Source of the DNA: Opitutaceae bacterium
Lineage (GTDB): Bacteria; Verrucomicrobiota; Verrucomicrobiia; Opitutales; Opitutaceae
DNA length: 64,000 nucleotides
Reading direction: 5' to 3'
Assembly (NCBI GenBank): GCA_030693515.1
Contig: JAUYAK010000022.1
Span: 60,345 to 124,344 of the forward strand
Below the pieces are notes generated by a model. It had not been told where the DNA came from. It worked only from the letters and a program-made list of their open reading frames with translations, and searched no databases. Position numbers and translations under genes: made by a program. Below, piece by piece: positions 1 through 64,000 of the stretch (within the stretch, counting starts at the first letter, position 1; each line of letters starts with the position of its first letter).

Positions 1-1966
1 AGACCCGGCCGGCACCAGCAGCGACCACATGGGCCTCTGCGCTTCCGGCCAGGACTGCACGGAGATGATAATAGCCGCCAAAGGGCGAGGCTGGATTTTG
101 GCTCGGCACGATGGCCGCGGAGAACGGCAGGCTGGGCGCGGTGATTTGTCCCGTCGCGCCTGCCACCGGGCTCACGGTGCCGCTCGCGGTCCGGGCAACG
201 GAGCCTTGGGACGAGCTTTCCAAGCCGGTGGCGTTGAAACTGCCATCGGCCTCGACGCGATCGGCCTTTGCCACCAAGATGGATCCGGTAGCGTGCAGCC
301 GCGAAAGCAGGACTAGGCTGCGATCCGCCTTGGTCACAAGGGCGATGTCGCCGGCAGTGCCGTTGGAGCCCAGCGTGCCCATCCAGACGCCGGTGAGAGG
401 GTTGAGCACCATCAGCGCGGCCGGCCCGGTGGTGGTTGCTCCACTGCCGAAGACCGACACCATGACCGAATAGCTGCCGGTGTGGGTCGGCTGCGCGTTG
501 GGGATTCGGAGGATCGCATCGTTTGCGCCTGGAATGGGCACGCTGTGCAAACTCCATTGATAGATGGGTGACGGACTGCCGCTGGCCTCCACGGACAAGA
601 CGGCGGTGTCTCCGGCCCGCACGGCATGCGAGGACGGCGGTTGCACGATCGTGACGGAGCGCCGATTGGAATCGACGTTTACGCGCATCGGATTCGAGAC
701 GACGGCGCCATGGGCGTTGGTGGCGGCGAGGGTGTAGTCGCCGGCGGAAGCGGCTGTGACACTCGGCAGGCGAAACACTGTCGCCGTGGCGCCCGAGATC
801 GGTGCGCCGTTGAGGCGCCATTCATAGCTGAGGGGAAAGAGGCCGCCGGGCTGGGCGGATAGTTGCTGGCCGGGAAATCCTAGCGCGAGATTGAAGGTGG
901 AAGTTGCCGATTGGGCCGCCATCACCGGCTTGGGATCGAAGCTAGCGCCCCCGCCGCTGGCGCGCACGTAGACTGCGGAGGTGCCGAAGTGTAGCCGCCC
1001 GGCTGAACTTAGCGCCAGACGGAGCCGGTATATCTCCGACGCGGCACGGTTCCTAAACAAGGGCTGATCGATCGTCACCACGTCCGGGGCGCCGGCTTCG
1101 CGCAGCAGGTCGAGGAGCACGCCCGCGACGACGAACTCCTCCTGGCCGTCGTAAGGGAGCGGGGCATAGTGCGCAAAATCGACCTCGCCGGTCGGCTTCA
1201 TGCGCAACAGACGAAGGTGCGACGGCACAAAGATGCCGCCCGGCTCATCCGGCGGGCCTTCGCGGCCACAAATGAAGGCGCGTCCGTCGGCGAGCGGGAC
1301 GATGGCCACGATGTCGCGAAACGGAAAGTGCCGCACATCCGGGATGAAATCCACGTCCGTGCTCCCGTCGCGCAGCAGGCGAATCAGGCGCGGTTCGCGG
1401 CCCCCGGGAGACATACGGGGCGCCACGAGGAGGCTGCCGTCGGCGAGCGGTGCGGCCACCAGCCATTCCGTAGCGAGGCGCGCGGCTCTGAAAGAGTCGT
1501 CGGGCTGTCCGTTTGCCAAAAAACGCTGGTTACCGTCGAAGAAACCACCCTCCGAGCCTCGCAGCATGTGGAGTGAGTTCGAGAATTGCCTCACATATGA
1601 AAACGTCGCGTCCCGCCGCCCGGTGGCATCGAGCCGGATGGATGACGATCGCAGGTTTCCGTCCGAGAGAAACAGACCCGAGGCCAGAATCCTGCCACCG
1701 GTCTGATAAACGAGTTGGCTGACTCTCTCGTTGGCACCGAGCGGAGATGCGAACGACGAATCGCGCATGCCGTCGAGCCCGAGGCGCACGATCTCCGTGG
1801 GTAGCGCGGCGACGATTTTTCCGTCGGGCTGCAAGGCGGCCACATCGGACCGGATGGCCAATGCGAAGGTGTTGTCATGGGTCCAAAACGCGGGTTGCGC
1901 CGGCGAAGACGTGAAACCGAGGGCGAAAACCAGCATCCAGACCGCGCCAAGCAAGGGTGTTCTCAT
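1..1966 (-). CDS. Exported delta-60-repeat-like / Ig-like domain protein (3' end outside the window)
   Basis: Reverse-strand reading from ATG at 1966: MRTPLLGAVWMLVFALGFTSSPAQPAFW (signal peptide), then LQPDGKIVAALPTEIVRLGLDGMRDSSF, which resembles delta-60 repeats, then Ig-like stretches (YEWRLNGAPISGATATVFRLPSVTAASAGDYTLAATNAHGAV; GDTAVLSVEASGSPSPIYQWSLHSVPIPGANDAILRI). The frame runs off the window edge, so it is absent from the ORF track. Confidence 0.75.
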   Translation of the reverse strand, partial: MRTPLLGAVWMLVFALGFTSSPAQPAFWTHDNTFALAIRSDVAALQPDGKIVAALPTEIVRLGLDGMRDSSFASPLGANERVSQLVYQTGGRILASGLFLSDGNLRSSSIRLDATGRRDATFSYVRQFSNSLHMLRGSEGGFFDGNQRFLANGQPDDSFRAARLATEWLVAAPLADGSLLVAPRMSPGGREPRLIRLLRDGSTDVDFIPDVRHFPFRDIVAIVPLADGRAFICGREGPPDEPGGIFVPSHLRLLRMKPTGEVDFAHYAPLPYDGQEEFVVAGVLLDLLREAGAPDVVTIDQPLFRNRAASEIYRLRLALSSAGRLHFGTSAVYVRASGGGASFDPKPVMAAQSATSTFNLALGFPGQQLSAQPGGLFPLSYEWRLNGAPISGATATVFRLPSVTAASAGDYTLAATNAHGAVVSNPMRVNVDSNRRSVTIVQPPSSHAVRAGDTAVLSVEASGSPSPIYQWSLHSVPIPGANDAILRIPNAQPTHTGSYSVMVSVFGSGATTTGPAALMVLNPLTGVWMGTLGSNGTAGDIALVTKADRSLVLLSRLHATGSILVAKADRVEADGSFNATGLESSSQGSVARTASGTVSPVAGATGQITAPSLPFSAAIVPSQNPASPFGGYYHLRAVLAGSAEAHVVAAGAGRV

Positions 1967-2979
1967 GGGGATTGTCGGAGGTGTTTCACCAAGTTTTCGG
2001 TCCCAGTCGCCATCGAAATTCGCGGCTCGTAGCCGAGGTCGCGCCGGGCGGCGGTGAGGTCGAACCAGTGGTCCTTGGCCAGCTCGGCGGCGATGAAGCG
2101 CGTCATCGGCGGCTCGGCGCTCACGGGCAGCACGCGCCACAGGGTTTCGCAGATCGCGCCCATCGCGGAGGCGGCGCGGAGGGAGATTCGCTTCGTCACC
2201 GGCGGCTCGCCGAGCGCGCGGAGCAGATCGTTGATCCAGTCCCAGAGCGCGATCGGTTCGCCGTTGGTGATGAAGTAGGCGCGGCCGACAGCGGGGGCAG
2301 CGGGGTGGGAGAGGGCGGCTTCGGCAAGGAGGTGGGCATCGACGGCGTTATTGATGTGGACCATATCGACCACGTTTTTGCCGTCGCCGACGATCCGCAG
2401 CCGTCCGGCGCGGGCGCGCGCGAGCACGCGCGGCACGAGATGCGGGTCGCCGACGCCCCAGATGAGGTGCGGGCGGAGGGCGACGGTGCGGAGCGCGGTG
2501 GAGTTGGCGGCGAGGACTTCGCGCTCGGCGATGGCTTTGGTCAGCGGGTAGGGACTCGGGCAGTCGGTCGTAAGCGGGAGGGATTCGTCGGCGCCGGCGA
2601 GCGACTGGCCGTTGTAAACGACGCTCGGCGTGCTCGTGTGCACGAAGGCGCGGACACCGTGGGCGTGGCAGCCGGCGAGCAGCGCGCGGGTGCCGAGGAC
2701 GTTGGTGCGGAAGAAATCCGCGTAGCGGCCCCAGACGCCGACCTTGGCGGCGGTGTGGAAAACCGTGCCGATGCCCGCGCACGCCGCGGCGACGGCGGGA
2801 GCATCGTCGAGCGAGGCGCGGATTAAGCGCACGCCGCGTTTTTCGAGATCGGGTGCGGGCCTGCGGCCGAGCACGGTCACGCTGCGGCCCTCGGCGAGCA
2901 GGCGCTCGACGAGCCGCCGGCCGAGGAATCCGGTGCCGCCGGTGACGAGGACGGAGGACTTGAGAGATTCAACCACCAT
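1963..2979 (-). CDS. oleD: NAD(P)-dependent epimerase/dehydratase, OleD-like 2-alkyl-3-oxoalkanoate reductase
   Basis: N-terminal VLVTGGTGFLGRRLVERLL Rossmann motif; YPLTKAIAE active-site region; VALRPHLIWGVGDPHLVPR and GRAYFITNGEPIALWDWIN resemble OleD. ATGA overlap with the next gene. Confidence 0.75.
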   Translation of the reverse strand: MVVESLKSSVLVTGGTGFLGRRLVERLLAEGRSVTVLGRRPAPDLEKRGVRLIRASLDDAPAVAAACAGIGTVFHTAAKVGVWGRYADFFRTNVLGTRALLAGCHAHGVRAFVHTSTPSVVYNGQSLAGADESLPLTTDCPSPYPLTKAIAEREVLAANSTALRTVALRPHLIWGVGDPHLVPRVLARARAGRLRIVGDGKNVVDMVHINNAVDAHLLAEAALSHPAAPAVGRAYFITNGEPIALWDWINDLLRALGEPPVTKRISLRAASAMGAICETLWRVLPVSAEPPMTRFIAAELAKDHWFDLTAARRDLGYEPRISMATGTENLVKHLRQSP

Positions 2980-3080
2980 GAGGACTAGGTGTCACAGGCT
3001 CACGACAAACGAACGAAGCAAGCGAGTTTTTGCGGCGAGAGATGGCCGCTTGAACAAACGTTGCGACCCCAACAAAACGT

Positions 3081-3881
3081 ATGAACGTGAAAATCCTTGG
3101 TTTCGCCGAGCAATCGCCGCGTGGATCTCTTTTTGAAAAAATCCACAGAGTATTTGCGTTCATAGCGACTGATTTTCAGCTCACGGAGGTCTCGCAATTG
3201 CACAAGGATGAGAACTGCGTCGCAATCTATCGCAATCAGCATGTGCAGCTGGAGTGCGCTGCGTCGGAAATTTATTTTCATGCCGAAATCCGGCGTATGA
3301 TCAACGGTGTGCCTGCGCCCTATGAAAACGAGAGAGACTCAATTGGATTCGAAGATCTGGCCATACTCGAGAGCGGACACGACTATGACCACTTCATGTA
3401 TTTTGCCGCCGGGGCAACGGGGATTGATGGCGTGATGCGCAATACGGCAGCCCTCTTCAAACGACATCCCGAAGTGTTTCTAACGGAACGATGGATTGAT
3501 GCCGAGCGATTGCGCGAACTTAAGGCAGCCGATTTCAACAAGAAATTTGGCAAATCTGGCTTGGTCTACGGAGCTGGAAAACCGTTTATCGACATTTTCG
3601 ATTCCATCGCTGCGGCTTGGCTAAGAAAAGCCGGCCTGAGAAAGCGAAACGATCATAGGCAATTGGCTCCGTATGACCAAGAACGTGTCTGCCAGCATAT
3701 CATCTACGAGAACGCGCGCGGTCGCTTGAAAATATCCCAACTGGATTGGCGCGACGACTACACCACCTATTACGCTGACTTTGATGGTAAACACCTGACT
3801 TCCGTGGACACAGGGAAATATCCAACCTTCGAAGAGGCAGCAAGAGCGCTGCTGAACGCGATTATGGCCCACGTTCGTTGA
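3081..3881 (+). CDS. Hypothetical protein (266 aa), low-GC gene between oleD and oleC
   Basis: Uninterrupted ORF with visibly lower GC and different codon usage than its neighbours; opposite orientation to the flanking ole genes. Confidence 0.7.
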   Translation: MNVKILGFAEQSPRGSLFEKIHRVFAFIATDFQLTEVSQLHKDENCVAIYRNQHVQLECAASEIYFHAEIRRMINGVPAPYENERDSIGFEDLAILESGHDYDHFMYFAAGATGIDGVMRNTAALFKRHPEVFLTERWIDAERLRELKAADFNKKFGKSGLVYGAGKPFIDIFDSIAAAWLRKAGLRKRNDHRQLAPYDQERVCQHIIYENARGRLKISQLDWRDDYTTYYADFDGKHLTSVDTGKYPTFEEAARALLNAIMAHVR

Positions 3882-3885
3882 CGCA

Positions 3886-5532
3886 TCACGCTTCGAAATG
3901 GGTTTCGTAGCCCTTTGCCGTCGCGGCCCACTGCGCGAGGGTGAGGCGGTGGATCTTGGCGTTGTGCCGGACGTCGACGGGGAATTTTTCGCGGAAGAAA
4001 AAGGTCGCGATGCGCGCGGTGTGCTCGTTTGTGCGCGCGAGGGCGCGGAGTTCGGTGGCGAGGGCGCGGGCTTCGGCGTCGCCACGGATCGCGGTTTCCA
4101 CGACGAGCGCGGGCGTCTGCGTGCCGCGCGGGCCCAGACCGATGAGCGCGCAGCGAGCGGCGCGCGGGTGCGAGCGGAAGACTTGTTCGCAGGGCTCGGT
4201 GTGCAGCGTGCCGGCCGCGGTCTCGACGCGCTCGGCTTTGCGCCCGACGAACCAAAGGCGGCCTTCGTCGTCGAAGTAGCCGCAGTCGCCCATGCGGTGC
4301 CAGAGACCGGAGGCGCCGGGGATTTTGGCGAGCTTGGTGGCGACAGGGTTGAGATCGTAGGCCTTGGTCACGACGGGGCCGCCCACCACGATCTCGCCGA
4401 TGGTGCGAGGGGGGAGGACGTGGGCCTCGACGAGGTTGGCGAGCGGCTCGTCGGAGAGCGCGATGATCTTGGCGTCGATTTCCGGGACGGGGCGGCCGAC
4501 GCAGGCTCCGCTCACCGAGGCGGGATCGATTTCATCGGCGGAGACGCTTGCGACGGGGAGCGCCTCGGTGGCGCCGTAAGGGCTGTGGAGCTGGCCGTGG
4601 GGCAGAAAGGTGCGCGACTGCTCCCACAGCGTGGCGGGCACGGCCGCGCCGGCGCAGAGCACGCGGCGCAACGACGGCAGCGTGACATGATGCGCGGCGC
4701 AGTGATCGCCGATTTTTCGCCAGAGCGTGGGCGAGCCGAACGAATTGGTGACGCCCTCCTGCTGGATCGCCTGCACGATTTTCGCGGGGTCGAGCGTGGC
4801 GGGGCGGCTCGGGTCGAGCTCGGGCACGATGGTCGTCAGGCCGAGCGCGGGGTTGAAGAGTGCAAAAATGGGCAGCAGCGGCAGATCGATTTCTCCGGGC
4901 TCGATGCCGTAGGTCGCGCGGATGAGGCGCACCTGCGCGTCGAACATCCCGTGCTCGTAGCACACGCCCTTGGGCGAGCCGGTCGAACCGCTGGTGAAAA
5001 GTATCGCCGCGAGATCGGACGCGGTGGAGCAGGCCGGAGCGACCGCTTGAGGCGTGGCATGGGAAGTGGGATGAGTGAGTCGTCCGGTGAGGGAGCCGCT
5101 GGCGGCGACGCGCACTGCGACGGAGCGAAAAGCGTCCCGGAAAATCCGGCTGAGGAGGCGCGCGAAAAAAATGCCCACGAGTGCGCGCGGCTGAGTGCGG
5201 CGCACGCAGGCGAGGAAGTTCTCCCGGCCCATCCCGGGATCGATCACGACGGGCACCGCGCCGATCCGGAAGAGCGCGAAGACGGAGGCGATGAGTGGCA
5301 GGCCCTGCCGCACCAGCACGAGCGTGCGGTCGCCGCGACGCACGCCCGCGGCGGCGAGGCGGGCGCTCCACGCGGCGACCTCGGCGTCGAGTTCGGCAAA
5401 GGAGAGCGTGAGGTAGTCGATGCGGCCGCGGCTGCGGCCGCGGGGGATTTTCAATGCGGCCAGCTTCGGGTGCGCGGCGGCCATGAGCGCGAGGTGCCGC
5501 GCGATATTGGCGTTGGCGGCGGAGTCGGTCAT
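3886..5532 (-). CDS. oleC: AMP-dependent synthetase/ligase, OleC-like (beta-lactone synthetase family)
   Basis: MTDSAANANIARHLALMAAAHPKLAAL...; ILFTSGSTGSPKGVCYEHGMFDAQVRLI AMP-binding motif; YGATEALPVASV; GDCGYFDDEGRLWFVGRKAERV. Start chosen at ATG 5532. Confidence 0.8.
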   Translation of the reverse strand: MTDSAANANIARHLALMAAAHPKLAALKIPRGRSRGRIDYLTLSFAELDAEVAAWSARLAAAGVRRGDRTLVLVRQGLPLIASVFALFRIGAVPVVIDPGMGRENFLACVRRTQPRALVGIFFARLLSRIFRDAFRSVAVRVAASGSLTGRLTHPTSHATPQAVAPACSTASDLAAILFTSGSTGSPKGVCYEHGMFDAQVRLIRATYGIEPGEIDLPLLPIFALFNPALGLTTIVPELDPSRPATLDPAKIVQAIQQEGVTNSFGSPTLWRKIGDHCAAHHVTLPSLRRVLCAGAAVPATLWEQSRTFLPHGQLHSPYGATEALPVASVSADEIDPASVSGACVGRPVPEIDAKIIALSDEPLANLVEAHVLPPRTIGEIVVGGPVVTKAYDLNPVATKLAKIPGASGLWHRMGDCGYFDDEGRLWFVGRKAERVETAAGTLHTEPCEQVFRSHPRAARCALIGLGPRGTQTPALVVETAIRGDAEARALATELRALARTNEHTARIATFFFREKFPVDVRHNAKIHRLTLAQWAATAKGYETHFEA

Positions 5533-5635
5533 GGGGCGCCGAGCGTGCCGAGGCGGTGCAGACGGGCAACAAAAACGCCGCGGCAAGGACCGCGGCGGAA
5601 AGTTTTGCCGAAGCCGGCGGCGCAGGCCGCGCGGC

Positions 5636-5890
5636 TCAGTAGTCGCGCAGGGTGATGAGGCCCCAGAGGATCGAGACTTTGCCGCCGGAGGGGCCGTTCT
5701 TGCCGATGAGCTTGGAGGTGTCGGTGTCGACGGTCGCCGGGGTGGGGGGCTGGAAGGACGCGGTCGCGACCGTGACGGCGCCGCCGAGGATGGTGGTTTC
5801 CTTGCCGCCGCTCGAGGTGTTGCGCGTGGCGCAGCCGGAGGAGACGAGGGCAAGGAGGAGGACGGCGGCGAGCGGAAGACGGGATTTCAT
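5636..5890 (-). CDS. Small putative lipoprotein
   Basis: MKSRLPLAAVLLLALVSSGCATRN lipobox; C-rich leader directly upstream of ATG 5890. Confidence 0.65.
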   Translation of the reverse strand: MKSRLPLAAVLLLALVSSGCATRNTSSGGKETTILGGAVTVATASFQPPTPATVDTDTSKLIGKNGPSGGKVSILWGLITLRDY

Positions 5891-5991
5891 GGGGAAGAGG
5901 GGGAGAGGGACGTTGGGCGGCGGGGGAAAGTTTCGCAAGGCTGGGGAGTGGCGGAGGGGGGGCTCGCGGTGGGTGAACTTCGCTGGTGCTT

Positions 5992-7173
5992 TCAGCGCGC
6001 CGCCTTCAGCGCCGGCTCCTTGCGCAACAGATCCGCCTGCCAGGGGAGCAGAATCTGGCCGATGCCAGCGGGGTCGCGGGCCAGCCGGGCGAGCTGGGCG
6101 CGGTTGGCGATGAGGGTGGCCTCGATTTTGAGTTTCTTGGCGACGCGATCGCGATCAGCGCGGATGCGCTCCTGAAACTCCACCTCGGCCTGGCTGAGCG
6201 AGAGATGGTTGGCATCGCGGCCCGGGCGGCGGGGCAAGGTGGCGGGATCGCGTTCGAGGCCTTCGTGCAGGGCCTTGGCGAGGGAGGGAAAGATGCGGTC
6301 GTGCCGGCGACCGAGGTGGACCTGCCCGAGGATCGTGGAGGCCGAGTCGCCGGCTTCGGCGGCCTCGGCGATCTTCAGGAGCAGGGCGTTGCCGCAGACC
6401 TTGAAGGGTGGGGTGTCGAGGCGCTGCGCCTGCGCTTCGCGCCAGTGCCAGATGGCGTGGAGCACGGCGAGACCGGGGCCGCGGAGCCGGTCGCTGCGGC
6501 CGATGCGCCAGTCGTGCTCGGTGGGCGGCGCAAAGCCTTCCTTGCCCGCCGCGATCTGGGCGCGGCACTGCTGGTCGAGCCAGTCGAGGCGGCCGAGTTT
6601 CTTGAGTTCGCGGCGGAGGATGTCGCGCAGGGCGGGCAGGTGCCAGACATCGAGCGCGGCGTAGTTGAGCAGCTTCGGCGTGATCGGGCGCTGGGACCAG
6701 TTGGCCTTCTGGCCAGACTTGTCGACGGCGACGGCGAAGTGCTGCTCGAGCAGCGAGGCGAGGCCGATGCGCTCCACGCCGAGCAGTTGCCCGGCGAGCA
6801 TGGTGTCGAAGAGGCTGTGCGGCGTGAATTCGCAGAGGTCGTGCAGCAGGCGCACATCGAAATCGCTGCCGTGCATGATGAGGTGCTTCTTGGCGAGCAC
6901 CCGCCAAAGCGGATCGAGCTTCAGGCCGGGCGCGAGCACATCGACCAGGAAAACATCGCCGGCCACGAGGAACTGCAGGAGGCAGACCCGCGTCTTGTAG
7001 TGGAACATGTTGTCCGCCTCGGTATCGAGGGCGACCTCGTCCACCTGCTCGAGCGCGTCGAGGAGCGGGCCCAGCGAGTCGGGCTGGTCAAGGAGCAGGG
7101 AGGATGGCGGGCGGGTGGACACTTTGACGCCGAGCATTCGGCGCAAGCGTGTCGGGAGGAAGCGGGAAATCAT
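5992..7173 (-). CDS. rnd: Ribonuclease D family 3'-5' exonuclease with HRDC-like C-terminus
   Basis: VALDTEADNMFHYKTRVCLLQF (DEDD exo I), HGSDFDVRLLHD, FDTMLAGQLLG, NYAALDVWHLPALRDIL. Confidence 0.85.
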   Translation of the reverse strand: MISRFLPTRLRRMLGVKVSTRPPSSLLLDQPDSLGPLLDALEQVDEVALDTEADNMFHYKTRVCLLQFLVAGDVFLVDVLAPGLKLDPLWRVLAKKHLIMHGSDFDVRLLHDLCEFTPHSLFDTMLAGQLLGVERIGLASLLEQHFAVAVDKSGQKANWSQRPITPKLLNYAALDVWHLPALRDILRRELKKLGRLDWLDQQCRAQIAAGKEGFAPPTEHDWRIGRSDRLRGPGLAVLHAIWHWREAQAQRLDTPPFKVCGNALLLKIAEAAEAGDSASTILGQVHLGRRHDRIFPSLAKALHEGLERDPATLPRRPGRDANHLSLSQAEVEFQERIRADRDRVAKKLKIEATLIANRAQLARLARDPAGIGQILLPWQADLLRKEPALKAAR

Positions 7174-7180
7174 GCTGGGA

Positions 7181-8068
7181 CTAGGCGGGCATATTCCACG
7201 CCGTGAGGAACGCATCAATAAGCAAAGGCAGGTCGTCGTGATATCCGCCCTCCAGCAGCGCGGCCGCGGGGAGGCCGTGGCGGGCGCGGACCTCGGCCAG
7301 CCATTGGCCGAGGTCCGCAAAGTCTTCAGCCTCAAGCGTCATCGAGGTGATCGGGTCGCGGGCATAGGCGTCGAAGCCGGCCGAGACCAGAATCAAGTCC
7401 GGGCGAAACGCGATCACGGCATCAAGCGAGGCGCGCAGCGCGGCCATGTGCTGCGGGCGGGGCGTGCGGGGAGCGACGGGCCAGTTGCGGGTGTGCGGGC
7501 CGAGGTCCTGCGTGCCGGTGCCGGGATAGCCGGGATGCTGGTGGACCGAAGCGAAGCACACGCCCTCGCGCCCGTGCAGGATGGCTTCGGTGCCGTTGCC
7601 GTGATGCGCGTCGAAATCCCACACCGCCACGCGGGCCGCGCCGAGGTAGCGCTGCGCGAAGAGCGCCGCGAGCGCGATTTGGTTGAGGTAGCAAAAGCCC
7701 ATCGCCTGCGTCGCCGTGGCGTGATGGCCGGGCGGGCGCATAAGGGAGAAGACCGGGGTTTTCTTCTCGACCGCGTGCCGCGCCGCCTCGAGGGCGGCGG
7801 CGACCGCACGGCGCGCATGGGCGCCGATGTCCGGGAAAAAGGGCGTGTCGGCGTCGAAGTCGCGCGGCTGCGCGAGGCGCTTCAGGTGCGCGGGGGTGTG
7901 GGCGAGCAGCAGGGCCTCGTCGGTTGCCCGCGTGGCGTCGGGCGCGCGCCACGTCCAATCCGGGTGGGCGGCGCGGAGGTGTTTTTCCGAGCGGACCACC
8001 CGGGCCGGCTGCTCCGGCCGCAGCGACGAGCCGTAGTCGGCGCAACGCGGATCGTGGAGGATGAGCAT
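7181..8068 (-). CDS. Histone deacetylase superfamily protein
   Basis: MRPPGHHAT, VWDFDAHHGNGTEAIL, SVHQHPGYPGTG, LVSAGFDAYARDP, LEGGYH motifs. Confidence 0.9.
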   Translation of the reverse strand: MLILHDPRCADYGSSLRPEQPARVVRSEKHLRAAHPDWTWRAPDATRATDEALLLAHTPAHLKRLAQPRDFDADTPFFPDIGAHARRAVAAALEAARHAVEKKTPVFSLMRPPGHHATATQAMGFCYLNQIALAALFAQRYLGAARVAVWDFDAHHGNGTEAILHGREGVCFASVHQHPGYPGTGTQDLGPHTRNWPVAPRTPRPQHMAALRASLDAVIAFRPDLILVSAGFDAYARDPITSMTLEAEDFADLGQWLAEVRARHGLPAAALLEGGYHDDLPLLIDAFLTAWNMPA

Positions 8069-8073
8069 GCGGC

Positions 8074-8156
8074 ATGGCGGCAAAAAGCCGGCGCTGGCGC
8101 AAGCAGCCAGCGCGCGCCGGATTGGTTTTGCGCTTGCGCCGGCTTTTTGCGGCCAT
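8074..8156. repeat. Imperfect inverted repeat between divergent HDAC-family gene and queC
   Basis: Arm 1 atggcggcaaaaagccggcgctggcgc (8074-8100); arm 2 reads atggccgcaaaaagccggcgcaagcgc on the minus strand (8130-8156); 24/27 identical. Confidence 0.8.
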
Positions 8157-8163
8157 TCCCCGG

Positions 8164-8844
8164 ATGAAGGTTGTTGTGCTCTGTTCCGGCGGGATGGATT
8201 CCGTGACCGCGCTCCACTGGGCGCGGGCCGGGCACGACGTCGCCGCGGCCGTGAGCTTCGACTACGGCGCCAAGCACAACCACCGCGAGATCCCCTTCGC
8301 CGCCGGGCACGCGCGCCAGCTGGGCGTGCGGCACGAGGTCATCGCGCTCGATTTTGTGGACCGGCTGTTCGCGTCCGACTTGCTGAAAAGCGGCGGCGCG
8401 ATTCCCGAGGGCCACTACGAGGCGGCCAACATGAAGCAAACGGTCGTCCCCTTCCGCAACGCCATCATGCTCTCCATCGCGTGCGGCTTTGCGGAGAGTG
8501 CTGGCGCCGAGGGGCTGGTGATCGCGGCGCACGGTGGCGACCACGCGATCTATCCGGATTGCCGCGAGGACTTCATGCGCGCGATGGGCGAGGCGATGCG
8601 CCTCGGCACCTACGCGGGCGTCGCGCTGCTGCGGCCCTTCATCGCGATGAGCAAAGGCGAAATCGCCGCCGCCGGCGCGCGCCTCGGCGTGGATTTCTCC
8701 CGCACTTGGTCGTGCTACGTCGGCGGCGAGATGCACTGCGGCCGGTGCGGCACCTGCGTGGAGCGCCGCGAGGCCTTTGCCCAAGCCGGCCTGGTCGATC
8801 CGACGGCTTATGCCTCGCACGCGGCGCTGCCGGCCAAACCCTGA
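8164..8844 (+). CDS. queC: 7-cyano-7-deazaguanine synthase QueC
   Basis: VVLCSGGMDSVTALHWA PP-loop; AHGGDHAIYPDCREDF; WSCYVGGEMHCGRCGTCVERREAF zinc-binding motif. Confidence 0.92.
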   Translation: MKVVVLCSGGMDSVTALHWARAGHDVAAAVSFDYGAKHNHREIPFAAGHARQLGVRHEVIALDFVDRLFASDLLKSGGAIPEGHYEAANMKQTVVPFRNAIMLSIACGFAESAGAEGLVIAAHGGDHAIYPDCREDFMRAMGEAMRLGTYAGVALLRPFIAMSKGEIAAAGARLGVDFSRTWSCYVGGEMHCGRCGTCVERREAFAQAGLVDPTAYASHAALPAKP

Positions 8845-8848
8845 CTTT

Positions 8849-8919
8849 GACCACGAATTACACGGATGAACCCGGATAAAGGCGGTTTGCATCCGTGATA
8901 ATCCGTGTAATCCGTGGTC
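8849..8919. repeat. Imperfect inverted repeat of the ACCACGRATTACACGGAT type between queC and queE
   Basis: gaccacgaattacacggatgaacccggat ... atccgtgataatccgtgtaatccgtggtc; the second arm is the near reverse complement of the first. Confidence 0.8.
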
Positions 8920-8930
8920 CACTGGCATCG

Positions 8931-9626
8931 ATGCTGATATCTGAGATCTTCTATTCGCTCCAAGGCGAAGGCGAGCTGACGGGCGTGCCCTCGGTCTTCG
9001 TGCGCACGAGCGGCTGCAACCTTCGCTGCGCCTGGTGCGACACGCCCTACGCCTCCTGGGACCCCGAGGGCGAGCTGCGCACGATCCCGGAGATCGTCTC
9101 GGCCGTGGAGGCGTTTCCCGCCGCCCGGCACGTCGTCCTCACGGGCGGCGAGCCGATGATCGCGAAGGACGTCCGTGCGCTCGCCGCTGAACTGAAAAAG
9201 ACCGCCCGGCACCTCACGATCGAGACCGCCGCGACGGTGGTGCCGGAGGGCATCGCCTGCGACCTCGCCTCGCTCTCGCCCAAGCTCCTCAACTCCGCGC
9301 CCGATCCGCGCGAGCACGCGGCGTGGCGCAAGAAGCACGAGGCCACGCGCTGGCAACCCGAGGTCGTGCGGGCGTGGATCGACCGCTATCCGTTCCAGTT
9401 CAAATTCGTGGTCTCTCGGCCGGCCGACATCGAGGAGATGGAGCACATGCTGGCCGCCCTGCAGCGCGACATCCCGCGCCACAAGGTGCTGCTCATGCCC
9501 GAGGCGACCTCCCTGGAGCAGATGCGCGAGCGCGCGGCGTGGCTCGGCGAACTCTGCAAAGCCCGCGGCTACCGCTACGCCCACCGCCTGCACATCGAGC
9601 TCTATGGCCACCGGCGGGGCACCTGA
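8931..9626 (+). CDS. queE: 7-carboxy-7-deazaguanine synthase QueE (radical SAM)
   Basis: MLISEIFYSLQGEGELTGVPSVFVRTSGCNLRCAWCDTPYASW; VVLTGGEPM; HIELYGHRRGT. Confidence 0.92.
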   Translation: MLISEIFYSLQGEGELTGVPSVFVRTSGCNLRCAWCDTPYASWDPEGELRTIPEIVSAVEAFPAARHVVLTGGEPMIAKDVRALAAELKKTARHLTIETAATVVPEGIACDLASLSPKLLNSAPDPREHAAWRKKHEATRWQPEVVRAWIDRYPFQFKFVVSRPADIEEMEHMLAALQRDIPRHKVLLMPEATSLEQMRERAAWLGELCKARGYRYAHRLHIELYGHRRGT

Positions 9627-10326
9627 GACCCCGAGCCCGCACCCGGCGCCGAATGGCACCCCGACGCCCGGGGTATCCGTGATCGCGCAGGCTGATCCCA
9701 CGCAGCTGCGGAAGCTCTCGGAGGAGTTCGCGCTGATCCTGAAAGAATTCGAGGTGGAGACGGTGACGTTGCGCGAGGTGCTGGCTCTGCTGCACGGCCG
9801 CGGCTACGTGCTGCTCGTGATGCTGCTGTCCCTCCCTTTCTGCCAGCCGATCCCCTTGCCCGGGCTTTCCACCCCGCTCGGTTTGATCATCGCGATCATC
9901 GGCGCGCGGCTCGCGATGGGCTGGAAACCGTGGCTGCCGCAACGGCTGCTCGACACCCGGCTGCCGCCGAAGCTGTTCGCGAAGGTGTTTCAGCTGACGC
10001 AGAAAATTGTGCTGTGGTTCGAGCGCCTGCTCCGGCCGCGGTTGCTCTGGGTCACCTCGTCCCCGCGGCGCGAGCAGGTGCACGCCGTGCCGATCGTCAT
10101 CTGCGCCCTCCTGCTGCTGCTCCCGCTCCCGCTGCCGTTCAGCAACGTGATTCCCGCGTGGGGCGTGCTGTTGATCGCGGGCGGCCTGCTGGAGCGCGAC
10201 GGCAAATTTATCATCGCCGGTTACCTCGCCACGCTCGCCTCGCTGGTGTATTTCACCCTGTCCGGTTCCGCCATGTGGTATGCGGCGCAGAAGGCCTATG
10301 AAAAGGTGCTGGGCTGGTTCCAGTAG
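9604..10326 (+). CDS. Exopolysaccharide synthesis ExoD-family membrane protein
   Basis: LREVLALLHGRGYVLLVMLLSLPFCQPIPLPGLSTPLGLIIAIIGARLAMG, typical of the ExoD family; overlaps the queE 3' end. Confidence 0.8.
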   Translation: MATGGAPETPSPHPAPNGTPTPGVSVIAQADPTQLRKLSEEFALILKEFEVETVTLREVLALLHGRGYVLLVMLLSLPFCQPIPLPGLSTPLGLIIAIIGARLAMGWKPWLPQRLLDTRLPPKLFAKVFQLTQKIVLWFERLLRPRLLWVTSSPRREQVHAVPIVICALLLLLPLPLPFSNVIPAWGVLLIAGGLLERDGKFIIAGYLATLASLVYFTLSGSAMWYAAQKAYEKVLGWFQ

Positions 10327-10443
10327 GACCCGGGGGCGCTCGCGGGCGCGCGATCACCGTTGAATTTTCGATCGCGCACCGCCGCAGGCGCAGCGTAGCT
10401 TGGCGGTCTTGTTTTCCGCTGCCACGGATTTGCCCCCGCGCAA

Positions 10444-10830
10444 ATGAGCTCCGCCCCGCCCGCCCTCTCCGAAATCGGCCAGATCGCCCTCGTCGTGCGC
10501 GATGTGGCCGAAGCCACGACTTTCTACCGCGACGTGCTCGGGCTGAAGTTTCTTTTCGCCGCGGGCCCCCACCTCGCGTTCTTCGCCGCCGGTAGCGTGC
10601 GCCTGATGCTCACCCCTCCGCAGGGCCACGGCGAAGCGGGCAATAACTCCATCCTCTACTTCAAGGTTGAGGGCGACCTCGTTGCCGCTCACGCCGCCAT
10701 CGTGGCGCGCGGCGCGAAAAACGAGCGCGCCCCGCAACTCACCGCCAAGCTCCCCGATCACGAGCTGTGGATCGGCTTCGTGCGCGATCTGGACGGGAAT
10801 CTCGTCGGATTGATGGAAGAAAAGCGGTGA
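10444..10830 (+). CDS. VOC-family (glyoxalase/bleomycin resistance) protein
   Basis: IGQIALVVRDVAEATTFYRDVLGLKFLFAAGPHLAFFAAGSVRLML...LWIGFVRDLDGNLVGLMEEK. Confidence 0.85.
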   Translation: MSSAPPALSEIGQIALVVRDVAEATTFYRDVLGLKFLFAAGPHLAFFAAGSVRLMLTPPQGHGEAGNNSILYFKVEGDLVAAHAAIVARGAKNERAPQLTAKLPDHELWIGFVRDLDGNLVGLMEEKR

Positions 10831-10862
10831 GACGTCGGCCTGACGGCCATTGCTCTCTGCGC

Positions 10863-11444
10863 TCAAATCGGCCGCGCCGGGGCGGCCGGGACGACGGCTT
10901 TGGACGGGGTCGGCAGGAAATTCATCGCGAGGAAACCGAGCGCGGATCGGGCGTCGGCGTAGATCGCGCCGAATTCGCGTTGCAGCGGGTTGTCGGCGAC
11001 GAGGGCGCCGGTGGACGGGATCACGTGCTCCACAAAACCGCGCGAGGCACGGCCGACGGCCTCGGCGACCAGCACCGCGTCGGCGGCCGTCGCTCGGCCC
11101 GCCGGGGCGGCCGCGGGGCGGAACAACGCCACCGCGATCGCGGCGGTGAGCGCGGTGGCCGCCATCCAGCCAAAGTGCGCGAGGCGAGAGCGCTTCGGTT
11201 GGACGGGCGGGCGCACGGCGTTGAGCAGGCGCTGCTCAAAGCCGGTCGAGGGCGCGGGGGTCGTCGCCGCTGACCACGCGGAGGCGTCGCGGCGCAGGGT
11301 CCGCTCCAGGGCTCCGATTGCCGCGAAATAAGCCTGGCAGCCGGCGCAGGTCTCGAGGTGGCGCGCGCCGCCGCCGGTGACGGTATTCCACGGGCGGACG
11401 ATGCGGCAGATCAGGCGGGTGGGGGATGCGGGGGCGGTCTTCAT
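10863..11444 (-). CDS. Putative anti-sigma factor (zinc-finger-like N-terminus, one TM helix)
   Basis: ARHLETCAGCQAYFAA; FGWMAATALTAAIAVALF TM segment; ATGA overlap (11441-11444) with the sigma factor gene. Confidence 0.6.
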   Translation of the reverse strand: MKTAPASPTRLICRIVRPWNTVTGGGARHLETCAGCQAYFAAIGALERTLRRDASAWSAATTPAPSTGFEQRLLNAVRPPVQPKRSRLAHFGWMAATALTAAIAVALFRPAAAPAGRATAADAVLVAEAVGRASRGFVEHVIPSTGALVADNPLQREFGAIYADARSALGFLAMNFLPTPSKAVVPAAPARPI

Positions 11445-12031
11445 GGCGGGCATTCTCCTTTTAGCAGGCGGTGGCGGGCGCGGTGGATGATTACCTTCAC
11501 GTGAATCTGGTTGAGGCGGACGGTGCGCGCGAGATCCGCGATGGACATCTCCTCGGCGAAGCGCAGCCACAGCACTTCGAACTCGCGCGGCGTGAGGAGG
11601 CGGCGGGCTTTGGCCCAGAGTTGGTCGAGGTGATCGCGATCTTCGGCGCGGCGCGCGGGCGAGGCGGTGTCGCTCGCGATCTCGGCGGGCAGCTCCGACC
11701 AGCGCGGGCCATCGCGGAAATGGTTCAGCGCTGTGTTGCGCGCGATGGTGAGCAGCCAGTGGATGACCGGGCGATCCGGGTCCACGCGGTCGAGGTGGCG
11801 GAGCGCCTTGATGAAGGTCTGCTGGGTGAGATCCTCGGCGTCTTCGCGATGGCGCGTCATTTGGTGGAGGTAGGCGTAAACACGGCGGTGATGCCGGCGC
11901 ACGATCTCCTCGCGGGCCGGCAGGTCGCCCGCGATCGCGGCGCGGAGGATGGCGGGCTCGTCGGTGCCGGCGGGCGCCGGGTCCGCGCCGGGGTCGGCCT
12001 CCAGCGCCAGCGTGGACGGGGCGGAGATCAT
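11441..12031 (-). CDS. RNA polymerase ECF-type sigma factor
   Basis: VYAYLHQMTRHREDAEDLTQQTFIKALRHLDRVDPDRPVIHWLLTIARNTALNHFRD; LTPREFEVLWLRFAEEMSIADLARTV region 4. Confidence 0.85.
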   Translation of the reverse strand: MISAPSTLALEADPGADPAPAGTDEPAILRAAIAGDLPAREEIVRRHHRRVYAYLHQMTRHREDAEDLTQQTFIKALRHLDRVDPDRPVIHWLLTIARNTALNHFRDGPRWSELPAEIASDTASPARRAEDRDHLDQLWAKARRLLTPREFEVLWLRFAEEMSIADLARTVRLNQIHVKVIIHRARHRLLKGECPP

Positions 12032-13422
12032 TGCTTGGCCGAAGCAGGGGCCCGCGGATCGCGCACGCTCACAGCGTAGGCGACTTTGCCTTCGGGATCG
12101 TTGGCGTAGATGACGTTGAGGGTGTAGGTGCCGTCGGCACCGGGAAAAGAGAATCGCGCGGTGGCCGCGCCGCGCCCGCCGCCCGCCTGCATCATGTCGC
12201 CGCGGAAGACGAGCGGTGCGCCGCCCTGCGCCGGGGTGATCTCGACCCGCTGGTAGCGCACGGCTTTGCCGCCATTGAGCCGAGAGCCGAGCGTAATCGT
12301 GGCGCCGTTTTGCAGCTCGACGTTTTCAATCGTGCGGGTGGCGGCGGCGTTGGCGGGATCGTTGGCGGGCGCGGTGGAGGCGGTGGCGGTCCACTCGGCG
12401 ATCGTGCGGCCGCTGGTGATCGGCGCGGGCTTGGGCGGCGCGGGCGGCTGCATGCTCTGGCGCAGGCTTTGCACCATCGTGGCGAGGCGCGCGCTGGAGT
12501 AGGCGAGGTCGAGCTTTACGGAATCGCCCGAGCGCGTGACGGAAGTCGCGTTGATGAATTCGGCGAGCTGCTTGTCGGTCGTCTCGGCGAGCGAGAGCGC
12601 GGCCGTCATGCCTTGGAGAATTTTCGTGAGCTTGTCGGCATTGGAGCCGGAGGAGGCGAGCAGCTCGGCGCGCGCGAAGGTGTTTTCGCCCCGTTCACCG
12701 AGCGCGATCGCGCCGGCGCTGGCGAGGCGGAGCATGCGGGTCTGAGGGGCATTCTCGGGCAAGACCGCCTCCGTGGGCACGACCGAGGCCGCGAAAAGAT
12801 ACGCGCCCGCCGCGCCGGCGGCGAAGCGGCCAAGGGGCGAGCCAGCGGCCTGCGCGAGCGACGGGGCCGCGCCGCGCGCCACCTCGCGCGCCTTGAGGAG
12901 CTGAGCCTTGGATTTGCCGATGATGATGACGGGCTCGGGCGGGAAGGCGACGATCACCGCGATTTTTTCCTCGGGCTTGGCCTTGGGATCGGGATTGGAG
13001 ATGATGTAGGCGGGGAAGGGAAAACTGGGATCCTCGGCAAACATCTTGGGCTCCGCGAGCGTGCCCTGCAGCAGGAGGCTCTCGGCGATCTTGCGCAGGT
13101 CGGGCGTGCCCTGCGCGATCAGCGCGCCGTCGAGGGCCTTCGGATCAGCCGTGAGGTTGGTGCCGTAGGCGGTGATGGTGCCGATGGTCTTGAGCACCTT
13201 GGCGACATCGAGGCCGATGGTGCCGCCGGTCGCTCCGGTCTGGGCTTTTTCGATGGCGGCGATGAGCTCCTGCCCGAGCGCGGTGGTGCGGAGGGCATCG
13301 AGATCGGCGTGGACGATCCAGCGGGCATCGGCGGAGACGAGGGCCGGGTTGAACGCGGCGTGCGCGAGGCCGGCAGCGAACAGACCGGTGGCGAGCAAGA
13401 GTGGGCGAAGCAGTGGTTTCAT
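12028..13422 (-). CDS. Exported protein of unknown function
   Basis: MKPLLRPLLLATGLFAAGLAHAAF signal peptide; ATGA overlap with the downstream sigma gene. Confidence 0.65.
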   Translation of the reverse strand: MKPLLRPLLLATGLFAAGLAHAAFNPALVSADARWIVHADLDALRTTALGQELIAAIEKAQTGATGGTIGLDVAKVLKTIGTITAYGTNLTADPKALDGALIAQGTPDLRKIAESLLLQGTLAEPKMFAEDPSFPFPAYIISNPDPKAKPEEKIAVIVAFPPEPVIIIGKSKAQLLKAREVARGAAPSLAQAAGSPLGRFAAGAAGAYLFAASVVPTEAVLPENAPQTRMLRLASAGAIALGERGENTFARAELLASSGSNADKLTKILQGMTAALSLAETTDKQLAEFINATSVTRSGDSVKLDLAYSSARLATMVQSLRQSMQPPAPPKPAPITSGRTIAEWTATASTAPANDPANAAATRTIENVELQNGATITLGSRLNGGKAVRYQRVEITPAQGGAPLVFRGDMMQAGGGRGAATARFSFPGADGTYTLNVIYANDPEGKVAYAVSVRDPRAPASAKQ

Positions 13423-13474
13423 GCGATGGTGAGTTGCCCAAGATACCCCGGGGCACGGGGCGAAGTTACAGCGA

Positions 13475-14245
13475 TCATTCACCGCCGAATTCGCGGCGCC
13501 GAAACAGGGTGGCCGCGGCGGTGAGCGCGAGGGCGGTGAAGAGGAGCATCACCGCGCCTGTGCCGAGCACCGCGGTGGCGGAGACGATCTCTCCGGTGGA
13601 CGCGAAGAGGTTGTGCGCCTGGCGGGTCAGGGAAAGCCGGCTGATTTGCGTGGGGATTTGTCCGAGCCCGGCCTCGATCACCCCGGCATAGACGATGCCG
13701 ATCACGAGGTAGCGGGAGGTGAGGACGGCGGCCAGAAACCCGAGCGCGGCAAACGCCGTGATGAGCAGGACCTGCGCGACCAGAAACCCGGGCGTCAGGG
13801 CCACGAGCCCGGGGAATCCGCGGGCGGAGCCGACCGCGACGATCGTCACCAGCGCGAGGAGAAAATCGAGCTGCTGAAATACTGTGTGGGTGACAAAACG
13901 AGCCACCACGTAGGCCGGCCGAGGCATGGGTCGCGTGAGCACATAGTCGACCGTGCCGGTCTTCAGGTCGTCGCGCATCGCACCGGCGGCGGAGATGAAG
14001 GCGAAGGCGGGCACCAAAAACGCGACGTAGAAATCGACGATCCAACCGGCGTAGTGATCCGCGCGACGGTCGTGACTGGCCGCGAAGGCCAGCAGCCCCA
14101 GCGCCGCGAGACCCGCGAGCAGCATCACCCACCGGCCCGGCGCCAAGTGGCGCCGCAACGTGAGCCGCCACACGCCACCGAAAGCGTGGCGCAGATTGGG
14201 CGCGACCGGCGCGGGCAGTGTGAACAGAGGCGGCGGAGCGTTCAT
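13475..14245 (-). CDS. ABC-2 type transporter permease
   Basis: Multiple hydrophobic segments; RDDLKTGTVDYVLTRPMPRPAYVVARF typical of ABC-2 permeases; ATGA overlap with the ATPase gene. Confidence 0.8.
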   Translation of the reverse strand: MNAPPPLFTLPAPVAPNLRHAFGGVWRLTLRRHLAPGRWVMLLAGLAALGLLAFAASHDRRADHYAGWIVDFYVAFLVPAFAFISAAGAMRDDLKTGTVDYVLTRPMPRPAYVVARFVTHTVFQQLDFLLALVTIVAVGSARGFPGLVALTPGFLVAQVLLITAFAALGFLAAVLTSRYLVIGIVYAGVIEAGLGQIPTQISRLSLTRQAHNLFASTGEIVSATAVLGTGAVMLLFTALALTAAATLFRRREFGGE

Positions 14246-15177
14246 GACGAGGCCGCGGGATCGGCGGCTTTTTCGAGAAAGGACGTCGTGGCCTGCACCT
14301 CAAAGACGCGCACGCCGCTCTCGAGCAGCAGGTCGTGAAAATTGCCCGCGCCGTAAAAACGGGCCGGCTCACGCCACCGGACGTGGAGGATGCCGTCCTC
14401 CGGCGCGATGTCGCAGCCGCGCACGAGGTCGCGATCGAAGAGAAAGCGCGCGAGCCGGTCCGGCGCCTCGCAGCGGAAGGTCGTCGCCTCGGGCCAGCGC
14501 GCGCGGGCCGCGGGCGAGGCCGCGTCGTTGAGCGAGCGCGGCACGCGGCCCCAGCGCAGCAGCAGGAAATCCGCGCAGAGCGCCTCGAGGTCGTGGAGGA
14601 TGTGGCTGGAGATGAGGACGCTGGTGCCCGTGGCGGAAAGTTCGCGCAGGATTTGGGCGATGTCCTCGCGGCCCACGGGATCAAGGCCGTTCATGGGTTC
14701 GTCGAGGATGATGAGGCGCGGTCCGTGGAGGAGGCACTGGGCGAGCTTCACGCGCTGCTTCATGCCCTTGGAGTAGGCCGTCACGCGCTTGGACCAATGC
14801 TCAGGAGCGAGCTTCACCCGCGTGAGCGCGGCGCGGGCGCGGATCTCGGCCTCGCGGGCGGAGAGCCCCGAGATCATGCCGAGGCCCACGAGCCACTCGA
14901 GCGGACGCAGGCTCGCGGGCACGGTCTCGCTCTCCGGACAATAGGCGAGGCGGGCGTGGACGGAAGGGTTGTTCCACGGCTCCTCGCCGAAGACCGTGAG
15001 CCGGCCCGAGCTCGGGCGGATTTGGCCCAGGAGGAGGCGGAAGAGCGTGGTCTTGCCCGCGCCGTTGGGCCCGACGATGCCAGTGATGCCGGGGCGAAGG
15101 GTGAACGAGACGTTGTTCAACCCGAGAATCATCCCGTAGAAGCGGCTGAGGTTTTCGGCCTGGACGACGGCGTTCAT
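14242..15177 (-). CDS. ABC transporter ATP-binding protein
   Basis: GIVGPNGAGKTTLFRLLLG Walker A; YSKGMKQRVKLAQCLLHGPRLIILDEPMNGLDP signature and Walker B. Confidence 0.92.
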   Translation of the reverse strand: MNAVVQAENLSRFYGMILGLNNVSFTLRPGITGIVGPNGAGKTTLFRLLLGQIRPSSGRLTVFGEEPWNNPSVHARLAYCPESETVPASLRPLEWLVGLGMISGLSAREAEIRARAALTRVKLAPEHWSKRVTAYSKGMKQRVKLAQCLLHGPRLIILDEPMNGLDPVGREDIAQILRELSATGTSVLISSHILHDLEALCADFLLLRWGRVPRSLNDAASPAARARWPEATTFRCEAPDRLARFLFDRDLVRGCDIAPEDGILHVRWREPARFYGAGNFHDLLLESGVRVFEVQATTSFLEKAADPAASS

Positions 15178-16169
15178 TCGGGTCGGAGGCGGCGCAGAAA
15201 CACAAAGGACGAGCCGACCACGAACACGCCCAGGGCCGCGAGCGCACCCGTGAAGTCCGTGGCCTCGGCTTTTTTCCCGGCGGCGGCGAGGTTACCCATG
15301 AAACGCTGGTCGAAAATCGGCAGCTCGGCGCTCGCCGTGGCGAGGACGGCATCAAGGCGAAACACCTCCTGCCGCACTTGCCCGAGATCGTGCGTGAAGC
15401 TCGCCCGGGCGAACCACGCCGGCGTGCGCGGACCGGAGGCAAACGCGCCGAGCACGGCCCAGAGCCCAATCCACACCATGACCGTGACGCGCGAACTCCG
15501 TCCCAGCGCCGACACGCCCAGCGCGATCGCCGCGAGGGCAACGAGCGCGATGCCGTTGAAGGCCAGCGCGCGCAGCAGCGGACCGAACGAATAGACCACG
15601 AAGTCGCGGTCCGTCGCGAAGAGCATGCTCAGCAGCCAGCCGAAGAGCAGCGGCCCCGTCCACACGAGGAGCAGCACGCCCACAATCGTGCCGAGTTTGC
15701 CGAGCAGGTAGTCCACAGAAGTGAGTGGGCGGGAAAGATAGACCACGAGGGCGTGGCTCGCGCGATCACGCGTGATGAGGCTGGGCACCAGGGTCGTCAG
15801 CGCGAGCAGGCTGAGCCAGAGCCCGAAGAAGGAATGCGCCCAGAAAAGCAGCGTGAAGACCCCGCGCACGCAGATGTCGGGGTAGAGCGTCACGAGCCCG
15901 CCGATGGCCGCGACCACGGCCTCGGCGCGCGGGCCGAACTTTACCGCCAGCGTTTCCAGCCAGCCACCGGTCGCGATCGACTGGCTGAAAACGAAACCAC
16001 CCGCCGCAATCAATGCACCCCCGGACCACGCGAGCCCGAGCAGGATGCGGAAGAAGCGCGTGCGCAGCAATTGCCGCAGTCCGGCCATGGCGATCACGCG
16101 CCGGCGGTAGCCGACACCCTGAGGCGCCTCGCGCCAGCGGCTCAGGTCAAGACTGGGGCTGGCTTCCAT
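15174..16169 (-). CDS. ABC transporter permease
   Basis: Multiple TM segments; TRDRASHALVVYLSRPLTSVDYLLGKL; ATGA overlap with the downstream ATPase gene. Confidence 0.8.
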   Translation of the reverse strand: MEASPSLDLSRWREAPQGVGYRRRVIAMAGLRQLLRTRFFRILLGLAWSGGALIAAGGFVFSQSIATGGWLETLAVKFGPRAEAVVAAIGGLVTLYPDICVRGVFTLLFWAHSFFGLWLSLLALTTLVPSLITRDRASHALVVYLSRPLTSVDYLLGKLGTIVGVLLLVWTGPLLFGWLLSMLFATDRDFVVYSFGPLLRALAFNGIALVALAAIALGVSALGRSSRVTVMVWIGLWAVLGAFASGPRTPAWFARASFTHDLGQVRQEVFRLDAVLATASAELPIFDQRFMGNLAAAGKKAEATDFTGALAALGVFVVGSSFVFLRRLRPE

Positions 16170-17139
16170 GGTTATCGGCGATGGATTTCAGGAACAGCTC
16201 GTGCAGCGCGTCCGGGTTGGCGACGATCTCCGCGGGCGGGAGGCGCTGCGCGCGCATGAGCTGGAGAATCCACTCGATGGAGTCGGACGCGGATTCGACG
16301 CGGAGCCGGCCGTTGGGGAGCGTCACGACCTGGGCGCCCGTGGAGGCCAGCGCGGCGACGAACCGCTCCCTTTCCCCGGCCGGCGCGATCTCGACGACGC
16401 GGCGGTGGCGGTTCTTCAGGTTCGCGATCGTGTCGTGCTCCAGCAGCCGGCCGTGGCCGATGATGATGACGCGGTCGCACACGCGCTCGATGTCGCGCAG
16501 CAGGTGCGAACACATGACCACGCTGATGCCGAGATCGCGCCGCAGGGAGCCGATGAGCTTCAGGATGTGCTCGCGCCCCGAGGGATCGAGGCCGTTGGTC
16601 GGCTCGTCGAGAAACACGACCTGCGGATCATGCACGAGGGCTTGCGCGAGTTTCACGCGCTGTTTCATGCCGGTGGAGTAGGTATCGACCGGCCGGTAGC
16701 GCTCCTGCCCCATGCCCACGAGATCGAGGATCTCGTGCGTGCGTTGGCGGGCGAGGCGCATGGGCATGCCGGAAAGCTGGCCGCAATAGGCCACATATTC
16801 GCAGCCCGCCAGGCCCGCGATGTGGCAGTCCCGCTCCGGGCTGTAGCCGATGCGCTCGCGCGAGGCGCGTGGCTCCGTGCGGATGTCGCGTCCGAGCACG
16901 CGCGCTGATCCCGTCGTGGGCGTCTCGAGGTTGAGCAGACATTTGATAAAGGTGCTCTTCCCCGCGCCGTTGGGTCCGAGGAGGCCGATGGTGCCGGACG
17001 GCACGCGCACGGTCACATCCGCGAGGGCGCGTTGGGTGCCGTAGGTTTTGCCCAGCCGGTCAGTCTCGATGATGAAATCGGTTTCGACCCGGCCCGGGAG
17101 AGGGGGCGGCGAGGAGACTGGAACGGGAGTGGGCGACAC
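16147..17139 (-). CDS. ABC transporter ATP-binding protein
   Basis: GLLGPNGAGKSTFIKCLLNLE; YSTGMKQRVKLAQALVHDPQVVFLDEPTNGLDPSGREH; GTG start. Confidence 0.92.
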   Translation of the reverse strand: MSPTPVPVSSPPPLPGRVETDFIIETDRLGKTYGTQRALADVTVRVPSGTIGLLGPNGAGKSTFIKCLLNLETPTTGSARVLGRDIRTEPRASRERIGYSPERDCHIAGLAGCEYVAYCGQLSGMPMRLARQRTHEILDLVGMGQERYRPVDTYSTGMKQRVKLAQALVHDPQVVFLDEPTNGLDPSGREHILKLIGSLRRDLGISVVMCSHLLRDIERVCDRVIIIGHGRLLEHDTIANLKNRHRRVVEIAPAGERERFVAALASTGAQVVTLPNGRLRVESASDSIEWILQLMRAQRLPPAEIVANPDALHELFLKSIADNHGSQPQS

Positions 17140-17253
17140 GCGGCGCGGACATTACACGCGGCGGCGGGCGGGAGTTACAAGTTTCGCCTCACGGGGAGGA
17201 CCGGGGAAATTTTCCGTGTCTTCCGTCCTGGCCACCGGCACACTCCACAACCT

Positions 17254-18495
17254 GTGACACCCGCCGACTTCATCGATCGCCATCCGGGTGAGCTGCTCGG
17301 CCGCCTGCAGCAGCTCGTCGGTGTCTCCACCGTGAACCCGCCCGGAGAAAACTACGCGCCGATCACGGCATGGCTGGTGCATGAGCTGGAGTCGCTCGGG
17401 CTTAAGACGCGGCGCTACGCGATTCCGGCGGCGCTGCTCCGGCGACACCTGCCGCCCGAGCAGCATGGCTACCCGCGCTACAACGTCTTCGCCAAACTCG
17501 CCGTGCCCGGCGCGAAGCGGACGATTCATTTCAACGCCCACTACGATGTCGTGCCCGTTTCCGGCCAATGGAAGCACGGCAGCCCGTTCAGCGGCGCGAT
17601 CGAGCGCGGGTGGATTTTCGGCCGCGGCACCGCCGACATGAAAGGCTCCATCGCGAGCCTGCTCCTGGCCGTCCGCGCACTCCGCGCGGCGAAAGTCGCG
17701 CCCAAGATGAACGTCGAGATCTCGTTCACTGCCGACGAGGAGACTGACTCGGCGCTTGGCACCGGCTGGCTCGTGCAGCATGCGCCGATCAAGCCCGACT
17801 ACGCGGTCGTGATGGAGGGCGGCGAGGGCCGCAACGTCTGCTGCGGCCACAACGGCACGCTCTGGCTCGAAGTCATCGTTCATGGCCGCGCCGCGCACGG
17901 CTCAACGCCGCACAAAGGCGTCAACGCGCTGGAGCAGATGGCTGCGCTCGTGCGCGCCTTCGACGCCTACAAGCGCACGCTCGCGGCGCGCCCGTGGAAA
18001 ACGCCTGAAGGGAAAATCCACCGGCCGACCGTGAACCTCGGCGGCGTCTTCCACTGCGGCGAAGGCGCGAAGATCAACACCGTGCCCGCGCACGCGAGCT
18101 TCACCATCGACCGCCGCGTGCTGCCGCTTGAGCGCCACGCCGACGCGGAGCGCGAACTGCGCGCCTTCCTCGCCGCGGCCGCGCGGAAAATTCCACGGTG
18201 CAAGATCACGGTGCGAAAAATCTCGGAGAACTTCCCGTGCTTTTCAGAGCCGACGCATCCGTTCTTCGCCGCGATGGCCGGCTGCGTGACGCGCGCTCGC
18301 CGGCAGAAGGCGCGTTTCAGCGTCTCGACCGGCTTCAACGACATGCACTTTTTCTCGCATCACCTGAAGATCCCGACGCTCGGCTACGGCCCCGGCGGCG
18401 AGGATTGCCACGGCGTGGACGAACGTGCGAAGGTGCAGGAATTGCTCGCGAGCGCGAAAATCTACGCGGACCTGCTGACGAGTTTCGCGGGGTAG
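17254..18495 (+). CDS. M20-family peptidase/deacylase (ArgE/DapE-like)
   Basis: FNAHYDVVPVSGQW, GRGTADMKGSIAS, EISFTADEETDS, GRAAHGSTPHKGVNA motifs; GTG start at 17254. Confidence 0.85.
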   Translation: MTPADFIDRHPGELLGRLQQLVGVSTVNPPGENYAPITAWLVHELESLGLKTRRYAIPAALLRRHLPPEQHGYPRYNVFAKLAVPGAKRTIHFNAHYDVVPVSGQWKHGSPFSGAIERGWIFGRGTADMKGSIASLLLAVRALRAAKVAPKMNVEISFTADEETDSALGTGWLVQHAPIKPDYAVVMEGGEGRNVCCGHNGTLWLEVIVHGRAAHGSTPHKGVNALEQMAALVRAFDAYKRTLAARPWKTPEGKIHRPTVNLGGVFHCGEGAKINTVPAHASFTIDRRVLPLERHADAERELRAFLAAAARKIPRCKITVRKISENFPCFSEPTHPFFAAMAGCVTRARRQKARFSVSTGFNDMHFFSHHLKIPTLGYGPGGEDCHGVDERAKVQELLASAKIYADLLTSFAG

Positions 18496-18569
18496 CAACG
18501 GCGGACGTCCCTGCCCGCCGGTTCAGGGCTTTCGTCAAACCACGGCGGGCAGGGACGCCCGCCGCTACC
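18491..18569. repeat. Long inverted repeat between convergent genes, containing the stop codons of both
   Basis: ggtagcaacggcggacgtccctgcccgcc ... ggcgggcagggacgcccgccgctacc; M20 gene stop (18493-18495) and the 18565 stop both lie in the arms. Confidence 0.85.
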
Positions 18570-19272
18570 GCTGTTCAATCCACTCGATCGCCGAATACTG
18601 CTCGGTCAGCCCCTCGACTTCCTCGTCGTTGAATTCCGGCCACGGGGTGGGCAGGGGCGCGGAGTCCAAGGTGGCTGCTAGCCGGGCGATGAAAGTCTCG
18701 CCAAATCCGTCCCAGTCGATCGCCACGCCCGTCGCGGCTTTGGCGATCGAGCCCTGGAAGAGCAGGCCGTGCTTGTTTCTTTTCTGCGCGGCGCCGGCGA
18801 TCTTCGCGCCGTTGCCGCCGTGCACGACATCGGCGATCTCGGCGCGCTCGAAGCAGATGCCAACGGCACTGGTCTCGGCTTCGGCCTTCGGCTCGCTCAG
18901 CCTGGCGGGCACGCCCTGCGTCCGGAGCGCCCCGGCCAGCGCCTCATGCACCGCGCGGTAGCTTTGCGACGCGCGCAGCTCCTCGAGCGGGTGGTCGCGC
19001 GGAAGCACGAGCGCGTAGGTCCAGTCGTCGCGATGATCGACGAGGCCGCCGCCGGTCGGCCGCCGGCAGAGATCAAAGGGCCCCTCGGGCGGCAGTTGCG
19101 CGCGCACGAACGCGATTTTCTGCGCATAGCCGAACGTGAACGCCGGCCGCCGCCACCCGTAGTGGCGGAACCGCGGGACGGCGGCGTGCGGGTAGCGCTG
19201 CAACAGCAGGAAATCGACCGCCATGTTCTCGGCGGCGGAGCCGGTGCGTTCAGGGAGGATTTCCAAATTCAT
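18565..19272 (-). CDS. Lipoate-protein ligase A family / lipoyltransferase-like protein
   Basis: GSAAENMAVDFLLLQRY; LCRRPTGGGLVDHRDDWTYALVLP; GNGAKIAGAAQKRNKHGLLFQGSI. Confidence 0.8.
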   Translation of the reverse strand: MNLEILPERTGSAAENMAVDFLLLQRYPHAAVPRFRHYGWRRPAFTFGYAQKIAFVRAQLPPEGPFDLCRRPTGGGLVDHRDDWTYALVLPRDHPLEELRASQSYRAVHEALAGALRTQGVPARLSEPKAEAETSAVGICFERAEIADVVHGGNGAKIAGAAQKRNKHGLLFQGSIAKAATGVAIDWDGFGETFIARLAATLDSAPLPTPWPEFNDEEVEGLTEQYSAIEWIEQR

Positions 19273-19347
19273 CGGATGGGCCAGAGAGGACACCGAGGTC
19301 GCACAGAGATCACGGAGAAAAACCCGGTCGCTCTCTCAGTCGAGAAT

Positions 19348-20277
19348 TTAGAGCCCGTGATACCACGCCCGCGCCGGCGGCGGCACGTTGAGCTCCGCGA
19401 GCTGTTCGGCGATCGATTGCGGGCGGGTTTTCAGTTTCCCGGCGAGCGACGAGAGATCGAGGGCGAGGCACGCTTGTCGCTTGCGCGCGATCTCGGGCGC
19501 GGCGGGGCGCGTTGCCTCGGCGATCGGGGCTTGCGCGGGCGTGAGTTTGAAGTGCTCGCGGATGCGCAGGCCGAGCGCGTGGCGCGAGAGCAGATCGGCG
19601 CCGGCCCAGTGGAAAATGCCGACCGGGTCGCGTCGCTCGCAGAGCTCGACCATCACTTCGGCGAGATTCTCCGCCGTGCAGGTTTGGCGAAATTCATCCG
19701 TGAACAGCCGCGGCGTGCGGCCCGCCGCCCAGTCGGCAAAGAGCCGTTCGTGGTTGCTGCGCCGGCCAACGAGGCTGTTGCCCATCAGGAGCGGCGCGCG
19801 GAGCGTCACCGCCCACTCGGGGGCCGCAGCGTGCACGGCGCGCTCGCTCTCCACTTTCTGCCGGCCGTAGAGGTTAATCGGCGAGACGGGATCGGTCGCG
19901 GCGTAGGGCGTGGAACGCGCGCCGTCGAACACCTGCTCCGACGACAGGTGCACTAGCCGCGCGCCCACGTGATGCGCGAGCCGCGCGAACGTGGCGGGCA
20001 GCGCGACGTTGAGCGCCTGCGCGAGCGCCGGGTCCGCGTCGCACTGCTCGGGGACCGAGACGGCGGCGCAGTTCACGATCGCCTGGGGAAACACGTCGAG
20101 CACGGCGGCCGTCACGTCGCCTTCGCGGGTGAGATCGACCGCGCGCTGGACGGCGAGGCCTTCGATGGCGCCGGCAAACGTGCCGACGAGGCCGGTCACG
20201 CGGTGGCCGCGGCGCGCCGCGGCGCGCGCAAAAGCCGCGCCGACCAGCCCCGAGGCGCCGGTGAGAAAAATGGTCAT
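19348..20277 (-). CDS. RmlD-like NAD(P)-dependent sugar nucleotide reductase/epimerase
   Basis: MTIFLTGASGLVGAAFARAA; LVHLSSEQVFDG; INLYGRQKVESE (YxxxK). Confidence 0.8.
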   Translation of the reverse strand: MTIFLTGASGLVGAAFARAAARRGHRVTGLVGTFAGAIEGLAVQRAVDLTREGDVTAAVLDVFPQAIVNCAAVSVPEQCDADPALAQALNVALPATFARLAHHVGARLVHLSSEQVFDGARSTPYAATDPVSPINLYGRQKVESERAVHAAAPEWAVTLRAPLLMGNSLVGRRSNHERLFADWAAGRTPRLFTDEFRQTCTAENLAEVMVELCERRDPVGIFHWAGADLLSRHALGLRIREHFKLTPAQAPIAEATRPAAPEIARKRQACLALDLSSLAGKLKTRPQSIAEQLAELNVPPPARAWYHGL

Positions 20278-20738
20278 GCGATGATCTCCGGCGAGACGTG
20301 CCAGCGCACGCGCCAGTGCGTGCCTTCGCGTTCGAGCGCGAGTGCGGCGCATTTTTTCATCACAAACGCCACCGGCTCCGCGCGCCCGGTGATGAGCAGG
20401 CTGGCGACGGCGCTGAGCTGCGGTTCGTGGCCGATGATCGCGAAGGAGCCTTGGGCCGCCTCAATCTTCTTCACGGTCAGCCGCGGATCGTCTTCGGGCT
20501 TAAGGCCGGCGGTGAGCTTCAGTTTGGCTGCCAGGCGCAGATGGCTCGCGAGCAACTCGGCGCTCTCGCGCGAACGCACGAGGGAGCTGTGCCAGAGTTC
20601 GTCGGGGGTGAAAGCGCCGGTCGGCGCGAGAAACGTGGCTAGCTCCCGCACTTGATCGCGGCCCTTGGCGCTGAGCGGCCGCGCCGCATCCGTCGCGGCC
20701 TCGACCGCGTGGGCATGGCGAATCAGGAAGACGCGCAT
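20274..20738 (-). CDS. sixA: SixA-type phosphohistidine phosphatase
   Basis: MRVFLIRHAHAVE RHx motif; IGHEPQLSAVASLLI. Confidence 0.82.
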   Translation of the reverse strand: MRVFLIRHAHAVEAATDAARPLSAKGRDQVRELATFLAPTGAFTPDELWHSSLVRSRESAELLASHLRLAAKLKLTAGLKPEDDPRLTVKKIEAAQGSFAIIGHEPQLSAVASLLITGRAEPVAFVMKKCAALALEREGTHWRVRWHVSPEIIA

Positions 20739-20743
20739 GGCCA

Positions 20744-21832
20744 TCACACCGCGGGCAGCAGCACCTCGAAGGTGGAGCCCGCGCCCGGCGCGCTGACCAC
20801 GTGGACCGTGCCGCCGCTCTCCTCCACTACACCCCACACGACGGCGAGGCCGAGACCGGTGCCCTTGCCCTCGGGCTTGGTGGTGAAAAAAGGCTCGAAG
20901 AGATGCCGCTGCGTCTCCGCGTCCATGCCGCCGCCGTTATCGGCGACGCGCAGCACCACGTAGCGGCCCGGCGGCCGGTCGGTGAAGCGGCGGTTGCGGC
21001 CCGGCCGGATCGTGCGCACGGCGGTGGCAATCGTGATTCGGCCGGCGGCGCCGAGGGCATCGCGGGCGTTGAGCACGAGGTTGAGGAGCACCTGCTGGAA
21101 CTGCGCCGGATCGGTGCGGACGCGCGGCGCGCGCTCCGCGAGCTCGAGCTCGACACGGCCGGCGGGGCCGACGAGGCGGTGAAGCACGGGCGCATTTTCC
21201 CGCACGAGGGCGTTGAGGTCGATCGGCCGGGCGTCGAAGGGCCGGCGGCGGCCGAAGGCGAGGAGCTGCTGCGTGAGCGCCGCCGCCCGGCCGCCCGCAT
21301 GGCGAATCTCGGTGGCTTCGCGGCGCGCGGCGGGTTGGGAGGCGAGACGCGCGGCGAGCGACTCGGAGTAGGTGTTGATGATCGCGAGGAGATTGCTGAA
21401 GTCGTGCGCCAGGCCGCCGGCGAGCCGGCCCAACGCATCGAGCCGTTGCGCGCGCACGAGCGTCTCCTGGAGCCGGCGCTTCTCCGTCTGATCGCGGTAG
21501 CTGGCGACGACGTGCGTGAGCCGGCCGCGTCGGTCGAACAACGGATCGAAGGTCCAGGCCGCGGCCACCGTCCGGCCCTCCCGGTGGATGAGGAAACCCT
21601 CGCCGGCGAGCGACTGGCCTGGCCGGGCGCGGATGAGCCAGCGGCGCAGGTTTGTAATCTCGGTGCGATCCGTGTGAAAATCGCCCGGGGCCTGGCCCGC
21701 GAGATCGCCGGCGGCGGCACCGATCAGGGTGGCGAGGCTTTCGTTGGCGAAGACCAGCCGCAGCGCGCGGTCCGCGATGAACACGCCTTCGCTCTGCGCG
21801 CGCAGTGCCGCGGCCAGGAGCGCCGCGGGCAT
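20744..21832 (-). CDS. PAS-domain sensor histidine kinase
   Basis: GRLAGGLAHDFSNLLAIINTYSE H-box; VLLNLVLNARDAL N-box; VADNGGGMD; FFTTKPEGKGTGLGLAVVWGVV. Confidence 0.88.
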   Translation of the reverse strand: MPAALLAAALRAQSEGVFIADRALRLVFANESLATLIGAAAGDLAGQAPGDFHTDRTEITNLRRWLIRARPGQSLAGEGFLIHREGRTVAAAWTFDPLFDRRGRLTHVVASYRDQTEKRRLQETLVRAQRLDALGRLAGGLAHDFSNLLAIINTYSESLAARLASQPAARREATEIRHAGGRAAALTQQLLAFGRRRPFDARPIDLNALVRENAPVLHRLVGPAGRVELELAERAPRVRTDPAQFQQVLLNLVLNARDALGAAGRITIATAVRTIRPGRNRRFTDRPPGRYVVLRVADNGGGMDAETQRHLFEPFFTTKPEGKGTGLGLAVVWGVVEESGGTVHVVSAPGAGSTFEVLLPAV

Positions 21833-21873
21833 CGGCTTCCGCGGGGAGATTTTTTTTTCGTCGCGGGAACGGC

Positions 21874-22545
21874 TCACGGCGCGAGGCGCTCGACCGTCCA
21901 TCCGTCCGCCTGCCGGCGGTAACGCAGCCGATCGTGGAGACGGCTGCGGCGGCCCTGCCAGAACTCCACCGTCTCGGGCACGAGGCGCCAGCCGCCCCAG
22001 TGCGGCGGGAGCGGCACCGCCTGGCCGGCGTGTTTGGCCTCCAGCGTCTTCATGCTCTCCTCGAGCACGCTGCGCCCGGCGATCACGGAGCTCTGCTGCG
22101 ACACCCAGGCGCCGAGCTGGCTCGCGCGCGGCCGCGAGTGGAAATAAGCCTCGCTCTCTTCGCGGGTCACGCGGGTCACCGTGCCCTCCGCGATCACTTG
22201 CCGCTCGAGCGCGACCCAGGGAAACACGATCGCGGCGCGCGGGTTTTCGTGCAGTTCGCGGCCCTTGCGGCTCTCGTAGTTGGAGTAGAAGACGAAGCCG
22301 CGCCCATCGAGTCCCTTGAGCAGCACGGTGCGCGCGGAGGGCCGGCCGTCGCGCGTGGCGGTGCAGAGCGTCATCGCGTTCACCTCGGTGAGCTTCGCGG
22401 CCTCGGCCTCCTGGAACCATTTCTCGAATTGGCGGAACGGATCGCGGGCCAAGTCCTGCTCGGCGAGGCCGGTGAGCGAGTAGTCTTTGCGGAGGTCGGC
22501 GAGCGTCACTCGCGCCAACGTGGGCCGCGCGCGCGGTGCTGTCAA
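21874..22545 (-). CDS. pdxH: Pyridoxamine 5'-phosphate oxidase
   Basis: DPFRQFEKWFQEA; RTVLLKGLDGRGFVFYSNYESRKGRELHENPRAA; WGGWRLVPETVEFWQGRRSRLHDRLRY. Confidence 0.92.
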   Translation of the reverse strand: MTAPRARPTLARVTLADLRKDYSLTGLAEQDLARDPFRQFEKWFQEAEAAKLTEVNAMTLCTATRDGRPSARTVLLKGLDGRGFVFYSNYESRKGRELHENPRAAIVFPWVALERQVIAEGTVTRVTREESEAYFHSRPRASQLGAWVSQQSSVIAGRSVLEESMKTLEAKHAGQAVPLPPHWGGWRLVPETVEFWQGRRSRLHDRLRYRRQADGWTVERLAP

Positions 22546-22587
22546 AAATCATCTCGCCTGCGCCGCGGCGTGAAAGCGTAGCGGGGA

Positions 22588-23106
22588 TTATTTGATCTGT
22601 GTCATGGCCGCGCGCTCGCCTGCCGTGAGCGTGGAGGCGAGCACCACGGTGAAGCCGGCCCGGCTGTCGATCGTCGCGGTTTGGGCCGCGGTCAGCTTCT
22701 GTTCGATCTTGTCCGGTTCGATATTCCACATGGAGCCCGTGACCGGATCGACGGCGATCATGCCGATGAGGCCGCCGAAAAGGATGTTGCCGAAAAACCA
22801 GCCCGAGACCGCGGGTTGCAGCTGGAGCTCCACGGTCTTGTGCCCACCGAGCTCCAGTTTCAGGACGAAAGCCTGGCCTTTGAAGTAGCCGCGCTTCGGA
22901 TCGAGCGAAACGGTGCAGGGCGTCCTGTTCACAGTCACGACATCACCGCCCGCCTTGGTGACCGTGGCCTTTGCCCCGGCCGGCTCCGTGCTGATGGTGA
23001 TCGTGCGATTGCCGCCGTGGACGATGGAGGCGCAGCCGCCGGAGAACAAGGCGGCGCAGGGCAGGACGACGGCAAGAAGGACGGTAGCGAAGCGGTGGAT
23101 GATCAT
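22588..23106 (-). CDS. PEGA-domain-like lipoprotein
   Basis: LFSGGCASIVHG lipobox; ITISTEPAGAKATVTKAGGDVVTVNRTPCTVSL. Confidence 0.7.
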   Translation of the reverse strand: MIIHRFATVLLAVVLPCAALFSGGCASIVHGGNRTITISTEPAGAKATVTKAGGDVVTVNRTPCTVSLDPKRGYFKGQAFVLKLELGGHKTVELQLQPAVSGWFFGNILFGGLIGMIAVDPVTGSMWNIEPDKIEQKLTAAQTATIDSRAGFTVVLASTLTAGERAAMTQIK

Positions 23107-23235
23107 GGGGGTGGGTGGGGGGAAGAAGGCGCCGCCATGGTTTTAGACCACCGCGTCGTCGCGCAAGACGTGCTTGTGTCATGGGCGCAGACTATCCTTT
23201 GACGCGACCGCGGGATCGCGTTTGTTCACTCCATC

Positions 23236-24285
23236 ATGACCGCCGCCATCGCCGCCGATGAAATCGAAGCCGAGGCCGACCGCCTGCTGCGGGCGCTCCT
23301 GCACGTCGATTGTGACCCGCGTGGGAAGACCTGGAACTACGAGGCCTGCCGCGCCATCGCGCCGCTCACCCTCGAGATCAACCGGCTGAAAAAGGAGAAG
23401 GACGCCGTCATCCTCGCGCACTCCTACGTCGAGCCCGAGATCATCTATGGGGTGGGCGACTTCAAGGGCGACTCCTACTTCCTCAGCCTCGCCGCCAAAC
23501 AGGCGCGGGCCAAAGTGATCGTGTTTGCCGGCGTCGTCTTCATGGCCGAGACGGCGAAAATCCTCTCGCCCGACGCCACCGTCGTCGTGCCCGATCGTGG
23601 CTCCGGCTGCTCGCTCGCCGACTCGATCGATGGGGACGGCGTGCGGAAACTCAAAGCGCTCTATCCCGACGCCACGGTCGTGTGCTACATCAACAGCACG
23701 GCCGACGTGAAGGCCGAGTCCGACGTGTGCGTCACCTCGGGCAACGTTTACCACATCATCGAAAACCTCCCGGCGCGCCGCATCCTCTTCGTGCCCGATC
23801 GCCTGATGGGGCAGAACGTGCGCGACGAACTCCGCCGCCGCGGTGTGGACAAGGAAATCATCACCTCGGACGGCACCTGCCTAGTGCATGATCAGTTCAG
23901 CGTGGCGGACATCGCGGCGGCGCGCGCGCAGTTCCCTGGGCTCAAGGTCGTGTCGCACCCCGAGTGCACGCCGGAGGTCGCCGCGGTCTCGGACTTCGTC
24001 GGCAGCACGGGCGCGATGATGAAATACGTGAAGACCACGGGCGCACCCTATTACCTGATGCTCACGGAGTGCGGGCTGGTCGGCCGCCTGCAAGTCGAGG
24101 CGCCGGAGAAAAACTTCATCGGCGGCTGCCGCCTCTGCCCCTACATGAAGCTCAACTCGCTCGAGAAGGTGCGCGACGCCCTCAAGTCCCCCCGCCCCGA
24201 TCAGATCATCACCCTCGATGAAGATGTGCGCCGCCGGGCCGCGCGCTGCATCGAGCGGATGTTTGAGCTGTCACCGGCGGACTGA
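23236..24285 (+). CDS. nadA: Quinolinate synthase NadA
   Basis: KDAVILAHSYVEPEIIYGVGDFKGDS; CVTSGNVYHIIENLP; FIGGCRLCPYMKLNSLEKV. Confidence 0.95.
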   Translation: MTAAIAADEIEAEADRLLRALLHVDCDPRGKTWNYEACRAIAPLTLEINRLKKEKDAVILAHSYVEPEIIYGVGDFKGDSYFLSLAAKQARAKVIVFAGVVFMAETAKILSPDATVVVPDRGSGCSLADSIDGDGVRKLKALYPDATVVCYINSTADVKAESDVCVTSGNVYHIIENLPARRILFVPDRLMGQNVRDELRRRGVDKEIITSDGTCLVHDQFSVADIAAARAQFPGLKVVSHPECTPEVAAVSDFVGSTGAMMKYVKTTGAPYYLMLTECGLVGRLQVEAPEKNFIGGCRLCPYMKLNSLEKVRDALKSPRPDQIITLDEDVRRRAARCIERMFELSPAD

Positions 24286-24296
24286 TGGCTTTTCGG

Positions 24297-24372
24297 CGGG
24301 TAGGGCGCGGACTCCGCTCCGCGCCGGCTCGAAGGACGACGACGGCGGCGAGCGGAGTCGCCGCCCTACCCC
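24297..24372. repeat. Intergenic palindromic repeat downstream of nadA
   Basis: gggtagggcgcggactccgctccgcgcc ... ggcggcgagcggagtcgccgccctacccc imperfect inverted repeat. Confidence 0.8.
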
Positions 24373-24593
24373 ATGGCTTCAAAAAGTTGTTCACACGCGT
24401 GCGGTCCGGGTTCGATCGTGGATCGAGTTCGTGTGCCGATGCTGCCCGCCCGCCGCAATCGCGCCTCCGGATGAAGACGATCCGGTCGCGATTCCGGTCC
24501 GGGTCTTTCGGGAGCGCCGGGTCACGCCGGCCCGGCGCTCTCGTCCTCGCCGCGGCTTGTCATCGGCCGCCTTCCTCGTTCCCCTCGGCGCCC

Positions 24594-25436
24594 ATGATCT
24601 CACCGCGCACCGACCACCTGATCGATCTCGCGCTGGACGAGGATGCCGGCCTGGGCGACGTCACCAGCCGGGCGATTTTTCCCGCGGCGCACCGCTCGCG
24701 GGCGTTCATCGACGCGAAGCAGGACCTCGTGGTCTGCGGCCTGGAGGTCGCGGCGCGAGTCTTTGCCCGCGTCGATCCGGCGCTGAAAACCAAGCTCCTC
24801 GCGCGCGACGGCGACTGCGTAAAGCCCGGCGCGCGCGTGCTCGCGGTCGCGGGGCCGACCGCCGCGCTCCTCACGGCGGAGCGCACCGCGCTCAATTTCA
24901 TGCAGCGGCTCTCGGGCATCGCGACGAAGGCGCGCGCCTTCGCGGATGCCGTGGCGGGCACGGGCGTGCGCGTGGTGGACACGCGTAAGACCACGCCCGG
25001 CTGGCGCGCCCTCGAAAAATACGCGGTGCGCTGCGGCGGCTGCTTCAACCACCGCTCGTCGCTCGGCGAGCACGTGCTCATCAAGGACAACCACATCGCC
25101 GCCGCCGGCTCGCTCGCCCGCGCGGTCGAGAAATGCCGCGCCGCCGCGCCACACGCCGCGAAGATCGAGGTGGAGGCCAAGACGCTTACCGAGGTGAAGG
25201 CGGCGCTGCGCGCCAGTGCCGAAGTCATCCTCCTCGACAATATGCCGCCCGAACTGATCCGTCGCGCCGTCGCGCTCATCGCCGGGGCCGCGGTCGTGGA
25301 GGTATCCGGCGGCGTGCGCCTCGAGACGATCCGCGATTACGCGCTGCCGGGTGTCGACGTGATCAGCATCGGCGCGCTTACGCATTCGGCCGTGGCGGTG
25401 GATTTGAGTTTGGATCTGGAGCCAGGGCACGGATAG
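24594..25436 (+). CDS. nadC: Nicotinate-nucleotide pyrophosphorylase (carboxylating) NadC
   Basis: ALDEDAGLGDVTSRAIF; VVDTRKTTPGWRALEKYAVRCGGCFNHRSSLGEHVLIKDNHI; ISIGALTHSAVAVDLSLDL. Confidence 0.95.
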   Translation: MISPRTDHLIDLALDEDAGLGDVTSRAIFPAAHRSRAFIDAKQDLVVCGLEVAARVFARVDPALKTKLLARDGDCVKPGARVLAVAGPTAALLTAERTALNFMQRLSGIATKARAFADAVAGTGVRVVDTRKTTPGWRALEKYAVRCGGCFNHRSSLGEHVLIKDNHIAAAGSLARAVEKCRAAAPHAAKIEVEAKTLTEVKAALRASAEVILLDNMPPELIRRAVALIAGAAVVEVSGGVRLETIRDYALPGVDVISIGALTHSAVAVDLSLDLEPGHG

Positions 25437-25495
25437 CTCGATAGCGAACGAACCTTGCGCTTGCGGATGCGAATCGCTCCATCCATCTTGGAATC

Positions 25496-25909
25496 ATGAG
25501 CACGCAACTGTCCTTTGACCAAGTAAGCGGGCACGGTCTCACGGAGAGGGACTTCGGCCCGGTAAAAGACCTGATCGACGAGGTGCGCCGTCGGGAAAGC
25601 GTGGTGAACGCCGTTGTTACGTGGCAAAACGCATTCACGATTTTCCGCCGTCTTGAACAGCGCCTCGGTTTGCCCGAATCGAGCCGCGAGCAAACAGTCT
25701 ACCTCGCGATAGTCTCAGATCTGCGCTGTGCGGGCTACTGGTTGCTTGAGTTTTTGGCGACCCAGTCCACGCCGTTCAATTCGACCGAGGCAGGTATCAG
25801 TCTTGCGGCGTTGCGCGCATGCCTTACCCAACTTGAGGTGGATGATCGCGCGGTCTTTCTCCCTGAAGATCAGGGTGCCATGGACCGGTTGAAGGCCCAT
25901 TTTGCCTGA
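25496..25909 (+). CDS. Hypothetical protein (137 aa), first gene of a cassette inserted between nadC and nadB
   Basis: ORF in a lower-GC segment; stop overlaps the next start (TGATG, 25907-25911). Confidence 0.65.
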   Translation: MSTQLSFDQVSGHGLTERDFGPVKDLIDEVRRRESVVNAVVTWQNAFTIFRRLEQRLGLPESSREQTVYLAIVSDLRCAGYWLLEFLATQSTPFNSTEAGISLAALRACLTQLEVDDRAVFLPEDQGAMDRLKAHFA

Positions 25910-26130
25910 TGTCTCCGGGGCTGGAAGCACTGGTGAAGCTCTATGCGGAGATGCATCAGGCGGCGGCCGACCAGCAGGATGTTTATCTCTCGCGATTGAA
26001 GACCGAGTGCGAGATCCACGCGAAGGCCACGGGGCTTTATTGGAAGGATGTAGAAGCTTTTGTGAAGCGAACGTATTTTGCCGGACTTGCGGGCGAAAGT
26101 CGCCGGCAGGGGCGGCCTAAAGAGTCATGA
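25909..26130 (+). CDS. Hypothetical small protein (73 aa), second gene of the inserted cassette
   Basis: Translationally coupled ORF after a TGATG junction. Confidence 0.6.
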   Translation: MSPGLEALVKLYAEMHQAAADQQDVYLSRLKTECEIHAKATGLYWKDVEAFVKRTYFAGLAGESRRQGRPKES

Positions 26131-26175
26131 TCCAGTTTGGTGGTGGGTTGCTCATGCAACCCTGATTTTGGAATC

Positions 26176-27732
26176 ATGCAGACTCATCGCACCGACTGCC
26201 TTGTGATCGGAGCCGGACTCGCCGGCTCGGCGTATGCCCTGCAAGCGGCGAAGCTTGGGCTTTCGGTTGAGCTGCTTTCGCTCTCCGAGCCGCTGGCCGC
26301 CAACAGCGACTGGGCCCAGGGCGGCATCATCTACGACACCGCGCCCGATCCGGCGGCGCTCGCACGCGACATCATGGCGGCGAGCGACGGCACGGCCAAC
26401 CCCGGGGCGGTCGAGCACCTCGTGCGCGAGGGGCCGCGCGCGGTGGAGGAGTTTTTGATCGAGGCGCTCAACGTCGGCTTCGATCGCGACGCGGCGGGCG
26501 CGCTCGATTTCACGCGCGAGGGCGGCCACAGCGCGCGCCGGATCATCCATGCGAAGGACGCCACGGGCCATGCCATCCTCTCGGCGGTGGCGGCGCGGGT
26601 GGACGCCACGCCGAAGATCACGCGCCGAGCCGGCTGCGTCGCCATCGATCTGCTGACGCTCTCGCACAACTCGGTCGATCTCGCCGACCGCTACGAGCCG
26701 CTCACCTGCTTCGGCGCCTACGTGCTCGACACGCGCACGGGCGAGACGATCGCGATCGTGGCGAAGAAGACCATTCTCGCGACGGGCGGGCTCGGGCAGA
26801 TTTTCCTGCACACGACCAACCAGCCGGGCAGCGTCGGCCACGGCGTGGCGATGGCCTACCGCGTGGGCGCGCGGCTCATCGACCTGGAATACGTGCAGTT
26901 TCACCCGACGGTCTTCGCGAAGAAAAACGCGCCGCGCTTCCTCGTGACCGAGGCGCTGCGCGGCGAGGGCGGCGTGCTGCGCAACGTCCGCGGCGAACCC
27001 TTCATGGACAAGATCGACGCCCGCGGCTCGCTGGCGTCGCGCGATGTCGTGGCCCGCGCGATCAAGCAGGAGCTGGCCGCGAGCGGCGAGCCGCACGCGC
27101 TGCTCGATCTCACGGCGATGGCGCCGGACTTCATCCGCGACCGGTTTCCGACGATCTTCGAGCGCTGCCTCGCGCATGGCGTGGACATCACGCGCGAGCC
27201 GATCCCGGTCGTGCCGGCCGCGCACTTCGCCTGCGGCGGTGTGCATGCGGATCTGCACGGGCGCACAAGCGTGCGGCACCTCAACGCCATCGGCGAGACG
27301 GGCTGCACGGGGCTGCACGGGGCGAACCGCCTCGCGAGCACCTCGCTGCTGGAGTGCCTCGTGAGCGCGAAGTTCGCGGCGCTGGCCGACGGCACGGACA
27401 TCGTGCGCGAAACCTTCCGCCTGCCCGCGCCGCGCGAATGGGAGAGCCCGGTGCGCGAGGCCGATCCGGTCTTGATCCGGCAGGACATGCTGCAAATCCA
27501 GCACACGATGTGGAACTACGCGGGCGTGGTCCGCTCGCCCAAGCGCCTCACGCGCGCGCGCCGCATCCTGATCGAGCTGCGCGAGGAGGTGCAGAGCTTT
27601 TACCGCGGCTGCCGCCTCACGCGCGACCTCATCGAGCTGCGCAACGCGATCCAGACGGCGCTGCTCATCGTGCACGCGGCCGCGCTCAACCCGCGGAGCA
27701 AAGGCTGCCACTACGTGGTCGAGGAGGAGTAG
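26176..27732 (+). CDS. nadB: L-aspartate oxidase NadB
   Basis: DCLVIGAGLAGSAYALQAAKLG FAD motif; SDWAQGGIIY; EGGHSARRIIHAKDATG; TGLHGANRLASTSLLECLV. Confidence 0.95.
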   Translation: MQTHRTDCLVIGAGLAGSAYALQAAKLGLSVELLSLSEPLAANSDWAQGGIIYDTAPDPAALARDIMAASDGTANPGAVEHLVREGPRAVEEFLIEALNVGFDRDAAGALDFTREGGHSARRIIHAKDATGHAILSAVAARVDATPKITRRAGCVAIDLLTLSHNSVDLADRYEPLTCFGAYVLDTRTGETIAIVAKKTILATGGLGQIFLHTTNQPGSVGHGVAMAYRVGARLIDLEYVQFHPTVFAKKNAPRFLVTEALRGEGGVLRNVRGEPFMDKIDARGSLASRDVVARAIKQELAASGEPHALLDLTAMAPDFIRDRFPTIFERCLAHGVDITREPIPVVPAAHFACGGVHADLHGRTSVRHLNAIGETGCTGLHGANRLASTSLLECLVSAKFAALADGTDIVRETFRLPAPREWESPVREADPVLIRQDMLQIQHTMWNYAGVVRSPKRLTRARRILIELREEVQSFYRGCRLTRDLIELRNAIQTALLIVHAAALNPRSKGCHYVVEEE

Positions 27733-27857
27733 TCGCGGGAAGGCGACGGCGCCTCTTGCCGGTTTGCGCCAAAAACAGGAAGCGCGCCCAGGGCAGCCTA
27801 CGCCTCACTCCGCCCTTGCTGCGCGCTGGGCTTTCGCATTCGGTGCGTTCAGTCGCG

Positions 27858-28406
27858 ATGCCACCCCACACGGATCAGGCGAAATGGTTTGCCGCTGAAG
27901 TCCATCCCCACGATGCGCAGCTGAAGGCGTATCTGCGCGGCGCGTTTCCCACTGTGCGCGACGTGGACGACGTGGTGCAGGAGTCGTATTTACGCATGTG
28001 GCGCGTGCGCGCCGAAGGGCCCATCCGTTCCGCGCGGGCCTTCCTGTTCACCGTTGCGCGGCGGCTGGCGATAGACGGGGCGCGGCGCTCCATCGCCTCG
28101 CCCATCGATGTGGTGGAGGATTTGGCCGGACTGCCTGTGGCCGATGAGACGGCGGATGTCGCGGGAGAAACGGAGAACCGCGAGCGCGTGGCGCTGCTCG
28201 CTGAGGCGATCGGTCGGCTGCCGAACCGCTGCCGCGAGGTTTTTCTCCTCCACAAGATCCATAGCCTTTCGCGCCGCGAAACGGCGGAGCGTCTTGGGCT
28301 CGCCGAGAAAACCGTCGAGGTCCAAACCGCGCGGGCGATGGATCGTTGTGGTGAGTATTTGCGGCGGCGTGGCGTTACGGGGCTTTTTTCCGATGAGCGC
28401 GCCTGA
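27858..28406 (+). CDS. ECF sigma factor (FecI-like), cassette 1
   Basis: LKAYLRGAFPTVRDVDDVVQESYLRMW; ARAFLFTVARRLAID; LPNRCREVFLLHKIHSLSRRETAERLGLAEKTVE. Confidence 0.88.
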   Translation: MPPHTDQAKWFAAEVHPHDAQLKAYLRGAFPTVRDVDDVVQESYLRMWRVRAEGPIRSARAFLFTVARRLAIDGARRSIASPIDVVEDLAGLPVADETADVAGETENRERVALLAEAIGRLPNRCREVFLLHKIHSLSRRETAERLGLAEKTVEVQTARAMDRCGEYLRRRGVTGLFSDERA

Positions 28407-29268
28407 CCAGCAACCGGAGAACACCCGTGCCGCGGAGGAGGCGCTGCGCTGGATGCGTGGCGCGCAGGCCGAGGCGGCGCTGGTGGCGGAGGTGGGCCGG
28501 GCTGTGCGGGTCCGGCGGCGGCGTTTAACCAGGCTGGCTGGCGCGATCGCGGTGGCGATGGGACTCGGGCTTTTCGTTGGCCTAAACCGGGACCCGGGGG
28601 CGCCAGGCGCCCCGACGGCCATCGTCACCGAACCGCGTCGCCAGATTTTGCCGGACGGATCGGTTGTGGTCCTGCGCGACGGGGCGGAGATTGCGGCCGA
28701 TTTCTCGCCGCTGGCGCGGCGTGTGGCGCTGCGGCGGGGGGAAGCGCACTTCGATGTGGTGAAGGATCGGGCGCGGCCTTTTGTCGTGACGGCCCAGGGG
28801 GTGGAGGTGCGGGCGGTGGGCACGGCATTCTCCGTCGGTCTGGGCGGAGGCGCCGCCGTGGAGGTGCTGGTGACGCATGGGCGCGTGGCGGTGGAGCCCG
28901 AGGCCAAGGCTGCGGCGCTCGTCGATGCGGGGCAGCGCGCCCTCGTGCCTTCGGCCGGGGCGGCGGCCGAGGTGAGTGTGCTTTCCGCCGCGGAAATGGC
29001 CGAGGCATCCGCTTGGCGCGTCCCGCAGATCGAGTTTTCCCGCACGCCGCTCACGGAGGCGGTTGCCCTGATCAACGCTCGCCTCACCACCGCGGGCCAG
29101 CGCCGCATCGTCGCCGATTCGGCGGACGCGGGGCTGCGCGAGCTGCGTTTGAGCGGCTATCTGGCGGCCGACAACACCGAGGGTTTCCTGCTGCTGCTCG
29201 AGAGCAACTTTGGCATCCGCGCTGATCGCGGCGGGAACGGAGCGATTGTCCTGCGTTCGCAGCGCTGA
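28393..29268 (+). CDS. FecR-family anti-sigma regulator, cassette 1
   Basis: RRQILPDGSVVVLRDGAEIAADFSPLARRVALRRGEAHFDVVKDRARPFVVTAQGVEVRAVGTAFSV typical FecR core; C-terminal STN/DUF4974-like segment. Confidence 0.88.
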   Translation: MSAPDQQPENTRAAEEALRWMRGAQAEAALVAEVGRAVRVRRRRLTRLAGAIAVAMGLGLFVGLNRDPGAPGAPTAIVTEPRRQILPDGSVVVLRDGAEIAADFSPLARRVALRRGEAHFDVVKDRARPFVVTAQGVEVRAVGTAFSVGLGGGAAVEVLVTHGRVAVEPEAKAAALVDAGQRALVPSAGAAAEVSVLSAAEMAEASAWRVPQIEFSRTPLTEAVALINARLTTAGQRRIVADSADAGLRELRLSGYLAADNTEGFLLLLESNFGIRADRGGNGAIVLRSQR

Positions 29269-29294
29269 GGTTTTCTGCGCGAAACAAAGGATTC

Positions 29295-29326
29295 TTGTAA
29301 GGCGGGCGCGGGCCTTGGTCCGTCTA
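29295..29326 (+). promoter_or_regulatory. Candidate ECF-sigma promoter just upstream of the STN-TonB receptor
   Basis: ttgtaaggc...cgtcta (29295-29326) between fecR stop and ATG 29333; inferred by eye only. Confidence 0.3.
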
Positions 29327-29332
29327 CCTATT

Positions 29333-32300
29333 ATGCCCCCGTCGATTCGACCCGGCGCTCCTTGGCGCTGGGCGTTTACCCTGCTTGTGGCTGGCTTGTG
29401 CGCCTCGGTGCTGTCGGCGGCGGTCCCGCTGCGGCGGAATTTTGACCTGCCGGCGGGCCGGGCGGAGCCGGCGCTTAAGCGCCTCTCGCAGCAGGCCGGG
29501 GTGCAGCTGGTGTTTGACAGTCGGCTCGTCGACGACGTGACCGTCAATGCGGTGCGGGGTGAATTCACGCCCTTGGAGGCGGCGCAGCGGCTGCTGGCCG
29601 GCACGGTGCTGCGGGCCCGGCGCGACGAACAAAGCGGCATCCTCAGCGTGGAGCGGGAGCCGACGCCACCATCCGAAAAAAAAGCCCCGGCGCGCGCTGA
29701 TTCTCCGCCGGCCACGCGCGCCGCGACCGAGGCCGGTAATCTTTCGCCCGAACCCAACCAACCCCCCAACCCCTCGCCCATGAAATCCCCCCGCACCCTG
29801 CTTGCCGCCTTGGCCGGCTGGCTTGCCACATCGAGCGCCGCCGTGGCCCAGACGACACCCCCCGCTGCTCCGGCTAGAGACGACTTGGTCCAGTTGTCGC
29901 CCTTCGAGGTGGCTTCGGACAAGGACAACGGCTACGCCGCGAGCGGCACCCTGGCCGGCACGCGTTTGCGCACCGAACTGCGCGATGTCGCTGCCTCGAT
30001 CTCCGTCGTGACGAAGCAATTTATGGATGACATCGGCGCGACCAAACTTGATGACCTCCTGACTTACACCCTCGGCACCGAGGCGGCCGGCTTGGGCGGC
30101 AACTTCAGCAACCACGGTTTGGACGGCAACTTCACCGACGTCATTTCCGGCCTGCGCGGCGCGCAAGGGGCGACGCGCGTCCGCGGCATCGGCAGCGCGG
30201 ACCAAACGCGCGACTTCTTCATCACGAGCACGGCGATGGACGGCTACAACACCGAGCGCGTCGAAATCAACCGCGGCCCCAATGCCATCCTCTTCGGCCT
30301 CGGCAACGCCGCCGGCATCATCAACACCGGCCTCATCAAGGCGCAGACCAACCAAACCAAGACCAAGGTGGACGCCCAATACGGACAGCACGAGACACAC
30401 CGCCTCTCCCTCGACCACAACCAGGTCCTGATCAAGGATCGCCTGGCCCTGCGCATCGCGACGCTCTACGGCGACAAACGCTATCAACTCAAGCCGGCCT
30501 ATGTTCGCGACGAGCGAGTCTTTGCGACCGCCACCGCGCGGCCCTGGAAGGGCGCCGCGCTCCGGGCCAACGTCGAACATGCGAAGCAGTTTTCCAACAA
30601 AGCCTACAACTCCACGCCCACCGACAACATCACCTGGTGGTGGGCGCTCGGAAAACCAGTCTACGATCCCACCACCGGCGTGGCGACCTACTTGGGGACG
30701 ATGCCCTCGGATCCCAACCTCCGGCCGATCACGGCCACGGGTGGCTTGAACACTGGCCTCATCGCCGGATTCTCGCAGAAGCCGCTCTTGATTCAGGAGA
30801 ATCCGGACGTCACGCGTTTCGGTATCACCGGCCTGAGTCCCTCTGTTCAGGCGATCGAAGGCTTCAACAATCGCGTCCGCCTGAACGCCGCCGGCAACGC
30901 CTATGTGAATGACGGCCTGCGGATGCTCCAGTCTTCCAAGAACTATGTCCAACGCCTCTATCAGTCGAGCAGCCCGGCTTCTTTCAACTTCTGGAAGGAC
31001 GAGAAGCTGACCGATCCCTCGATCTTCAACTTCTACGATCAGATGCTCGAGGGCCCCAACAAACGGGAATGGGCGTTCTTCAAATCCTACAATGCCAGCT
31101 TTGAGCAGCGCCTCGGTGCGAATGCCGGCGTCGAGGTCTCGTTCTTCAAGGAGTCGTTGCGCAACGGCCACGTTCAGCCCTTTCAATTTCGTAATCACGC
31201 CATCAACATCGATATCAACACCAAGTTGCCGAACGGACTCCCGAACCCGAACCTGGGTCGCCCCTTCATCACCTCGGCCGACGGCTTTGACAATTCCCCT
31301 GAATCCGAGCGCGAAGCGTTCCGGGCGACGGCCTACTACGATCTCAATTTCGCTCGCACCAAGAAGGACGGCTGGCTGTGGAAAGCGCTCGGCCGGCATG
31401 TCTTCACCGGTTCGTTCACGAACCAGAAGGCGGAGAGCGCCAGCTATGGCGGGCGCAATCATGCCCTCGGGCTCGACTACTGGAACGCGGAGTCGGTCAA
31501 TGAACCCAGGACGATTGCGTTGGATAGCGGCAACCGGTTCCTCCAGCGGACTTCCTACATCGGGCCCAGCCTGCTCACCGCGGCCAGCCCCCAGAACGGC
31601 GGCCTCCGGGGCGTCACCGCCAACAACAGCCTCGATGGAGCGAACAGCGTCAACGTGCTCTATTTTCAAGCACCCGCCGCCACTCCGGTGTCCCAGGCCC
31701 AGATACCGCAGTTTCAGAACCGCTCTTTCAGCCTCATTCCGAAGGACAAATATAATTTCAGCAACGTCACGATTTTCCCCAATCGGAGCGCCGACAAGGT
31801 CGAGTCGTCCGTCTTCGTCGCCAACAGCTACTGGTGGGACAACACCCTAGTGAGCACGCTCGGCTGGCGCAAGGACGCCTTCAAGACCTTCACGGCCCCC
31901 GCGTCCCTCACCGATCCCGCCACGGGGCTGAAGATCGTCGATAAGAGCGTTTGGAAATGGACCGCTCCGGCGCTCGATAGCTCCGAGTCGTCTTTCTCCT
32001 ACGGCCTGGTGTTGCACCAGCCGTCGTTTCTCCGGGGCAAGCTGCCGCTGGGCGCCGACGTGTCGCTGACCTACAACGTGTCCGACAACTTCCGGCCAAG
32101 CTCGCCGCGCTTTGATTTCTTCGGCAATCCGATCGCGGCGCCGACCGGATCAACCAAGGAATGGGGTGCGCTGATCTCGTTGTTCAACCGGAAGCTCGAG
32201 CTGCGTTTCACCAAGTATGAGACCATCGCGTCGCTCGCCACCGCCACGGCCCTGCGCGAGCCGCAAAACGTGATTGTGCGCCGCCTTGATTCCCAAATCG

Positions 32301-33139
32301 AACTCAATTCCGATCCCGTTTATCGGGCCGCGGCTTCGCCGGCGGCCCTCGCCGCGTGGAATACGTGGCAGCAGGGCGCGGACGCGCAGCGGCTCTTCAA
32401 GACCTTCGACTTCCGCTTCTCTCCGGGACCGAACGGCACGACGATCGTCGATCGCGACGACCGGATCGGCACCGTGGTGGGCACCACCGACATCGTCGGC
32501 ACGGGCTACGAATTCGACGTCACTTACAATCCCCTCCGGCAATGGCGCATCTCCTTCAACGCCGCCCGCCAGGACGCGGTCTCAGGCAACACCGGCGCCG
32601 CGTTTGTGCGGATGCTCGCTGCGCTTCAGCCGATCTGGGGCGGCTCCGCTGCTGCGCTTCCGGACTCGGCGACCTCTGGCAATACCCTCGGCCAGGCCTT
32701 TGCTCAAGTGAAGGCCGACGTGGACAAGGCCGTGCTGCTGGACGGATCGCCTTCGCCCGAGCTGCGCCGTTGGCGATTCAACGCCGTCACCAACTACTCG
32801 TTCACCGAGGGACGGCTCAAAGGCTGGCGCGTCGGCGGCTCCGTGCGCTGGCAGGATCGCGCGGCGATCGGCTACCCGGTGAGAATCCTGCCCGATGGCT
32901 CCGGCGTGTTTGACGTCACGAAACCCTACTTCGGTCCCAAGGAGACCAACGTCGACGGTTGGATCGGCTACAGCCGCAAGCTGACCGACAAAATCCGCTG
33001 GAGCGCGCAGCTCAACGTGCGCAACATCGGCGTCGGCAACCGTCTGATCCCGGTGAACGCCCAGCCCGACGGCACCTACAACACGATGCGAATCGCCGAG
33101 CCGCAGACTTGGCTGCTCACGAACTCGTTTGAGTTCTAA
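29333..33139 (+). CDS. TonB-dependent receptor with N-terminal STN domain, cassette 1; in-frame internal start with a second signal peptide at 29780
   Basis: STN-like FDLPAGRAEPALKRLSQQAGVQLVFDSRLVDDVTVNAVRGEFTPLEAAQRLLAGT; plug VVTKQFMDDIGATKLDDLL, VEINRGPNAILFGLGNAAGIINT; C-terminal ...WLLTNSFEF beta-strand ending in F. Confidence 0.88.
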   Translation: MPPSIRPGAPWRWAFTLLVAGLCASVLSAAVPLRRNFDLPAGRAEPALKRLSQQAGVQLVFDSRLVDDVTVNAVRGEFTPLEAAQRLLAGTVLRARRDEQSGILSVEREPTPPSEKKAPARADSPPATRAATEAGNLSPEPNQPPNPSPMKSPRTLLAALAGWLATSSAAVAQTTPPAAPARDDLVQLSPFEVASDKDNGYAASGTLAGTRLRTELRDVAASISVVTKQFMDDIGATKLDDLLTYTLGTEAAGLGGNFSNHGLDGNFTDVISGLRGAQGATRVRGIGSADQTRDFFITSTAMDGYNTERVEINRGPNAILFGLGNAAGIINTGLIKAQTNQTKTKVDAQYGQHETHRLSLDHNQVLIKDRLALRIATLYGDKRYQLKPAYVRDERVFATATARPWKGAALRANVEHAKQFSNKAYNSTPTDNITWWWALGKPVYDPTTGVATYLGTMPSDPNLRPITATGGLNTGLIAGFSQKPLLIQENPDVTRFGITGLSPSVQAIEGFNNRVRLNAAGNAYVNDGLRMLQSSKNYVQRLYQSSSPASFNFWKDEKLTDPSIFNFYDQMLEGPNKREWAFFKSYNASFEQRLGANAGVEVSFFKESLRNGHVQPFQFRNHAINIDINTKLPNGLPNPNLGRPFITSADGFDNSPESEREAFRATAYYDLNFARTKKDGWLWKALGRHVFTGSFTNQKAESASYGGRNHALGLDYWNAESVNEPRTIALDSGNRFLQRTSYIGPSLLTAASPQNGGLRGVTANNSLDGANSVNVLYFQAPAATPVSQAQIPQFQNRSFSLIPKDKYNFSNVTIFPNRSADKVESSVFVANSYWWDNTLVSTLGWRKDAFKTFTAPASLTDPATGLKIVDKSVWKWTAPALDSSESSFSYGLVLHQPSFLRGKLPLGADVSLTYNVSDNFRPSSPRFDFFGNPIAAPTGSTKEWGALISLFNRKLELRFTKYETIASLATATALREPQNVIVRRLDSQIELNSDPVYRAAASPAALAAWNTWQQGADAQRLFKTFDFRFSPGPNGTTIVDRDDRIGTVVGTTDIVGTGYEFDVTYNPLRQWRISFNAARQDAVSGNTGAAFVRMLAALQPIWGGSAAALPDSATSGNTLGQAFAQVKADVDKAVLLDGSPSPELRRWRFNAVTNYSFTEGRLKGWRVGGSVRWQDRAAIGYPVRILPDGSGVFDVTKPYFGPKETNVDGWIGYSRKLTDKIRWSAQLNVRNIGVGNRLIPVNAQPDGTYNTMRIAEPQTWLLTNSFEF

Positions 33140-33286
33140 GCCAACGCGGATCAGGTGGCGGCGGGCCTCCGGGCCCGCCCGTTTTTCGTAGGGGCGCACC
33201 TCGTGCGCGCCCTTCATTCGTCCGCGCACCCAACTCGCATTGCCCTGCGCGCTCCGAATCGTGAATCTCCACGCACCTCCCCGCCC

Positions 33287-34708
33287 ATGAAACGTCCCCA
33301 CCCTACCCGGCGCGATTTTATCCGTGCTTCCGCCGTCGCCACGCTCGGCTTCCACATCCTCCCCGCTTCGGCGCGCGGCGCCAACGGTCGCATCCAAGTC
33401 GGTTGCATCGGGGTCGGCGGCAAGGGGTATGTCGATATGATGGCCACCGCCGAAGCCGGCGCTGAAATCGTCGCGCTTTGCGACGTGGCCAACCCGCGCA
33501 ATCCCGAGCTGGGTCGCCGCAAGAAATCCAAGGGCGCCGGCGACACCGTGCTCGACCGGTTTCCCGCCGCGAAGTTCTTCACCGACTACCGCGAGATGAT
33601 CGCCACGGTGGACGGCATCGACGCCGTCACCGTTTCGACGCCCGACCACCACCACTTCCACGCGTCGATGCTCGCGATGCGGAAGGGCAAACACGTTTAC
33701 TGCCAGAAACCGATCTCACACTCGATCTGGGAGGCGCGGCGCCTCGCCGAGGTCGCCGTGCAGACCAAGGTGCAAACGCAGATGGGCAACCAGGCCCACG
33801 CCGGCGAACCCATCCGGCGCGGCGTCGAGCTCATCCGCGCGGGTGTGCTCGGGCGCGTCACCGAAGTCCACGCGTGGACCAATCGTCCTATCTGGCCGCA
33901 GGGCATGAAAGAGTGGCCCCAGGCCGAGCCGGTGCCGAAGGGCCTCGACTGGAACCAGTGGATCGGGCCCGCGCCGTTTCGCGACTACAGCCCCGCGATC
34001 ACGCCGTTCAACTGGCGCGGCTATTGGGATTTTGGTGCCGGCGCCCTCGGCGACATGGGCTGCCACATCATGGACATGCCCTACTGGGCCCTCGGCCTCA
34101 CGTCGCCCACCTCCGTCGATAGTTGGCACGAGGGCGGCACCGCGATCGCCGCCCCGCATCGCTCGACGATCACCTATCAGTTTCCCACGAGCATCCTCGG
34201 CGGGCCGGTGAAATTCATGTGGTATGACGGCGTCGTCGCCAAGGAAGGCCGCTACCTCAACGCCCCGCCCGAGGCCTTGTGGAAAGATGATTTTCCCACG
34301 GCCGATCACGTGTTCCGCCGCTTCGACCTCGTGCTGGTCGGCGAAAAGGGCCGCATGTTTTTCGGGCGCTCGCGGCAGGACTGGGTCTTCAAACCGGAAT
34401 CGATCGGCACCGGGTTCCCTGCGCCGCCGAAGACCATCGCGCGCGTCCCGGGCGGCACGCAGGACGGCAAAGGCGAAGACGGTGGCGGCCCCTACGTCGA
34501 GTGGCTCGGCGCGATCAAGACGGGCACGCCCGCGCTCTCGAACTTCGCCGCGTCGGGCCCGTTCAGCGAAACCGTGCTTCTCGGCAACCTCGCCCTGCGC
34601 CTCGGCCAACGCGTGGAGTGGGACGCGAAAAATCTCGTGGCGAAAGGCGCCCCCGAGGCCGCGCCCCTCATCCGCCGCGCCTACCGCAAAGGCTGGGAAC
34701 TGGCCTAG
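33287..34708 (+). CDS. Gfo/Idh/MocA-family oxidoreductase with Tat signal
   Basis: TRRDFIRASAVATLGFHILPASARGA twin-arginine leader; IQVGCIGVGGKGY; DGIDAVTVSTPDHHHFHASMLAMRKGKHVYCQKPISHSIWEARRL. Confidence 0.9.
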   Translation: MKRPHPTRRDFIRASAVATLGFHILPASARGANGRIQVGCIGVGGKGYVDMMATAEAGAEIVALCDVANPRNPELGRRKKSKGAGDTVLDRFPAAKFFTDYREMIATVDGIDAVTVSTPDHHHFHASMLAMRKGKHVYCQKPISHSIWEARRLAEVAVQTKVQTQMGNQAHAGEPIRRGVELIRAGVLGRVTEVHAWTNRPIWPQGMKEWPQAEPVPKGLDWNQWIGPAPFRDYSPAITPFNWRGYWDFGAGALGDMGCHIMDMPYWALGLTSPTSVDSWHEGGTAIAAPHRSTITYQFPTSILGGPVKFMWYDGVVAKEGRYLNAPPEALWKDDFPTADHVFRRFDLVLVGEKGRMFFGRSRQDWVFKPESIGTGFPAPPKTIARVPGGTQDGKGEDGGGPYVEWLGAIKTGTPALSNFAASGPFSETVLLGNLALRLGQRVEWDAKNLVAKGAPEAAPLIRRAYRKGWELA

Positions 34709-34866
34709 GCCGCCGGCCAAATCGTGCCTTGCCCCGAAGTCTAGAGACGCAGCCTCCGGGCTTTTGGGTTATCGTCGGCGGAAAATAGTTTTCGCTCGGG
34801 GGTTTGGCCGAAAATCCCCTCGACACACTGCGTCGGCAGACGGATGCCTTTGCCTCGCATCGCCCC

Positions 34867-35424
34867 ATGCCCCCGTCCGAACAAGCCCGTTGGTTTACCG
34901 AGGAAGTGCAGCCCCATGAACCGGCGCTGCGGGCTTACTTGCAGGCGCGTTTCCCGACGCTCTGCGATCACGACGACCTGGTGCAGGAAACTTACACGCG
35001 CCTGCTCCGGGCGCAGGCCGCGGGCGGGGTGCGCTACCCGAAGGCGTTTCTCTTCACCGCCGCGCGCAACGCCGCCTTCGATCTTTTCCGACGCCGCGGG
35101 GCGAAGCCGACCGAGACGGTGACGGACTTGGTCGAGCTTACGGTCTTGGAAGACCGGCCCGGGGTGGGGGAGCAGCTCGACCAAAGCTACGAACTCGAAG
35201 TGCTCGCCGACGCCGTGCGTGCGCTGCCCGATCGCTGCCGCCAAGTCATCATGCTCCGCTACCTCGACGGACTCGCCTACAAAGAAATCGCCGTGCAACT
35301 CGGCATCTCGGCCGAGACCGTGAAGGTGCACATGGCAAAAGGTATGCGGCGCTGCGCCGCGTTTTTCGCGGACCGCGGGCTGTTGGAGATCGCGCCGCCG
35401 ACGGCAGGGGAGGCTACGCCATGA
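34867..35424 (+). CDS. ECF sigma factor (FecI-like), cassette 2
   Basis: LRAYLQARFPTLCDHDDLVQETYTRLLRAQ; PKAFLFTAARNAAFDLFRRR; LPDRCRQVIMLRYLDGLAYKEIAVQLGISAETVKVHMAKGMRRC. Confidence 0.9.
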   Translation: MPPSEQARWFTEEVQPHEPALRAYLQARFPTLCDHDDLVQETYTRLLRAQAAGGVRYPKAFLFTAARNAAFDLFRRRGAKPTETVTDLVELTVLEDRPGVGEQLDQSYELEVLADAVRALPDRCRQVIMLRYLDGLAYKEIAVQLGISAETVKVHMAKGMRRCAAFFADRGLLEIAPPTAGEATP

Positions 35425-36497
35425 GCGACTCGCTCGACCACGACGATCCGATCGAGGAAGTCGCTTCGAACTGGTTGACCGAGCGCGCCGAGGGTTTTTC
35501 GGCCGCGCAGAAGCGCGAGTTCGAGCGCTGGTGCCGCGCCGATTCGCGCCACGCCGCCGCGGTCACGCGCTTGGAGGCCGCGTGTGTCCTGCTCGAAAAA
35601 ATGCCGCTCGTGCGCGCGGAGTTGCAGCCCGTGGTGGAGTTTCCGGTGAAGCCGCGCGTGATTGCAGCGGGGAAGAAGTTTCCGATCATTCGAATCGCCT
35701 TGGGCCTCGCCGCTGCGGTGGTGCTCGCCTCCCTCGGTTGGTGGCAATGGGCGCGTCCGCAACCGTCCGCGCAGGTCTACGCGACCTCGGCCGGCGGCTA
35801 TGAGCGCGTCGTGCTTGCCGACGGCTCGCTCGTGGAACTAAACGCCAATTCCGAAGTGCGCGTCGAGCTGTTGCCGAACGAGCGCCGCGTTGCCCTCGTG
35901 CGCGGCGAGGCGCACTTCACCGTGGCGCACGACACGGCGCGGCTGTTCATCGTGTCGGCCGGCGGCGTGGCCGTGCGCGCGGTCGGCACGGCATTCAACG
36001 TGCGCCTCGCGACCTTCGCCGTCGAGGTGCTCGTCGCGGAGGGAAAGGTGGCCGTGTCCGAGGTAGGGCCGGCCCCCGCCGTCGGGCCGTCGCGCGGCGC
36101 GCCTGACCTTCGCAGCGGCCGGCCGACGAGCGGCGGGCCGACATTTTTGGTCGCCAACGAGCGCGCGCTCATCGCCACCGCACCGCCAAAATCCCCGTCC
36201 GCCGCGCCCGCGCCCGTCGTGGAAAAAATCGCGCCCGAGGTCCTGCGCGAGGCGCTCGCGTGGCAGGAGCGCAAACTCGTGTTTGCCGAGACGCCGCTGC
36301 GTGAGGTCGTGGCGCAGTTCAACCGCCGCAACCGCCTCCAGCTTCTCCTCGGCGATCCGGCCCTCGCCGAGCGGCCGGTGGGCGGCACGTTCGCGGTGGA
36401 TAACGTCGAGGGTTTCATCCGCCTGCTCGAGGGCAGCGGCACGATTTCGGTCGATCGCCGCGGTGATTTTACCGTTGTGCTGCGGGCGGCGCGCTGA
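35421..36497 (+). CDS. FecR-family anti-sigma regulator, cassette 2
   Basis: DUF4880-like N-terminus ASNWLTERAEGFSAAQKREFERWCRADSRHAAAVTRLE; FecR core ERVVLADGSLVELNANSEVRVELLPNERRVALVRGEAHFTVAHD; ATGA overlap with the sigma gene. Confidence 0.9.
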   Translation: MSDSLDHDDPIEEVASNWLTERAEGFSAAQKREFERWCRADSRHAAAVTRLEAACVLLEKMPLVRAELQPVVEFPVKPRVIAAGKKFPIIRIALGLAAAVVLASLGWWQWARPQPSAQVYATSAGGYERVVLADGSLVELNANSEVRVELLPNERRVALVRGEAHFTVAHDTARLFIVSAGGVAVRAVGTAFNVRLATFAVEVLVAEGKVAVSEVGPAPAVGPSRGAPDLRSGRPTSGGPTFLVANERALIATAPPKSPSAAPAPVVEKIAPEVLREALAWQERKLVFAETPLREVVAQFNRRNRLQLLLGDPALAERPVGGTFAVDNVEGFIRLLEGSGTISVDRRGDFTVVLRAAR

Positions 36498-36524
36498 CCC
36501 GCCCCGCGCGGCCGGCGAAAAAAC

Positions 36525-39218
36525 ATGCGCGCGACGATAACCCATTTCGTCCGCCGCCTCGTCTCAGGAGCGCTCCCACTGCTCTTGTTGATGAACCCCC
36601 TTATCCCCACCGGTGCGGTCGCGGTCGCGACCGTCTGTTGTTTGGCCGGCGCCACCGCGTCCGTCCAAGCCGGTGAAGCCGCGCGCAAACGCTTCGACAT
36701 CGCGCGCGGGGATGCGGCCGGCACGCTGAAACGTTTCGCCGAAGAATCGGGTCAACAGGTGGTCTATCTGGTCGATGCCGTCCGCGGCATCACGACCAAC
36801 CCAGTGCGGGGCGATTACACCGTGCGGGAGGCGCTGCGTCGCCTCGTCGCCGATACCGGACTGGTCGTCGTGGAGGACGTGAAGTCGGGGGCTTTGCTGG
36901 TGAACCGTCTCGTTCCCGAGGCGCCGCCGCCAAAACCCAACCCACCGACCACCATGCTCGTCCCCATGAAAAAATCCCTGCCTGCCCGTCTCACCGCCTT
37001 TTTTGCCGCTCTCGCCGCGTCTTCGCTCGCCGCCCAAACGACCCCGGCTGAATCCGAAACGATCAAGCTCTCCCCCTTCGAGGTCAGCACCAGCCAGGAC
37101 CGCGGCTATCGCGCCAGCAACTCCATCGGCGGCACCCGCGTGAACACCCCGCTGAAGGAAGTGCCGATGAACATCCAGGTCGTCACCGAGGAGTTCATGC
37201 GCGACATCGCGGCGTTCGATGCCTCGGAGTCGTTGAAGTTTCAGGCCGGCGTGGAGGTCGGCTCGCGCGACGGCGACCGCGACACCGCCGTGACCATCCG
37301 CGGCTTCGGCACGACGTGGCAGATGCGCGAGGGCTTCCGCCGCTACGACACCTCCGACAGCATCAACATCGCGCGCCAGGAGGTCGTCGCCGGGCCCGCC
37401 GCCGTGCTCTACGGCATCAGCCAGCCGGGCGGCATCATCAACTACATCACCAAGCGCCCCACGCGCGGCACCGGCGTCGAGCTGCGCCAGGTCGTCGGCT
37501 CAGATGGCCTGTTCCGCTCGGAGGTCGATGTGAATTACGCGCCCGCGGGCCCCCTCGCGCTCCGCCTCCTCGGGGCGCACACCAAGGCGGATGGTTTCCG
37601 GGATTATGAGCGCGTGAAGCGCACGTTTGTCGCGCCCATCGCCGTTTACCGCCTCGATGCGGCCACCACCTTCACGGTCGATATCGAATACATGAAGCAG
37701 GACCGCGGCTTCACCCATAACAAGCTGCGAGACGTCTCGCTCACCGCGACCGGCGGCACCGTCAACCTCCCGAGCTTCCTCAGTGTTCCGCGCGAGCAGC
37801 AATGGACCGGCCCCGACACCGTCCATACGAACGACGTGACCAACCTGCTCTTCGTCGCCGACCATAAGTTCTCGGAAAATTTCTCGGTCAACGCCGCGTT
37901 CAATTCGCTCGAACGCACCCAGCAGCGCACGACCCAGACCCACCGCGGCCTCGCGCTCGCCGCCCTGCGTGATCGCAACGGCGCGCTCGTCCTCGATGCC
38001 AACGGCGCCCCGATCAAGGCGCTCCGCACCCTCTGGGCCAGTGACAACAATCAGAATTGGATGTGGCAGGCGCGCGTGGACGGGGTGTTGAAATTTGATG
38101 TCGCCCAAGTCCCGCAGACCCTGCTCACCGGCTTCAATTTTGCGAAGGACACCAACTACCGCATCCTCTTCGAGGACCGGAATCCGGACCTGCGCAACGG
38201 CGTGGACAACCTCGCCCAAAATTTCCGCTACTACACCGTCGGCACGCGCCGCCCCAATCTCCGCATCGGCAATGCCGACTACAATCCCGTGAACTGGGCG
38301 CGCCCTCAGCTCCACTACCGCGATCCGATCGAGCTCACTTCCTACTACGCGAACCATCAGGCCAAACTCCTCGGCGATTCGCTCTTCACGCTCGCGGGCA
38401 TTCGCTTCGATAAAAACGACTATTCGCGCAAGTGGCAGACGCGCCGCACCGGCCAGAACGATGTCGTCAACTCCGTCACCGACAAGTGGAGCCCCAACTA
38501 CGGTCTCCTCTACCGCCCGATCCCGTGGGTCTCCGTGTATGCGCTCAGTTCCGAATCGCTCGAGCCGCGCAACGGCTCGACCAACAGCTTCGGCGTCAAC
38601 CTCACGCCCTCGTTTGGCAAGAGCATCGAGGCCGGCCTGAAACTCGAGGCGTTCGACGGGCGCGTGTCGGCGACCTTCAGCGCCTACCGCATCAAAAACA
38701 AAAACCTCCCCGTCACCGATCCCACGATCCCGAATGCCAACGGCGGCCTCGGCGACGTGATCCAAGTCGGCGAGCAGACCTCCGAAGGCTACGACTTCAC
38801 CGCGTTTTTCTTTCCGGTGAAGGACTGGCAGATCACCGGCGGCTGGTCCTACGTGGACACGTTTATCAGCAGCGACACGAACCGCGCGAACCTCGGCCGC
38901 AATTTCTCCAACCTGCCCTACAACCGCTTCACGCTGTTCACCAGCTATCGTCTGCCCGGCGGCTGGACGATCGGCGGCGGCGCGCTCCACACGGGCGAGA
39001 TCGACCGCGGGTGGAACGACCCGATCACGAATCTTCCCGTGCAAAACGACCGCTACACGACCTTCGACGCCTTCGCGCGCTACGAGTTCAAGCTGTCCGC
39101 CAACCACCGCTGCGCGCTGTCGCTCAACGTGCTGAACTTCTCCGACCAACAGGATCGCGGCGGCGGCGAGTGGATCGTCGGCCGCACCTACCGGCTCACC
39201 GCGGGCGTGCGGTTTTGA
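36525..39218 (+). CDS. TonB-dependent receptor with N-terminal STN domain, cassette 2; in-frame internal start with a second signal peptide at 36966
   Basis: STN-like FDIARGDAAGTLKRFAEESGQQVVYLVDAVRGITTNPVRGDYTVREALRRLVADT; plug VVTEEFMRDIAAFDASESLKF, VVAGPAAVLYGISQPGGIINYITK; C-terminal YRLTAGVRF. Confidence 0.9.
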   Translation: MRATITHFVRRLVSGALPLLLLMNPLIPTGAVAVATVCCLAGATASVQAGEAARKRFDIARGDAAGTLKRFAEESGQQVVYLVDAVRGITTNPVRGDYTVREALRRLVADTGLVVVEDVKSGALLVNRLVPEAPPPKPNPPTTMLVPMKKSLPARLTAFFAALAASSLAAQTTPAESETIKLSPFEVSTSQDRGYRASNSIGGTRVNTPLKEVPMNIQVVTEEFMRDIAAFDASESLKFQAGVEVGSRDGDRDTAVTIRGFGTTWQMREGFRRYDTSDSINIARQEVVAGPAAVLYGISQPGGIINYITKRPTRGTGVELRQVVGSDGLFRSEVDVNYAPAGPLALRLLGAHTKADGFRDYERVKRTFVAPIAVYRLDAATTFTVDIEYMKQDRGFTHNKLRDVSLTATGGTVNLPSFLSVPREQQWTGPDTVHTNDVTNLLFVADHKFSENFSVNAAFNSLERTQQRTTQTHRGLALAALRDRNGALVLDANGAPIKALRTLWASDNNQNWMWQARVDGVLKFDVAQVPQTLLTGFNFAKDTNYRILFEDRNPDLRNGVDNLAQNFRYYTVGTRRPNLRIGNADYNPVNWARPQLHYRDPIELTSYYANHQAKLLGDSLFTLAGIRFDKNDYSRKWQTRRTGQNDVVNSVTDKWSPNYGLLYRPIPWVSVYALSSESLEPRNGSTNSFGVNLTPSFGKSIEAGLKLEAFDGRVSATFSAYRIKNKNLPVTDPTIPNANGGLGDVIQVGEQTSEGYDFTAFFFPVKDWQITGGWSYVDTFISSDTNRANLGRNFSNLPYNRFTLFTSYRLPGGWTIGGGALHTGEIDRGWNDPITNLPVQNDRYTTFDAFARYEFKLSANHRCALSLNVLNFSDQQDRGGGEWIVGRTYRLTAGVRF

Positions 39219-39401
39219 GCGGCGGGCCAGGTTGACGGCTCTCCCGCCCGGGCTCCGGCATCGCCGCAGATGCGCGGCGGCGGATTGCGCGGGCGTAGCC
39301 TCGCTCTGTCGTAAGCGGTAACTCGAGCACAGGCTAGCCGCGGGAATCGCGGCCGCTATATTGGAGAGATGAAAGAGCCGGCGAGTGGCGGAGGTGAGCA
39401 A

Positions 39402-40964
39402 TCAGCGGGGGAGTTGAGCGAAGCGCTGGGGCGTGAACTCGTGGGCGGTGTGATTGGTGGCGGCGGCCAGGCGGGGCAGGGCCCAGGTGAGGTAGCTCCA
39501 TTCGTTGAGACCGAGGAGCTTGCAGGTGCCAAGAATCGAATAGAGGACGGCGGAACGCCAACCGGCGTCGGGATGGCCGATGAAGAGATAATTTTTTTTG
39601 CCGACTGCGCAGACGCGGATGGCGTTCTCGACGGCGTTGGAATCGATGTGCACATGCCCGTGATCGGGCTCGGCGAAGCGCGTCAATTCCGGCCAGCGTT
39701 GGAGGGCATAGTGGACGGCCTTGGCCAGTGCACTGTGCGGCAGGATCGCCGGATCGACGGCCGCTTTCATCAGGGCTTGGTGCATCGGCACGAGCCAGGC
39801 GGTCGAGCGGGTGCCGCGCGTCGCAGCCCGGAGTTGCGGGGTGGCGTCGCGCAGTTCCGCTTCGATGCGGTAGAGGGCGCCGAGATAAGCCAGAAACGGC
39901 GCGGCCCGTTCGTCGCCGGCTTCGAGGGCCTCGACAAACCCGCGGCGGCCATGCGCCAGGCAATTGGCGTGGACAATCTGTTGGCGTCGGTCGGCGGGCA
40001 ACAACCGCAGCGCCTTGAGGTAGCCGGCGTAGCCATCGCTCTGGAACACGCCGGCAAACTGGCGCAGGAACGCGAGCGCCGGCTCATGACTGCGCGTCAG
40101 TTGAAAGTCGAAGACCACGACCTTGGCCCCCGGCGCCAGGAACGTCCACAGCCACGCTTCCCGCGCGGCCCCGGGCCGGGCCGGATCCAACACCCGGATC
40201 GGCGTCTCATCGCCGATGGCATAGGCGCTCTGCTGCACCGCTCTTTGCAGTTGGGCATACACCGGCCGAAACAAATTGGCCGCGTGCTCGACCCACTGGC
40301 CCATGGCCTGGCGGGTAAACGCCGGCCCGAGGCGCTCGAGCATTGCCTCCTGGCGATAAAGCGGGATCGCATCGACATACTTCGAGAGCACGACGTGGGC
40401 GATCAGGCCAGGACCGACCTGGCCGCCGGGGATCACGCGCGCCGGCAAGTCCGCCACCTGCGGTGCGCAGCCATGCGCGGGGCTGGCATATACCGGCCGG
40501 ATGATCTGACGGCGGAACAATTTGCCAGGCTGATAATCGACCTCGTCGGTGATCTCCTCCCTGATCTTGACCAGCGGCGTGCCATCCGGGGCGAGCTTGG
40601 CGGCGGCGGGCAGATCGAGCGTGATGGTCTCAAGGACGGGCAGATCCTCCAGGCGCTGGGCGCGGCGCACCGAGGGCGCCCGCGGGCCGCGCGCCACCGG
40701 CGGTGGCGCCGGTGGCGGTGGCGGCACGCTCGCCTGGTCGGCCACGACCGACTCCCAGGCCAGCGCGAGCTGGTTGGGATCGATTTTCTCCGACGAGCGC
40801 CCGAAGTAGCGCTTGAGCAGGGCCTGCAGTTTGGCCTTCGCCGCGTCGCGCTCCAAGGCGGTCTGCTCCAGCAAGCCCCGCGTCGCGGCATGGGCTGCGC
40901 GCTCCGCCCGCAGGAGCTTTTGCAGCTCAGCGGGATTGGCGGGCAGGACCTCGTTCATATCCAT
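39402..40964 (-). CDS. tnpC: IS66-family transposase TnpC
   Basis: KRYFGRSSEKIDPNQLAL; ADLPARVIPGGQVGPGLIAHVVLSKYVDAIPLYRQEAMLERLG; CLAHGRRGFVEAL; DSNAVENAIRVCAVGKKNYLFIGHPDAGWRSAVLYSIL. Confidence 0.95.
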   Translation of the reverse strand: MDMNEVLPANPAELQKLLRAERAAHAATRGLLEQTALERDAAKAKLQALLKRYFGRSSEKIDPNQLALAWESVVADQASVPPPPPAPPPVARGPRAPSVRRAQRLEDLPVLETITLDLPAAAKLAPDGTPLVKIREEITDEVDYQPGKLFRRQIIRPVYASPAHGCAPQVADLPARVIPGGQVGPGLIAHVVLSKYVDAIPLYRQEAMLERLGPAFTRQAMGQWVEHAANLFRPVYAQLQRAVQQSAYAIGDETPIRVLDPARPGAAREAWLWTFLAPGAKVVVFDFQLTRSHEPALAFLRQFAGVFQSDGYAGYLKALRLLPADRRQQIVHANCLAHGRRGFVEALEAGDERAAPFLAYLGALYRIEAELRDATPQLRAATRGTRSTAWLVPMHQALMKAAVDPAILPHSALAKAVHYALQRWPELTRFAEPDHGHVHIDSNAVENAIRVCAVGKKNYLFIGHPDAGWRSAVLYSILGTCKLLGLNEWSYLTWALPRLAAATNHTAHEFTPQRFAQLPR

Positions 40965-41013
40965 AAGGTGGATACTAAAGGCCGCCGCCGCGCGAGCTTT
41001 TTCCGCCAGATAA

Positions 41014-41346
41014 TCAGCGCCGCCAGTGCTTTTTCCAGCCGCTCACTTCCAGCCCTGCGACCATTGCCCACAGCTGCGCCGCGGTGAGCGGATCGGCCGC
41101 ACCGCTCACCGGCCAACTCAGCGTGCCGGCGTCCAGCCGCTTGCTGCACAGCCACCAGCCCGTGCCATCATGCGTCAACAACTTGAGCCGCGTGCGACTT
41201 TGATTGCAGAACGCGAACACCCGCCCGCCCAGTAGCTCCGCGCTCAACTGCGTCCGCGCCAATTGCGTCAGGCCTTCGTAGCCCAGCCGCAGATCGGTCG
41301 CTCCCGGCCGCAGGAAGACCCTGGTCGTCGCGCCGATACTCAGCAT
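41014..41346 (-). CDS. tnpB: IS66-family accessory protein TnpB
   Basis: ATTRVFLRPGATDLRLGYEGLTQLARTQLSAELLGGRVFAFCNQSRTRLKLLTHDGTGWWLCSKRLDAGTLSWP. Confidence 0.93.
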   Translation of the reverse strand: MLSIGATTRVFLRPGATDLRLGYEGLTQLARTQLSAELLGGRVFAFCNQSRTRLKLLTHDGTGWWLCSKRLDAGTLSWPVSGAADPLTAAQLWAMVAGLEVSGWKKHWRR

Positions 41347-41690
41347 CGGTTCAACTCCCGGATCAACTCCGCCGCCCACACCGGTGACGCCGGCGCCAAG
41401 AATCGCACCGCGCCGCCGCGCGTCATCACCTCCGCCACGCCCGCTCCGCTGACTGGCGCCGGCACCTCCACCAGTGCCGGCTCCGCCGCCGCATTCACCG
41501 CGCTCGCCCGCGTGCCCTGTTTCCAGCGCGCAAGGCTTTGCCGCGATATCCCGAGTTCTCGCGCCACCTCCCTGGTGCTGCGTCCGCTCTGCATCCACAG
41601 CGCCACGGCACGCTCGCGCTCCTCCGGTTTCAAATGCGGCCGACGCGGCCGCACGTTCACCACTGTCTTGTCGTCGTTCATCCCCGCCAC
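41340..41690 (-). CDS. tnpA: IS66-family TnpA (helix-turn-helix)
   Basis: HLKPEERERAVALWMQSGRSTREVARELGISRQSLARWKQG; overlaps tnpB. Confidence 0.85.
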   Translation of the reverse strand: MAGMNDDKTVVNVRPRRPHLKPEERERAVALWMQSGRSTREVARELGISRQSLARWKQGTRASAVNAAAEPALVEVPAPVSGAGVAEVMTRGGAVRFLAPASPVWAAELIRELNRC

Positions 41691-41741
41691 TCTATACCGT
41701 CGGCCTTCGGCCGACTATGCTGTGGCCGAGTTACCGCTTAC

Positions 41742-43028
41742 CTTCATGCAGAGCACTTGAGCAGTTTCTTTCGCACCCCGCGGCAGATCGCACGTTATCT
41801 CGCCTCGTTGCCGTTCAGTCTGCACCAGCATTTGCACGGAGAGTCTCTGGAGATCAATCCGGTCGATGTCGCGGCGCTTGAGGTTCTCCGACTGATGGAG
41901 CCGGCGGTGTTTGAGCGAATGGCCACTCGGTCAGTCGTCTTTGAGGAAAGTTTTCTAGGGCTACCGCCACACGGACCGGATGACGAAAGCCGGGAGGAAA
42001 AATTGCTCGACTGGGTTGTGTCGGTGGCGACCGAGAGTCGAAAAGACGCAGTGCGAAATCTCATCTTGGGCTTGGTGCCGCAACTCAATCGAGGTCGGAA
42101 TATCTCAGACGCAGTGCGCGATGACTGGGACCGCACAAAGCGGGTTTGTCACGGTAATCACTATGACCGTTATTTTCAGCTCGTCTTGCCCGCTGGCTAC
42201 GTGACGACCTCGGAAATCGATCAGCTGCGAGATGCCGCCGCAAAGGGGCGCGAGGCCATCTACAAGGAGCTATGTGCGTTTGAGGGCCAAGGGAGGCTGC
42301 GAAATGTCCTTTCGCGCTCACATGTCATCTTGCACGACTTGGCGGATCCCGCTCGCGAGAATGTGTTTTACGCGCTGTGCGTGTTGGGTGATCGATTGCC
42401 TGAGCTGCGCGGTTACGGGGAGGATGATGATTTCAAGTGGACCGCGGGGAATGTCGCAATCAGGCTGTTGTGGGACATTAGTCCGGAATTACGTGCGAGT
42501 TGGATCGAAAAAGCACTGAAGTCGGAAGCCGGCTTGGATTTTCCCGTGACATTCGCGCAACGACTTAATCGTAAAACAGAGTCGGGAACTGTCACCCTCC
42601 AAGTCGCTCCGACCGCGGCAGTGCAAATCGCTCGTAGCGCAATGGAGCGAATCCAACAGGCGGCGAAAGATGGCAGCCTGTGGCAAAGTCCTTGGTTGGG
42701 CTGGCATCTCAATTTCTGGGCCGAGCAGCAAGGGCTCGCAGCCGCTCAGGAATGGCTGGCCGGAGAGGTGAAGTCTTCCGAAAAGGCGCTGCTGCTTGTC
42801 AAAAACTTGGTCTCTGTCGCGACCAGCAATCGCGGCTACTATCCTCGTCTCTCCGCAGCAAAGCTTGATAGCTACATGAGCTTGGAAGCGCTGCTGGCTT
42901 TGCTGCCGCCGCCTCGGCCGGAAAGCCCACGGGAACGCGACGCCGTGATTATGCTGGAGAAGGCGGTTGGCTTGAAATCGGCCGGAGCACTCCCCGGAGA
43001 GGTGAAACTCAATGATAGCGGTTTTTGA
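41742..43028 (+). pseudogene. C-terminal remnant of a KAP-family-like P-loop NTPase, truncated at the IS66 edge
   Basis: Begins in frame at the IS boundary with LHAEHLSSFFRTPRQIARYLASLPFSLHQHLHGESLEINPVDVAALEVLRLMEPAVFERMA, which resembles the post-ATPase segment of KAP proteins. No Walker A region is present, and no N-terminal half lies on the far side of the IS. Confidence 0.65.
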
Positions 43029-43053
43029 ACATAACCGAGTGGCCAGAACGCCA

Positions 43054-43623
43054 TCAGGGCGCTCGGGATTTCGATCGTGATGCAGCCTGCGTCGGCACCA
43101 ACCGCGTGTGAAATCCCATCTCGCGTTTTTCCGATGGTGAAGCGGGTGCGAGCAATTGCCGAATGGCCGCAAACAATTCACGGATCGCGCCATCGTGGGT
43201 GGAGAGCTTGCGTTCCAGTTCAGTGACTTTGGCCGCCAGCTCGCGATTGCCGGTCAACAGCTCCCGCAGGCGCACAAAAGCACGGACAATCGCCACGCTG
43301 ACAGTAACCGCGCGCGGGCTCCGCAGCACGCTCGCCAGCATGGCGACACCTTGCTCGGTGAAAACGGTGGCCGGTTTGCGCGTGCCGCCGCGCCCGGATT
43401 TCTTTGATGTGCCAAGTTGGAACATCAAAGCCTGGGTTTCGGCGAGGGTGAGCTTGAATGCGAAATCCTCGGGGAACCGGTCCATGTTGCGCGTTACGGC
43501 GCGATTGAGTTCGCGTGTGCCGACCCCGTAGAAGCCGGCCAAGTCTGCGTCGAGCAACACGCGCTTGCCGCGAACGATGAGGATGCGCTGCTGGATGGCC
43601 TCGGCTGGGATGAGATCGTGCAT
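43054..43623 (-). CDS. ORF6N-domain DNA-binding protein (phage antirepressor-like)
   Basis: IQQRILIVRGKRVLLDADLAGFYGVGTRELNRAVTRNMDRFPEDFAFKLTLAETQALMFQLGTSKKSGRGGTRKPATVFTEQGVAMLASVLRSPRAVTVSVAIVRAFVRLRELL. Confidence 0.88.
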   Translation of the reverse strand: MHDLIPAEAIQQRILIVRGKRVLLDADLAGFYGVGTRELNRAVTRNMDRFPEDFAFKLTLAETQALMFQLGTSKKSGRGGTRKPATVFTEQGVAMLASVLRSPRAVTVSVAIVRAFVRLRELLTGNRELAAKVTELERKLSTHDGAIRELFAAIRQLLAPASPSEKREMGFHTRLVPTQAASRSKSRAP

Positions 43624-43741
43624 GGGGCAGATGCGGTGTAACCGGAAAATACCGTTTGCAGGTTCTACGACAAGAATCGTGAGCGTAGCTGCAGCGGGAG
43701 ATTGGAAGGAGGAGAAACTCCGGCGAAACATCGTCCGGGGC

Positions 43742-44440
43742 ATGGCGTCTAAGGCTGCCATGACCCCCCGATTCTGCCGTCGTCATGTGATCGCGCCCGG
43801 TGTGGCGCTGTTGATTTTTTCCACCGTGAGCGGGCACGCCGCGAGCGCCATCGCCAACGCGCCCACGGTGGCGCCGGCGCCGATGGTCGATGCACCCCTT
43901 GCGCCGGCGGTGGGCGACAGCCCTGGCGAGTCGCCCTCGCCGCAGCATCAGTGGGTGCCGGGGCATTGGCGCTGGAGCGAGGGCGCCTACGTCTGGGAAA
44001 CCGGGCGTTGGGAAATTCCGCCGACGGCCGGTGTGGTGTGGCAGGCGCCGCAGTGGCGCCGGGAGGCCAACGGCTTTGTGTTGCTCGAGGGTCGCTGGGC
44101 CGAGGCGCCACCGCCGGTCGGAGCCAGCCCCGCATCGCCCTCGACTGTCGTGCGTCCGACCCCCGCACCACCTGTGGTCGTCACCGCGCCGCCGGCGGTG
44201 CCGAGTGCGCAGATTATCGTGGTGGAAGCGCCCCCGCGGCCACGAGTCGAAGTGGTGTATGCGCGGCCATCGCCGCGGCACATCTGGGTGCCGGGCTACT
44301 GGGCGTGGCACGGGCGGCGTCATGTCTGGATCGCCGGCCACTACGAGATTCCGCCCCGCGGCCACCACGGGTGGATCGAACCGCGCTGGGAACGCCGCGG
44401 CGGCACCCACATCTTCATCGAGGGGCGCTGGCGGTTGTGA
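43742..44440 (+). CDS. Exported YXWXGXW-repeat protein
   Basis: Repeats HQWVPGHWRW, YVWETGRWEIPP, HIWVPGYWAWHGRRHVWIAGHYEIPPRGHHGWIEPRW; N-terminal hydrophobic leader. Confidence 0.75.
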   Translation: MASKAAMTPRFCRRHVIAPGVALLIFSTVSGHAASAIANAPTVAPAPMVDAPLAPAVGDSPGESPSPQHQWVPGHWRWSEGAYVWETGRWEIPPTAGVVWQAPQWRREANGFVLLEGRWAEAPPPVGASPASPSTVVRPTPAPPVVVTAPPAVPSAQIIVVEAPPRPRVEVVYARPSPRHIWVPGYWAWHGRRHVWIAGHYEIPPRGHHGWIEPRWERRGGTHIFIEGRWRL

Positions 44441-44463
44441 CCCGAGAGTGACCAAAGAAAAAG

Positions 44464-44556
44464 CCGGGCGATTCACGCCCGGCTTTCGTAGCAACAAGGG
44501 CCTCAGCTGGCTGAGGCCGTCTCGCGAAAGGCCCGAGCAAGCTCGGGCCCTACGAA
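44464..44556. terminator. Tandem hairpins between convergent genes; the first is a strong intrinsic-terminator-like stem
   Basis: aaagccgggcgattcacgcccggcttt perfect stem; followed by ggcctcagctggctgaggcc and ggcccgagcaagctcgggcc. Confidence 0.75.
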
Positions 44557-44566
44557 GGAGACTGGG

Positions 44567-47269
44567 TCAGAATTTCTTCGTGAGCTCGAGATACGCGAAG
44601 CGCGGGAGGAAGTTGCTCGCGCGCTCGGCGTAGCCGGTGGAGAAGCTCGTCGCGGGGGCCTTGCGGTCGAAGACGTTGTTTACGCCGACATTTGCGCGCA
44701 GACCCCACGGGAGCGCGTGGCCGATTTGCACATCGGTCGTGAGCTGTTGTTTCACAAGGAGCGGGCTCGGCGAAGTGTCCTGGAAGCCGCCGATGTAGTT
44801 CACGTTGACCGCGGCGGAGAGCTTCTCCCGGGTCCAGTGCACGGAGGCGTCGCCGCGCCAGCGCGGGATCTCGTAGAGGCCCACGGTCTCGACCTGCGCG
44901 AGGTCGGGACGGGTGCGGAGCGTCTGCGAATTGATGAGCGTCGCGGCGGCGCGGGTGGTGAAGCGGCCGAGGTTATGGAGGGTGAAGCGATACTCGGCGG
45001 CGAAGTCCACGCCCTCGGCCTTGGTGCGGCCGAAGTTGCCGAGCACGGTGCGGATTTCGCGCAGCTCGCCGGGGAGATTGTTGGCGGTGTCGGACGCGGT
45101 GGGCGTCGCGCGCACGACGGCATCGCCGAAGAGCGCGGGGTTGGCCAAAATGATCGCGGGCGTGGCGGCGGTGCCGATGCGGTTCTTCACCTCGACGGTG
45201 TAGAAATCGACGCTGAGCGTGAGGCCCTTGATCGCACTGGGCGTGAGCTGCACGCCGAGGTTGGTGGATTCGGATTTCTCCGGGGCGAGCAGCGGGTTGC
45301 CGCCCGAGCGGATGAGGCGCTGACCGGTGCCGGTGTCGTTGGCGTTGGAGCCGGGGCGTCCGGTGCGGAGCGGATCGGGGAGGTTGAAGACGATGTTGGT
45401 CGTCTGCGGCAGGTAGAGTTCGGCGAGCGCGGGGGCGCGGAAGCCGCGGCCCCAGGAGGCGCGGAAGGTGATCTCCTTCGCGACGGGCTGCCAGCGGAGG
45501 CCGACGCGCGGCACGGTGGTGTGGCCCACGCCGTCATCCGAAAAAGATTCGATGCGGCCGGCGGCGTTGAGTTCGAGGGTGTGGAGCCCGGGGATATTCT
45601 GCGCGGCGGAGGTCAGCGGGGCGGAGGCCTCGACATAGGCGGCGCTCACGCGACGCTGGCCGCTGGCCGGCGCGACGGGTGTGCCCTGGTTGAGCAGCTG
45701 GAGCTGCGTGCGCCGGTCGGAGAATTTCTCCTCGCGCCACTGGCCGCCGATCGCGACGGCGACCTTGCCGGCGGGGAGGGTGAAGGCCGAGCCCGTGGTG
45801 CGCGCATCGAAGGCGAGCAGCTCGGTCTTGGCATCGCGCGTCACGCCGCTGTCGAGGCCGGCGAGGGTGGCGGGGTTGTTGCGGATGGTCGTGCCGTTGG
45901 CGAAGAGGTTGAGGGCGGTGGCGCGGTTGGTGTCGGCGAGCGCGGCGTTGACCTTGTCCTGGGCGGGGAAGTTTTTCAGGTCGAGGTGCGAGGTGGACTT
46001 ATTCCACGTGGCGGCGGCGTCCCAGAGCCAGCCCTGCGCGAGCTTGCCGTCGAGGCCGGCGACGAGGCGCTCCATCTTGCTGCGCGTGGTCGTGAGACGG
46101 TCGCCGAGTTCGAGGAAGCGGAAGAACATCGTCTGCGGATTGCTGGAGACGAGCGCGACGCCGAAGGGGTTGAAGGGGTTGTTGGCCGGCAGCGTGATGC
46201 TGTTGAGATTGGAGATCGGCGCGGGCGAGAGCCCCTCGGTGTTCTTGTTTTTCTGCCAGCCGATTTCAACGAAGCCGGAGATGTCGCTGGACAGCTCGTG
46301 GCGGAGGATGGCCACGACGCCCTTGCGCTCGGCATCGGTCTGCGGGCGGATGGCGGCGTTGGCGTCGAAGGTATTCTGGGTCTGGAGCTGGCGGGTGAAC
46401 GTGGCGTTGGGCCCCGCGGCGTTGCGATCGCTGGTGAACGTGCGCGCGGCTTGGGCGGTGCCGGCCGGGATGACCTGCCCGGTGATCGGATCGGTGGCGC
46501 CCACGGGGGCCACGAACGAACCCGGGGTGTTGCTCGCGAGCAGGAGCTGGCGTTTCACGGGCTGGGGCAGTTCGCCGAACTTGAACTCCTTGCGCTCATA
46601 CCAGTCGGCGATGAGGGAGAGGGAGGTCTTGTTTTCCTTGGTGCCGGTGAAGAACGAGCCGCGGATGATCGGGGCGTTGATGCCGCCGGTGTAGTCGCCG
46701 TAGCTGAGGGCGAGGACGCCTTCGGTGATGTCCTTCTTCAGGATGATGTTCACGACACCCGCGACGGCATCGGCGCCATAGACGGCGGAGGCGCCGTCCT
46801 TCAGCACCTCGATGCGCTGGATCGCGGCGACCGGGATCATGTTTACATCGACAAACTGCTCGGTGCCGAGGCCCGCGGCGCTGCCGCCCTGGCCGAGCGG
46901 CGCGAGCGTGACGCGCCGGCCGTTGAGGAGGACGAGCGTGGAATTGACGCCGAGCCCGCGCATCGAGACGCCGGCGGTGCCGGGCGAAGAGGTGTTGACG
47001 CGGTTTTCCGCAAACCCCTGCGCGCCGATCTCGGGGATCTTGCGCAGGAGGCCGGCGAGGTTGGTCTGGCCGGAGGCCTCGATTTCGGCGGGCGTGAGCA
47101 CGCGGAGATTGGCGGCGCCGGCGGACTCGCCGATGCGGAGGTTGGAGCCGGTGACGGTGAACGCCTCAAGGGCGATGGGCTGGCTGATGGCGGGCGCTTG
47201 CGCGCCGTTGAGCGCAGTCAGCGCGGTGGCCGTGAAGGCCAGGAGGAGATGGGCGGGTCTTAGGTGCAT
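44567..47269 (-). CDS. TonB-dependent receptor
   Basis: IALEAFTVTGSNLRIG; VSMRGLGVNSTLVLLNGRRV; QRIEVLKDGASAVYGADAVAGVVNIILKKD; C-terminal FLPRFAYLELTKKF. Confidence 0.9.
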   Translation of the reverse strand: MHLRPAHLLLAFTATALTALNGAQAPAISQPIALEAFTVTGSNLRIGESAGAANLRVLTPAEIEASGQTNLAGLLRKIPEIGAQGFAENRVNTSSPGTAGVSMRGLGVNSTLVLLNGRRVTLAPLGQGGSAAGLGTEQFVDVNMIPVAAIQRIEVLKDGASAVYGADAVAGVVNIILKKDITEGVLALSYGDYTGGINAPIIRGSFFTGTKENKTSLSLIADWYERKEFKFGELPQPVKRQLLLASNTPGSFVAPVGATDPITGQVIPAGTAQAARTFTSDRNAAGPNATFTRQLQTQNTFDANAAIRPQTDAERKGVVAILRHELSSDISGFVEIGWQKNKNTEGLSPAPISNLNSITLPANNPFNPFGVALVSSNPQTMFFRFLELGDRLTTTRSKMERLVAGLDGKLAQGWLWDAAATWNKSTSHLDLKNFPAQDKVNAALADTNRATALNLFANGTTIRNNPATLAGLDSGVTRDAKTELLAFDARTTGSAFTLPAGKVAVAIGGQWREEKFSDRRTQLQLLNQGTPVAPASGQRRVSAAYVEASAPLTSAAQNIPGLHTLELNAAGRIESFSDDGVGHTTVPRVGLRWQPVAKEITFRASWGRGFRAPALAELYLPQTTNIVFNLPDPLRTGRPGSNANDTGTGQRLIRSGGNPLLAPEKSESTNLGVQLTPSAIKGLTLSVDFYTVEVKNRIGTAATPAIILANPALFGDAVVRATPTASDTANNLPGELREIRTVLGNFGRTKAEGVDFAAEYRFTLHNLGRFTTRAAATLINSQTLRTRPDLAQVETVGLYEIPRWRGDASVHWTREKLSAAVNVNYIGGFQDTSPSPLLVKQQLTTDVQIGHALPWGLRANVGVNNVFDRKAPATSFSTGYAERASNFLPRFAYLELTKKF

Positions 47270-47303
47270 GGTGTGGTGGAAAAACGGAGCGGTGGACAGA
47301 ATC

Positions 47304-48695
47304 TCACTTCAGGCCGGCGGCAAGCGCCGCGTTGATGCGGCGGGTGATGGCGCGCATGTGGGTGCGCACCTCGGCGGTGTCAATGGTGAGCAGTTTTCGA
47401 TCCTCCATCACCACGCGGCCGTGGATAATCGTCGTGCGCACGTCGCGGGGGCTGGCGGCATAGACGAGCGCGGAATAGACGTCGAAGAGCGGAACCATCG
47501 CCGTGCTCTCGTGATCGACGATGATCACGTCGGCGAGCTTGCCGGGTTCGAGCGAGCCGAGGTCGGCCTCGCGGTGGATCGCGCGCGCGCCGCCCATCGT
47601 GGCCATTTCCACGACCTTGATCGCGGGCATCACGTTGCGGTCCTTGCGGTCGAGCTTGTGGACCTTGGCGACGTAGCCGAGCTGGCCGATGAGATCGAGG
47701 GTGTTGCCGCTCATCGGGCCATCGGTGCCGAGGCCGACGCGCAGGCCGTCGTCGAACATCTTGAGGGCGGGCGCGACGCCCTTGGCCGACTTGATGTTGG
47801 CGACCATGTTGTGCGCGATGCCGGCATCGCGGGCCTTGAGCAGCGCGATGTCGGAGTCGGTGACGAAGATGCAGTGCGCGGCGACGAGGCGGCGGTTGAG
47901 CAGGCCGACCGAGTCGAGAAACTCGACGGGGGTCATATTGTGCTCCTTGCGCAGCAGCGTCATCTCCTCGGTCATCTCGGCGAGGTGGATGAGCACGGGC
48001 ACGTCGAGCTCGGCGGAGAGTTTCGCGATCAGGCGCAGGTGCGCGACGTCGACCGTGTAGGGCGCGTGCGGCGAGATCGCGGGCGTGATGAGCGGATCGC
48101 CGCGCCAGGCGGTCGCGAATTTCCTCGCGAGGGCGAGTCCGCCGTAGGGCTCGGGCGCGTCGGGCGCGGGAAAATTAATCACGGTCTGGCCGAGCACGGC
48201 GCGCATGCCGGCCTGCTTCACTACGGCGGCGAATTCCTCCTCAAAATAATAGCTGTTCACCATCGTGGTGACGCCGCCCTCGATCATCTCGACGATGCCG
48301 TGCAGCCCGCCCCAGTGGACGAATTCGCGGTTCATCAGGTTTTTCTCGAGGGGGAAGATGAACCGCCGCAGCCGATCCGGCACATCGTCGCCGAGGCCGC
48401 GGAACACGGTCATCGGCGCATGCGTGTGCGTGTTGATCATGCCCGGGAGCACGAGCGCGCCGCGGGCGTCGATGGTCTTCTTGGCCGCATAACCGGCGGC
48501 GATGGCGGCGGGGCCCACGGCGATGATGCGTTCACCGCGGATGACGACGGCGCCATCCTCGATCACGTCCTTTGCCGCGTTCATCGTCACGACATGGGCG
48601 CGCGTGATGACGAGGTCCGCGGGCTCGGGCGTCTGGGCTTTTATGAGCGAAACGCCAAGCCAGGGGGCTAGGAAAAGGATGAGGCGGGCGCGCAT
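47304..48695 (-). CDS. Exported amidohydrolase (TRZ/ATZ; SAH/adenosine-deaminase-like)
   Basis: Signal peptide MRARLILFLAPWLGVSLIKAQ; ALVLPGMINTHTHAPMTVFRGLGDD; HLAEMTEE; AHCIFVTDSDIALL; VGLGTDGPMSGN; GSLEPGKLADVIIVD. Confidence 0.85.
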   Translation of the reverse strand: MRARLILFLAPWLGVSLIKAQTPEPADLVITRAHVVTMNAAKDVIEDGAVVIRGERIIAVGPAAIAAGYAAKKTIDARGALVLPGMINTHTHAPMTVFRGLGDDVPDRLRRFIFPLEKNLMNREFVHWGGLHGIVEMIEGGVTTMVNSYYFEEEFAAVVKQAGMRAVLGQTVINFPAPDAPEPYGGLALARKFATAWRGDPLITPAISPHAPYTVDVAHLRLIAKLSAELDVPVLIHLAEMTEEMTLLRKEHNMTPVEFLDSVGLLNRRLVAAHCIFVTDSDIALLKARDAGIAHNMVANIKSAKGVAPALKMFDDGLRVGLGTDGPMSGNTLDLIGQLGYVAKVHKLDRKDRNVMPAIKVVEMATMGGARAIHREADLGSLEPGKLADVIIVDHESTAMVPLFDVYSALVYAASPRDVRTTIIHGRVVMEDRKLLTIDTAEVRTHMRAITRRINAALAAGLK

Positions 48696-48748
48696 GAGAG
48701 GAGACGGTCGGGCAAAAGCACTGCGAGTGCCAGCCCTGAGCAACGGGC

Positions 48749-49747
48749 TTACCGCGAGCAGAGCGCCGTGAAGGCCGCGAAGAAGCGCGCCGGGTCGATG
48801 CGCTGCTGCACGCGGGCGCGGACTTCGCCGAGGCCGGGCTCGGTGCCCGGGACCCAGCTCAGCATGTCGCCATGGCCCGCGCCCCGGTCGAGGTTCACGT
48901 CGATGAAACGATCGTCGTGGTGCGTGACGAGCGAGGCGTCGAGCCAGGTGGCGGCGGCGATCTCGTCCCACATCGGGCGACCGCGGGGGCCGAATTGGTC
49001 GAGATAGTGGGCGAGGGGAGTGCCGGCGCGCGCCACCGCGGCGAAAAGCCCGGGTGTCGAATGCGTAGCGTTGGAGACGTCGATCGGGGAGCACGTGACG
49101 CTCGGCCATGGCGCGCGGAAGACGATGCGCGCCGCCTCGGGATCGAAGCGGACGTTGAACTCGCGGCGCGGCGTGTGGCGGAACTCGCGCGCCTGCGTGC
49201 CGGGCCGGAATGACCCGCCCATGAAGTGCAGCTCGCGCACCAGCGTGGGAAACTCCGGGTCGAGCCGGCAGGCGAGCGCGACGTTGGTGAGCGGGCCGGC
49301 GCACCAGAGCGAAATCTCGCCCGGGTGGGCGCGGGCGAGGCGCACGTAGGCGCTCGCGGCGACCTCGGCCGAGGGCGCGGTCGTCGGATTGCCCTCGGGC
49401 AGATCGCGCGTCTCACGCGGGTGGGCCCATTTGCCGGGCCGGGCGAGATCCCAGGCCCCGTTGTAGATGAGTTTGCCGTGGCGCTGCTCCCAGGCGGCCG
49501 TCGTCGCGGGCGTGCGCAGGAGAGGCTGCTCGGCGCCGGGAAAGACCGGCACACCGGTGCGGCCCATGATCTCCAGGAGGCGCAGGGCGTGGCGCACCTG
49601 CTGGTCGCGCCAGTGATCGCCGGTCACGACGCCGATGCCCAGCACCTCGGTGTCGGGCGCGTTGAGCAGGAGGGCGACCGACTGGAGATTGGTCGAGGCG
49701 GGGCCGAGGGTGTCCTGATCGATGAGGAGCTTGCGGCGGCCGGCCAT
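48749..49747 (-). CDS. Inosine/uridine-preferring nucleoside hydrolase family protein
   Basis: KLLIDQDTLGPASTN; LGIGVVTGDHWRDQQVRHALRLLEIMGRTGVPVFPGAEQPL; LWCAGPLTNVALACRLDPEF; REFNVRFDPEAARIVF. Confidence 0.82.
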   Translation of the reverse strand: MAGRRKLLIDQDTLGPASTNLQSVALLLNAPDTEVLGIGVVTGDHWRDQQVRHALRLLEIMGRTGVPVFPGAEQPLLRTPATTAAWEQRHGKLIYNGAWDLARPGKWAHPRETRDLPEGNPTTAPSAEVAASAYVRLARAHPGEISLWCAGPLTNVALACRLDPEFPTLVRELHFMGGSFRPGTQAREFRHTPRREFNVRFDPEAARIVFRAPWPSVTCSPIDVSNATHSTPGLFAAVARAGTPLAHYLDQFGPRGRPMWDEIAAATWLDASLVTHHDDRFIDVNLDRGAGHGDMLSWVPGTEPGLGEVRARVQQRIDPARFFAAFTALCSR

Positions 49748-49817
49748 GCGGGTGGTGGAGCGGGTGGGAGGAAAAGTTGGCGTTGCGTCGCGCGCCGGGC
49801 GGCGGCTCAACGGGAGC

Positions 49818-50327
49818 GTGGACTATCTGCGCCTCATCGACCGGAGCAAGCTGCACTACAAGCGCAGCGATGTGACGCCCATCTTTGCGGAGCCCGCGGC
49901 CTTCGCCGCGCTCGTGGACGATCTGGTGGCGCCGTGGCGCGGGGACAAGATCGAGCGCGTGGTCGGCACCGATGCCCTCGGTTTCATCGTCGGCACCGCG
50001 ATCGCGCTGCGGCTCGGCGTGGGCTTCGTGCCGGTGCGCAAGGGCGGAAAGCTGCCGGTGAAAAACGAGCGCGTGAGCTTCCTGGACTACTCGGGCGGGG
50101 AAAAAACCTTCGAGCTGCGCGCCCAGCCGTGGCCGGCGGGCACGCGTGTGCTGCTGACCGACGAGTGGATCGAGACGGGCGCGACCGCGCGGGCCGCCGT
50201 GGAGCTGATCGAGCGGGCCGGCGGCGTGGTCGCGGGCATCGCGGCGATCGCTTTTCGGAAAAATGAGAAGACCGCGCCACTCTGGGCCCAGTATCGCTGC
50301 CACGGTGTCTGGCCGGAGCAGGCTTGA
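49818..50327 (+). CDS. Phosphoribosyltransferase-family protein (adenine PRT-like)
   Basis: VVGTDALGFIVGTAIALRLGVGFVPVRKGGKLPVKNERVSFLDYSGG; RVLLTDEWIETGATARAAVELIERAGG PRPP-like loop; probable GTG start. Confidence 0.7.
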   Translation: MDYLRLIDRSKLHYKRSDVTPIFAEPAAFAALVDDLVAPWRGDKIERVVGTDALGFIVGTAIALRLGVGFVPVRKGGKLPVKNERVSFLDYSGGEKTFELRAQPWPAGTRVLLTDEWIETGATARAAVELIERAGGVVAGIAAIAFRKNEKTAPLWAQYRCHGVWPEQA

Positions 50328-50380
50328 GCGCGGGCTTTTTTTCGGGCTCGTTCGTCTTTGCTCCACCCAACCCTTCCCCC

Positions 50381-51181
50381 ATGCACAAAACCCTCCTCGC
50401 CCTCCCGCTGGTCGTCCTCGCCGCCGTCGCGTTTGCCGCGCAGGCCGAAAAGAAACAGATCGTCTACCCGCTCGGCTACGACGACACCCCGCCGATTTTC
50501 CCCGGCAGCAAGTGGAAGGTCCACGACATCGCCCGTCCCGCCCCGCCGGCCGTGAAGCCCGGCGACAAGCCCGGCGCCGCGCCCGCCGACGCCATCGTGC
50601 TTTTCGACGGCAAGAACACCGACACCCTCGTCGCCAAGGACGGCGCCCCGTGCAAATGGAAGATCGAGAACGGTGAGCTGATCGTCGACGGCGGCGACTC
50701 GTGGACGAAGCAGAGCTTCGGCAGCTGCCAGCTCCACGTGGAGTGGAAGAGCGACCCGAAAACCGAGGGCAACTCCCAGAAGAAGGGCAACGGCGGCGTC
50801 TTCCTCATGGATCGCTACGAGATCCAGATGGTCGACAATTCCCCGAACAACCCGACCTACGCCGACGGCATGTCGGGCGCGATCTACGGCCAGACGCCGC
50901 CGCTCGTGAACGCCACACGGCCCGCGGGCGAGTGGCAGACCTATGACATCATCTTCACGGCCCCCAAGGTGGTCGCCGGCAAGGTGACGGAGCCGGCGCA
51001 CGTGACCGTCTTCATCAACGGCGTGCTCGTGCAAAACCACACCGCGCTGCTCGGCCCCACGCTGCACAAGAAAGCCACGAGCTGGGATGTGAAGCTGCCC
51101 GAGAAAGCCCCCTTCCGTTTCCAAGACCACAAGAACAGCGTCCCGAATCGCATGCGGAATATCTGGGTGCGGCCGCTGTAA
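50381..51181 (+). CDS. DUF1080-domain (3-keto-disaccharide hydrolase-like) exported protein
   Basis: Signal peptide MHKTLLALPLVVLAAVAFAAQA; IVLFDGKNTDTLVAKDGAPCKWKIENGELIV; GGVFLMDRYEIQMVDN. Confidence 0.85.
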   Translation: MHKTLLALPLVVLAAVAFAAQAEKKQIVYPLGYDDTPPIFPGSKWKVHDIARPAPPAVKPGDKPGAAPADAIVLFDGKNTDTLVAKDGAPCKWKIENGELIVDGGDSWTKQSFGSCQLHVEWKSDPKTEGNSQKKGNGGVFLMDRYEIQMVDNSPNNPTYADGMSGAIYGQTPPLVNATRPAGEWQTYDIIFTAPKVVAGKVTEPAHVTVFINGVLVQNHTALLGPTLHKKATSWDVKLPEKAPFRFQDHKNSVPNRMRNIWVRPL

Positions 51182-51202
51182 TAGCGCGTCGAAGGGTCGG
51201 AA

Positions 51203-51288
51203 GGTAGGAGCCCGCTTGCGGGCGATTTCGTAGGGGCGCGCCTTTTCAGCAGGGCGCCGACAAGCGACGCCCCTACAGGAAATCGTCG
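51203..51288. repeat. Intergenic palindromic repeat
   Basis: gcgggcgatttcgtaggggcgcgcc ... gcgacgcccctacaggaaatcgtc imperfect inverted repeat. Confidence 0.75.
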
Positions 51289-51291
51289 GCG

Positions 51292-52926
51292 CTACGGCTC
51301 CAGCCACACGTCCTTGTAGTTGTGGAAACCGAGCGGGGAGTTTTTCCAGCCGCGCACGGATGAGGCGACGAGCGTCGTGCGCGAGCCCCAGTAAATCGGG
51401 GCGATGGGCGTGCGTTCGAGCAAGTGGGTCTCGGCGCGCTGGAGCGCGGCGAGACGGGCGGCGGGCGTGGGTTCGCGCGCGGCGGCGGCGATCAGTGCAT
51501 CGTAGGCGGGGTCGGCGAAGCCGGTGCCGTTGACGCCGTTGCCGGCGGTGAAGATTGAGAGGTAGGTGAGGGGATCAGGGTATTCCGCGATCCAGCGGCC
51601 GCGCACGATCGCGAAGTCCAGCACGGCATTGTCGATCGCTTGGAGGAGAACCTTGAACTCCTTCTGGATGATCGTGATTTCGATCCCGAGGTCGCGGCGC
51701 CACATTTGTTGCACGGCTTCGGCGATGCGCTGGTTGATTTCAGAGGAGATGGTCGTGAGTTCGGTGCGGGGGAAGCCGCGGCCGCCGGGGAAGCCGGCCT
51801 CGGCGAGGAGCTTTTTTGCCGCGGCGAGATCGGAGGCAAGCGCGACGGGCGGCGTGTAGCTGGCGAGGCCGGGCGGGGTGAGGGCGTGGGCGGGCGTCTG
51901 GCCGCCCCGCAGGATGTTTTTCACGATGGCGTCGCGGTCGATCGCGAGCGCGAGGGCGCGGCGCACGCGGGCGTCGGTGAACGGCGCGCGGGTGGTGTTG
52001 AAGCGGAAAAAATAGCTTTCGAAATACGGCTCCACGCGCAGCAGCGCAGGGGTCTCCTTGCGGTAGGCGTCGAGCTTGGAGAGCGGCACGTCCCACGTGG
52101 TGTGGAGCTGGCCGGCGCGGAAGGAGAGTTCCTGGTTTTGCGTGGATTCACTCGGGTAGTAGACGACTTCGCGCAACCGCACGCGGGCGGCATCCCAGTA
52201 GTGGGGATTTTTCTCGGCGGCGATGTGCCGGTGATCGCGCCACTCGCGAAGGCGAAAGGGCCCGTTGCTGACAAGCGGCGCGGCGCGCGACCACTTGGCC
52301 GTGCGATCGTCGAGGCGCGCGCCGCCCCGCTCGACCGAGGGGGCGTGGACCGGGAAGCAGACGTTGGTGCGCAGCACCGTGAGGAAATAGGCCGTGGGCT
52401 GCGCGAGCTCGATCTCGAGGGTGAAGTCATCGGGCGCGCGGAAACCCACCTGGGCAAAGTCCGTTACGCGCCCGCGCGCGAAGGCCTCGGCATTCTTCAC
52501 GGGAAAGAGCGCGTCCTTGTATTCCGAACCCAGGGCGGGCGAGAGCGCCCGGCGGAACGAGAACATCCAGTCGCGCGCCGTGAGCGGATCGCCGTTGGAC
52601 CACTGCGCGTCGCGGCGCAGGTGAAACGTATACGTGAGCCCGTCTGGCGAAACTTCCCAGCGCTCGGCCGCGCCGGCCCCGGGCGCAAACGTCTCCTCGT
52701 CGAGTGTGACGAGCCCCTCGTAGAGCGCGGAGAGGACATTGTGATCGACGGTGCCGCCCGCGAGGTGCGGATCAAGGGACTGGGGCTCGGCGCCGTTGCC
52801 GACGTGCAGGATGCCGGTGCGGTTGCCGTGAGCGACGGTGGTCTCGCGCTTCGCGCACGAGGGCAGGGCGAGGGACGCGAGCGACAGAAGGAGAACGACG
52901 ATAAAATGACGGGAGCGCGAGAGCAC
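51292..52926 (-). CDS. Peptide ABC transporter substrate-binding lipoprotein (OppA-like)
   Basis: LLSLASLALPSCAKRE lipobox; LHVGNGAEPQSLDPHLAGGTVDHNVLSALYEGLVTLDEETF; SPDGLTYTFHLRRDAQWSNGDPLTARDWMFSFRRAL; GTG start. Confidence 0.9.
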   Translation of the reverse strand: MLSRSRHFIVVLLLSLASLALPSCAKRETTVAHGNRTGILHVGNGAEPQSLDPHLAGGTVDHNVLSALYEGLVTLDEETFAPGAGAAERWEVSPDGLTYTFHLRRDAQWSNGDPLTARDWMFSFRRALSPALGSEYKDALFPVKNAEAFARGRVTDFAQVGFRAPDDFTLEIELAQPTAYFLTVLRTNVCFPVHAPSVERGGARLDDRTAKWSRAAPLVSNGPFRLREWRDHRHIAAEKNPHYWDAARVRLREVVYYPSESTQNQELSFRAGQLHTTWDVPLSKLDAYRKETPALLRVEPYFESYFFRFNTTRAPFTDARVRRALALAIDRDAIVKNILRGGQTPAHALTPPGLASYTPPVALASDLAAAKKLLAEAGFPGGRGFPRTELTTISSEINQRIAEAVQQMWRRDLGIEITIIQKEFKVLLQAIDNAVLDFAIVRGRWIAEYPDPLTYLSIFTAGNGVNGTGFADPAYDALIAAAAREPTPAARLAALQRAETHLLERTPIAPIYWGSRTTLVASSVRGWKNSPLGFHNYKDVWLEP

Positions 52927-52974
52927 GGAGCCGAGCGTTGCAGGTCGCGGGCCGGGAGGGCAACGTGGGTGCGC

Positions 52975-53655
52975 ATGAAAAATATCCCCATGCTTGGTCG
53001 CGTCGTTCTGCTGGCCAGCTTCGCACTGATGTTCGCACCATTCGCCCGTGCCGCCGAGGGCTGGCGCGAACTTTTCAACGGCAAGGACCTCACAGGTTGG
53101 AGGGCCAACGCCTATCCGGATTCGTGGTCCGTGGTCGACGGCACGATTCGCGCGCACGCCACGAAGGAGAGCTCGCACCTGTTCTTCGTTGGCGACGGCA
53201 AGAACGACAAGAACGACTTCGTGCGCTTCAAGAACTTCGAGCTCGAATTCACCACGCGCGGCGAGCCCAACGCCAACAGCGGCGTCTTCATCCACACTGA
53301 TCTTGCGGCGGGAGGCGCGGCGCTGCGGCTTTCCAACGGCTACGAGATCCAGCTCAACAGCACGGAAAAGGAGAAGCGCAAGACCGGCAGCCTATACGAT
53401 GTCGTCGATCTCGCGACCTCGCCGGTCGATGAGACGAAGTGGTTTGCGGTGCGAATCACAGTGAAGGACCGACGCATCACGATCCAAGTGGGAGGAAAAA
53501 CAACCGTCGACTACACCGAGCCGGACAACGTGCAGCGTGCGCCCGCCCGCAAGGGCCGCCGGCTGAATCCGCTCGGCGGCGCCATCGCGCTCCAAGCGCA
53601 CGATCCGAAGAGCGTATTTTATTTCAAGAGTGTGCGGATTCGGGAGCTGAACTAG
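52975..53655 (+). CDS. DUF1080-domain exported protein
   Basis: EGWRELFNGKDLTGWRANAYPDSWSVVDGTIRAHA; FELEFTTRGEPNANSGVFIHTD; GYEIQLNST. Confidence 0.9.
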   Translation: MKNIPMLGRVVLLASFALMFAPFARAAEGWRELFNGKDLTGWRANAYPDSWSVVDGTIRAHATKESSHLFFVGDGKNDKNDFVRFKNFELEFTTRGEPNANSGVFIHTDLAAGGAALRLSNGYEIQLNSTEKEKRKTGSLYDVVDLATSPVDETKWFAVRITVKDRRITIQVGGKTTVDYTEPDNVQRAPARKGRRLNPLGGAIALQAHDPKSVFYFKSVRIRELN

Positions 53656-53698
53656 GAAGTTCGCGTTCTGCTTGGAAACCCAAGCTCGCTGGAATGCT

Positions 53699-54763
53699 CT
53701 ACAACTTGGCCACCGCCTCCGCGATGGCTCGGCCGACGTCGTTCGTGCCTGCGGTGCCGCCGAGGTCGCGGGTGCGCGGCCCCCGTTGCACGACCGCTTC
53801 GATCGCGCGGACCACGGTGGCGGCCGCCTCGAGCTGACCGAGGTGTTCGAGCATCATGGCGCCGGACCAGATCTGGCCGATGGGATTGGCGATGCCCCGG
53901 CCCGCGATGTCCGGCGCCGAGCCGTGCACGGGCTCAAACATGGAAGGAAAATTGCGCTCGGGATTAAGGTTCGCCGAAGGCGCGATCGCGATCGTCCCGG
54001 TGCAAGCGGGCCCAAGGTCGGAAAGAATATCGCCGAAGAGATTTGAGCCGACGACCACATCGAACCAGTCGGGATGCTGCACGAAATGCGCGGTCAGGAT
54101 GTCGATGTGATACTGGTCGGTGCGCACGTCGGGATACTCGGCGGCCATGGTTTTGAAGCGCTCGTCCCAAAACGGCATCGTGACCGTGATGCCGTTGGAC
54201 TTGGTGGCCGAGGTGAGGTGCTTTTTCGGCCGGCTGCGCGCCAGTTCAAACGCGTAGCGAAGGATGCGGTCGACGCCGTGGCGCGTGAACACGACCTGCT
54301 GCATCGCAATCTCATCGTCGCTGCCCGTGTAGAGGCGGCCGCCAATTTCCGTATATTCGCCCTCATTGTTCTCGCGGACCACGTAGAAATCGATGTCGCC
54401 GGGATTGCGGTGCCGCAGCGGCGACTCGATCCCGGGCATGAGCCGGACCGGTCGCACGTTGGCATACTGGCGAAACTCGCGGCGGATCGGGATGAGCAGG
54501 CCCCAGAGCGACACGTGGTCCGGCACGCCCGGAAAGCCAACCGCGCCGAGGTAGATCGCGTCGTGATGGCGAATCTGCGCAAGGCCGTCCGGCGGCATCA
54601 TGCGCCCGGTCTCTTTGTAGTAGGCGCAGCTCCACGGAAGGTGATCCCACGTGAAACGGAAGCCGTGTTTCTTGGCGGCCGCTTCGAGCACGAGCATGCC
54701 CGGAGGGACCACTTCTTGGCCGATGCCGTCGCCCGGAATGGTCGCGATGCGATAATTTTTCAT
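53699..54763 (-). CDS. Isocitrate/isopropylmalate-family dehydrogenase, tartrate dehydrogenase-like
   Basis: IATIPGDGIGQEVVPPGMLVLEAAAKKHGFRFTWDHLPWSCAYYKETGRMMPPDGL; VRENNEGEYTEIGGRLY; VVVGSNLFGDILSDLGPACTGTIAIAPSANLNPERNFPSMFEPVHGSAPDIAG. Confidence 0.88.
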   Translation of the reverse strand: MKNYRIATIPGDGIGQEVVPPGMLVLEAAAKKHGFRFTWDHLPWSCAYYKETGRMMPPDGLAQIRHHDAIYLGAVGFPGVPDHVSLWGLLIPIRREFRQYANVRPVRLMPGIESPLRHRNPGDIDFYVVRENNEGEYTEIGGRLYTGSDDEIAMQQVVFTRHGVDRILRYAFELARSRPKKHLTSATKSNGITVTMPFWDERFKTMAAEYPDVRTDQYHIDILTAHFVQHPDWFDVVVGSNLFGDILSDLGPACTGTIAIAPSANLNPERNFPSMFEPVHGSAPDIAGRGIANPIGQIWSGAMMLEHLGQLEAAATVVRAIEAVVQRGPRTRDLGGTAGTNDVGRAIAEAVAKL

Positions 54764-54793
54764 GGGAAATCTTGTGCGCGATAGATGAACGGT

Positions 54794-54867
54794 TTCGTTT
54801 CGCCTGCCGCACGTTCACTCTAGCGAAACCGCGCAGGGTTCACCATAAGTGAAACCGCCTGAATCGC
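54794..54867. promoter_or_regulatory. Cluster of gtttc/gaaac half-sites between the tartrate-dehydrogenase-like gene and the LuxR-type gene
   Basis: cggtttcgtttcgc ... gcgaaaccg ... agtgaaaccgcc seen by eye; includes inverted copies of CGGTTTCG. Confidence 0.4.
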
Positions 54868-54887
54868 GGTCCCGGTTCCGCGCTGAC

Positions 54888-56027
54888 TCAGCGGAGCATT
54901 CGCGCCAATTCGGTCCGGCCCCGCACGCCCAACTTGCGGTAGATCGCGTTGAGCTGGAAATCGACCGTGCGCGGCGACTTCCCCAGCCGGCGCGCGACGT
55001 CCTGGTTGCGCAGGCCCTCCACCACCAGCAGAGCCACCCGGCGCTCGCTCGGCGTCAGAAACTGCAGCTGATGGATCGCCTCGGCCTTGAGCTCGGAATC
55101 CGCGCCGTCGAGGTTGCGTTCGCCGAAGAGCGTCACCCAGAAACCGGGGCGCACGAGCGAGCCCTTGTAGGGTTGGCTCACATCGACCTTGGCCACCAGA
55201 CCGCCGATTTCGCGGTGGGTGACACGGGCGCTCTCGAGCCCCACGGCGAGGCCGTCGCTCGCGGCGCGGTCCCAAATATCCGCGAGCCGGGCGCAGGCGT
55301 CGTCGATGGGCTCCGGCACGCGGAAACACCGGCGGGTATTCATCACGCGGGCCTCCTTGTAGCCGTAGTTCCACACGGCGCAGAGATCGTAGGCCTCTTG
55401 CGTCGCAAACTGCAGCGCGCGATCCGGGCCCAAAAACAGCACGGGGAGCGGGAGCCCCGAGATGAAACGCTCCATGCTCAGGCGACGCCCCCGTTCGCCC
55501 TCGAAGGCGCGCAGCCGCCGCAGCCCGGCGTCGATCACCGGATGCAGCGACGCCAGAAACTCCCGTTCCTCGGCGAGGAATTCGCCCTGTTCCTCGCTGC
55601 GGCGAATACTCAGCACGGCCTCCGGGTGCGAACCGTCCCAAAAGGCGAGATGGACGAATTCATCCCAGCCGCGAAAGTGTCGCTCGCGTTCGACGCGCCG
55701 CTGCCGGGCCCGGGGATCCTCGCGTAGGATCTCGGTGTAAGTATACATTTTCACCTGGGGATGGGCGGCGAGAAACGGACGCGAAATACTCAGGCTCGTG
55801 AGGGGTTGATTCGCACCGCCTTTGTCGCGCGCGACAAAATGCCGACCCTCCTGCGGTTCAAAATCGACGATACCCAGCATCAGGCTGCACGAGTGATGCG
55901 GCAGCACGCTCTGGAGCAGCTGCAGGTTCGCCCGCCAAAAACTCTCCAAGTCCAGCGCGCTCTGCAGGTCCGACATCGGACGCGCCACCACGCGTTGGGC
56001 GGATGCAGGGAGAAAGGTTGAGACCAT
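54888..56027 (-). CDS. LuxR-family transcriptional regulator (C-terminal HTH)
   Basis: C-terminal LTPSERRVALLVVEGLRNQDVARRLGKSPRTVDFQLNAIYRKLGVRGRTELARML. Confidence 0.85.
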   Translation of the reverse strand: MVSTFLPASAQRVVARPMSDLQSALDLESFWRANLQLLQSVLPHHSCSLMLGIVDFEPQEGRHFVARDKGGANQPLTSLSISRPFLAAHPQVKMYTYTEILREDPRARQRRVERERHFRGWDEFVHLAFWDGSHPEAVLSIRRSEEQGEFLAEEREFLASLHPVIDAGLRRLRAFEGERGRRLSMERFISGLPLPVLFLGPDRALQFATQEAYDLCAVWNYGYKEARVMNTRRCFRVPEPIDDACARLADIWDRAASDGLAVGLESARVTHREIGGLVAKVDVSQPYKGSLVRPGFWVTLFGERNLDGADSELKAEAIHQLQFLTPSERRVALLVVEGLRNQDVARRLGKSPRTVDFQLNAIYRKLGVRGRTELARMLR

Positions 56028-56289
56028 GGGGCGGGGCGCTCGACGAGTCGGGCACGAAGGAATTGCTAGGCCGGCCGGCACTCGCGGGCAAGGCAAAGCC
56101 TGGGAGAAACTCGGCAGCGGCGGAACGCGGGCGGGCGGCGTTTCAGGTGGTTCCACCGATAGCGCGTTCCACGATATGGGCCTATTCTTCCGCTTTGGAA
56201 ACGACCACTTCGCGGCCGCCCCCAGCGGCGGGCCGCGTCCCTTCGCCGTCGCGAAAAAAAACCATTCCCACGCACCCCCATCCGCTCCC

Positions 56290-59200
56290 ATGACCTCCCC
56301 ATTCGTCCTAAAAACCCTGCGTCTGCCGACGATGTTGGCGCTCATCGCCACAACCCTGCCGGCCCAGATTGCGCCCGCACCCTCCGCTACCGCGGCGAAG
56401 GACGAAAGCGTCAAACTGGAAGCTTTCACCGTCACCGGCTCGAATATCCGGCGCATCGAACAGGAGAACGCTCTCCCCATGACCACGGTGAAGGCGGAGC
56501 AGCTCGAGATTTACGATCCGGGCCAGCCCTCCGATCTGCTCGCCTCGCTGCCGATGGCCGCCGGTCTGCCGGGCAATGAGGCGGCGCTCGCGACCCAGAA
56601 CGCCCGCGGCGACAACGCCAACATCTCGTTCCGCGGCCTATCGTCCGGCAACACCCTCATTCTGCTCAATGGCCGGCGCATCGCGCCGCATCCGATCTCG
56701 TGGAACGAGCAGGGCGTGCCGGCGCTGTCGGTAAACGTGAACCAGCTGCCCAACCGCGGCATCGAACGCGTGGATGTCCTGCGCGACGGCGCCTCGTCGA
56801 TCTATGGCGCCGATGCGGTCGCGGGCGTGGTGAACTACGTGATGCACCGGCGCTTTCGCGGCACGGAGCTGTCGCTCCGCTGGGGCACCACGGACTACGG
56901 CGACGGGACGGAATATCGCGCCTCGCTCACCCACGGGCTCGATTTTTCCAACCGCAAAGGCCGGCTCATCTTCACCGCCGACTGGTATGATCGCGAGGGC
57001 ACTTTTCTGCGTGACCGCCCGTTTGCCGCCGACGGCGACAACGTCGCCCGCGCCCCTGCCCCTTGGAATGTTTACACCCAGACCTCGTTCAACCGGCGCA
57101 CGACCACGAGCGCCTACGGCCAGTTCAACACGGTCGTGTCCACGGGCCGCGACCAGTATGGCGCGTTTCTGGTCACCAACCAGCGGCCGACGGGAATTCC
57201 CACCACTTACTTCACCACGACCGGCGGATTCTTTTTGGTCCCCACCACGGGCTCCGGGCAGCCAGGCATCGCCACGGCTGCTCCCGCGCGCGCCGCCAGC
57301 GGACCGGGCAAGGACTACTACTGGAATCTCAACGACGCCCGCTCGCTCCAGCCGCAGTCCAAGCGGGGCAACGTCTTCCTCGGCGGCGAATACGACCTGA
57401 GCCCGCGCATCACGGCGTTCGCCGACTTAAACTACTACCACGCCCGCTCCCTCGTGCTGCGGGACCCCGATATCTACCAGAGCAGCGTGAACGGTCCTCT
57501 GTTCATTCCGGCCTCCAATCCCTATAATCCCTTCGGCGAACGCTTCTGGAGCCCGACCGGCACGCCCAATTCCGATGGCACCCCGCGCCTCACCGGCACG
57601 CCGAGCGCGGTCAACGTCGTCAACCACCGCTTCTGGGACTTCGGCTCGCGCGAGGATACCGTAACCAACTACGCCTATCGCGTCCTGCTCGGTGCGCGCG
57701 GCAAGCTCGCCGACACCTGGACGTGGGAAAGCGCGGTCGTGCATGCCGAGGGCCGCGCCAACGAATACGAGCCCATCCAACGCACCAGCCTCACGCAGGC
57801 CGCCGCATTGCTGACCGACCCGGCCCGCGCGCTCAACGCCTTCGGCCGCAGCTACGCCGTGCAGGGCGGGGCGCTCGTGGACACCGGTCCGTTCCGCCAT
57901 TCCGCCGCGGTGAAGCAGTCCACCTACGGTGTCTTCGAACGCGACGGCATGACCCGTTTCCGCAGCATTGATTTCAACGCCAGCGGCGAGGTCTGGCCGC
58001 TGTGGGGCGGCAACAAAATCAGCCTCGCTCTCGGCGGGGAAGTCCGCCGCGAGGATTTCTCCGACGTGCGTGCGCCCTTCGCCGGGCTCAATCCGGCCGG
58101 CTCCGGTCTCGATCCCACGCGTTCGGATGTCGTGAGCGCGTCTTCGGTGCCGGACACCTTTGCTCACCGTGACGCCGTTTCCGGCTACGCGGAGGTCCTC
58201 CTGCCGCTCGCCGGTCGAGATTTCAAGCTGCCGTTGGTGCAGGCCCTTGAGCTGAGCGCCGCCGCACGCACCGAACACTACAGCGATTTCGGCAACACCG
58301 TGAGCCCGAAGTTCGGGCTCACTTGGAAGCCCGCCAATTGGCTCATGGTCCGCGCCTCGCACAGCCAGGGCTTCCGGCCGCCCTCGCTGCCGGCGCTCTA
58401 TCGCGGCAGCTTCATCGGCACGGCGCTGAACAGCCAGGATACTTATCGCGCCACCGTCACCCAGCTGCTGACCGACCAAGGCCTGAACCGCATCAACCGC
58501 GTGGAGGGCAACCCGAAGCTGCAGCCGGAAAAATCGAAGGGCATTTCAACCGGCATCGTCGTCGATGTGCCGGGAGTGCGCGGCCTCTCGCTCACGGTCG
58601 ATTACTATGAAATCCGCCACAAAGATATCATGGGCTCCAGCGGCACGGTGAACGATGACCGCGACGCGCTGGTCGCCGCCACGCAGGCCGCGCTCGCCGC
58701 CGGCCAGTCCATCAACTCGATCGACCTCGGTTCCGGCACCTCGCGCTATCAGGGCGACGGGGCCGTCGTGCGCCTGCCCGTCACGCAGGAAGACCGCAAT
58801 TTCTTCGCCGCCTACAATGCCACCCGCGCCCCGAGCGCCCAGCGTGCCGTCGTCGGCTCCATCGACTACCTGCGCACGACCTACTTCAACAAATCCCAGC
58901 AGTTCGTAAACGGCTTCGACTTCGGCCTCAATTACCGGCTCCGCCCGCTCGCCCTTGGCAATTTCACCTTTGAGACCAACTGGACCAAGGTGAACTCGTT
59001 CTACATCTACACCACGCGGGGTGCGCCGCGCACCGAGTTGTTGGAAACCAACCTCGCGGCCACCTCAGGCGCGTCGCCCAAGTGGCGTGGCAACGTGCAG
59101 CTCAACTGGCGGCGCAACCAGTGGAGCGGAGGCCTGGGCATGTTCTACACCGGCGACTTCACGCTCGCCGGCGTCACCACCAGCCAGGCGGTTTACGAGT

Positions 59201-59484
59201 CGCTCGGCCGTCCCTCCTACATCCGCCCGGTGTTCACCAATGGCAGCACGATCTACCGCATGGTCCATCGCGATACGCAGACCTATAATGCGTTTCTCTC
59301 CTGCCGCACCGGAAAAACCACCACCCGCAGCTGGCTGCGCGACACGAGCATCCGCGTCGGCGTGAACAATCTGCTCAACACCGCGCCGCCGCTCTCCGAC
59401 GACAACAACACCTACGAGTCCGCGCTCTTCAACACGATGGCCAAGGGCCGCATGTATTCTCTGACGTTGACGAAGAAACTCTGA
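56290..59484 (+). CDS. TonB-dependent receptor
   Basis: VKLEAFTVTGSNIRRIEQENALPMTTVKAEQLE; NISFRGLSSGNTLILLNGRRIAPH; IERVDVLRDGASSIYGADAVAGVVNYVMHRR; C-terminal GRMYSLTLTKKL. Confidence 0.9.
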   Translation: MTSPFVLKTLRLPTMLALIATTLPAQIAPAPSATAAKDESVKLEAFTVTGSNIRRIEQENALPMTTVKAEQLEIYDPGQPSDLLASLPMAAGLPGNEAALATQNARGDNANISFRGLSSGNTLILLNGRRIAPHPISWNEQGVPALSVNVNQLPNRGIERVDVLRDGASSIYGADAVAGVVNYVMHRRFRGTELSLRWGTTDYGDGTEYRASLTHGLDFSNRKGRLIFTADWYDREGTFLRDRPFAADGDNVARAPAPWNVYTQTSFNRRTTTSAYGQFNTVVSTGRDQYGAFLVTNQRPTGIPTTYFTTTGGFFLVPTTGSGQPGIATAAPARAASGPGKDYYWNLNDARSLQPQSKRGNVFLGGEYDLSPRITAFADLNYYHARSLVLRDPDIYQSSVNGPLFIPASNPYNPFGERFWSPTGTPNSDGTPRLTGTPSAVNVVNHRFWDFGSREDTVTNYAYRVLLGARGKLADTWTWESAVVHAEGRANEYEPIQRTSLTQAAALLTDPARALNAFGRSYAVQGGALVDTGPFRHSAAVKQSTYGVFERDGMTRFRSIDFNASGEVWPLWGGNKISLALGGEVRREDFSDVRAPFAGLNPAGSGLDPTRSDVVSASSVPDTFAHRDAVSGYAEVLLPLAGRDFKLPLVQALELSAAARTEHYSDFGNTVSPKFGLTWKPANWLMVRASHSQGFRPPSLPALYRGSFIGTALNSQDTYRATVTQLLTDQGLNRINRVEGNPKLQPEKSKGISTGIVVDVPGVRGLSLTVDYYEIRHKDIMGSSGTVNDDRDALVAATQAALAAGQSINSIDLGSGTSRYQGDGAVVRLPVTQEDRNFFAAYNATRAPSAQRAVVGSIDYLRTTYFNKSQQFVNGFDFGLNYRLRPLALGNFTFETNWTKVNSFYIYTTRGAPRTELLETNLAATSGASPKWRGNVQLNWRRNQWSGGLGMFYTGDFTLAGVTTSQAVYESLGRPSYIRPVFTNGSTIYRMVHRDTQTYNAFLSCRTGKTTTRSWLRDTSIRVGVNNLLNTAPPLSDDNNTYESALFNTMAKGRMYSLTLTKKL

Positions 59485-59507
59485 GTGCTCCAGGAAGCAG
59501 CCCCGCC

Positions 59508-60503
59508 ATGAAGATCAAGTCCCCTTGTTCGGTTTCGCGAATCGTCCCCACGTTTGCGCTCGCGCTGGCCCTCGTCGGCGCGGCGCTCAGCGCCCAGCCG
59601 TCGCCCAAGGCGGCGCCGCGTGCCACCGACTCCGCGGCGCCCGCCCTCAAGCCGATGGGCAGCGTGCTCTTCATCGGCAACAGCTTCCTCTTCGGGACGG
59701 GCTCCGCCGTTCGCTTCTATCGGGCGCAGACGGTGACCGATTTGAACGGCGGGGGCGTCGGGGGCGTGCCCGCGTTGTTCAAGGCCTTCACCACCCAGGC
59801 GGGTTTGGACTTCATGGTGAGCCTCGAGACGGCCTCGGGCCAGGGCCTCGACTACCACATCGCCGAAAAAGCCGACGTCATCGGCCGGCCGTGGGATCGC
59901 GTGGTGATGCTCGGCTACAGCCTGCTGAATCGCAACAAACCCGGTGATCCGGCGCTGTTGATTCAATCGGCCCGGCAGGTTGCGGAGTTGCTGCACAGCA
60001 AGAATCCGCAGGTCGACATCCGCCTGATCGCCACGTGGTCGCGCGCCGATCAGGTTTACCCGAAGGCCGGCCACTGGCACGGGAAGCCGATCGAGCAGAT
60101 GGCGAAGGATGTCCGCGCCGCCTACGATTTGGCGGCGGCGGGCACGCCGCACATCCGCGGGGTGATTCCGGTCGGCGAAGCATGGAACCGCGCTTTCCGG
60201 ACCGGGGTGGCCGATCCGAATCCCTACGACGGCATCGCCTACGGCCAGCTCGATCTCTGGACCTACGATCATTACCATCCCAGCACCTACGGCTACTACC
60301 TCGAGGCGCTGATGATCTTCGGCGACCTCACCGGGCTCGACCCCCGCGCACTCGGGAAAAACGAACGCGCGGGGTTTGAACTGGGCCTCTCCCCGGACCA
60401 GGCCACGGCGTTGCAACAGGTTGCGTTCGACGAGTTGTCGGCGCAGCAGCCGAACCGGAAGTTGGAGACGTTCGCCCCCATCGGCCTCGGCAAGAAGGGC
60501 TGA
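59508..60503 (+). CDS. Exported SGNH/GDSL-like hydrolase
   Basis: Signal peptide; VLFIGNSFLFGTGSA resembles SGNH block I; DHYHPSTYGYYLEALMIFG resembles the D-x-x-H block. Confidence 0.6.
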   Translation: MKIKSPCSVSRIVPTFALALALVGAALSAQPSPKAAPRATDSAAPALKPMGSVLFIGNSFLFGTGSAVRFYRAQTVTDLNGGGVGGVPALFKAFTTQAGLDFMVSLETASGQGLDYHIAEKADVIGRPWDRVVMLGYSLLNRNKPGDPALLIQSARQVAELLHSKNPQVDIRLIATWSRADQVYPKAGHWHGKPIEQMAKDVRAAYDLAAAGTPHIRGVIPVGEAWNRAFRTGVADPNPYDGIAYGQLDLWTYDHYHPSTYGYYLEALMIFGDLTGLDPRALGKNERAGFELGLSPDQATALQQVAFDELSAQQPNRKLETFAPIGLGKKG

Positions 60504-60542
60504 TCCTTCCCGGCCCGGTTCGCTCTTGTCACCCCCCGAGCC

Positions 60543-62078
60543 GTGTCGTCCCACCCCCATCTTGTCGCGGACGCCAAGGCCGCCGCCACGGATGCGATCG
60601 AACATCCGGCCAACTTCGGACTCCGCCAATGGTCCGGCTGGGTTCTGGGGCCGGGCGCATTACTGATTACGTTGTTGGTCCCGCCGCCCGACGGCCTGAG
60701 TGCCGAGGGCTGGCGCACGGCCGGCGTCGCGCTGTTGATGGCGGTTTTTTGGATCTGCGAATCGGTGCCGATCCCTGTGACCGCGCTGCTGCCGCTCGGT
60801 TTGTTTCCTGCCCTCCACCTTGGCGATATCCGAGAGACGGCGGCGCCCTTTGCGAATCCGGTGATCTATCTCTTTCTCGGCGGGTTCCTGATCGCCTTGG
60901 CGATGCAGCGCTGGGGCCTGCATCGGCGGGTCGCCATCAACCTGATCGGGGCGATGGGCACGCGGCCCGCCCGTCTCGTGGGCGGCTTTCTCCTCGCTTC
61001 GGCCGTCGTCAGCATGTGGGTCAGCAACACCGCCACCGCGCTGATGATGCTGCCGATCGCCGTGTCGATTATCCAAATGGTGCCGGCGACGGGCGGCACG
61101 GCGCGGACGCGGCAAGCGTTCGCCGCGGCGCTCATGCTGGCGGTGGCCTATGGCGCGACGACCGGGGGCATGGCCACGCTGATCGGCACTCCTCCCAACG
61201 CCCTGCTCGCGGCCTACGTGGGCAAAGTCTACGGTTTCACCATCGGCTTCGGCCAGTGGATGCTCCTCGGCGTGCCCGTGGTGCTCGTGACCCTACCGAT
61301 CGTCTATCTCGTGCTGACGCGCGTGAGCTTCAAACTCGATCGGAGCGAAATCCCCGGGATGGCGGAGCGCATCACGACGGAACGCTCCGGCCTCGGGTCG
61401 TGGTCGCGCGGCGAGATCGGCGTGCTGGTGGTGTTTGTGCTCACGGCCCTTGGCTGGATTTTTCAACCCCTCCTCGCGAAGAGCCTGCCGCTGCTGAACG
61501 ACACCACCATCGCGATAATGGGCGGACTGCTGCTGTTCTTCATTCCCATCAACCTGAAGCGCGGGGAATTCCTGATGAACTGGGAAACCACCAAAGGCCT
61601 GCCTTGGGATGTCCTGCTCCTGTTCGGCGGCGGCCTGAGCCTCGCCGGCAACATCGAGAAGCACGGCCTCTCACGCTACCTGGGGACCCTGTGCGCCGGT
61701 TTGGAGGGCATTCCGATGATGGCGATCCTCGGCGTCGTGTGCTTCGGCATTTTGATGCTCACCGAGCTGACGAGCAACACCGCGACCGCCGCGACCTTCC
61801 TGCCCGTCGTGGCCGCCCTCGGGACGAGCCTCGGAGAAAATCCGCTGTTTTTTCTCATCCCCGCCGCGCTTGCGGCCAACTGCTCCTACATGCTGCCCGT
61901 CGGCACGCCGCCCAACGCGATCGTCTTCGGCAGCGGCCACGTCGCTCTCCCGCAGATGGCCAGAGCCGGCATCTGGCTCAACGTCCTCCTCGTGCCCATC
62001 ATGATCGGCCTCGTGCTGCTGGTGGGGCGGGTCATCTTCGCCATCGAGCCGGGCGTGATCCCGGCGTGGGTGCGGTAG
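60543..62078 (+). CDS. DASS/SLC13-family anion (dicarboxylate):sodium symporter
   Basis: FWICESVPIPVTALLPLGLFP; FLGGFLIALAMQRWGLHRRVAINLI; MWVSNTATALMMLPIA; ELTSNTATAATFLPVVAAL; ALAANCSYMLPVGTPPNAIVFGSG. Confidence 0.9.
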   Translation: MSSHPHLVADAKAAATDAIEHPANFGLRQWSGWVLGPGALLITLLVPPPDGLSAEGWRTAGVALLMAVFWICESVPIPVTALLPLGLFPALHLGDIRETAAPFANPVIYLFLGGFLIALAMQRWGLHRRVAINLIGAMGTRPARLVGGFLLASAVVSMWVSNTATALMMLPIAVSIIQMVPATGGTARTRQAFAAALMLAVAYGATTGGMATLIGTPPNALLAAYVGKVYGFTIGFGQWMLLGVPVVLVTLPIVYLVLTRVSFKLDRSEIPGMAERITTERSGLGSWSRGEIGVLVVFVLTALGWIFQPLLAKSLPLLNDTTIAIMGGLLLFFIPINLKRGEFLMNWETTKGLPWDVLLLFGGGLSLAGNIEKHGLSRYLGTLCAGLEGIPMMAILGVVCFGILMLTELTSNTATAATFLPVVAALGTSLGENPLFFLIPAALAANCSYMLPVGTPPNAIVFGSGHVALPQMARAGIWLNVLLVPIMIGLVLLVGRVIFAIEPGVIPAWVR

Positions 62079-62145
62079 CAACAGGCCAAGAAAAGCTCAA
62101 AAATCCGCCGTGCTTGGCGTGCGGGCGAACGGTCTCGGCATCGGG

Positions 62146-64000
62146 CTAGAACAACGGCTCGTTGTTCTTCGGATCGTTGAGCAGCGCCTCGAAGCGCGGG
62201 TCGCCTTGCAGCGGGGAAAATTCCAGGCACGAGCGGAGTTCGTGGATGTTGATGCGCGTTTGATAATCGTCACCGCCGTCGAATCGAACGAAGTGATAGC
62301 CGGGCTTCTGGAGCAGGCTCGTGAGTTCGCGCAGCGCCCGATCCTTGTCGCCGGTCCACACGTAGATACTGGCGAGGCGGGCGCGCATCATGACCTGGGA
62401 GTTAGTGAACAGGTCCGGGATCATTCGCTCGACTTCGGCTGCTGTGGCCAGCGCCCCGGCGCTATCGCCACTGATCGCCTGCATGATGGCCAACTCGGAT
62501 GCATCCCATTCCGTGCGGCGGGCGCCCTTTTTTTGACGCTCCGCGATTCGTTTCGCGGTGGACGTCTTAGCCGACTCCAAGTCGCCGCTCGCGGCAAAAG
62601 CCGTTCCCGCGAAAATGGTGTGGTAGACGGAGTTCATCGGGAGTCGGGCCAGCGCCGCGGCCTCCTCCCGCGCGCCGCGAATCTGGGCCCATTGCGCTCG
62701 GAGCTTCAGCACATCGTCTTTTTCCAATTCCTCACGGGGTAGGCCGGAGAAAAATTTTTCCATTTCCCGGGGCGAGCCGTCGATATCGTAGGCGAGGCGA
62801 CCGAGCTTGAATGCCTCTTGGCGCGCGTCGGGCCGGAGCGCGACAAGTCCGCGCTGCTCGGTCCGCGCTTCCTGCAGCCGGCGGCATTCAAGCAGGACGT
62901 AGATGAGGTAGCGCCGCGTTTGGGGATCCACGGGATCAAGGGTGATCGCCTGCCGATAGCTGGCGATGGCGTCGGTCCAACGGCCGAGTCTCTGCTGAAG
63001 AGAGCCAATTTGAAGGATGACCTCAACTGTCGGCGGCCTGCTCTTGGCGAAATTTTCATACATGACCAGCGCCTGTGCCGGTTCCACGGTGTCGGCGAGA
63101 TAGCTTAGCCGGGCGAGCGCGGTCTCGGGCGCCTGGGGTGCCAGCTTCTCCAGCGTTTCGAGCGCAGCCTTGCTCGCTGCGAGTGCCTTCGGAGTTGGAT
63201 GACCGGGGCTAGCTCGACGAAGATAGGTCAGCTCGGCCCACGCTTTCATAAAGCTCGGATCGAGCGTAACCGCTTTCTCCAGCAGTTGCTGTCGCTCTCG
63301 CCAAATTGGAGGGGAGCCTGATCCCGTTTGATTCAGGATTTCGCGTTGCCGCAGAAACAAATCGTAGGCTTCCGCGCTGGTGGTCGGCGTGCGCGAAAGC
63401 AGCGCCGTTTCCTCGGGCGAGACGGTCGTCTTCAGCGCCGTCACCACGCCGGTCACAATTTCAGACTGAATTGCCGCGGCCCCGTTGGCGTCGGACCGGA
63501 AGGTCTGGGCCCAAACAATCTGGTCGGTGTCGCCGCGGATGAGCTGCACGTTGACGGTGACGTTGCCCGCCGCGCGGGCGACGTTGCCGCGCAGCACCCA
63601 CGCCACGCCGAACTCGCGGGCAAGTTGCGGCAGCGGTTTTTTCGACGCGCGAAACACCTCGACGGAATTGCGCGAGCCGACCACGCGCAATTTCGAGAGT
63701 AGCGAAAGCCCGGCGATGACCTCGTCCTGGATGCCATCCGCGAAATACGCCGAGTCCGGCTCCGTGCTGCGGTTCTCAAACGGCAGGACGGAAATGGAGT
63801 TTTCGGAAACGGAGATCGGAGTCGTGGCTGAGGCGTCCCGCCTCAGATCCGGGGGCGGTAATTTTTCTGAGGCGGGACGCCTCAGCCACAGACTGGTGCC
63901 GACGATGGCGACAATCAGCAGCGCGGCGCCGACGAGCCAAGGCAGCCGCCCGCGGAGCGGCCGGCCCACCTGCGGACTCAGTTGTAGGGCGGGGTGGGGG
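62146..64000 (-). CDS. TPR protein with FlgO/TolB-like region (5' end beyond the window)
   Basis: WLVGAALLIVAIVGTSLWL TM helix; ISVLPFENRSTEPDSAYFADGIQDEVIAGLSLLSKLRVVGSRNSVE; TPR-like repeats. The frame stays open to the window edge upstream of the GTG. Confidence 0.8.
   Translation of the reverse strand, partial: PHPALQLSPQVGRPLRGRLPWLVGAALLIVAIVGTSLWLRRPASEKLPPPDLRRDASATTPISVSENSISVLPFENRSTEPDSAYFADGIQDEVIAGLSLLSKLRVVGSRNSVEVFRASKKPLPQLAREFGVAWVLRGNVARAAGNVTVNVQLIRGDTDQIVWAQTFRSDANGAAAIQSEIVTGVVTALKTTVSPEETALLSRTPTTSAEAYDLFLRQREILNQTGSGSPPIWRERQQLLEKAVTLDPSFMKAWAELTYLRRASPGHPTPKALAASKAALETLEKLAPQAPETALARLSYLADTVEPAQALVMYENFAKSRPPTVEVILQIGSLQQRLGRWTDAIASYRQAITLDPVDPQTRRYLIYVLLECRRLQEARTEQRGLVALRPDARQEAFKLGRLAYDIDGSPREMEKFFSGLPREELEKDDVLKLRAQWAQIRGAREEAAALARLPMNSVYHTIFAGTAFAASGDLESAKTSTAKRIAERQKKGARRTEWDASELAIMQAISGDSAGALATAAEVERMIPDLFTNSQVMMRARLASIYVWTGDKDRALRELTSLLQKPGYHFVRFDGGDDYQTRINIHELRSCLEFSPLQGDPRFEALLNDPKNNEPLF
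63824..63889. repeat. Perfect 23-bp inverted repeat inside the TPR-protein coding sequence
   Basis: gtggctgaggcgtcccgcctcag (63824-63846) and its exact reverse complement ctgaggcgggacgcctcagccac (63867-63889), 20-bp spacer; each arm is itself a small hairpin. Confidence 0.92.

Follow-up and report, generated by a model that had tools for sequence, protein, structure and literature searches.

An embedded start codon with its own signal peptide recurs in STN-type TonB-dependent receptor genes of Opitutaceae

TonB-dependent transducers of the FecA/FpvA/FoxA type carry an STN signalling domain ahead of the TonB box, plug and barrel, have a single signal peptide placed before the STN domain, and are encoded beside genes for an ECF sigma factor and a FecR anti-sigma factor, which usually accompany an STN receptor. 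It is an open question whether such a transducer signals with its signalling domain still tethered to the outer-membrane receptor or after the domain has been released, and a study of FoxA proposes cleavage of the domain, which in its free state would protect the anti-sigma factor (PMC11637429). In-frame embedded genes, in which a shorter protein is made from an internal start, are described for mycobacteriophage Ms6 lysA (PMC3111421) and SpaO (PMC13059759). Poly-A slippage yields two needed length variants of tssM (PMC4256274) and is also known from insertion sequences (PMC1088944).

We analyzed a window of 64,000 nucleotides (the whole stretch of DNA considered here) from a 6.6-Mb draft genome of 130 contigs, assigned to an Opitutaceae bacterium, with MAGs carrying the names Opitutaceae, Opitutus or Lacunisphaera as relatives. 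The window encodes an STN receptor, receptor 1, that is a FecA-type transducer by its domains and gene neighbors, with putative signalling through FecR to the sigma factor. The features of this locus, and of a second one with the same layout, are listed below; G014 is a related genome.

27858..28406, + strand: ECF sigma factor gene, the STN receptor's partner (Pfam Sigma70_r2 and r4_2; 82% amino-acid identity to the copy upstream of the G014 STN receptor)
28393..29268, + strand: FecR anti-sigma factor gene, overlapping the sigma gene (Pfam FecR, E 1.6e-13; 69% identity to the G014 copy)
29333..33139, + strand: long form, SP1-STN-linker-SP2-TonB-dependent receptor, 1268 aa (open frame)
29333..29422, + strand: signal peptide 1 (SP1), MPPSIRPGAPWRWAFTLLVAGLCASVLSAA, recognized from its basic start, hydrophobic core and SAA end
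29432..29656, + strand: STN signalling domain (family profile, E 8.1e-30)
29657..29779, + strand: Pro-rich linker, its last 30 nt G-poor and unstructured
29676..29683, + strand: A8 run within the linker; with one A removed, the STN frame stops at TGA 29781
29780..29782, + strand: internal ATG, codon 150 (Met150), overlapped by TGA 29781-29783 in another frame
29780..29848, + strand: signal peptide 2 (SP2), MKSPRTLLAALAGWLATSSAAVA, with a predicted cut before Q, recognized from sequence and homologous to the N-terminus of the STN-less orthologues L053 and L054
29780..33139, + strand: putative short form, an STN-less receptor; orthologues of 93% and 83% identity consist of only this part
29978..30319, + strand: plug domain, residues 216-329 (Pfam Plug, E 7.6e-10)
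36525..39218, + strand: second STN receptor of the window, with an SP1-STN-linker-Met-SP2 layout like that of receptor 1 and an internal ATG at 36966

A sequence-only reading of this DNA had described SP1, an STN domain, a Pro-rich linker and a second signal peptide at codon 150 within one open reading frame, and the open frame, a family STN profile and Pfam Plug confirmed this organization. The receptor 1 copy of STN fell below the threshold of the Pfam STN model; the family profile also hits the signalling domains of FpvA, PupB, HasR, FoxA and FecA in the PDB. The barrel of receptor 1 was not called by Pfam, yet this full-length protein shows homology to receptors from end to end. In receptor 2, a further in-frame ATG lies at 36954, ahead of the internal ATG, and an ORF resembling an IS66-type transposase adjoins the gene (39402-40964, minus strand; a sequence impression).

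Receptor 1 thus resembles FecA, FpvA and FoxA in domain order and gene neighborhood but, unlike them, carries between the STN domain and the TonB box a second signal peptide that is complete and has a start codon of its own. As in the FoxA proposal, the signalling domain could become separated from the receptor; there a periplasmic protease acts on one protein, whereas here the separation lies in gene structure in split relatives described below and, possibly, in a second start. As with Ms6 lysA and SpaO, one frame would give two proteins, the shorter from a putative internal start, but at this locus the inner start is a product of gene fusion and comes with an export signal of its own. With tssM and the insertion sequences the locus shares an A-run near a stop codon and the possibility of two length variants; it differs in the placement of the run, between two domains, and in a downstream part that is equipped with its own start, and slippage here is putative. 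We found no description of a second signal peptide with its own start in an STN receptor in the literature searched, with most subscription journals outside reach.

Distribution of the second-start layout

The STN profile was built mainly from the window's genome and matched 25 of 27 genomes searched in the genus and 83 of 120 in the family. We examined about 160 stretches; the genus and family sample comprised 225 distinct STN loci. As signal peptides we counted hydrophobic segments with a basic n-region, a criterion applied in place of a trained predictor. At 107 of the 225 loci the STN domain is continuous in frame with a receptor that has retained SP2; at seven others the SP2 receptor lies in another frame, so that STN and receptor are two genes; and at about half of the loci STN is fused through a short linker without SP2. 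This last fraction led us to reject the idea that SP2 is a universal part of STN receptors. All three arrangements occur together even in a single genome, where 23 STN loci were read as 13 SP2 fusions, 9 fusions without SP2 and 1 split. In a class sample of 189 genomes, matches to the STN profile at E <= 1e-10 came exclusively from the same family; one receptor of the SP2 layout (L084) belongs to another family of the order.

The second-start layout is real and recurrent. Its recurrence excludes a chance hydrophobic stretch combined with a chance Met, as does the position of the Met, which in 87 of 91 cases precedes the hydrophobic core by 3-10 codons. In the comparison of homologues that the sequence-only reading had proposed, those of the SP2 type do not lack both the Met and the hydrophobic segment; both are missing from a second group of STN receptors, which have short linkers and a different layout. 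In the split relatives, the receptor can be translated solely from the SP2 start, and the STN stop codon falls within 8 nt of the receptor start in six of the seven. The in-frame fusion predominates overwhelmingly (107 loci versus 7 split ones), and the long protein is therefore under selection.

Several observations made during the survey concern individual loci. By eye, several SP2 receptors (L012, L020, L111, L119) have a carboxypeptidase-regulatory-like segment between SP2 and the plug. Downstream of the stand-alone STN gene at L162 (G025:C143, minus strand) lies no receptor gene but one with a twin-arginine-like motif (RRQFL) at its start. The linker motif GEVGPVSDPQPKP recurs in L014, L106, L112, L177 and L180, in which STN cassettes are joined to different receptors.

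The inner start codon and its nucleotide context

A start codon is kept at SP2 in 104 of the 107 in-frame SP2 fusions (94 ATG, 9 GTG and 1 TTG; three have none), and 101 of these 104 codons lie no more than 14 codons from the SP2 core, the other three lying more than 14 codons before it. Where the site encodes Val, the codon is GTG nine times and GTC once, whereas receptor bodies use GTC more commonly; GTG and TTG at this site are hard to explain except as starts. ATG was retained in 16 of 16 independent pairs that share both STN and receptor, for each of which we infer shared descent of the fusion, while identity fell to 0.48 in the linker and 0.67 in SP2. The probability of 16/16 retention by chance is about 1e-5 at the loss rate of linker residues and about 2e-3 at that of SP2 residues.

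The C-rich context that the earlier reading had pointed out at 29780, which is followed by MKSPRTLLAALAGWLATSSAAVAQ, is real and specific to the site: among the eight in-frame ATGs inside the ORF, only this one is unstructured, with an MFE of 0.0 kcal/mol over 41 nt compared to -2.9 to -14.4 for the others. Across loci, the G content of positions -30 to -1 was 11.6% at inner starts, 12.2% at the starts of stand-alone receptors (a comparison set of 12 genes) and 33.5% in linkers without SP2, and the dip in structure was alike at inner and stand-alone receptor starts (-0.9 and -1.2 kcal/mol). Counting against initiation, a Shine-Dalgarno motif was absent at the inner starts, though it was likewise absent at the stand-alone receptor starts (0/12, 1/102). 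Codon choice around the inner start was also skewed. Pro codons ending in G accounted for 52 of 299 near the inner start and 133 of 319 far from it (p 3e-11), Ala codons ending in G for 4 of 80 near and 112 of 303 far (p 1e-9), and Lys at codons 2-6 after the inner start was encoded by AAA 99 times and AAG 26 times, versus 278:680 in receptor bodies (p 3e-27). The synonymous bias persisted in the subset of genes with a shared fusion (p 1e-7). A signature visible in synonymous choices is unexplained by constraint at the protein level. In three genes that have lost the start (L182, L254 and L073), the RNA at this place is structured, with MFEs of -22.9, -18.3 and -9.9, and the signature is gone. 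The DNA around inner starts thus looks like a working initiation site, resembling the starts of stand-alone receptors, and the earlier suggestion that the internal ATG is active gains comparative and nucleotide-level support, to the extent that dual initiation in these fused genes is likely.

Origin of the fusion and the retained start

The closest orthologues of receptor 1 (93%, 83% and 65% identity) have no STN domain and take SP2 as their N-terminus. At the nucleotide level, homology to the nearest of them (89%) starts at 29779, one base ahead of the ATG. The more distant relative G014 (62-64%) contains the whole sigma-FecR-STN-SP2-receptor series, and there the cassette is closer to that of the window than the receptor is, with identities of 82% for sigma, 69% for FecR, 79% for SP1 plus STN and 89% for the STN domain alone. 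The STN-less orthologues and the point at which homology begins strongly support the fusion origin that the earlier reading raised as one of two options, here in the form of a graft that placed a sigma-FecR-STN cassette ahead of a receptor gene already complete. The accompanying proposal that the linker is a former 5' UTR fared less well, as the linker is weakly similar to the 5' UTR of one relative (local-alignment p = 0.006) and no such similarity appeared with two other relatives. That the window gene gained STN, as opposed to its relatives having lost it, is suggested by the many STN-less neighbors on a plug tree, and the window's own fusion looks young.

Among SP2 loci, the identity of the STN domains says almost nothing about that of the receptors (r = 0.11, 5356 pairs), and receptors that are 94% alike can carry STNs that are 44% alike. 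A plug tree of 168 receptors requires at least 18 changes of STN presence (36 with shuffled labels) and at least 39 changes of SP2 status (55 shuffled). With cassette and receptor identities uncoupled and both states labile on the tree, repeated exchange of signalling cassettes onto complete receptor genes is the simplest reading.

For receptor 1 and its SP2-type relatives, the data show a fusion, its recurrence, and a start codon conserved together with initiation-type DNA. The full account, in which the cassette was grafted in frame, the receptor's own start codon and signal peptide were retained, and this inner start still works and gives a short form beside the long one, is in our view moderately probable. 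From 29333, the fused gene specifies a FecA-like transducer, and the embedded start at 29780 most likely still yields a putative STN-less receptor with its own signal peptide. Both proteins would presumably reach the outer membrane, where the ratio of long to short form may set signalling against plain uptake; as to export of the long form with its internal hydrophobic segment, an approximate scale rates SP2 as a weak membrane anchor. The conserved codon and its signature are traces of selection, as opposed to measurements of translation, a young fusion would inherit all the features of a start, and a secreted protein might tolerate an internal re-export signal on other grounds. If grafting recurs so often that fusions are mostly young, the second signal peptide, together with its start codon and the unstructured upstream DNA, could be a useless leftover in genes that make only the long form. 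The window fusion is either younger than the split from its 93% identical STN-less orthologue or recently exchanged, the plug tree shows many changes of STN and SP2 status, and the linker's weak likeness to one 5' UTR points the same way. We nevertheless consider this explanation rather unlikely, as the start codon was kept in all 16 pairs while linkers diverged to 48% identity, and the synonymous signature persists in shared-fusion genes and is gone in start-lost ones. Full ATG retention in the pairs and the structured RNA of the start-lost genes, a small class (n = 3), argue against inheritance as the whole story.

It is also conceivable, but quite improbable, that only the long form is made and that SP2 serves as an internal signal-peptidase site, which would free a periplasmic STN domain and leave a mature receptor. 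SP2 does retain the shape of a signal peptide, but under Sec topology its orientation after export by SP1 would be wrong for a normal one. The proposal that FoxA sheds its signalling domain (PMC11637429) is in keeping with such processing; processing would require no start codon, unstructured upstream DNA or AAA bias, yet all of these are conserved.

A-runs, split genes and regulation of the receptor

Runs of at least eight A (A8-A10) occur 13 times in 10.6 kb of SP2-type linkers versus 0 times in 183 kb of receptor coding DNA, in a count that ignores shared descent, and A8-A10 runs are present in five of the seven split genes. Twelve A-run genes have a scored start, and each of them has a frame in which the STN stop falls at +1 of the SP2 start. 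The overlap of stop and start produced by deleting one A from the window linker (TGA 29781 on ATG 29780) occurs naturally in L164 and L166, and a one-base slip in the A-run would convert a fused gene into a split one.

A change of frame in the A-run, by transcriptional slippage or by mutation, could therefore switch a locus between a fused transducer and a separate STN protein plus a receptor re-initiated at the overlapping ATGA. We treat this switch as a lead and judge it unlikely on present evidence. The enrichment of runs in SP2-type linkers, their presence in most split genes and the uniform stop position in the 12 scored genes argue for it, and an A11 run acts in this way in tssM of Citrobacter (PMC4256274). 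On the other side, just 13 of about 115 linkers carry a run of eight or more, some of them related by descent; A8 is possibly too short for efficient slippage; and homopolymer errors in draft assemblies could imitate split genes. An arbitrary one-base deletion, moreover, gives the ATGA overlap in 84 of 100 SP2 linkers. The overlap is cheap because ATGA comes with a Met-Lys start, which leaves the enrichment of runs as the real observation. Slippage is compatible with initiation at both starts, and both may operate together. An extension of this idea, which we advance tentatively and also think unlikely, is that the family's STN-receptor loci are switchable two-protein modules, in which A-run length or slippage together with start choice would give either a tethered transducer or a free STN protein and a plain receptor re-initiated at ATGA. 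If that is true, the gene itself would encode the separation of the signalling domain from the receptor.

The module exists in fused, split and putatively dual-start in-frame versions, side by side even within one genome, which makes the question of tethered versus released signalling testable by comparison; split and dual-start loci would separate the signalling domain through gene structure. Standard annotation picks one start, so a second protein may be hidden at many loci. For the bacteria that carry these genes, grafting of a cassette would bring existing receptors under new regulation without loss of the original gene, and, if the inner start works, a signalling receptor and a plain one may come from a single gene.

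Follow-up and report, generated by a model that had tools for sequence, protein, structure and literature searches.

In the window, i.e. the whole 64,000-nucleotide stretch of Opitutaceae DNA analysed here, there are two operons of the FecR type, each encoding a TonB-dependent receptor with an STN domain. The second operon encodes an ECF sigma factor, a FecR anti-sigma factor, whose gene overlaps the sigma gene by 4 nt, and the receptor of principal interest, receptor 2; receptor 1 has the same design. The features are as follows.

28243..29268, forward strand: FecR-like anti-sigma factor upstream of receptor 1 (Pfam FecR)
29330..33139, forward strand: receptor 1
29414-29656, forward strand: STN domain of receptor 1
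34804..35424, forward strand: ECF (FecI-like) sigma factor, 206 aa (Pfam Sigma70_r2, r4 and r4_2)
35421..36497, forward strand: FecR anti-sigma factor, 358 aa (Pfam FecR above the cut-off; DUF4880 and FecR_C slightly below)
36525-39218, forward strand: receptor 2 open reading frame, 897 aa
36525..36674, forward strand: first start of receptor 2 (ATG 36525) and first signal peptide
36675..36917, forward strand: STN signalling domain (Pfam match below the cut-off, profile matches to PDB signalling domains, AlphaFold model)
36918..36965, forward strand: A/C-rich linker, also the putative leader of the internal start
36966..37034, forward strand: internal start (ATG 36966) and second signal peptide, MKKSLPARLTAFFAALAASSLAA, with a putative cleavage site before the following Q
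37035..39218, forward strand: TonB-dependent receptor body, comprising an LSPFEV segment, plug and barrel (Pfam Plug, TonB_dep_Rec_b-barrel)

A Gfo/Idh/MocA oxidoreductase gene (33290-34708, forward strand) lies between both receptor operons, and an oxidoreductase-like frame is also found upstream of an STN-less receptor of the family (L169). Immediately downstream of receptor 2 is an IS66-family transposase gene (39402-40964, reverse strand; Pfam PF03050, E 7e-76).

The plug (PF07715, residues 210-304) and β-barrel (PF00593, residues 412-871) of receptor 2 score above their Pfam cut-offs, and its STN match (residues 78-115) reaches 23.4 bits, below the cut-off of 28.4. A profile of 12 STN segments matches PupA, FpvA, PupB, FoxA, HasR and FecA (E 2e-9 to 7e-4), and the AlphaFold model of the receptor 2 domain (pLDDT 88.7) resembles FpvA and PupB with TM scores of 0.83-0.87. 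By these profile matches and its predicted fold, the N-terminal module is an STN domain. Together with the plug and barrel and the adjacent ECF sigma factor and FecR genes, it places receptor 2 among the STN-type TonB-dependent transducers. FecA, FpvA, FoxA, PupB and HasR are alike in STN fold, plug, barrel and neighbouring ECF sigma factor and FecR, but in them a short linker joins the STN to the plug, whereas here a full second start and signal peptide lie in between. In receptor 2 the Pro-rich stretch PPPKPNPPTTMLVP is followed by a complete signal peptide, MKKSLPARLTAFFAALAASSLAAQ, that begins at ATG 36966, 147 codons downstream of ATG 36525. In receptor 1 the internal ATG (29777) lies 149 codons after the first start and heads the signal peptide MKSPRTLLAALAGWLATSSAAVAQ. 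The sequence-only reading had described both the paired signal peptides of receptor 2, the second placed after the STN, and these two distances, and the open reading frame, Pfam matches and translation bear it out. The near-equal spacing, which it had pointed out, was rejected as a clue, as the distance between starts varies from 119 to 159 codons (median 134) over 30 loci, a range set by the length of the STN plus linker. The nearby ATG 36954 (MLVP) was rejected as the second start of receptor 2: L174, a close relative, has TLVP at that site, which leaves 36966 as the conserved start. The internal start and second signal peptide of receptor 2 are kept in L174, L176, L177 and L179.

The design recurs across the family. 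The source genome contains 30 STN matches, weak to strong, and individual inspection of its 22 fused STN receptors revealed an internal signal peptide in 13 and none in 9. In other genomes of the family, 17 of 78 receptor-type STN loci carry one, and later cases were found at L139 (its second STN), L141, L143, L166, L167, L168 (where the STN is missing because of a contig edge), L170, L174, L176, L177 and L179. Beyond the source genome, at least 27 loci have the feature; as counted by genus codes, they represent about 12 genera of this family, and the named records are Opitutaceae/Opitutae MAGs. Within this class, FecR lies upstream in 29/31 loci. A search for relatives with receptor 2 alone returned none, and one with an alignment of L017 and L022 found named relatives. 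Twelve plasmid-borne proteobacterial STN receptors, the only group outside the family tested, have no internal signal peptide (0/12), and strong matches outside the family in a phylum-wide STN search have secretin-like lengths. The survey bears out the earlier suggestion that the architecture is a recurring one, not limited to the source genome; a sequencing or assembly artefact, already considered unlikely from two receptors, is excluded by its recurrence at about 40 loci in at least 15 genomes. We found no description of an internal start plus signal peptide of this design in the open-access papers searched. Carboxypeptidase-regulatory-like linkers (L052, L058, L077 and L088) also gave hydrophobic hits in the scan, which were judged not to be signal peptides and were left uncounted. 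Plug-domain matches in the source genome number at least 150 (from scoring 150 of 190 candidates), which makes its set of TonB-dependent receptors very large for 6.6 Mb.

Several properties of the nucleotide sequence indicate that the internal ATG looks like a working ribosome start. The hydrophobic-core scan used to find internal signal peptides imposed no start-codon requirement, yet the codon at their head is ATG in 28/30 loci and GTG in the other two (L102 and L118). Since ATG, GTG and TTG make up 4.8% of codons in comparable linkers, this is more than chance; a start codon also heads the signal peptide at each of the later loci (L139, L141, L143, L166-L168, L170, L174, L176, L177 and L179). 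The 30 nt upstream of the internal starts have a G fraction of 0.118, close to the 0.122 measured where 18 STN-less receptors of the source genome begin, as compared to 0.28 at other in-frame ATGs and 0.33 in linkers that have no signal peptide. The minimum free energy (MFE) of the region from -30 to +30 follows the same order, with values of -3.3 kcal/mol at internal starts, -5.6 at STN-less starts, -16.3 at in-frame ATGs and -21.6 in linkers lacking a signal peptide. When synonymous codons were resampled with the protein sequence fixed and the codon usage of each locus retained, the G content proved lower (0.118 observed versus 0.204 expected, p=6e-9) and the structure more open (-3.3 versus -8.6 kcal/mol, p=4e-9) than expected, a significance that comes from the whole set, whose members are partly non-independent. 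For receptor 2 alone, whose linker has a G fraction of 0.10 over its last 30 nt, the test is only suggestive (p=0.10 for G; MFE of -3.1 versus an expected -7.2 kcal/mol, p=0.07). A low G content and open structure beyond synonymous expectation show that the nucleotide sequence itself is selected as a region for initiation, over and above the demands of the protein; both the second start codon and its context are under selection. Shine-Dalgarno-like motifs are rare at internal and STN-less receptor starts alike, and the receptor 2 linker has none; this agrees with the reported scarcity of such motifs in Verrucomicrobia (PMC10783764). The first starts are more structured than the internal ones (-11.5 versus -3.3 kcal/mol, p=6e-6), and that of receptor 2 has an MFE of -16.8 kcal/mol.

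These features bear on two other ways in which a short receptor could arise. In one, it would be translated from a separate transcript that begins at a promoter within the STN coding region, and not from the long mRNA through an internal start. Such promoters are generally possible and those of the phylum are poorly known, but no sigma-70-like promoter was found in 36400-37100, the selected features are located at the start codon itself, and the second start would be used under this reading too; we consider it quite improbable. A scan for RNA families was empty. In the other, the long form would be exported and cut by signal peptidase at the second signal peptide, and this cleavage by itself would account for the design by setting the STN free in the periplasm and leaving a receptor without it. 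The second signal peptides do carry AXA-type sites, the STN is a separate frame in the two split loci described below, and in P. aeruginosa the two bands of FoxA fit loss of the signalling domain, which blocks signalling when overproduced (PMC11637429). However, cleavage requires neither a start codon nor a G-poor, unstructured mRNA nor synonymous selection, all of which are present, and nine STN receptors of the source genome lack the internal signal peptide altogether. As the sole explanation, cleavage is very improbable.

Receptors lacking the STN start at the same place. L173 of genome G055, the closest orthologue of receptor 2 (67% identity across residues 135-897), carries no STN; its first codons, ATG-AAA, fall at the position homologous to 36966, and a LacI-like regulator, a family assigned by eye from sequence, lies divergently upstream. 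Similarly, L169, an orthologue of L017, lacks the STN and begins with GTG at the corresponding site, behind the oxidoreductase-like gene mentioned above. On a tree of receptor bodies, which was built by a quick method and has long branches, the feature undergoes 18 changes of state, of which strong branches force 13, and the bodies of L002 (without the feature) and L065 (with it) are nearly identical. This scattered distribution, together with the near-identical bodies, suggests that whole receptor genes have repeatedly acquired STN modules, and that the class apparently arose many times by in-frame joining.

The reading frame and the linker reveal what has been retained after joining. STN and receptor are in frame in 31/33 inspected loci, the exceptions being the split loci L011 and L085. 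The excess over one third has p = 4e-13 if the loci are independent, or (1/3)^13 = 6e-7 when only the forced independent changes are counted; the loci were partly picked by their long open frame, but those listed with short frames were also examined and counted. Because selection on the receptor alone would leave the frame relation free, this argues that the fusion is selected. The long frame is also under selection in L017, L166 and L167, where STN (88-93% identity, dN/dS 0.13-0.18, a sign of purifying selection) and plug/barrel (88-93%, dN/dS 0.08-0.13) are conserved; the signal peptide is about 60% identical, and the linker is 24-44% identical with a dN/dS of 1.1-1.5. Although this linker evolves freely, the ATG-AAA start, low G content and open structure are kept. 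This weighs against the idea of an internal start and signal peptide that persist as unused remnants, undecayed only because STN modules keep recombining onto whole receptor genes and each fusion is young. Frequent module swapping on the tree and the near-identical bodies of L002 and L065 are in its favour, and a decayed remnant does exist. At L142 (G054:C393, reverse strand), a signal-peptide-like stretch has no start codon and follows a structured linker (G fraction 0.37-0.43, MFE -28 to -29.5 kcal/mol); it is, to judge from its sequence, a remnant in which start codon, low G content and open structure were lost together. Yet among about 40 loci there is no intermediate that has lost the start codon alone, and three relatives keep the start and its context in a linker changed at most residues. 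We regard the vestige as unlikely.

We favor in-frame dual initiation, to which we assign a probability of roughly three in four: a fusion of an STN module to a whole receptor would produce both an STN-bearing transducer and an STN-less transporter from one gene. The sequence-only reading had raised dual initiation as a possible switch between the two forms. Dual initiation is now strongly, if indirectly, supported by the start codon, the open and G-poor region, the synonymous selection and the STN-less orthologues that start there; a regulated choice between the starts is conjectural. Within the class, selection acts on each of the two modules and at either end of the design. In this mechanism, an STN module with its own start and signal peptide would have been joined in frame upstream of a whole TonB-dependent receptor gene of the STN-less kind, which kept its leader, start codon and signal peptide. 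On the FecI-FecR-receptor transcript, ribosomes would then have two in-frame places to begin. The first (36525), in a structured region, would give the long STN-receptor that is predicted to communicate with FecR, and the second (36966), which is open, G-poor and lacks a Shine-Dalgarno motif, would give a receptor without the STN that uses the second signal peptide for export. As the first start is more structured than the internal one, more of the short form than of the long form is predicted. Both products would be made, with the more abundant short form supplying transport capacity without excess signalling domain, and a few transducers among many plain transporters would fit the block on signalling that an excess of that domain causes in P. 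aeruginosa. Against dual initiation, ribosomes elongating from the first start could occlude the second, and the reading does not account for intact export of a long form that has a hydrophobic signal peptide in its interior. It is conceivable, if doubtful, that the second signal peptide has a double duty, serving the short form while also offering signal peptidase a cleavage site in the long form, with release of a free periplasmic STN and a receptor.

The split loci offer a related arrangement. At L011 (G000:C77:1740-4892, reverse strand), the STN is its own open reading frame between FecR and the receptor, with its TGA stop a few nt upstream of the receptor ATG and in a different frame (CCCGTGAAAACTATGAAATCC). 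A second case, L085, was found among the inspected short frames and likewise has a separate STN frame between FecR and the receptor. As read from their sequences, these two loci show that a separate STN frame is tolerated. They are comparable to VreA of the P. aeruginosa PUMA3 system (PMC2729926), in which the STN resides in a periplasmic protein that has no barrel; however, VreA has a TolA/TonB-like C-terminal domain, whereas the split STN frames stop after the linker and adjoin their own receptor. Two further arrangements were observed: tandem STN genes at L139/L144 (G008:C288), where a lipoprotein-like STN frame of 165 aa precedes an STN receptor with an internal signal peptide, and an orphan STN frame of 131 aa at L140 (G057:C300:1157-4158, reverse strand), which is followed by a sigma-factor-like frame and has no receptor directly downstream.

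P. aeruginosa FoxA is apparently present both with and without its signalling domain, which has been attributed to periplasmic proteolysis, with CtpA as the proposed protease (PMC11637429). The predicted outcome here is similar, with both receptor forms in one cell, but the short form would be encoded in the gene as an internal start. If the second signal peptide does have a double duty, it would be a genetically encoded counterpart of the proposed release of the FoxA signalling domain, with L011 and L085 as the fully separated form. Bacterial genes with two in-frame starts are known to give N-terminal proteoforms, such as those of ClpB and SsaQ (PMC11005335), which are alike in producing a long and a short protein from one frame. 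Unlike these, each form predicted here has its own export signal, and both would be envelope-bound and differ by a whole signalling domain.

Cell-surface signalling is usually pictured as the work of a single receptor that both transports and signals. In this family, one gene apparently encodes a signalling and a non-signalling receptor, and does so repeatedly across many genera. As gene callers report only the longest frame, the second product would be hidden, and an open, G-poor leader that lacks a Shine-Dalgarno motif and lies within a coding region may serve as a signature for finding dual-start genes in phyla poor in such motifs. The design also makes it testable whether the signalling domain must stay attached to the barrel, and how its dose is kept low when the receptor is induced.
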